A stretch of DNA of 25,325 nucleotides from a virus. Made by a program: the position numbers and the translations under genes. Of the stretch, positions 1 to 25,325 are shown piece by piece (the first letter of the stretch is position 1; each line of letters opens with the position of its first letter). A model generated the notes under the pieces. It saw only the letters and a program-made list of their open reading frames with translations, made no database searches and was not told the origin of the DNA. The DNA lies in IMG/VR virus record IMGVR_UViG_3300031841_000660, positions 1-25,325 of that record. One strand, written 5' to 3'.

Positions 1-1200
1 AAAGTCATAACCTTCTACCTCAGTTTGAATTGATTTAAGATAATTTAACCATAAACCAAAATCTTCTTGCTTCATAGTTTTCCATACAATATCTGCATCA
101 AACAATTCTGTTTTTAATAATTGTTGTTGACACAATTGTTGGCCTGTAAGTCTTACAGGTTTTTTATCTATTGTTAAAATATATTTAGGTGGTTTAGTGC
201 TTATTTTTTGAAAGGAATCTATATTAAATGTGTAATTCTTTTTACCAATACCTAATTTTCTTTTCACACATTCTGCTTGATCACAAAACTTTTTAGCTAT
301 CGGAGAACTACATTTGTAATTATAATCTTTGTCTCCACTTAAACTTTTAATAACAGTTATCTTTAATTCTTTTGGGTCTATCTTATCATCACCCCAAGAC
401 TTATTGACTTCACCTAATTCATCTTCCCACGCACCATCTTTACCATGTTTTTTAAGCATACAAACACCAACATTAAATAATGCTTCGTTTCTACCATCAC
501 CTGGCTTAACTGCATTCTTAACAAAATTCTGTACGCATGGTGGGTAATCAACAAACTCTTTGTCATCATCATTTAATTCATCCAATTGTATTTTGTAAAA
601 ATCTTCGGGTGTAACCAAAAAAGGTTGCACTGCCTTTTTTAGTTTTTCTATAGGTATCGATTGGCCGGTGTCATCTATTGCGTGTCTTGTAGTCATCTCA
701 GCATTTTGATATGGAAGATTTAACCAATTACCTATCGTGCCTAATTCAACATTTATAGTTCTTTGTTTAGGGAATATCTCACAATCAGCTAGACCTAATC
801 TACTAGCTAACTTAGTAAGTTTATCAATCATATCAGTTGCTGGTACCACACCATTAATATGTAAAAATATATGCAATCCTCCAGATTTAGATCTGTAAGG
901 AAACAATGGTAATTTTAAATCTCTAATTTTTTTTATTACGTTAAGTGGATTAAATCCTTCATACTCATCAACATCTATACAACCCCACTTACAGTTGTTG
1001 TCTTTCATTATAGGTACAATACCCAAAGACAATTCTCCTTTAAGATGTTTAGCAAATAGTTCTAAAGTAACTTCTGCCTTCTTAGTTAATGCTCTACCTT
1101 CCGCTTTACCGTCTGCCCTACGAGCTCCGGAGAGCTCGTAGGTACCGTATGCTGACGTTAAGCCACCAAAAAGTTTACTAAAAAAATCTAGTGAACTCAT
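1..1200 (-). CDS. Archaeo-eukaryotic primase/PrimPol, partial (C-terminus outside window)
   Basis: 400 codons are visible and the frame stays open at the left edge. The N-terminal half has the archaeo-eukaryotic primase (AEP) motifs in order: DVD at residues 76-78 (metal-binding DxD), SGGLH at 106-110 (the sxH motif), and EIFPKQ at 141-146. The layout resembles PrimPol-type AEPs of phages and TOTE conflict systems. After about residue 220 comes a helical region with GDGRNEALF (235-243), like primase C-terminal domains, then cysteines C297, C306 and C311 followed by GIG, a possible zinc or Fe-S site. Expected role: primer synthesis and perhaps polymerisation in phage replication. The start ATG overlaps the upstream stop as TAATG. 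Neighbours are an SSB-like protein and, further on, a helicase and an exonuclease, which supports the role. AEP membership is fairly sure; whether it also elongates DNA is inference. Confidence 0.8.
   Translation of the reverse strand, partial: MSSLDFFSKLFGGLTSAYGTYELSGARRADGKAEGRALTKKAEVTLELFAKHLKGELSLGIVPIMKDNNCKWGCIDVDEYEGFNPLNVIKKIRDLKLPLFPYRSKSGGLHIFLHINGVVPATDMIDKLTKLASRLGLADCEIFPKQRTINVELGTIGNWLNLPYQNAEMTTRHAIDDTGQSIPIEKLKKAVQPFLVTPEDFYKIQLDELNDDDKEFVDYPPCVQNFVKNAVKPGDGRNEALFNVGVCMLKKHGKDGAWEDELGEVNKSWGDDKIDPKELKITVIKSLSGDKDYNYKCSSPIAKKFCDQAECVKRKLGIGKKNYTFNIDSFQKISTKPPKYILTIDKKPVRLTGQQLCQQQLLKTELFDADIVWKTMKQEDFGLWLNYLKSIQTEVEGYDF
1117..1142 (-). promoter_or_regulatory. Strong RNA hairpin with UNCG tetraloop inside the PrimPol gene
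   Basis: A perfect inverted repeat with 11-bp arms (CCTACGAGCTC / GAGCTCGTAGG) and a 4-base loop lies about 60 bases after the PrimPol start codon. Read on the minus strand (the mRNA sense) the loop is UCCG closed by a C-G pair, the hyperstable cUNCGg tetraloop class. The stem has 7 G or C of 11 pairs in an otherwise AT-rich region. No U-tract follows, so it is not a standard intrinsic terminator. It encodes residues about 20-28 in frame. A role in translation, mRNA stability or as a protein-binding site is inference. Confidence 0.6.
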
Positions 1201-2000
1201 TAAAATGGCGCGTCCGCAGTTCCGGTTTCTTGTTTTTGGTCCTCAGAAAGATTTATTTTCGCATTACCTTTTTTACAAGTCTCATAGAAAGCCATTGCGC
1301 TTTCCATTAAAGTCTCATTAGGTATATCTTTCTCATGTTCGATCTCCCAACCAAACCAAGAACCTAAACTATTTTTCTCTAGTATAGTTCTTAATTTGTA
1401 AATCTGAGACCAAGTAGGTGGTTGAAATAAACCACTCTTACCTTTTCTTCTTTGAGAAAGCATCATTGAATTCCACTTCTTAGACTTTTTAGCCTGAGTA
1501 GCTTTCATAACAATGACCGCAGTTTCAGATGGTTGATCGTTGTTGTCTACTATCATCACATAATGATAATGAGTAGGTTCGATATAATTACCGTTTGGCA
1601 ATCTATCTTTTCGATCCTCACCCCTAGTTGTTTTGGACATAATATCCGAATCAGCAGGATATGAGTTAACAGGTGCAACAGAATTCTGTGTACCTCTGTC
1701 TGCCCACTCTACATATTCGAATTTAAAAAAACATGGTACGACATTAAAACCATCTTGACCATTATATAATTTGTTCAAGACAGAATTTATGACCATACCA
1801 GGTCTTGCCTCACTAATAAACTTCGAATCACCTTGAGTGACTTGAGGAGAATTATTAGTAAGTATTTTTAGAAACGGAAGTGATACATCTTTTGATGTAA
1901 TGTTTTCCGCACCTGCACCTGCAAATTCTTCCATTGAAGAAAGCATAGGTGCTGAAGCAGTTGCTTTAGTTGCAACTGAGTTGGCTTGAGTTTTTGCCAT
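1200..2000 (-). CDS. Putative single-stranded DNA-binding protein
   Basis: A 266-residue protein with an Ala/Thr-rich, probably disordered first 25 residues, then a compact beta-rich body with many aromatic and basic residues (for example KKSKKW around the middle). The C-terminus is ETGTADAPF, resembling the acidic tail with final phenylalanine by which SSB and T7 gp2.5 proteins recruit partners. It lies directly upstream of the PrimPol gene, with a TAATG stop/start overlap, and downstream of a coiled-coil protein. AAGGAGT sits 6-7 bases before the ATG. The fold is not recognisable by eye, so the ssDNA-binding call rests on the tail and context. Similar proteins occur in many marine phages, usually as hypotheticals. 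Confidence 0.5.
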   Translation of the reverse strand: MAKTQANSVATKATASAPMLSSMEEFAGAGAENITSKDVSLPFLKILTNNSPQVTQGDSKFISEARPGMVINSVLNKLYNGQDGFNVVPCFFKFEYVEWADRGTQNSVAPVNSYPADSDIMSKTTRGEDRKDRLPNGNYIEPTHYHYVMIVDNNDQPSETAVIVMKATQAKKSKKWNSMMLSQRRKGKSGLFQPPTWSQIYKLRTILEKNSLGSWFGWEIEHEKDIPNETLMESAMAFYETCKKGNAKINLSEDQKQETGTADAPF

Positions 2001-2017
2001 GTGTTACTCCTTATGTG

Positions 2018-2560
2018 TTAGTTTTTATTTGTTAATTTAGTCCTATTAGCAACATACAATCCAAACAATTCAGATGGTATATTATTATTCTTCTCAATTT
2101 GTTCTCTAACAAATCCTCGAAGAGTTTGCCAATGGACGTCTTGTTTTTGGTCTACGACCAGACCTTGCTGCTCCAGTGATTCTTTTAGTTTCACTGCATT
2201 AGCATCTTCCCCCTTACCAAACGAAACTGATAAATTATTTTTTATCAGGTCCCCGTGGTTGTTCTCACGCAACCATCGGAAACAATCTTCTTTGTTTGCC
2301 TCAGATATTTTTGCGTAGTAGTAAGGTGAAACTTCTACTGAGGTTCCATCATCCAGTGTAATAGATGATACTCCTGCTTGTTGCATCAATGTAGGAATGA
2401 CCTCTTCAGATAATCGTCTAGATTCTTCTTCAGCTTCTTTCAAAGTTTTTTGAAGATCTTCGATTTTTTTATTTTGAGAAGTAAGCTTTTTACAAGCTCC
2501 AGATATTTCTTTTACTTCGTCAGTTTTTATATTTACACTTGTTAGTTGTTCTAGGTTCAT
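2018..2560 (-). CDS. Coiled-coil protein of the replication module, unknown function
   Basis: 180 residues. Residues about 14-60 are rich in Lys, Glu and Leu with heptad-like spacing and probably form a coiled coil (IEDLQKTLKEAEEESRRL). The rest is mixed and contains SITLDDGTSVEVSPYYYAKI, a short beta-hairpin-like stretch, followed by helical segments. It is the first gene of the left-hand leftward unit, with a strong AGGAGG eight bases before the ATG and a candidate promoter just upstream. It precedes the SSB-like and PrimPol genes, so a replication or recombination accessory role is likely. I do not recognise a named family; similar proteins recur in phage replication regions. Confidence 0.6.
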   Translation of the reverse strand: MNLEQLTSVNIKTDEVKEISGACKKLTSQNKKIEDLQKTLKEAEEESRRLSEEVIPTLMQQAGVSSITLDDGTSVEVSPYYYAKISEANKEDCFRWLRENNHGDLIKNNLSVSFGKGEDANAVKLKESLEQQGLVVDQKQDVHWQTLRGFVREQIEKNNNIPSELFGLYVANRTKLTNKN

Positions 2561-2568
2561 AAATATGA

Positions 2569-2574
2569 CCTCCT
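2569..2574 (-). promoter_or_regulatory. Ribosome-binding site AGGAGG for the coiled-coil gene
   Basis: Perfect AGGAGG on the minus strand, eight bases before the ATG at 2560. It fixes the start and falls within the short leader expected from the leftward promoter at 2585-2612. Confidence 0.75.
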
Positions 2575-2579
2575 TTAAG

Positions 2580-2607
2580 TTGACAATATAGTTTGTAATG
2601 TTAGTAT
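2580..2607 (+). promoter_or_regulatory. Candidate sigma70 promoter, rightward (helicase)
   Basis: TTGACA (2580-2585), 16 bases, then TAGTAT (2602-2607). Transcription would start near 2614, beyond the ATG at 2606 but just before the in-frame ATG at 2618, implying a nearly leaderless helicase mRNA. The -10 overlaps the -35 of the leftward promoter. Confidence 0.4.
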
Positions 2608-2612
2608 GTCAA
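2585..2612 (-). promoter_or_regulatory. Candidate sigma70 promoter, leftward (replication genes)
   Basis: On the minus strand TTGACA (2612-2607) is followed after 16 bases by TATATT (2590-2585). Transcription would begin near 2578, leaving an 18-base leader that holds AGGAGG before the ATG at 2560. The -35 is a perfect consensus match and the -10 matches 5 of 6. It interlocks with the rightward promoter. Confidence 0.5.
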
Positions 2613-4051
2613 GCATTATGTTGAACTTGTTTAACTTTAAAACAGAACCATACGAACACCAAAAAATTTGCCTATCAAAAGCTTGGGATAAAACCACATA
2701 TGCTTTCTTTATGGAAATGGGTACAGGCAAAACCAAAGTAGCGATTGATAACATTGGTTTATTAAGAGTCAATAAAAATATTACAGGTGTTTTAATTCTT
2801 GCTCCTAAATCAGTTTACACAGTCTGGGCATTTGATGAAATTTATAAACACATGTCTCCTGATATAGAATATGAAATTTATTCTTGGAATATAGATAAAC
2901 CAAAACAATTACAAAAATCTTTAGATAAAAAAGGTAAATTAAAAATATTCTGCATGAATATAGAAGCTTTGTCTACAGCAAGAGGATTAAAAGGTGCTAC
3001 AGAATTTTTATATTCTCATCCAGAAAATTTAACTATCGTGGATGAATCTACTACAATTAAAAACCACAAGGCTATAAGAACTAGAAATGTTCTCAAACTT
3101 GGAGACTACTCTAAGTACAAAAGAATACTTACAGGTTCACCAGTTACTAAGTCACCATTAGATTTGTACACACAATGTGATTTTTTAAATCCAAATCATT
3201 TAGGTTTCTCTTCTTATTATTCTTTCAGAAACAGATATTGTGTTACACATAGATTAGATTTAGGTAATGGTAAGTATACTGAAATACCTAAATACTATGT
3301 TCATTTAGAAGAGTTAGAAGATAAACTATCTAAATTTTCTTACAGAGTAACTAAAGATGAATGTTTAGATCTTCCTAAAAAATTATATACAAAACGATAC
3401 ATAGACATGAATGATGAGCAAAAAGACTTTTATGAAAGATTAAGAATAGCAGCAATAGCTATTATTGAAGATGAAGCTGTATCATACAATAACAAACTAA
3501 CTGAAATTATAAAACTACACCAGGTGTGTAATGGTTTTGTCAAAACAAATGATGGTGTATTGAAAGAATTTAAAAATCCTAAATTACATGCATTGTCAGA
3601 TATAATAGAAGAATCAGATGGTAAGGTAATTATATGGGCTAACTACATTTACAACATAGAAAACATAATTAAATTTTTAAAAGAAAAGTACGGAGTACAT
3701 TCTGTTGTAGCTAATTATGGTGCAGTGGATAGTGCTAAAAGAACAGAAGCGGTTAACAGATTTCAAACAGATGATAAATGTAGATTCTTTGTAGGTAATC
3801 CATCTACGGGTGGTTTTGGTTTAACATTAACTGAAGCTAAAAATGTTATTTACTTTTCTAATAGTTTTAACTTTGAAGTAAGAAGACAATCAGAAGATAG
3901 GGCACACAGATCAGGTCTTAAACATGGTGTGTTGTATACAGATTTAATTTGTAAAGGGACTATTGATGAAAGAATTATTGCATCACTATCTAATAAAAAT
4001 AAATTAGCTACAAAAACTTTAGGTGATGAATTTAAAGAGTGGCTTACTTAA
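2606..4051 (+). CDS. SNF2-type superfamily 2 DNA helicase
   Basis: 481 residues with the full set of SF2/SNF2 motifs: Walker A MGTGKT (38-43), motif II DEST (146-149), motif III TGSP (176-179), and in the second RecA domain NPSTGGFGLTLTEA and QSEDRAHR (428-435, motif VI). It would use ATP to translocate on or remodel DNA during phage replication or recombination. It is the only rightward gene in the window and its tail overlaps the exonuclease tail by 8 bases, the two stop codons sharing TTACTTAA. No Shine-Dalgarno is seen before either the ATG at 2606 or the one at 2618. The later one (MLNLFNF) fits better with the candidate promoter and the usual compact N-terminus of such helicases, so the true start may be 2618. 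Confidence 0.9.
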   Translation: MSSIMLNLFNFKTEPYEHQKICLSKAWDKTTYAFFMEMGTGKTKVAIDNIGLLRVNKNITGVLILAPKSVYTVWAFDEIYKHMSPDIEYEIYSWNIDKPKQLQKSLDKKGKLKIFCMNIEALSTARGLKGATEFLYSHPENLTIVDESTTIKNHKAIRTRNVLKLGDYSKYKRILTGSPVTKSPLDLYTQCDFLNPNHLGFSSYYSFRNRYCVTHRLDLGNGKYTEIPKYYVHLEELEDKLSKFSYRVTKDECLDLPKKLYTKRYIDMNDEQKDFYERLRIAAIAIIEDEAVSYNNKLTEIIKLHQVCNGFVKTNDGVLKEFKNPKLHALSDIIEESDGKVIIWANYIYNIENIIKFLKEKYGVHSVVANYGAVDSAKRTEAVNRFQTDDKCRFFVGNPSTGGFGLTLTEAKNVIYFSNSFNFEVRRQSEDRAHRSGLKHGVLYTDLICKGTIDERIIASLSNKNKLATKTLGDEFKEWLT

Positions 4052-4769
4052 TACTTTCTAAATACTTATTATATCTTTCCCACCATTTTTCTTGGTAATC
4101 TTTTAGCTCCTGGCCTTCTATTGTAAATTCTTGATAGTTAAAATTTCTTGAGCACATACATATCTTAGCTTGTTCTATTGGTTGATACATAGCTTCATGT
4201 GCTAAACTATATGCTCCTAATTGCATAAAATAATCTTGTACTGCACTCCACTCTTTTTTTTTGGGTTTGTTAGTTTGTTTCCAATCAAACAAAGTAACCT
4301 TACCATCCATAACTCCAATGCAATCTGTAGCTCCTGCATATTTTTCTGGATAAGCTAAACTAACTTCATTACCCCATACTTCTGTTAGTGGGTCTAGGTT
4401 TTTTAATATAGTGTGTGCCATTCTTCTAGCTCTATTACCTTTTTCTGTAAGATTAAGATATCCTTCACCATTGATATATTTTTCTATAACTAAATGCATT
4501 TCAGTACCTATAGAAGATGCTTCGTTTTTTATTTTCTCCGCTCCTTCTTCTCCTACTTTTGCTCTCCATCTAGCTAATGCATCTATTGATTCTTGGTCTT
4601 TTGTCGCTCCTAATATTGTAGTTACACTTGGTAACTTTGTTCCGTCTACAGAATACATACGTTTACCTGTTTCAGGATCAGCAGCTCTCGAATATGTTTT
4701 GTAAGGATATTTCTGAATTAACAAAAATTCTGTTAGCTTAAACGAATTATCGTTTTCTATAAATTTCAT
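4044..4769 (-). CDS. PD-(D/E)XK exonuclease, RecB/MGME1-like
   Basis: 241 residues with the motif series of RecB-family nucleases: GTEMH (88-92) with E96, E135 in a beta strand, GATD (146-149), the catalytic DWK (162-164) and QLGAY (183-187). H92, D149, D162 and K164 are the expected metal and catalytic residues, all present. Such enzymes degrade single-stranded or end-containing DNA. In phages they serve in recombination, replication-intermediate processing or host DNA breakdown. The length is normal for stand-alone phage versions. It starts 12 bases after the 59-residue membrane protein gene, without an obvious ribosome site, so translation may be coupled. It converges on the helicase gene. 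Confidence 0.85.
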   Translation of the reverse strand: MKFIENDNSFKLTEFLLIQKYPYKTYSRAADPETGKRMYSVDGTKLPSVTTILGATKDQESIDALARWRAKVGEEGAEKIKNEASSIGTEMHLVIEKYINGEGYLNLTEKGNRARRMAHTILKNLDPLTEVWGNEVSLAYPEKYAGATDCIGVMDGKVTLFDWKQTNKPKKKEWSAVQDYFMQLGAYSLAHEAMYQPIEQAKICMCSRNFNYQEFTIEGQELKDYQEKWWERYNKYLESIK

Positions 4770-4781
4770 GTAATGTTTATA

Positions 4782-4961
4782 CTACATGTGGTTTGAAAGT
4801 ACAGCTAAAACTACAGCGATACAGCCACCAATTATCCATTTTTCCATTCTAGCTATTCTAGTTTCCATTCTATCTATTCGTTCAAAAGTTTGTTTTTGCA
4901 TTAATCTGCAAATCTTTTCATGATTATCTATTCTATCTATTGCAGATTTTTTTCTAGCCAT
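4782..4961 (-). CDS. Small coiled-coil plus one-TM membrane protein, holin/XhlA-like
   Basis: 59 residues starting MARKKSAIDRIDNHEK. Residues about 8-40 form an amphipathic, charged helix with Ile/Met every three to four positions. W42-L55 (WIIGGCIAVVLAVL) is a single membrane segment, ending SNHM. This layout recalls XhlA-type haemolysins and small phage holin or spanin-like proteins, but no lysis enzyme is recognisable beside it. GAGG lies seven bases before the ATG, and the start overlaps the upstream stop by 8 bases (ATGGCTAG), a junction also found at 15404. That coupling makes it a convincing gene despite its size. A lysis function is inference. Confidence 0.65.
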   Translation of the reverse strand: MARKKSAIDRIDNHEKICRLMQKQTFERIDRMETRIARMEKWIIGGCIAVVLAVLSNHM

Positions 4962-7900
4962 TTAATACCTCATCAGCTTGTGTATATGCGTCTTCTACCA
5001 ATCCACCTTCTTTAAACTGTCTTGTTGCAACAGCTTGGCCTAATGTATCCTGTGGAAACAATGATGCATATTGTTGTGCCATCTGCATCTGGGTGTTCTG
5101 TGGCATTTGTCCTGTAGCCATTGCAGTTGGTTGAGTTGTTTGTCCTCCCGTAGGCATCATCATTTGTGGTTGTGTAGATTTTGGTTCAGAGTTTGCAACT
5201 TCTTCAAACTGTTGTTCATTTAATGCCATCAAATTAGAACCTTGTAAAAATTCTTCACCAGCTCTAGCTGTAGATGCATCCATGTTTTTAGCTGTTTCAT
5301 ACTCCGGATATATTCTATCTCTAGTAAACTTAGGCATAGTTCCAAAGTCGAAACTAGATTGTAAAGGTATGTTAGGATCTAAACTATTAATTTTATCTCT
5401 TACCTCTTCAAAATCTATATTTTCAGGATCAACTCTAAAATCATCTCCTTCTGCTTCCATTAAACCATTTATAAATCTAGCAAATGTTCTAGATGCTCTT
5501 GGAACCATTTGTGGTTTTAAAGCGTACACATTTGGATCATCAGACATAAATCTCATGTACTTATTCATTTCCATTAAATCTTCTGCAACTTTAGGATTAG
5601 TAATAATATTACCAAACAATCTACTTCCAATAATTAATTTTAAAGTATTACCAAAACCAAACGCGGCACTTGTAGCCCCTGCTAAAATACCTCCAGAAGA
5701 ACCAGCTCTTAACGTTAATGATCTTTGTACAAACTTAGATGGATCTGTAAAGTCTACAGAATCTAACGCTCTTTTCATTTGAATTAAATCCTGCACTCTA
5801 GTTAAGGCTCTTTCTCCTGCTGCTCCACCTCCAAATATTTCTCTAAGTTTATCTCTCCCTTGAGCAGTGTCTATGCCTATATTCTTAACATACTTTTCTA
5901 TATTTAATTCACCAAAATCATGGTTTCTGATAACACCTTCATTTAAATTAGCTATCCCTTCACCTTCAGTAAATACTCTTGCATCTACTTCTTGAGGATT
6001 AATTGTTTCATTTATTTTTGTTTTTGCTCTTACTCTTTGTTCAGTTGTATCGTCTAATTGAAACATTCTTTTTCTAGTAAATCCTTTTTTAGCAGCTTGT
6101 GCAGCTACAGCTTCAGCGGAAATACTTTTAAAATCTCTTAATGGATTAGCTGTAGATTCATTCCAAGCATCCCAAAACCATTGTCTAACATATCTGTCAT
6201 ACATCTCTTTTGATTCTGCACTTGCAGGAATTTGCACAGTTCTTTTTACTTTACCAGCTGAATCTAAAACATCATAACTAGATTTAGTGACACCTAGTAT
6301 TTGTTTTAATTGTTTAACTCCATCTGGTCCTCCTCCATCTAAAACTCTTCTAATAACTTTATCAAATACTTGATCAGGATATATGCTAGCAGGTCCTACC
6401 ATTTCAATACCTTTATCTGCAAATAATTTACTGTCTGCAGCTCTTAATTGTTTAGCAACTTTACTTGTTCTAAAAGGTCTTAAAACCATAGAATAATATG
6501 CGTTAGCTTCTAATAATTGTTGGAAACCTGAATTAGCTGCTCTTATTTGTGTATCAATAAAATCGTCAGCTGCTTGTGGGCCATCTTTGTTTAAAATAGA
6601 TTCATACTCATCTTTAAATATTTTGTTTTTTAAATTAGCTTTTACTGTAGCTTCATTCATACTATTTAAATCTTTTTCTAAAGCATTTCTAATAACTAGT
6701 ATTTGTGGTTTAACATTGTTAAACTTAGTTCCTTCATACGCAGCTGTTTGCATTCTAGATAATCCTGCCCAATCACTCATTCTAATGTAGTCACTGTTTC
6801 TAGTAAGGTCAGTTAAAAATTGTATGTATTGCATTAAACTATCATCCGCAGGAGTTAAGTCTCTAGCTCCTTTTTCGTAAGACATAAAATCACTATATCT
6901 TTCTGGGTATTCTGTTTTTATTTGATCTAGTAATCTATTTGTTTCTTGTTTTACGGTGGCCGTTGGTATGAATTTAGGATTACCTATTTCTTCCCAATGT
7001 TTTCTTACCGCTTTGTATTCTGTACTAATTGTATCTAATACTTTAGCCCATTCATTTTTCATTTGATTTATTCCTGCGTAGTTCATAATACTTACATTAC
7101 TTGCAGGAGCCATATTTAAATGATCTACAGTATTTAAAAACTCTTCTTGAGTTAATCTTTTGTTAAAGTCTCTGTTAAATTTAATTAAAGGACCACTAAC
7201 AAGTGGATATACCCCAATAGTGCTAAAGAATTTTTTAAAAAAGTTTTGAAAAGCGTTTTCCCCTGGTATCAATGCAGCAACGGTAGGTCTTTCTCCTACT
7301 CTTTCAAATGATCTAGCAATCGCTTTTGATTGTTCAGAGTTTAATCCTAATGATTGTTTTAATCCTTCTCTACCTGCAAATCTAACTAAAGGTATAAGAG
7401 ACATAGCACCACCAGCCCAAAGTAAATCATTGTAAGCTTCGTTTATTCCATTGTATAAAAGTCTTTGTTCAAAAGGTAACTTTCTAATATCATTATCAGT
7501 TAGGTTAGCCATGTCTTGTGAAGTAGCTCCTACAAAATCAGAACCTAAGTTAGCCATATCATATAATGCAGAACCACCAAATGCACCACTAGCACCCATT
7601 AATAATGATTGTGCTTCAGTAGATAATGATGGAGTAGCTCCAAATTTTTTTAATTTTTTAAAAAAGTCTACAGTGTTATCAGCCATACCTGCTAAAGATC
7701 CTAGCATTCTAACTGGTAATCCAGCTCTTCCTCTAATTTGTGGTAATTTTTTTACAGCATCACCTAATACAGTAAATCTTTTTTGATACATATCAGACAT
7801 GGTTGCAAATCTTGTATCTACACCATATCTATCTTTAAAATTACTTTGAACAAAAGCATCCATAATTTGATCTCTGTTCATAAAATAAGGAACCATAGAT

Positions 7901-8163
7901 GCAGAGGCAGCTCCCGCAAATACAAGATCTCCTCTATCTAATCCTGTAGCTGTTTCAAAAGGTTTTAATCTTTTTTCTTTTTGAGCTGCAACACTCATTG
8001 CACCTAGATCAACTAATTTTTGATATTCTTCAACACCTTCGTAACCTGTAAGCTCTCCTGCTTTAAAAGCAGTATCTAAAGCTTGCATTTGTTCTTGACT
8101 TAACTTTCTAGTGTCAATATTTCTTGTATCAATTGCAGATTGTAGTTCTTTAATACTTGCCAC
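4954..8163 (-). CDS. Large internal virion / DNA-ejection-type protein
   Basis: 1069 residues, mostly helical, without recognised enzyme motifs. The N-terminus (SIKELQSAIDTRN) is helical. Hydrophobic Gly/Ala segments occur near residues 80-95, 180-200 and 850-880 (GGILAGATSAAFGFGNTLKL). The tail is rich in Gln, Met, Thr and Pro and then ends FKEGGLVEDAYTQADEVLNG. Size, helical content, membrane-compatible patches and position after two other such genes fit the large ejection proteins of podoviruses (functionally like T7 gp15/gp16), although no lytic transglycosylase motif is seen. The start is GTG, two bases after the previous stop, with AGGAGG inside the last codons of the upstream gene. Virion role is likely, exact role inferred. 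Confidence 0.65.
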   Translation of the reverse strand: MASIKELQSAIDTRNIDTRKLSQEQMQALDTAFKAGELTGYEGVEEYQKLVDLGAMSVAAQKEKRLKPFETATGLDRGDLVFAGAASASMVPYFMNRDQIMDAFVQSNFKDRYGVDTRFATMSDMYQKRFTVLGDAVKKLPQIRGRAGLPVRMLGSLAGMADNTVDFFKKLKKFGATPSLSTEAQSLLMGASGAFGGSALYDMANLGSDFVGATSQDMANLTDNDIRKLPFEQRLLYNGINEAYNDLLWAGGAMSLIPLVRFAGREGLKQSLGLNSEQSKAIARSFERVGERPTVAALIPGENAFQNFFKKFFSTIGVYPLVSGPLIKFNRDFNKRLTQEEFLNTVDHLNMAPASNVSIMNYAGINQMKNEWAKVLDTISTEYKAVRKHWEEIGNPKFIPTATVKQETNRLLDQIKTEYPERYSDFMSYEKGARDLTPADDSLMQYIQFLTDLTRNSDYIRMSDWAGLSRMQTAAYEGTKFNNVKPQILVIRNALEKDLNSMNEATVKANLKNKIFKDEYESILNKDGPQAADDFIDTQIRAANSGFQQLLEANAYYSMVLRPFRTSKVAKQLRAADSKLFADKGIEMVGPASIYPDQVFDKVIRRVLDGGGPDGVKQLKQILGVTKSSYDVLDSAGKVKRTVQIPASAESKEMYDRYVRQWFWDAWNESTANPLRDFKSISAEAVAAQAAKKGFTRKRMFQLDDTTEQRVRAKTKINETINPQEVDARVFTEGEGIANLNEGVIRNHDFGELNIEKYVKNIGIDTAQGRDKLREIFGGGAAGERALTRVQDLIQMKRALDSVDFTDPSKFVQRSLTLRAGSSGGILAGATSAAFGFGNTLKLIIGSRLFGNIITNPKVAEDLMEMNKYMRFMSDDPNVYALKPQMVPRASRTFARFINGLMEAEGDDFRVDPENIDFEEVRDKINSLDPNIPLQSSFDFGTMPKFTRDRIYPEYETAKNMDASTARAGEEFLQGSNLMALNEQQFEEVANSEPKSTQPQMMMPTGGQTTQPTAMATGQMPQNTQMQMAQQYASLFPQDTLGQAVATRQFKEGGLVEDAYTQADEVLNG

Positions 8164-8165
8164 TA

Positions 8166-10445
8166 CTAACCTCCTATTGGTATAGTTGATAATACATCTG
8201 CTCTAGATTGTTTATTAGCGATTGTTTGTGATCTCATAAACTCTGAATTTTTTTGATTATAAGCATTAGCAACTCCAGGTATGTCCATAAAGTTTTCTTG
8301 AATAAATTCTTCATCACCACCATTTAGTTTATATTGGGTTAGATAACTACCAGCTTTTTCATTAAACTCGTCTCTTAATTGTTCATAGTTTAATCTAATA
8401 GTTCTAGGTGAAGTAATGTATTTAATAATTTGTGTACGCTTAGCAGCGTTATCAATATCTTTTTGTGTTAATCTGTCTTCTGATTTGTTAGCGTTTGCAA
8501 CAATGTATTTCATACGCTGTTCAATAAGTGCTAGTTTAGTATAAGCTCTTAACTCTGCTTCTGTAGGTCTATAGTTTTTAGCAATAATACCTGCTTTCTT
8601 TAATTGTTTCTCTACTTCTTTAGCTCCATTTTCTCTAGCGTCTTGTAAGTCATTATTAAATCTTTGTTTCATATTATCAGCTTCTTTATTAAATAAATTT
8701 AATTTACCACCTTCAATATCTACAAACTCTCTACTAGTATTATTTTCCATAACATCAACTATCTGTTGATCAATAACTGAACTGTCTGCACCTAAATTAC
8801 CTCCAGCAAAGAAGTCAAATGTACCAAGAGAATCCTCAGCTAATAATCCTAATGCAGCTTTAGTACCACCTTTTTGAGCATTCTGAATTACGAAATCAAT
8901 CATCTTACCGCCTCTTCTATTGTCTTCTAGACCCATAAGAGCTCCGTTAAGTTTGTCATCATTTCTTTTAACATCTGTACCTGTAAAGTTTGCGGGTGAA
9001 AAAGATTGTTGGCCTGTGTTAGGATCATATTGTCTTGTGTAATATTTATTATCTTTACCTAAAGATACTCTGACATTTCTAAAACCACCTGGTACACTTG
9101 GGTCCGATACTCTAACTGTTTTATCTCCACCCGTTAACATTCCCGTACCTTTAGCTTTTTCTTCCTTCATTTTTAAGAAAGCTTTAGCTAAATCCATATC
9201 TGTTTTTTGTTGTTGTAACTTCATACCAATCATTGCATCTGCAGTAGAACCTAATGCTTGACCTGCAACATCTAAGAAACCTGCCATACCTGATTGTGGT
9301 GACTTACCAGATAATAAAGTTCCAGCAGCTCTCATCATCAATAAATTATTTAAATTATCATTTGTAGTTCCAGTAATTTTATTTAACTCATCTTTAAATG
9401 TTTTAAACTGACTTGCTAAACCACTCATCTCAGAAATTTCTTTACCACCTTGAATATCTTTAGTTCTTTTATTTTTTAAGTATGCTATTTCAGCTGCTCC
9501 CTCGTTACCTGTCATTTTAGGTATAGGATTCATAGGCATCATTCCACCTTCTCCACCTGTGTCTCCAGGACCCGCCATTGTAGTGTCCTGTGGCCCCATT
9601 TGTTTTTTACCTTTACCCAACATCTGTCTGACTGTAGTTTCATCTACATTAGTTTCTATTGCTATTTGTTTTAGTTGTTCATCAGTAGCTTTAGTTAAAT
9701 CTACGCCTAATTTTTTAGCAGTGGTATCTATTTTGTTTACAGTTCTTAGCTGACTATCTAATAACTGTTCTTCTTCAGTTTTAGGATTTTTAAGACCAAT
9801 AGGTTTAACTTTTTCTCTATATTCTTTTAAGTTCTCAGTAACTTTCTTTTTAGGATCTGGTTTGTACTCAGGTTTACTAAAAATTAATCTATCTTGTACA
9901 TCTGCAATATAATCTTCTTGTGTCATACCTTCAGGTGTTTTTGTAGGACTAAGTAAAGGTGAAGCTCCCATTGCACCAATAGATGACAGGGTAGTCTTAC
10001 CAGGATTTCTAACAATAGTTTCTGCTACGTCAGTCATTCTAGGAGTTAAGTATTCTCCTGTTTCTCTTAATGCACCAATACCTGCTTTTTTAGCTGAGCC
10101 AGGCAAAAAGGCTGCTCCCGGTATTGCTAAAGATGCACCTTCTACAAATTTACCTGTGTCACCTTCTACTATTCCTTCTGCCATGTCTCTGCTACCAACA
10201 CCAATACCATAACCTTCTAATCCAACTAAACCTGTTTGAACTCCAGGTCTTGCAAAGAAAGAAGACATCTTAGGTGCTAAATATTTATAAGCAGGTGCTG
10301 CGGCTGCTCTTAGACCTTGTATTCCAGCAGATCCTAAAGCAGTTAAACCACCTATGAAAAATTTAGGAACTTGTTTTGGATCAACTTTTGAATGTATCTC
10401 CTGTGCTCTTTTTTTGAATAGAGGTCTATTTAATGTTTTATCCAT
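8166..10445 (-). CDS. Internal virion / ejection-type protein, 759 residues
   Basis: The N-terminal 170 residues contain Gly/Ala-rich hydrophobic stretches (FFIGGLTALGSAGIQGLRAA) that could insert into membranes. Residues about 190-280 are highly charged and helical. A Met/Gly/Pro-rich linker follows near 290-310, and the C-terminal 450 residues are helical with QTLLSGK-like and lysine-rich segments. No catalytic motif is recognised. It sits between the 292- and 1069-residue proteins, with a GAGG site before the ATG and only a few bases between genes. Together the three look like the trio of internal proteins that podoviruses inject ahead of DNA. Assignment rests on composition and order, not on a named family. 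Confidence 0.55.
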   Translation of the reverse strand: MDKTLNRPLFKKRAQEIHSKVDPKQVPKFFIGGLTALGSAGIQGLRAAAAPAYKYLAPKMSSFFARPGVQTGLVGLEGYGIGVGSRDMAEGIVEGDTGKFVEGASLAIPGAAFLPGSAKKAGIGALRETGEYLTPRMTDVAETIVRNPGKTTLSSIGAMGASPLLSPTKTPEGMTQEDYIADVQDRLIFSKPEYKPDPKKKVTENLKEYREKVKPIGLKNPKTEEEQLLDSQLRTVNKIDTTAKKLGVDLTKATDEQLKQIAIETNVDETTVRQMLGKGKKQMGPQDTTMAGPGDTGGEGGMMPMNPIPKMTGNEGAAEIAYLKNKRTKDIQGGKEISEMSGLASQFKTFKDELNKITGTTNDNLNNLLMMRAAGTLLSGKSPQSGMAGFLDVAGQALGSTADAMIGMKLQQQKTDMDLAKAFLKMKEEKAKGTGMLTGGDKTVRVSDPSVPGGFRNVRVSLGKDNKYYTRQYDPNTGQQSFSPANFTGTDVKRNDDKLNGALMGLEDNRRGGKMIDFVIQNAQKGGTKAALGLLAEDSLGTFDFFAGGNLGADSSVIDQQIVDVMENNTSREFVDIEGGKLNLFNKEADNMKQRFNNDLQDARENGAKEVEKQLKKAGIIAKNYRPTEAELRAYTKLALIEQRMKYIVANANKSEDRLTQKDIDNAAKRTQIIKYITSPRTIRLNYEQLRDEFNEKAGSYLTQYKLNGGDEEFIQENFMDIPGVANAYNQKNSEFMRSQTIANKQSRADVLSTIPIGG
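8170..8175 (-). promoter_or_regulatory. AGGAGG ribosome site selecting a GTG start
   Basis: Perfect AGGAGG embedded in the last codons of the 759-residue gene, six bases before the GTG at 8163. It decides the unusual start codon of the 1069-residue gene. Confidence 0.75.
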
Positions 10446-10450
10446 TAAAT

Positions 10451-11329
10451 TTACCTCGCTGCTGTTGCTAATGCTGCTGCTGGATTTTTATTTAACATAG
10501 AATATGTAGCGTAAGCGCCCAAACCAGCTCCCGCAGCCTGTGCTAATGGATTTCCACCACCAGGCATCGTATTCTGTGTTATTGTAGATTGAGATGTAGG
10601 TCCTGCAGCATATATATTTTTAACAAACTCAGCTCTTTGATAAGGTTCGTATTCTCTTTGTAACGCAGTTTGTCTTTGTGCATCTAAAGTCTGTTGTGCA
10701 AGTTGTCTTTGTAATCCACCAGCTGCCATCAATTGATTAATGTCTTGTTGAGCCATACCTTGCTGCGTCTGACCTAATTGACCTAATAATTGACTTCCTT
10801 GTAGTCCTAATCTTTGTTGATTTTGTGCTGCGTTTAATGCAGTTTGGAAACCTGTGGCCAATGATTGACCCATATTAGATAATGTTCTTCCTTGTAGTTC
10901 TGCTTGTTGAACACCTTCTCTTCCTCCACCAAAGGCGCCAGCACCAACAGCGCTTGCACCTAATTGATTTTGCATCATTTGTCCTTGTCTTGCAATTTCA
11001 TTAGTTACATAAGATTGATATGGATTTAAATATTGATTTATTTGCGCTTGACCTACAGGAGCCATTGCTGTTTGTGCACCTGTTACAGCAGAACTTACTG
11101 TAGGTTGACCAACGCCTGTTATTCCTGACGCTGTAATACCTTGCTGTTCTAAATTACCTAAACCTGCAACTTGCATATCAGGAATGTTTATAGGTTTTTG
11201 ACCTAGCTGTGCAGCTATGTCCATTAACCCAAGTTTTCTTTCCTCAATACCTGGTGCTTCTCTTAAATATTGTGTTGTAACTGAAGGTCCTGAGGTTGAT
11301 CCGCCTCCTCCGCCGCCGAATATACTCAT
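10451..11329 (-). CDS. Gln/Ala/Gly-rich internal virion protein
   Basis: 292 residues. It starts with a glycine run (MSIFGGGGGGS), followed by a helical, Gln-rich body. YLNPYQSYVTNEIARQ and GAFGGGREGVQQAE (near residues 100-145) resemble a widespread marine-phage structural protein family. A Gln-rich coiled region (about 160-225) and a hydrophobic Ala/Gly C-terminus with AAGAGLGAYATYSML follow. The composition is like small internal core or injection proteins (functionally T7 gp14-like). The start overlaps the stop of the acetyltransferase-like gene as TAATG, with GGGAG eight bases upstream. Ejection role is inference from composition and position. Confidence 0.6.
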   Translation of the reverse strand: MSIFGGGGGGSTSGPSVTTQYLREAPGIEERKLGLMDIAAQLGQKPINIPDMQVAGLGNLEQQGITASGITGVGQPTVSSAVTGAQTAMAPVGQAQINQYLNPYQSYVTNEIARQGQMMQNQLGASAVGAGAFGGGREGVQQAELQGRTLSNMGQSLATGFQTALNAAQNQQRLGLQGSQLLGQLGQTQQGMAQQDINQLMAAGGLQRQLAQQTLDAQRQTALQREYEPYQRAEFVKNIYAAGPTSQSTITQNTMPGGGNPLAQAAGAGLGAYATYSMLNKNPAAALATAAR

Positions 11330-11787
11330 TAATTTAACTCCCTTTGAAATTCATAGTGTTTAATTTTCCAACCATATTTTTTCATAACTTTTTTATACCC
11401 CGGTCTCATTAAAGCTGTAATTCTTTTACAATTGTTTATTGTAGCAAATTCTTCTAGACTTTTCACTAGTTTGTCAGACCATAGATGCATTTTTTTCCCT
11501 GTACAAATAAGACCTTGCAGCTCTTTATAATTAGGGTTATCTAAAAATCTAGTAGTACAACATCCAAACACTTTGTTTTCTCCATCGTCATCTGTTCCAA
11601 ACATAATCCATAAATGCATTACATTCTTTTTTACTAATTCTTTTATATGCTTAGCATCAGCATACTGACCACTAAACTTTAAAGCTTCTGATACAAGAAA
11701 TTCAACTAAAGGCCAAAAAGTATCTATCTCTTTTGGCTTAATGCATAATACATCTACATCAGCTTTAATTGTCTTTTCTACTTGCAT
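11329..11787 (-). CDS. GNAT-like N-acetyltransferase
   Basis: 152 residues. The body has alternating strands and helices, with VFGCCTTRF as a probable beta4 strand, a central helix SDKLVKSLEEFATINNCKRI, and a C-terminal RPGYKKVMKKYGWKIKHYEF, the R-x-G...GW pattern common near the end of GNAT domains. The acetyl-CoA pyrophosphate loop (Q/RxxGxG/A) is not clear, so the domain may be divergent. Small GNAT-like proteins are frequent within the virion-gene block of marine phages. It overlaps the upstream 313-residue gene by 23 bases, indicating coupled translation. Substrate unknown; acylation of a virion or host protein is only a guess. Confidence 0.55.
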   Translation of the reverse strand: MQVEKTIKADVDVLCIKPKEIDTFWPLVEFLVSEALKFSGQYADAKHIKELVKKNVMHLWIMFGTDDDGENKVFGCCTTRFLDNPNYKELQGLICTGKKMHLWSDKLVKSLEEFATINNCKRITALMRPGYKKVMKKYGWKIKHYEFQRELN

Positions 11788-12706
11788 CTAATATATCCAT
11801 TATTCTTTTAAAACGTTTTTGTTGTTCGTAAAAAAATTCAGCACCTTTTTTTCTTTGTTCGTCTTTATCTCTTATATCAGCGCCAGCAATAATTCCTGCG
11901 CCTCTAACAGCTGCAGCTCTAGATACAAACTCACCATCAGCTAATTGTGCAAGCATAGTATCTTCATCGTCATTACCCATACCAGCTGCGTCTTTAACAA
12001 AACCTTGGGCTCTTACATAGTTATTTACATCAGTTTCACTATGGCTATATTTAGAAGGTAGCGCTTGGCCCCCTTCATTAAACTTTGCAATACTAGCTAT
12101 CCCACCTTGATTAAATTCAACAGCTTTAAATGTTTGTGTAGGTTCATCTCCTAAAATTTCCTCAACAGTTTGATAAGTTTCTGGATCAGCGATAGCTTCA
12201 TCTTTGCCTGTTTCATAGTTTCTTACATAAAATCCTGTAGGACTTCCTGGAGCTTTTGATTTAGCAAATTTAGTATAAGCTTTGTTAGGAGTTGGTAAGT
12301 ATGCAGTTTGTGGTCCCTCATCTCCTTCAAACATTCCAGATAGTAAAGGTATACCAAATGCTGCTAAACCTACTTTACCTTCAGTTGTTTTAGGCATAAA
12401 TTTTTTTAACATACTAACTCTCTCACCACCTTCTCCTGCACTCTCTGCAGGACTTAAAGGTTGTGAACCAAATAAAGATTGAAATCCTTGTACAGGCGCT
12501 GTTTGCATAAATTGTTGGCCTATTGTATTACCAGCTATTTTATTTGCTGCTCCTTGACCAAATGCTTGAAAAGGACCCACACCTGCCATACCTCCTACTT
12601 GACCTAATGTAGCAATGCCTAAAGCATCTCTTAGGGATCTATTAGTTGATTTACCTCTAAGTTTCTGTACGCCAAACGTGGCTAATGCTAGTGTGAATGG
12701 ATCCAT
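11765..12706 (-). CDS. Virion-associated protein with DGEFV motif
   Basis: 313 residues. The first 90 are Gly/Ala/Gln-rich and partly hydrophobic. The middle has a membrane-like segment (GKVGLAAFGIPLLSGMF), and NQGGIASIAKFNEGG lies near 200. Residues about 250-275 include MLAQLADGEFVSRAAAVRGA, a motif I know from many structural proteins of marine podoviruses and siphoviruses. The C-terminus is a charged helix (EFFYEQQKRFKRIMDIL). It lies between glycosyltransferase and acetyltransferase genes and starts a run of internal-protein genes. A weak AAAGAA is the only ribosome site, and the start codon lies in a small inverted repeat. A virion role is likely, details unknown. Confidence 0.6.
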   Translation of the reverse strand: MDPFTLALATFGVQKLRGKSTNRSLRDALGIATLGQVGGMAGVGPFQAFGQGAANKIAGNTIGQQFMQTAPVQGFQSLFGSQPLSPAESAGEGGERVSMLKKFMPKTTEGKVGLAAFGIPLLSGMFEGDEGPQTAYLPTPNKAYTKFAKSKAPGSPTGFYVRNYETGKDEAIADPETYQTVEEILGDEPTQTFKAVEFNQGGIASIAKFNEGGQALPSKYSHSETDVNNYVRAQGFVKDAAGMGNDDEDTMLAQLADGEFVSRAAAVRGAGIIAGADIRDKDEQRKKGAEFFYEQQKRFKRIMDILDASRKDN

Positions 12707-12738
12707 AATTTATTCTTTTAATTATGGGTAATATTACC
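12704..12738 (-). repeat. Two adjacent inverted repeats over the start of the 313-residue gene
   Basis: CATAATT (12704-12710) and AATTATG (12720-12726) are perfect 7-base inverted arms around a 9-base loop, and the first arm contains the ATG. Immediately beside them lies the 12-base perfect palindrome GGTAATATTACC (12727-12738). This is one of the few non-coding gaps in the operon. Stems are AT-rich and weak, so a translational or protein-binding role is only possible. Confidence 0.35.
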
Positions 12739-12741
12739 ATT

Positions 12742-13602
12742 TTACTTAGGTAATATCAACTCATCGTGAAATCTACCATGGTATTGGTGTTCACCAATGT
12801 GCGCTATAGAATCATTAACATAGGCATGGCATTTACCACCAAGTTTAGTCCATAGTTGACAGAATGCAAAATCTTCACCTAAAAAGGTTTTTTCTACTGG
12901 ATCATGTAGAGTATCAAAAAAATTCCACATATTAGGTTTTTCTACGTATTTACCATTAATAACTGTTTTTTGTACTATTTTTTTATCTGGATAAGCTTTA
13001 ACCATTTTTTCAATAACAGACCTTTTAATTAACATACATCCTGTTGGAGCATCTGTAACTTCCATAACACCATTCTCTACTTTTATATTGTTAGCATCAG
13101 GGACTTTCATTGGGTATGTGTGTAAAGCTCTTCTTATATCATCAGGTGTTTTTATTTTACCTTCTTGCATTTTACGAAAAGCTTTATCCCACATTAAACT
13201 TTTAAGTGGATAAGGCACTCCGATAACATCTTTATCTGCTTCTAACATAGAAAATATTGATTTAGCTTGAAAGTAAATATCTGAATCAATAAACAACAAA
13301 TGAGATGCATTTGATTCTAACAAACCTGCTACACATAAGTTTCTTCCTTGAGTAACTAAAGATGATTTCATTAAATGAAACGATACTTTTATTTTTTTCT
13401 TAAAACATGCTTGTTGAAATTCTAATAAAGCTTGTGTGTAATGTATAGAACATTCACTATGAACTGGTGTACCAACAAATATTTCTATCTGTCCGGTGTT
13501 CGTTTTCCATAATGGTTTTATAGCTTTCCCATAATCAGATTGCACTTCAACATTTTGTATGGTTTGATAAGTGTCTTCATTTACATATTTATCGCTTGGC
13601 AT
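12742..13602 (-). CDS. GT-A fold glycosyltransferase
   Basis: 286 residues. IEIFVGTPVHSECS opens the nucleotide-sugar domain. QGRNLCVAGLLE and HLLFIDSDIYFQ follow, with the metal-binding DSD at residues 106-108. Then come a proline/leucine acceptor loop (VIGVPYPLK), DAPTGCMLIKR, and FLGEDFAFCQLW with the GED motif at 242-244, the usual place of the catalytic acid, plus H268. This order matches GT-A enzymes of the GT2/Anp1-like kind. It would transfer a sugar from a nucleotide donor, perhaps to phage or host surface. It overlaps the GT-B gene by 14 bases and has AGGAGC before the ATG. Donor and acceptor are unknown. Confidence 0.75.
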   Translation of the reverse strand: MPSDKYVNEDTYQTIQNVEVQSDYGKAIKPLWKTNTGQIEIFVGTPVHSECSIHYTQALLEFQQACFKKKIKVSFHLMKSSLVTQGRNLCVAGLLESNASHLLFIDSDIYFQAKSIFSMLEADKDVIGVPYPLKSLMWDKAFRKMQEGKIKTPDDIRRALHTYPMKVPDANNIKVENGVMEVTDAPTGCMLIKRSVIEKMVKAYPDKKIVQKTVINGKYVEKPNMWNFFDTLHDPVEKTFLGEDFAFCQLWTKLGGKCHAYVNDSIAHIGEHQYHGRFHDELILPK

Positions 13603-14563
13603 GTATAGCTCCTGTTAAAAAATTAGTCCATTCTGAACCTTTTCTATCCCAACTGTAAAATTTTTTATAAAATTTTTGTTGGTCATCTAGGTATTTTTGC
13701 ATGTCTTCTTCGTGTAAATATACTGCTGATGAATCAATTGCGTGTGCAAAAGACTCAGCTAATAATTCATGGTTTTTAGTAAAATTAATATATACTGGCC
13801 ATTCAGAGCAAGTTTCAGGTAACGCACCAAAATTAGTTGTAATTACATGTACTCCCGAAGCAAGTGCTTCAAGTGCAGACATACAAAATGTTTCTTCAAA
13901 TATAGAAGGATATACAAACAGCTGATAGTCCGCCATATGTTCTTTTATGTATTCGTTTGGTTTATAACCAATGTAGTTTACGTTAGATAATTTTTCTGCT
14001 TGTTCATATAAAGGTTCAAATTCTTTCGAATGATATTGTGAAAAATCACTTCCGTATACATCACAAGAACTATAAACATCTAAAATAATATCTTTATTTT
14101 TTACCATTTGCATGGCAAGTAACAACACATTCAATCCTCTCCAAGGTGTGCAATGATGTATAATCTTTATTGGATCACCTTTTTTATATTTTTTTCTTTC
14201 AGGAAAATTGTCAGTACCATTTTTAATTACAATAGATTTGTCTTCAGGTATTCCAAAAAAATATCTAAACTTTTCATACGTCCAATGCGAATTAAATACG
14301 TACCAATCATATTCGTTAAATCTAGATTTGTTTTTAAAAAACTCTTGTAGGTTACCTTGGTCATAAGAATTCTTCTGCCAAAGTATGTTTATTTTATTAG
14401 GGTTTAAAGGTACTTTACCAGGTATTGAAGTACATATTTGTACTTTGTCTAATAAATCTTTACTGACATATTTTTCTAATAACTCATGCTGTATTTCTGT
14501 GGCACCTCTAGGTTTCATAATTTTCTTTATACATATCATATGTTTCTTGTTTGTAAACAACAA
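13589..14563 (-). CDS. GT-B fold glycosyltransferase (GT4-like)
   Basis: 324 residues. The C-terminal donor domain has HHCTPWRGL (136-144), then VYPSIFEETFCMSALEALA with the EX7E pair E224/E232 and ITTNFGALPE, all hallmarks of GT4 retaining glycosyltransferases. The N-terminal domain has PRGATEIQ, a short glycine loop at its beginning. The longest frame starts at 14563 and overlaps the upstream gene by 56 bases. The internal ATG at 14518 (MKPRGATEIQ) would cut the overlap to 11 bases, closer to the norm here, and may be the true start. Paired with the GT-A enzyme next door, it suggests glycosylation of a phage structure or host glycan. Confidence 0.75.
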   Translation of the reverse strand: MLFTNKKHMICIKKIMKPRGATEIQHELLEKYVSKDLLDKVQICTSIPGKVPLNPNKINILWQKNSYDQGNLQEFFKNKSRFNEYDWYVFNSHWTYEKFRYFFGIPEDKSIVIKNGTDNFPERKKYKKGDPIKIIHHCTPWRGLNVLLLAMQMVKNKDIILDVYSSCDVYGSDFSQYHSKEFEPLYEQAEKLSNVNYIGYKPNEYIKEHMADYQLFVYPSIFEETFCMSALEALASGVHVITTNFGALPETCSEWPVYINFTKNHELLAESFAHAIDSSAVYLHEEDMQKYLDDQQKFYKKFYSWDRKGSEWTNFLTGAIHAKR

Positions 14564-15086
14564 AGAAAGGTTGTATCCATCTTTCTTTTACCTCTTGTTC
14601 CATAGAAGCACAATGAGGTTGTTGAGTGCTGTAAAAAATAGCTCGATTACATCTTGAACCAATAATAGTTGTCGGTTCGTAGTCATCCATTTTATTATAA
14701 ATGTAAGTTCCATCTTTTAATGAATTAGAATTAAAATAAATTACTCCAGCTAAATCAAAGATTTTACTATCTTTATGCGTTCTATATTGTTTCCAAGAAG
14801 GAGCTTTTTTTAATTCTTCTAAAATTGTTTTTCTAAAAAATGTTTGTAACGAAATTATTTTTAAATTAGTTTTATTTTCAAAAGTTTTTTTAAAAAGGCC
14901 TACAGGATCTGTAGGAGATAAAGATTTAAAAAATTTATCTGTTTCATAACAAGGATAAGCTTTTGTTCTATCGCTATAATATATATTCCTAGGCTGATGC
15001 ACAGGATGAAAAGGTAAATTTAAAAAGTTTAATGTTATCAAACCTAAATCACTAGGATCATAAAAGTCTTCGATAACATTAAACAT
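14508..15086 (-). CDS. 2OG-Fe(II) oxygenase-like protein
   Basis: 192 residues. The N-terminus (IEDFYDPSDLGLITLNFL) resembles the helical lead of DUF6445-type oxygenases. YRTHKDSKIFDLAGVIYFN has H104 and D106 as the HxD iron ligands. RCNRAIFYSTQQPHCAS supplies the distal H158, and RWIQPFFV has R169, the likely 2-oxoglutarate anchor. The set HxD...H...R with correct spacing on a jelly-roll pattern supports an active dioxygenase. Substrate is unknown; neighbouring glycosyltransferases and tail proteins allow hydroxylation of a virion component or metabolite. The start overlaps the previous stop as TAATG, with AAAGGAA upstream. Confidence 0.6.
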   Translation of the reverse strand: MFNVIEDFYDPSDLGLITLNFLNLPFHPVHQPRNIYYSDRTKAYPCYETDKFFKSLSPTDPVGLFKKTFENKTNLKIISLQTFFRKTILEELKKAPSWKQYRTHKDSKIFDLAGVIYFNSNSLKDGTYIYNKMDDYEPTTIIGSRCNRAIFYSTQQPHCASMEQEVKERWIQPFFVVYKQETYDMYKENYET

Positions 15087-15283
15087 TATTCCTTTGTTTT
15101 AGCACCCATAGAAACTTTTGTCACCTTTATTTCGAGGTCTTGTCTAAAATCATCCACAGTAGTATCAGTATTGGGATCAGCAACATCAGCATCAAAATCA
15201 GCTTTAGTAGCATAAACCTGTCCTGTTCTTTTGTGTTTGATTATCTCTTTTGCTTCTGCAGGTATCTTTATTGGATCGCTCAT
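15086..15283 (-). CDS. Small conserved phage protein, 65 residues
   Basis: The sequence runs IKHKRTGQVYATKADFDADV then ADPNTDTTVDDFRQDLEIKV and ends GAKTKE. It is acidic in the centre and basic at the ends, with no signal or membrane segment. Similar short proteins with the HK.TG.VY and DPNTDTT signatures recur next to tail genes in marine phages, function unknown. It is coupled on both sides: ATGA overlap with the 43-residue basic protein and TAATG with the oxygenase-like gene. Confidence 0.65.
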   Translation of the reverse strand: MSDPIKIPAEAKEIIKHKRTGQVYATKADFDADVADPNTDTTVDDFRQDLEIKVTKVSMGAKTKE

Positions 15284-15411
15284 TGTTTTCTTCCTTGTTT
15301 GTTATACTTTTTATAAACTCTTTTTTCATTTTTGTTAAGTCTTTTCTTATGCCTACCTGGACGTTTTCTTGGTTGAGGTCTTTGTACAAAATCTTTAAAT
15401 TTTCTAGCCAT
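15280..15411 (-). CDS. Very basic 43-residue protein
   Basis: Starts MARKFKDFVQRPQPRKRPGR and ends KKYNKQGRKQ. By count 19 of 43 residues are Lys or Arg, with prolines in the first half. It would bind nucleic acid or acidic protein surfaces. The ATG overlaps the upstream stop by 8 bases (ATGGCTAG) and its TGA overlaps the next start as ATGA. Both couplings and the non-random composition make it real in spite of its length. Similar RPRKRPGRH-type mini-proteins occur near tail genes of marine phages. Whether it is packaged with DNA or acts in assembly is unknown. Confidence 0.7.
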   Translation of the reverse strand: MARKFKDFVQRPQPRKRPGRHKKRLNKNEKRVYKKYNKQGRKQ

Positions 15412-15754
15412 TCTCCTGCGATCTATCTATCAGCGCATAACTTATTGCACCTTGAATTGTATTACTTCCTGTAGCTGCTTGAACTGTTATTGCATCTCCA
15501 GCTTCTAAATTTAAACCTTGTGGAGTAGCGTTAACTTGTGATTTGGCTGCAAGATCATTTCTAAAAAATTCGTACTCTGTGTTAGAGTCAGAAGAATCTA
15601 CAAGATTCATATTTACTAATATAGCTGATGACGCATCACTGTTAGAACAATACATACTTTTAATTATTACTGTTGCATCACTCGGACATGTAAACACCGT
15701 AGTCTTATCTGTACTTGCTTGTTTAAACCCTTGGTTCTTATATCTTATAGTCAT
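15404..15754 (-). CDS. Small beta-rich structural protein
   Basis: 116 residues of alternating short strands: TIRYKNQGFKQ, TTVFTCPSDATVIIKSMYCS, SAILVNMNLVD, then EAGDAITVQAATGSNTI and AISYALIDR. The pattern of a beta-sandwich ending in AGDxIxVxA recalls small head-tail or fibre-associated proteins of podoviruses. No catalytic motif or membrane segment is seen. It lies between the 54-residue and 43-residue genes downstream of the tail hub, overlapping both (ATGA at its start, 8 bases at its end). A virion role is inferred from fold pattern and position. Confidence 0.6.
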   Translation of the reverse strand: MTIRYKNQGFKQASTDKTTVFTCPSDATVIIKSMYCSNSDASSAILVNMNLVDSSDSNTEYEFFRNDLAAKSQVNATPQGLNLEAGDAITVQAATGSNTIQGAISYALIDRSQENG

Positions 15755-15915
15755 GATAAAAAATAATTAAAAGCTTCTTGTTCGTTTTTAATTTCTTGTT
15801 GATAAGAAGTATTTAACTTATCTTGCATCGTTCGTAAAGACTGAGTTACTTGTCTTTGGTTTTCTTCTGTATACTCAGGAGTTGGTTCAGGTATTATTAT
15901 ATCTACTCTAGCCAT
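15751..15915 (-). CDS. Small conserved helical protein, 54 residues
   Basis: Starts MARVDIIIPEPTPEYTEENQ, continues as a Gln/Glu-rich helix and ends EQEAFNYFLS. The N-terminal proline-rich segment followed by a polar helix resembles short proteins found beside tail-hub genes of other marine phages. TAATG overlap with the tail hub stop and ATGA overlap with the next start fix both ends. No membrane segment. Function unknown; an assembly or connector role is possible. Confidence 0.65.
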   Translation of the reverse strand: MARVDIIIPEPTPEYTEENQRQVTQSLRTMQDKLNTSYQQEIKNEQEAFNYFLS

Positions 15916-17816
15916 TATCCCCTCATTCCATCTGGTTGAACATCTGCTCTAAATGTGCCGTATCTCCAACTTTGATCAGTTGAAAGATTAGCTACTTTAA
16001 CACTTGCAAATCTTGACCTTGCACGGGTATCTACTTTATCAGTAGAGCTTGTAATTGTAAACGGCCCTAAAGGTGAACTCGCTGCAGTGCTAGTTGGGTA
16101 ATTTCTCAAATTAATTGTAATTTCTGCATTACCTTGAAGTCTTTTGAAATCAGGAATAAACCTTCTTATACTTAAAAACACTTCACCTTCCCCTAAATCA
16201 AAATCACCTGATTGTATAAATGCAGGTATAGCTGTTTTGTTACCAAGACTATCGACTTGATCTACACCTACCTCATGAGCATAATATGTAGAAGAACCGT
16301 TTGTGTTTGTAACTCCTTGAATAATAGGAAATGTTGGGGTGCCTGTGTTATTAAATTCTGTAGCATAAGGGTTGTCATATAAAGTAGAGTCATGAAATGA
16401 AGTTCTTGCTAAAGAACCTGTCGTCCAAGTGTTTTCTGTATAATTATAAGTTACAACTCTATCAACTTGTTCAGATCCACTCTTAGGATAAAACCAATTT
16501 ATTTCTTCATATAGGTGATTAAGGCCAACATATACTTGTTCCCCTGCACTGTAATTTATTCCTAAATTACTACCAGTGTTTGTAAATACAAAATCTTCAA
16601 CCAAACAAGGGACCGATTTTACTGTACCATCATAAACAAAAAAACCTCCCGCTTGTCCCATCCACCAAACTCTTCCATTTACATAATGTAAGGCATGTTG
16701 ACCAATTAAGCCACAGTTACTTCCAACTTGTCTAATAGAAAAAGTAAATGGAGGACCTACGAACTGCATTACGTATGCAGAAGTATCTGTTAAAATTAAA
16801 ATATAATCTTTACCTTTTGCAGCGCCTACAATTTTTACACCCGAATCTAATCTAAAAGTTCCCGCAGTGTTAACTGAGGTTGGTGCATATTCAGATAAAT
16901 TTTCTTGATCAGAAAATCTAATAAACATTTTATCTTGTCTTGTTGGATCACCAATTACAGTTTCAGTTCCAAGTAAAATTAAATGTCTATCTCTATCTGA
17001 TACAATAGACATAACGGATTTTGTCGGAGCACCACTTACAATAGTTGCTCTTGTTGTTAAAGCATTAGCATCTAAATTAATAGGATTCCAAGAAAAAGTT
17101 TTTCCGTTTTTAATTGTAGCTATCATGACTTGACCAAAATTATCTATTGACCATGAAGCTGGATCAATAATTAAATTACTAACTGTTGAAGCAGATCCCC
17201 AAGTTCCTCTTCCCCATGTGCTTGTTCCCCAACCATATCCTGCGGTGGCATTAAGTGGTCCTGGTTTAACATATGGATTAACAGTTGCGGATCCGGTGCC
17301 CGATGTAGTTCCTGATGCAGCCGATGCCATTGTAATTGTAAAGCTGTTAACTGCTGAAGTTATAACTTCAAACGTATTCGTTGTAAAATCAGATGCAATA
17401 TATCCCGCACCTGAAGGAGGGGTTACTGATGTAAAAGTAAATAAATCTCCAGGTTCTAAACCATGCCCTGCTTTGTTTACTGTGACTGTTGCAGATGTAT
17501 CTGTAGCATCAAAAGTGCATGATGTTAGAGCGGTATCTAAAGGTGTAATGTCATAGAAAGCACCTTCGTAATATATTATTAAAACTTTGTTTGTACCTAT
17601 AGCCGCATATTTTCTACCATCTAAATCAGCCCAAACTAATTGTTCTCGAGCAGCTCCAATAAAAGTATCTGACGTAAGTTGTTCCCAACCACCAATTTTT
17701 TCAGGTTGACCATATCTAAATCTTACGAAGTCTCCATCAGTCCATTGACCTTTTGCTCCGGTTTCAGTAACTTGTTTGTTAAATCCTGGCGCTATTTGTA
17801 TATTTGTTAAAGGCAT
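15915..17816 (-). CDS. Tail hub / DNA-stabilisation protein (P22 gp10 or T7 gp12-like)
   Basis: 633 residues, beta-rich. The N-terminus (IAPGFNKQVTETGAKGQW, then DGDFVRFRYGQPEKIGGWEQ) is typical of the tail nozzle/hub proteins of marine podoviruses. Residues about 105-185 form an inserted Thr/Ser/Gly-rich immunoglobulin-like or beta-sandwich domain, starting near TATDTSATVTVN. Later repeated blade-like stretches (VWWMGQAGGFFVYDG, NHLYEEINWFYPKSG) suggest a beta-propeller. It would close the portal channel and carry fibres. AAGG precedes the ATG at a long spacing. It heads the block of small coupled genes. Family placement is fairly confident, the exact analogue less so. Confidence 0.7.
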   Translation of the reverse strand: MPLTNIQIAPGFNKQVTETGAKGQWTDGDFVRFRYGQPEKIGGWEQLTSDTFIGAAREQLVWADLDGRKYAAIGTNKVLIIYYEGAFYDITPLDTALTSCTFDATDTSATVTVNKAGHGLEPGDLFTFTSVTPPSGAGYIASDFTTNTFEVITSAVNSFTITMASAASGTTSGTGSATVNPYVKPGPLNATAGYGWGTSTWGRGTWGSASTVSNLIIDPASWSIDNFGQVMIATIKNGKTFSWNPINLDANALTTRATIVSGAPTKSVMSIVSDRDRHLILLGTETVIGDPTRQDKMFIRFSDQENLSEYAPTSVNTAGTFRLDSGVKIVGAAKGKDYILILTDTSAYVMQFVGPPFTFSIRQVGSNCGLIGQHALHYVNGRVWWMGQAGGFFVYDGTVKSVPCLVEDFVFTNTGSNLGINYSAGEQVYVGLNHLYEEINWFYPKSGSEQVDRVVTYNYTENTWTTGSLARTSFHDSTLYDNPYATEFNNTGTPTFPIIQGVTNTNGSSTYYAHEVGVDQVDSLGNKTAIPAFIQSGDFDLGEGEVFLSIRRFIPDFKRLQGNAEITINLRNYPTSTAASSPLGPFTITSSTDKVDTRARSRFASVKVANLSTDQSWRYGTFRADVQPDGMRG

Positions 17817-17845
17817 ATTGCATTATACCTTAATTTAAGTAACCA

Positions 17846-18310
17846 TTAAAGACTGTACTTTATATACATAATTAGTCTATAATCTTCATCGGTACAGTTA
17901 GTTTCTTTTATAGATAATTGACTTGAACAAATGATTGCTCTATTTGCTACAGATTTAAATTTAGATATTGAACCTATTTGTGTTTCACCATTACAAGAAT
18001 TTAAATGATATATTAAATTTGTAGACTTATCATGTTTTATATCAAAATCTTTTTCAATTAAATTTTCAATTTTGTCCGTTCTATACATAATAAAACATTG
18101 AGCTTGTATTATATTCTCTCTAAGGTCTTCTGGAAAACCTCGTAAAATATCTAAATAACTACTTAAAGGTTTACCTTTTTCTATTAACATATGAGATAGG
18201 CTATTTCGATATTCAGTTCGATACCAAGGGAAATCTATACTTGCTAAAGTATGACACATTTCAGCACATCTTTTAAAATCTATAAAATTATTTATACACT
18301 TTAAGGACAT
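17846..18310 (-). CDS. Jelly-roll-like protein, possibly a degenerate 2OG oxygenase
   Basis: 154 residues. The second half, NLIYHLNSCNGETQIGS then VANRAIICSS and DYRLIMYIKY, has the strand order of short phage 2OG-Fe(II) oxygenases (YYxN.cdG.T ... NR.v.F ... R). However, the iron triad is not intact: H93 and D94 are adjacent, not HxD, and the distal His position reads Ser (near 133). R145 remains. It may be a non-catalytic relative or a wrongly matched fold. The N-terminal half is helical and Cys-containing, unknown. It overlaps the 76-residue gene by 10 bases and ends before a 29-base gap ahead of the tail hub. Confidence 0.45.
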   Translation of the reverse strand: MSLKCINNFIDFKRCAEMCHTLASIDFPWYRTEYRNSLSHMLIEKGKPLSSYLDILRGFPEDLRENIIQAQCFIMYRTDKIENLIEKDFDIKHDKSTNLIYHLNSCNGETQIGSISKFKSVANRAIICSSQLSIKETNCTDEDYRLIMYIKYSL

Positions 18311-18531
18311 TCTTTTCCTTCACAAAGATCATCATCTTTTGTTTGTTTTTGTTTTACTTCTTCAGGAAATCTTTTATGAAACTCACTTACAGCTCTAATA
18401 AGATTATTAGTAAAATGTCTAAAACTCATAGCATCAAGAAAAAACTCACCTTTTTCTTTTATTATTTTTTTCTCTTGTTCACTAAAAATTATCCTACAAC
18501 TTCCATCTTTAGCACTTTGTATAAATCTCAT
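18301..18531 (-). CDS. Hypothetical protein, 76 residues
   Basis: IIFSEQEKKIIKEKGEFFLD is followed by a helix (RHFTNNLIRAVSEFHKRF) and an acidic/Lys tail with CEGKEC. It looks like small marine-phage proteins of the type 'IFS..E..II..KGE' found near tail genes, function unknown. The two cysteines at the end (C-x4-C) might bind metal or pair. Starts with an ATGA overlap with the oxygenase upstream and overlaps the next gene by 10 bases. Confidence 0.55.
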   Translation of the reverse strand: MRFIQSAKDGSCRIIFSEQEKKIIKEKGEFFLDAMSFRHFTNNLIRAVSEFHKRFPEEVKQKQTKDDDLCEGKECP

Positions 18532-19085
18532 TTCATAATCCCATATAACATTCGTTGGTCTTTTTCGTAGTTTTTAAACTCCCCATTTGCATTTACATAA
18601 TGTAAAAACAATTGAGTCTGATAGTCTCCTGTAAAAGGTTTTCTACCATGTTTTATTTTATTACCTAAATATATTATTCCATCCCCAGGTTTAGTTTCTA
18701 TAGGTGTGTCGTTAAAATATAAAGGCCAATCTTCTCTATCTCCATCTATATGAACAGTAACACTTATCTCACAAGAGGGCCTGTCAGTGTGAGGTATTAA
18801 ATAACTCCCGTGACTATAAACTCTCCAAAGAGAATACGATGACAATAGTTCTGTGTTTGTATATTTTTCTACTTTTTCTTTACTTAACAACAATACAGAA
18901 TCCATAACAGCGTCTCCATAATAAGACACTTCTCCACAAGACCTAGAGTCTCCTCCAGGCATAAAATGATCTTCATCTAATATAGTAAACTTCATTTCAG
19001 TAAATTTTTTTAAAACATCTAAAACTTCTTTTTCTAAAAAATTTTCTACTTTTATATAATTAAAGTCTTTACCTATAGTGCCCAT
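18528..19085 (-). CDS. 2OG-Fe(II) dioxygenase
   Basis: 185 residues. YSHGSYLIPHTDRPSCEISV carries the HxD ligands H99 and D101, and H146 in KIKHGRKPFTG is the distal ligand. PGDGIIYLGN and TQLFLHYV are jelly-roll strands. The pattern is that of prolyl-hydroxylase-like (P4Hc) phage proteins. The usual Arg that anchors 2-oxoglutarate is not obvious after the distal His, only the basic R148/K149 nearby. It overlaps the next dioxygenase upstream by 13 bases and precedes the 76-residue gene with an ATGA overlap. Substrate unknown. Iron-dependent dioxygenase assignment is strong, activity inferred. Confidence 0.75.
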   Translation of the reverse strand: MGTIGKDFNYIKVENFLEKEVLDVLKKFTEMKFTILDEDHFMPGGDSRSCGEVSYYGDAVMDSVLLLSKEKVEKYTNTELLSSYSLWRVYSHGSYLIPHTDRPSCEISVTVHIDGDREDWPLYFNDTPIETKPGDGIIYLGNKIKHGRKPFTGDYQTQLFLHYVNANGEFKNYEKDQRMLYGIMK

Positions 19086-19642
19086 GATACTAAAGAATAT
19101 TTTTCACCTTTCTTTACAGGATTAACTTGATGTGGATATAAAAAATTACTTGGCCAAATTAATAACTTATTTTTATTTACCTCTACAGAAATGTTTTTGC
19201 CATAAGGTAATTTAAAAACTAACTCTCCTCCTTCGTAATCATCATTAACTAAATATATAAAACTTAAATTTCTTGGAGCATTTGGACAATGGTCTACATG
19301 TTCTTTGTAAAAACCACCTTCTTTATATTTTAATAACTGTATGTCGTTTATTGTTGAATTAGATTTCGTGTTAGTAATAGTCATGTATTCTTTTATTTTT
19401 TGAGCAAAAACATATTTAAATTTATTAGCCCAATAAACCATAGTTTTACTACTAGCTCCTATATTAAAAAAAGCACAACTGTCAGTAGTTCTTGTTTGTT
19501 TATTTTTTGTTTGTTGTCCATAATCAAAAACTTTAGCTTCATCAAATTTAAATAAACCATCTTTTATACATTTAATAAAAAGACTGTTTTCTTTTTCTTG
19601 CAATAAATTATCAAATTGTACAATATATTTTTCTATTTCCAT
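19073..19642 (-). CDS. 2OG-Fe(II) dioxygenase, P4Hc-type
   Basis: 189 residues. LLKYKEGGFYKEHVDHCP supplies H115 and D117, followed by SFIYLVNDDYEGGELVF, the hallmark 'YLN..yeGGel.F' strand. Distal H171 lies in LYPHQVNPV, and GEKYSLVSWAL ends the fold. The usual Arg of GxRYSLVSW is Lys181 here, a conservative change that may alter 2OG binding. The organisation is that of prolyl 4-hydroxylase-like oxygenases common in cyanophages and other marine phages. It overlaps both neighbours by 10-13 bases, so all are translated together. Target unknown; a structural protein or metabolite is possible. Confidence 0.8.
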   Translation of the reverse strand: MEIEKYIVQFDNLLQEKENSLFIKCIKDGLFKFDEAKVFDYGQQTKNKQTRTTDSCAFFNIGASSKTMVYWANKFKYVFAQKIKEYMTITNTKSNSTINDIQLLKYKEGGFYKEHVDHCPNAPRNLSFIYLVNDDYEGGELVFKLPYGKNISVEVNKNKLLIWPSNFLYPHQVNPVKKGEKYSLVSWAL

Positions 19643-20346
19643 CTTACTTTATTCCAAAAAACATTTTTATATCGGTGTATCAATTCCATAAAATAAGACG
19701 CATCAGACAAATATCTTTTTCTTGCACTTGTTGTTTTAATATTCATTTTCCAAGAATCTCTTTTAAAAGGTATAACTTGAACATAAGGAGTGCCCCTTTT
19801 TAAAACAGTGTCTTGTGCAGGATATTTTTCACCATTAACATAAAATGGAAAATTTACTTCCATATCAAATGTGTCTGTGTTCACAATACCAGATATAATA
19901 GTAAATCTATCATCACTATTATTTAAAGGAGCTGTGAATAAACAAGAATAACCAGGAGGTGTTTTTATAATCCAAGGATTCAATATTTTGTGAGCTGAAG
20001 AGTTTAAATTTTTTTTCTGTATTGGTGATCCAGCAAATTGTCGTGGTGGATGTGTTTCTGCTCTATCAAACATATTTAAATTCATATTAGGTACTTTATT
20101 TGTAGGTTGAAGAACTATATCTGAAATATGTGTGTATTTTAAAATAAAATCTTGAGGAAGACTTAAAAGATATCCTGTTGTTAAAGTTTCCAAAAAAGGT
20201 ATACATCCTTTTATAGTATGGTTATCAGGAGAATGATTAAGGTTTTTAAACCATTCTGGAATATTAAGTTTTATAGGTTTTGGATAATTTTCTTTTAAAT
20301 CAACATAATCTTTATTAGCACTAAAGATAATATTTTTTTCAAACAT
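19633..20346 (-). CDS. Conserved marine-phage protein of unknown function (DUF6065-like)
   Basis: 237 residues with conserved-looking blocks: HTIKGCIPFLETLTTGYLLS, HPPRQFAGSP, NPWIIKTPPGYSCLFTAPLN, FDMEVNFPFYVNG and RGTPYVQVIPFKRDSWKM. I associate this pattern with an uncharacterised family in marine phages often beside 2OG oxygenases. Assignment to DUF6065 is from memory. The fold looks beta-rich, without membrane segments. It begins after a 40-base AT-rich gap with only a weak AAAGA ribosome site and ends overlapping the dioxygenase gene by 10 bases. Co-occurrence hints at a joint function. Confidence 0.5.
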   Translation of the reverse strand: MFEKNIIFSANKDYVDLKENYPKPIKLNIPEWFKNLNHSPDNHTIKGCIPFLETLTTGYLLSLPQDFILKYTHISDIVLQPTNKVPNMNLNMFDRAETHPPRQFAGSPIQKKNLNSSAHKILNPWIIKTPPGYSCLFTAPLNNSDDRFTIISGIVNTDTFDMEVNFPFYVNGEKYPAQDTVLKRGTPYVQVIPFKRDSWKMNIKTTSARKRYLSDASYFMELIHRYKNVFWNKVRWK

Positions 20347-20386
20347 ATCTTTAAATACACTTTATATAATAAAAAGTAAACTTATA

Positions 20387-20830
20387 TTATGGTAATTGTC
20401 TTAAACTTTTGTGATTTATACCGTTTTCCGAACAATATTCATCCCAACTTTTATATAAAGGCCAAGAAGATATTGTTGAAGTATCGAAAGAATCAATCAC
20501 ACCTTTATAAGTTTCCCAAGTAGATCTATCAGGTCTATTTGGATTTTCAGAAAGCCATTTTTCTATTTCTGAACTTAAAAAATTTAAATGATTTTGAAGA
20601 CCTTCAGCTGTAGCAAAACCATCCTCTCTTTCTACCCAAGTGTAATTAGTTCCATCATGTCCTGATGGATTATGTGTATCATTTTTTAATTTGTTAAAAT
20701 CATCATCTGAAACATCTATTACTATGTGGTCGTCACAGATATTTAGACCATTTTTTTCAGCATCGTTTTCAGCTATTTTATAAATTTTTGTTTTATCTGT
20801 TTCGTTTGGATTTAAAATAAAGTATGCCAT
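20387..20830 (-). CDS. Hypothetical acidic protein, 147 residues
   Basis: AYFILNPNETDKTKIYKIAE begins a short N-terminal domain. Next come VIDVSDDDFNKLKN and a predicted helix HLNFLSSEIEKWLSENP, then a Trp-rich end (STWETYKGVIDSF, WPLYKSWDEYCSENGI). It is acidic with no catalytic motif I recognise. Placed directly after the glycine-rich adhesin gene and translated from its own TAGGAGT site, it could be a fibre-assembly chaperone, by analogy with small proteins following adhesin genes, or a virion protein. This is position-based inference. Confidence 0.5.
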   Translation of the reverse strand: MAYFILNPNETDKTKIYKIAENDAEKNGLNICDDHIVIDVSDDDFNKLKNDTHNPSGHDGTNYTWVEREDGFATAEGLQNHLNFLSSEIEKWLSENPNRPDRSTWETYKGVIDSFDTSTISSWPLYKSWDEYCSENGINHKSLRQLP

Positions 20831-20839
20831 CTGTCACTC

Positions 20840-21562
20840 CTAAGTTAAACTATTTTCATAGAATATAATAGCTCCTGCATTTCCAGAAGTACCTGGTTGT
20901 TGGTTAGTTCCGTTTCCACCGTTTCCAGCGTTCCCTGTGTCATCAATTATCATGAAGTTTTTTGGTGAAAATACTAAGTTTGCTCCCGGTGCACTTCCTC
21001 CACTACCTGGACTACCTGGGTTACCTGGATTACCTTGGTTTCCGCCATTTCCGCCGTTTACTGTAAATAAGTTTGTAAAAGTTGTTGCGCCACCAGGTCC
21101 GCCAGCTGCACTAGGACCGCCGCCACCGCCGCCGCTTCCGATAGAGTATGGGTACGCAGTTCCCCCTGTTAAACTACCGTGATAATATCCATAAGCACCG
21201 CTTCCACCTGCTCCACCATTTTTTCCCCAATTCCAGACGCCGCCACCACCGCCGCCTCCGCCTGACCAAGCGAAAGCTGCGTATGCAGACGAACCAGATG
21301 CTGCAGTAAATGTTCCAGATTGTGCTCTTCCTTGAACTCTCAAAAACATTCCTCCACCACCTCCAGATCCATCAGCAGCAGCTGTTATTCTTCCTTGAGC
21401 ATCTACTGTAATGTCAGCAGTTGTATAAGATCCCGCAGTTACTGCAGTGTTCGCAAGTTTATCTGCAGTTACAGCATCATTATTTATTTGAGTAGTATCG
21501 ACTTCATTCGCATCAATTGCTCCATTGTCAATTACTGTATTTCCATTTGAAATAATACCCAT
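20840..21562 (-). CDS. Glycine-rich tail-fibre adhesin
   Basis: 240 residues. Residues 1-65 ([30 protein letters not shown]) are a fibre-shaft or attachment segment. From residue 66 there are eight Gly tracts (66-71, 101-108, 114-120, 142-149, 154-158, 170-190, 212-218, 224-230), separated by aromatic loops such as VWNWGKN and YGYYHGS. This matches receptor-binding tips built from polyglycine II helices, as in T-even gp38-type adhesins, where loops contact the receptor. [10 protein letters not shown] (177-186) adds collagen-like triplets. GC is clearly higher than around it. AAGGAG lies five bases before the ATG. Confidence 0.65.
21003..21056 (-). repeat. 9-bp tandem repeats in the adhesin gene
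   Basis: On the plus strand ctacctgga, ctacctggg, ttacctgga and ttaccttgg follow each other, then two copies of tttccgcc(a/g). They encode the NPG/SPG and GGN triplets of the glycine-rich tip. Units keep the frame, so slippage would lengthen or shorten the tip without breaking it. Confidence 0.6.
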
Positions 21563-21571
21563 AGAATCTCC

Positions 21572-21790
21572 TTAAATTTTTTCTAACTTTAATCTAAATT
21601 TTTCATTAGATTTATTGTTGATTAAGTATATATCGTCAGAACCCTCCTGTAAAGTCCAACTCCCCTTTGTTCCGTCAACTATATTACCTTCTGTTTTATG
21701 CTCATTATTAAGATGTAAATCCCCCGTGTAAATGTTACGCCAAACGTTTCCTACAGCTCCTAAATCATAGGTATCGTCAGCTCCTGGTGT
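21572..21790 (-). repeat. Fibre C-terminal module, copy 2
   Basis: Encodes the last 72 residues of the 234-residue fibre, the partner of the module at 23455-23673. Both end exactly at the stop of their gene. Confidence 0.75.
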
Positions 21791-22276
21791 TATATGGCCA
21801 CTTGCAGCAATAGCTCCTGAAGTTATTGCTCCTGTTGTGACAGCTCCTAAAGTGTTTAGGTTGGCATTTACATCAATAATATTTGTTCCATTGCTGTAAA
21901 GAATTTTTATTCCTTTATCAGTAGTTGAAAAAGTAGATCCAGTTCCACTAGCTGTTTTAAACTCAACAGTAAAAGCTCCAGATGTGTTGTTATAAACAAT
22001 ATAAGATTTTTCTATGCTATCTGGCACTGTCACAATTTGATTTCCTGTAATTGTTCCAGATAATTCTATAATCAAATTTCTTGCATCAGAAGATGAAGTA
22101 GAACCATCCGCTATTAACAAAGCTGTAGTTTGCGCACCACCTGCAATAGATTTATTTACATAACCTTGCATTTGGTTAATGATTTCTAAATTTGTGTTTG
22201 TTTTAGTTCCCCAAGTACCGTCATTGGCACCTGTAACCATTAGTTCTATTCCAAGATCAGTATATGTTGATGACAT
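21572..22276 (-). CDS. Tail-fibre protein with shared C-terminal module
   Basis: 234 residues. The N-terminus (YTDLGIELMVTGANDGTWGT then TNTNLEIINQMQGYVNKS) is the common start of podovirus/myovirus fibre proteins. The middle is Thr/Ser/Gly-rich beta structure (LNTLGAVTTGAITSGAI). The last 72 residues (from TPGADDTYDLG to the end) closely match the last 72 of the 586-residue fibre, with about 50 identical residues by eye. Such tips may bind receptors or assist trimerisation. An AAGG ribosome site lies at a long spacing before the ATG. Confidence 0.65.
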   Translation of the reverse strand: MSSTYTDLGIELMVTGANDGTWGTKTNTNLEIINQMQGYVNKSIAGGAQTTALLIADGSTSSSDARNLIIELSGTITGNQIVTVPDSIEKSYIVYNNTSGAFTVEFKTASGTGSTFSTTDKGIKILYSNGTNIIDVNANLNTLGAVTTGAITSGAIAASGHITPGADDTYDLGAVGNVWRNIYTGDLHLNNEHKTEGNIVDGTKGSWTLQEGSDDIYLINNKSNEKFRLKLEKI

Positions 22277-22282
22277 GTCGGT

Positions 22283-22311
22283 ATTATATCCTTTCTAGGC
22301 TGCTAGATCAA
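22283..22311 (-). promoter_or_regulatory. Weak candidate promoter before the 234-residue fibre gene
   Basis: On the minus strand TTGATC (22311-22306), 17 bases, then TATAAT (22288-22283). Spacing and -10 are ideal. Predicted transcription start is at or near the ATG (22276), so the RNA would be leaderless, and AAGGA overlapping the box could equally be the ribosome site. Low confidence. Confidence 0.25.
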
Positions 22312-23209
22312 CCTCAGTCCAAACGTTAGATACACCAGGATCAATTTCAGCCCATGCTGTTATATTTGGATTTCCTGTATTTGTTTGTAATTGAATTCCA
22401 GTCACATCTATATCGGCAGTTCCAGTTACTGTAACGGATCCTACAGATGTGGACATTTGAATACCTGTAACGGCATATCTGGTTTCTTGTTCTACATCTC
22501 CAATAGAACTTGTTAATTGAATTCCTGTTAAAGAAACATTAGCATCTGCTGTGGGAACTTCTTCTCCCATAGACATTGTCAATTGTTGACCGGTAACTTC
22601 AACAGTATGATCTGTAAATGCAGACTCATCTCCTAATGTCATGGTCATTTGAGTGCCAGTAACTGAAACGTTTGCTATACCTGTAATACTTACATCTCCA
22701 ACAGAAGTATTCATTGTATGTTCAGTGACAACTACTGAAACATTACCATCAGCTGTAATCGAGAAAGTTCCTAGTGTTGTTTGAAGTTCCATACCATCAA
22801 CTTCTCCAGCGCCAGTAGTTGCTTCAACTACAACACTCGGTATATTAAAGGTACTAGGACTTAGTGTTGCAAAAGGAGCTTCTCCAAAAGCAGCTAAAGT
22901 ATCTTGCGTAGAAGTTTTGTTTGTAATAGATAACTGTTGACCGGTTACAGGAACACCTACATTAATATCTTCTTCTCCTATTGATGTAGTTAATGATATA
23001 CCTGTAACAGAAACATTTACAGAAGACCCGCCAATAGCACCTGCGTTTGTAATCGTTGCTTGGATACCAGTTAACTCAATATTGTTATCCCCCTCAGTTC
23101 CAGAAGCTCCAACAGATCCTGTAAGGACACTTCCTTGAGGATAAGCAATGGCGTTATTATCTTCTGCTGAAAAGGCCGCTTCAGAATATGCGGTATTACC
23201 AAAAGCCAT
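22295..23209 (-). CDS. Beta-repeat tail-fibre protein
   Basis: 304 residues built mostly of about ten degenerate units of roughly 20-23 residues, each like V.VTGIQLT.SIGDV (TG at residues 47, 69, 89, 184, 206, 228, 248 and 270). The regular alternation suits a beta-solenoid or trimeric beta-fibre shaft. N-terminus AFGNTAYSEAAFSAED and C-terminus ITAWAEIDPGVSNVWTEVDL recall marine-phage fibre or baseplate-attached proteins. No enzyme motif. AAAGGAG inside the end of the 80-residue gene is the ribosome site. Fibre role is inferred from the repeats and neighbours. Confidence 0.65.
   Translation of the reverse strand: MAFGNTAYSEAAFSAEDNNAIAYPQGSVLTGSVGASGTEGDNNIELTGIQATITNAGAIGGSSVNVSVTGISLTTSIGEEDINVGVPVTGQQLSITNKTSTQDTLAAFGEAPFATLSPSTFNIPSVVVEATTGAGEVDGMELQTTLGTFSITADGNVSVVVTEHTMNTSVGDVSITGIANVSVTGTQMTMTLGDESAFTDHTVEVTGQQLTMSMGEEVPTADANVSLTGIQLTSSIGDVEQETRYAVTGIQMSTSVGSVTVTGTADIDVTGIQLQTNTGNPNITAWAEIDPGVSNVWTEVDLAA
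22355..23077 (-). repeat. Degenerate 60-69-bp coding repeats in the beta-repeat fibre gene
   Basis: Units encode variants of VTG(I/Q/T)Q(L/M)(T/S)xSxGxV. Consensus positions are conserved at protein level while the bases have drifted, so these are old duplications kept by selection. The unit around residues 105-160 is irregular. Confidence 0.6.
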
Positions 23210-23212
23210 AGA

Positions 23213-23455
23213 CTAGGCTCCTTTTTGTTCTTGATCGAATCCTTCTTGTAACATTTCAGAGGTAGTTTTTTCTTCCTCTGGAAGTTCTTTACTAAGTAGA
23301 TCAGAGTAGTGTTTTTGTAAAACTTCGCAATCAGTAAATTCTAAACTTAATTGATTTTTTTTTACAACTATGTTTTGTAATTTTTGTAAATACACTTTCC
23401 CTTGATCAGATAACTTTTCACTATCGTAATGTTTTTTGTCAAAATTAAATATCAT
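23213..23455 (-). CDS. Small helical protein, 80 residues (DUF6447-like)
   Basis: HYDSEKLSDQGKVYLQKLQN opens a helical protein, followed by ECxV-type residues (FTDCEVLQKHYSDLLSKEL) and an acidic end. The 'Y....LS...K' pattern is like a small uncharacterised phage family (DUF6447) encoded between fibre genes; the match is from memory. It starts TAATG-coupled to the stop of the 586-residue fibre. A fibre-assembly chaperone is a reasonable guess. Confidence 0.5.
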   Translation of the reverse strand: MIFNFDKKHYDSEKLSDQGKVYLQKLQNIVVKKNQLSLEFTDCEVLQKHYSDLLSKELPEEEKTTSEMLQEGFDQEQKGA

Positions 23456-23673
23456 TACATCTCTTCTAATTTAAATCTGTATTTCTTACCAGACTTATTA
23501 TTTAAAATATATAAATGTTCAGCACCCTCTTGAATAGTCCAATTACCTTTTGTACCATCAATAGCATTACCTTCATCTTTTGCTTCGTTAGATAAATGTA
23601 AGTCACCAGTGTATATGTTTCTCCATACATTTCCTGATGCACCTAAATCATAAGTGTCAGTTGCTCCTGGAAC
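23455..23673 (-). repeat. Fibre C-terminal module, copy 1
   Basis: Encodes the last 72 residues of the 586-residue fibre (from VPGATDTYDLG). Copy 2 is at 21572-21790. Protein identity is about 50 of 72 by eye. DNA differs at most third positions. Confidence 0.75.
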
Positions 23674-25215
23674 TACAGCACCGGTTACAGTTAAAGTAGA
23701 ACCATCAAATGTCATGTTCGCTTCAGCATTCATTCCATCTGTGCCTGTTGCAGTTACAATTCTATTGTTAGAACCATTGGTCATAAAGTCTGATACATCT
23801 ACAGCAATTGCATCTGCTGAAACATCTATACCAGTTCCTGCTCCAACATTTAAAGTAACATCACCTGTAGTTCCGCCACCTGTTAAACCGTTTCCAGCTG
23901 TAACGCCTGTAATGTCAGCAGAAATAGTTTGATATTCTAAAGCAGTTCCTCCAGAATTAACGGCAAGAACTTGATTTGCAGTTCCGATCGCAGTTAAGCC
24001 TGTACCACCTTTTGTAGTTGGAACAGTAGGTAATCTGTCTGATGCTAAAGTTCCTGAAGCAATGTTAGTTGCGTTTAAAGCTGTTAGTGCAGAACCATTT
24101 AAAGCTGGAAGTGTAGAAGGAAACCTTGCGTCAGGAACAGTTCCTGAACTTAAATTAGAAGCATTTAAAGCAGATCCATCAATGAATCCACTGTCATTAT
24201 TAAAACCTGAAATAGCAATATTGCCTTTTGTAAGTTTTTTTTCAGCTCCAACAGAATCAACTACAACAAAGAAATCACCATCGGCATCTGCTGTAGATGT
24301 TGTTAGTAAGTTTAAATCTATTCTAGCAATTGGAACTGTACCACTTGCTAAATTTGAAGCGTTTAAATTTGTTAAAGCAGAACCATTTAAAGCTGGAAGT
24401 GTTGCTGGAAATCTAGCATCTGGTACTGTACCACTTGCTAAATTAGTTGCATTTAAAGAAGTTAAATTTGCTCCACTGACAGCAGGAAGTGTTGCTGGGA
24501 ATCTTGCATCTGGAATAGTTCCAGAAGTTAAATTGTCTGCATTTAAAGCTGTCAAATCAATTGTCGTCCAAGAAAGTTGAGCTTGCGCATTACCATCGGT
24601 AGTTAGAACCTGTCCTGAAGTCCCATCGTTAACTGGTAATATCCATTCCCAAGTTGCATTGGCTGCGTGAGCAGGAGATGTTATTTTAACTCCGTGAGAG
24701 TTCTGAGAACAGTTTAAAATTAATTGTCCATCGGCACTCGCTCCATCACCTTTAATAGTTAAAGGTCTTGATGCATTAATAACTTTATCACTTATAGGAC
24801 TTGGAAGTCTTGCGTTATCAACAGTGCCACTTGCTAAATTAGTGGCATTTAAATTTGTTAAGTTAGATCCATTATTTGCAACAATGTTTCCACTTGAATC
24901 TAGGATAACAGCTTTGGAAGCAGGTAAGGTACAGAAAACATTTTTTGTTCCTGCACCAAAGTTTACTGCAGAGTCACTGTTAGACGAAGAGATAATTGTA
25001 TCTCTAGATAATGTATCTGTAGCTGCATCGGTTACAGTTCCAAGACCAACTTCGAACTCACCGTTTTCGTTAACGATAGCGTAATAAGTGGTATTAGAAT
25101 TACCAATACCTGTAACGAACGATTCAAAACCGGATACCGCTCCTGCTAAATCAAATGTACCTGTACCTGTTGTGGTAGAGGTTTCTTTTACTCTATCGTT
25201 TACTACCAAAGCCAT
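23455..25215 (-). CDS. Tail-fibre protein with 30-residue repeats
   Basis: 586 residues. The N-terminal 100 residues (ALVVNDRVKETSTTTGTGTF, FVTGIGN, TTYYAIVN, GLGTVTDAATDTLSRD) are a virion-attachment domain common in marine phages. The middle carries repeats of the form NATNLASGTVPDARFPATLP at residues about 122, 224, 254, 284, 350 and 380, spaced by 30 where contiguous, interrupted by other beta segments. The C-terminal 72 residues are the module also found in the 234-residue fibre (YDLGASGNVWRNIYTGDLHL). TAGGAGT precedes the ATG. Main fibre function is well supported; receptor unknown. Confidence 0.75.
   Translation of the reverse strand: MALVVNDRVKETSTTTGTGTFDLAGAVSGFESFVTGIGNSNTTYYAIVNENGEFEVGLGTVTDAATDTLSRDTIISSSNSDSAVNFGAGTKNVFCTLPASKAVILDSSGNIVANNGSNLTNLNATNLASGTVDNARLPSPISDKVINASRPLTIKGDGASADGQLILNCSQNSHGVKITSPAHAANATWEWILPVNDGTSGQVLTTDGNAQAQLSWTTIDLTALNADNLTSGTIPDARFPATLPAVSGANLTSLNATNLASGTVPDARFPATLPALNGSALTNLNASNLASGTVPIARIDLNLLTTSTADADGDFFVVVDSVGAEKKLTKGNIAISGFNNDSGFIDGSALNASNLSSGTVPDARFPSTLPALNGSALTALNATNIASGTLASDRLPTVPTTKGGTGLTAIGTANQVLAVNSGGTALEYQTISADITGVTAGNGLTGGGTTGDVTLNVGAGTGIDVSADAIAVDVSDFMTNGSNNRIVTATGTDGMNAEANMTFDGSTLTVTGAVVPGATDTYDLGASGNVWRNIYTGDLHLSNEAKDEGNAIDGTKGNWTIQEGAEHLYILNNKSGKKYRFKLEEM
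24046..24560 (-). repeat. 90-bp tandem coding repeats in the main fibre gene
   Basis: On the plus strand ccacttgctaaatt at 24341 recurs at 24431, with a diverged copy at 24521; ttcctgaa at 24051 recurs at 24141. The period is exactly 90 bases (30 residues), with a spacer segment between the two groups and a further lone copy near 24827. Frame is kept. Confidence 0.7.
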
Positions 25216-25230
25216 TTTAACTCCTATTTA

Positions 25231-25325
25231 TTATGCAATTCTTAAAATTGCAGCAGATGTTGTGAATGCAGGAAACTGGATTGTAAATGTTCCAGAAGTT
25301 GCAGTCTTGTCTCCGCCAAAATCTA
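25231..25325 (-). CDS. C-terminal end of an upstream structural protein, partial
   Basis: An open frame enters from the right edge (two bases, then codons) and ends TAA at 25233. Visible residues begin DFGGDKTATSGTFTIQFPAF and end AILRIA. This alternating Thr/Phe strand pattern resembles the C-termini of phage structural proteins. It is followed 15 bases later by the fibre gene. Too short to name. Confidence 0.5.
   Translation of the reverse strand, partial: DFGGDKTATSGTFTIQFPAFTTSAAILRIA

What the first reader, a model, noticed from the sequence alone, without database searches (positions are those of the whole stretch)
20840..21562. Glycine-rich adhesin with polyglycine-helix layout and slippable 9-bp repeats
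Eight Gly tracts separated by aromatic and polar loops match the gp38-type receptor-binding architecture, where loops vary and Gly helices form the core. Frame-keeping 9-bp repeats (21003-21056) offer a simple way to change the tip. Higher GC than surroundings hints at exchange by recombination.
Basis: partly seen in the sequence, partly recalled or inferred. Interest (0 to 1): 0.6.

Follow-up and report, generated by a model that had tools for sequence, protein, structure and literature searches.

The report
Swappable glycine-rich tail-fibre tip
This gene most likely encodes the host-gripping tip of a marine phage tail fibre; related phages keep the mounting end constant, vary the tip, and exchange the two at one fixed joint, with the tip made either as its own protein or fused to the fibre.

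Summary
The ORF is real: 240 aa, 25.8% Gly. It has a 27-residue docking peptide, a short shaft, an almost invariant hinge ([15 protein letters not shown]) and a Gly-rich tip. With 66 relatives AlphaFold2 folds the tip well (pLDDT mostly 91-97). The best solved matches are Pam3 tail fibre gp24 (Z 17.6, 2.4 A over 163 residues), Bxb1 tail tip and the ALK/LTK TG domain. This is the TNF-like plus glycine-rich (PF21722) fold, not the T-even gp38 family (no sequence match; fold comparison inconclusive). Tip loops are hypervariable (same-anchor tips about 40% identical, anchors about 90%).

The GC excess is glycine codons; the 9-bp repeats are no more alike than synonymous recodings (P 0.11), and close relatives show no copy-number change.

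What is new: identical or similar tips sit on two unrelated mounts, a separate short protein (as here) or a fused 410-aa fibre. In the six pairs examined homology begins at the same place, codon 28-29, just before the hinge. One pair is 99.3% identical over 4.7 kb of DNA downstream with unrelated anchors. The tip tree needs 13 mount changes, at least 6 well supported. The phage resembles HTVC023P-type pelagiphages. Receptor binding itself is inferred.

The parts
20840..21562 (-). Glycine-rich fibre-tip protein, 240 aa (the finding)
   Evidence: ORF; AF2 pLDDT 82.9 with 66 relatives; fold match to Pam3 gp24
21482..21562 (-). Residues 1-27, docking peptide [27 protein letters not shown], found only in the split (two-piece) form
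   Evidence: homology to fused relatives begins only at nt 82-84 of the gene; codons more conserved than the rest, 0.74 against 0.57-0.45
21377..21481 (-). Residues 28-62, shaft repeat and near-invariant hinge ([20 protein letters not shown]), the crossover zone
   Evidence: invariant columns Y46 T47 I51-R58 T60 over 66 sequences; entropy 0.35 bits against 2.01 in the tip; homology breakpoints; 3 of the 11 SNPs against L086 lie within 7 nt at the hinge end (codons 61-63)
20843..21349 (-). Residues 72-240, TNF-like plus glycine-rich (PF21722-type) tip with hypervariable loops
   Evidence: AF2 tip pLDDT mostly 91-97; VIA Z 17.6 to 7YPX; Gly columns 1.13 bits against 2.39 for non-Gly
20387..20830 (-). 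147-aa gene directly downstream; candidate fibre-assembly chaperone (by position)
   Evidence: an ORF of 134-171 aa at gap -1 to 16 nt follows the tip gene at every locus with enough downstream sequence; same layout as Pam3 gp24-gp25; no sequence match to gp25
21572..22276 (-). 234-aa upstream fibre gene: same kind of N-terminal anchor as the fused form, ending in the GDLHLNNEHK...FRLKLEKI module; presumed mount of the short tip protein
   Evidence: a gene with this kind of C-terminal module lies upstream of the tip at every split locus where it could be read (usually 8-11 nt away), and at no fused locus; phrog_31104
21568..21573 (-). Shine-Dalgarno AAGGAG of the tip gene, overlapping the upstream stop codon TAA (21572-21574)
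   Evidence: read from the sequence
21002..21059 (.). The 9-bp repeats (two short arrays), encoding Gly-X-X
   Evidence: no excess over synonymous recodings

Best explanation
The gene encodes the receptor-binding tip of a tail fibre of an HTVC023P-like marine phage. The tip is a TNF-like plus glycine-rich (PF21722, 'TG') domain: a conserved lattice of Gly runs holds up hypervariable loops that touch the host. In this phage the tip is a separate short protein: a 27-residue docking peptide and short shaft attach it (inferred) to a fibre made by the 234-aa upstream gene, and the 147-aa downstream gene probably helps it fold (inferred). In relatives the same kind of tip is instead fused to a fibre anchor in one 410-aa protein. 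Recombination within the conserved hinge region (codons 28-62) exchanges tips and everything downstream between different anchors, so host specificity can change without altering the mount. Shown: ORF, relatives, loop variability, breakpoints, repeated mount changes. Predicted: fold. Inferred: virion location, receptor binding, docking partner, chaperone.
For: AF2 with 66 relatives gives a confident tip, matching Pam3 gp24 7YPX Z 17.6, rmsd 2.4 over 163 residues, 30% identity; Bxb1 tail tip Z 16.1; ALK/LTK TG domain about Z 9. A sequence profile finds Pam3 fibre at E 1.5e-4 in the PDB; hhalign to gp24 E 2.4e-5. PF21722 in 39 of 66 relatives, L007 and L123 above its cut-off. [quoted passage not shown] Breakpoint at codon 28-29 in all six pairs compared; L063/L013 tips 99% identical, anchors 16%. 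Tip tree: 13 mount changes, at least 6 forced by supported branches. Hinge-tip correlation 0.00 in the split class, tip-downstream gene 0.30, p 0.002. Two syntenic layouts with no exception among readable loci.
Against: No experiment: virion location and receptor binding are inferred from fold, neighbours and variability. The window protein alone scores below the PF21722 cut-off (17.8 against 24.3 bits). Residues 1-64 are modelled mostly with low confidence, so docking is untested. The downstream protein shows no sequence similarity to Pam3 gp25. Correlations are modest, and the tip-chaperone association is no stronger than physical linkage would give.
Confidence: 0.75

Rival explanations
1. 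It is a true member of the T-even gp38 adhesin family: a monomer with a polyglycine-II sandwich sitting on a gp37-like trimer.
For: Same overall idea: about 240-250 aa, separate gene after a fibre gene, Gly runs with hypervariable loops; S16 gp38 is 249 aa and follows gp37.
Against: hhalign probability 1.7%; no PF05268 hit at E up to 1 while the S16 control scores 246 bits; the best fold matches are Pam3 and TG domains; the N-terminus matches marine fibre proteins instead.
Confidence: 0.07
2. It is a virion tail-tip or decoration protein with the TG fold whose variability is drift or evasion rather than receptor binding.
For: Bxb1 tail-tip proteins share the fold and no binding data exist.
Against: Gly core columns are held (1.13 bits) while loops diverge (2.39 bits); repeated exchange at the hinge; fibre anchor upstream.
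Confidence: 0.13
3. Diversity is generated locally by slippage of the 9-bp repeats.
For: Short 9-bp arrays are present and keep frame.
Against: No excess repeat identity over synonymous recodings; 18 of 25 close tip pairs have no indel and the other indels are 1-3 aa, none a repeat unit; same repeat number in L086.
Confidence: 0.03
4. The anchor/tip mosaics are metagenome assembly chimeras joined at the conserved hinge.
For: All loci are metagenomic contigs and the hinge is conserved.
Against: The L063 type occurs in three contigs; L063 and L013 differ inside the hinge, so no long exact word is shared there; most of the other mosaic pairs differ by 10-31% in DNA, which mis-joining of shared sequence does not give; both layouts are regular in gene order and spacing.
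Confidence: 0.04

Closest known systems
Pseudanabaena phage Pam3 tail fibre gp24 with chaperone gp25 (PDB 7YPX, 7YFW; PMC9608196)
   Same: TNF-like plus glycine-rich tip, conserved Gly stem with hypervariable end; an assembly gene of about 160 aa 11 nt downstream
   Different: Pam3 fibre is one protein with a long N-terminal alpha-helical docking domain; here a short docking peptide plus hinge; the downstream protein is not detectably similar to gp25
Pfam PF21722 Gly_rich_2 (glycine-rich domain, including HTVC023P gp70 and gp59)
   Same: Relatives score above the family cut-off; the same domain type occurs in the cultured pelagiphage HTVC023P
   Different: The window protein itself is below the cut-off; the hinge and the one-piece/two-piece switching are not part of the family definition
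T-even gp38 adhesins (Salmonella phage S16, E. coli phage PP01)
   Same: Works alike: Gly-rich core, hypervariable loops, separate tip protein behind a fibre gene
   Different: No sequence homology, different Pfam family, different N-terminal part
ALK/LTK receptor TG domains
   Same: Similar fold, Z about 9
   Different: Animal receptors; no functional relation claimed

Membership tests
PF21722 / TNF-like plus glycine-rich (TG) phage tip | Profile match above the curated cut-off | tested here: inconclusive
   window 17.8 bits against 24.3; orthologues L007 38.1 and L123 26.6 pass; 39 of 66 match at E <= 0.01
PF21722 / TNF-like plus glycine-rich (TG) phage tip | TNF-like sheets with a Gly-run lattice, structure alignable over the domain | tested here: met
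   AF2 model to 7YPX Z 17.6, 2.4 A over 163 residues
Pam3-type fibre plus separate assembly chaperone | Trimeric fibre | not testable with these tools
   only monomer prediction was available
Pam3-type fibre plus separate assembly chaperone | Adjacent gene of about 150 aa homologous to gp25 / TFA | tested here: inconclusive
   adjacent gene present at all testable loci; no sequence match to gp25; weak PHROG hits to chaperone or assembly families in a few of 42 members; fold not predicted
T-even gp38 adhesin (PF05268) | Match to the GP38 profile | tested here: not met
   no hit at E <= 1; S16 control 246 bits; hhalign 1.7%
T-even gp38 adhesin (PF05268) | Polyglycine-II sandwich on a beta-helix domain (6F45 fold) | tested here: inconclusive
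T-even gp38 adhesin (PF05268) | Separate tip protein bound to a trimeric fibre | not testable with these tools
   gene order fits; complex not predicted

The most novel reading that the evidence does not exclude
HTVC023P-like and related marine phages use one conserved hinge as a recombination joint that separates fibre mount from receptor-binding tip, so that the same tip pool circulates between a fused one-piece fibre and a split two-piece fibre, with repeated conversions between the two designs in nature.
Probability: 0.5. Interest if true: 0.65.

Novelty: new variant of a known kind. Interest (0 to 1): 0.5.

Why it matters
How phages of SAR11-like ocean bacteria recognise hosts is poorly known. 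The data name a specific candidate adhesin, its hypervariable loops and its exact joint, and give natural pairs with nearly identical tips on unrelated mounts (for example L063 and L013), which makes host recognition testable. They also show natural switching between one-piece and two-piece fibres, comparable to the T4-like and T2-like designs. I found no description of this in the pelagiphage papers searched; only open-licence papers could be searched.

Tried and rejected
Single-sequence AF2 of the protein gave pLDDT 34.7 and was discarded. phmmer of the single sequence against the PDB found nothing. Slippage, GC-based foreign origin and gp38 family were tested and rejected. S16 gp38 (6F45) did not appear in the fold lists; this is not evidence of a different fold. 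Profile searches of the downstream 147-aa family against PDB, Pfam, NCBIfam and PHROGs gave only scattered weak hits. NCBIfam had nothing for the tip. Diversity-generating retroelement: no second copy of the tip sequence was seen when L086 was aligned to the window; nothing more was tested. Tip-chaperone association exists (rho 0.30-0.41) but is no stronger than that of the chaperone with the next gene (0.58-0.68), so specific co-evolution is not claimed.

Full report
OBSERVATION. The window is itself a complete record of the collection, a linear viral contig of 25,325 bases. The ORF at 20840-21562 on the - strand is real, 240 aa. It starts behind AAGGAG, 5 nt from the ATG, which overlaps the stop codon of the upstream gene, as expected for coupled translation. 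Gly makes up 25.8%; there are 12 runs of two or more Gly, three of them long. Overall GC is 0.462 against 0.337, but four-fold third positions at non-Gly codons are 0.10 GC, within the range of the other genes (0.02-0.19), so the excess is amino-acid composition, mainly glycine codons. The 9-bp repeats are two different short arrays; their period-9 identity is matched or beaten by 11% of synonymous recodings of the same peptide.

WHICH PHAGE. The 633-aa structural protein (15915-17816) is closest to pelagiphages HTVC023P and HTVC027P (57-59% identity). Gene order nearby (2OG-Fe(II) oxygenases, 'ferrochelatase' family, glycosyltransferase, helicase) agrees in outline with those genomes. SAR11 as host is therefore an inference.

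ANATOMY FROM RELATIVES. The hinge ITVDAQGR also occurs in many marine phage fibre proteins with other C-termini, and the N-terminal part with the hinge matches cyanophage proteins. Among proteins with a Gly-rich tip there are two mounts. The split form, as in this window, is 226-266 aa and begins [26 protein letters not shown]. The fused form is usually 403-433 aa and begins like M(A/T)SSYSxDLKLELMVTGENAGTWG. At split loci the gene just upstream ends in a GDLHLNNEHK...FRLKLEKI-type module (in L017, L021 and L025 a more distant version), and where its start could be read it usually begins with the same kind of anchor as the fused form. At fused loci the gene just upstream is the relative of the 304-aa gene. 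So the fused form is one piece, and the split form is the same kind of anchor ending early plus a new short tip protein.

FOLD. Alone, the protein cannot be modelled (pLDDT 34.7). With a 66-row alignment (A1) AF2 reaches mean pLDDT 82.9, with the tip mostly 91-97, dipping to 70-81 around residues 191-210 and to 83 at both ends of the tip. The fold is not predicted disordered. VIA-align gives Pam3 tail fibre Z 17.6 (2.4 A, 163 residues, 30% identity), Bxb1 tail tip Z 16.1, and ALK/LTK TG domains about 9; Foldseek agrees on Pam3 (E 5.5e-7). The sequence profile independently finds Pam3 fibre. [quoted passage not shown] It places the dihedral angles of the Gly motifs close to beta-sheet, so a polyglycine-II core should not be assumed for this protein; it was not tested here. 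The T-even gp38 family is not matched by sequence.

VARIABILITY. Mean column entropy is 0.35 bits in the hinge and 2.01 in the tip; within the tip, Gly positions average 1.13 and non-Gly 2.39. Split-form anchors are about 90% identical at the median while their tips are about 40%. Close tip pairs (70-99% identical) differ by substitutions: 18 of 25 have no indel, and the other indels are 1-3 residues with no repeat-unit pattern. The second contig of this same phage, L086, differs by 11 SNPs in 6,451 nt; three of them fall within 7 nt at the hinge end (P 0.0004 by simulation), and the repeat number is unchanged.

EXCHANGE. Tips on different mounts can be nearly identical: L063 (fused) and L013 (split) have tips 99% identical and anchors 16%. 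Their DNA is 99.3% identical over 4,743 nt from codon 28 of the split gene to the end of the L013 contig, with no detected similarity upstream. In all six pairs compared, including the window with L002 and L003, homology starts at nt 82-84 of the split gene. Codon identity where the amino acid is the same falls from 0.74 in residues 2-27 to 0.57-0.60 in 28-58 and 0.45 in the tip, as expected if the dock spread onto many right arms by crossovers in the hinge region. On a tree of 61 tips the mount changes at least 13 times, 6 of them forced by well-supported branches. Within the split class hinge and tip distances are uncorrelated (rho 0.00), whereas tip and downstream genes correlate (0.25-0.40, p <= 0.008); the 27-residue dock is short and conserved, so this test is weak on the left side. 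In the fused class the contrast is smaller (hinge-tip 0.20, tip-downstream gene 0.41). The exchange is one-sided: the tip travels with the downstream genes, so a tip-only cassette is not shown.

DOWNSTREAM GENE. Every tip gene with enough downstream sequence is followed, at -1 to 16 nt, by an ORF of 134-171 aa, as Pam3 gp24 is followed by gp25. Sequence searches do not connect it to known chaperones, so the role is inferred from position, size and precedent.

VERDICT. The protein is best explained as a TG-fold fibre-tip adhesin. The unusual part is the fixed joint at which tips are recombined onto two alternative mounts, one fused and one split. The fold is known; the joint and the repeated one-piece/two-piece conversion were not found described in the papers I could search.

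Noticed in passing
window 23448-23670 and the 3' end of 21572-22276: The C-terminal GDLHL module of the 234-aa gene is duplicated at the end of the 586-aa fibre gene (73% DNA identity over 229 nt).
   Followed up: partly
window 24322-24515: 90-nt tandem repeat (2.2 copies, 78%) inside the 586-aa fibre gene, from repeats such as LNATNLASGTVPDARFPATLPA.
   Followed up: no
window 22295-23209: 304-aa gene built of VTGIQxTxSxG-type repeats with no convincing family match; relatives precede the fused fibre in nearly every readable fused locus and end ...ITAWAEIDxGVxNTWTxVDLAA.
   Followed up: partly
window 18528-20346: Directly after the tip and the 147-aa gene lie a phrog_7084/DUF6065-like gene, a 2OG-Fe(II) oxygenase and a phrog_2954 gene, a family annotated as ferrochelatase.
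   Followed up: no
L082 235-5931 and L084 3084-7291: HTVC023P has four, and 023Pt_psg01 three, large tandem Gly-rich proteins with ends such as GGSGxVxIRYKFQ, plus HTVC023P gp70 (308 aa, Gly-rich) directly after an anchor-type gene gp69: more candidate adhesins in pelagiphages.
   Followed up: partly
L138, L140, L072, L148 and others: The hinge ITVDAQGR occurs in many marine phage fibre proteins with other N-termini and non-Gly C-termini, which suggests a general-purpose joint.
   Followed up: no
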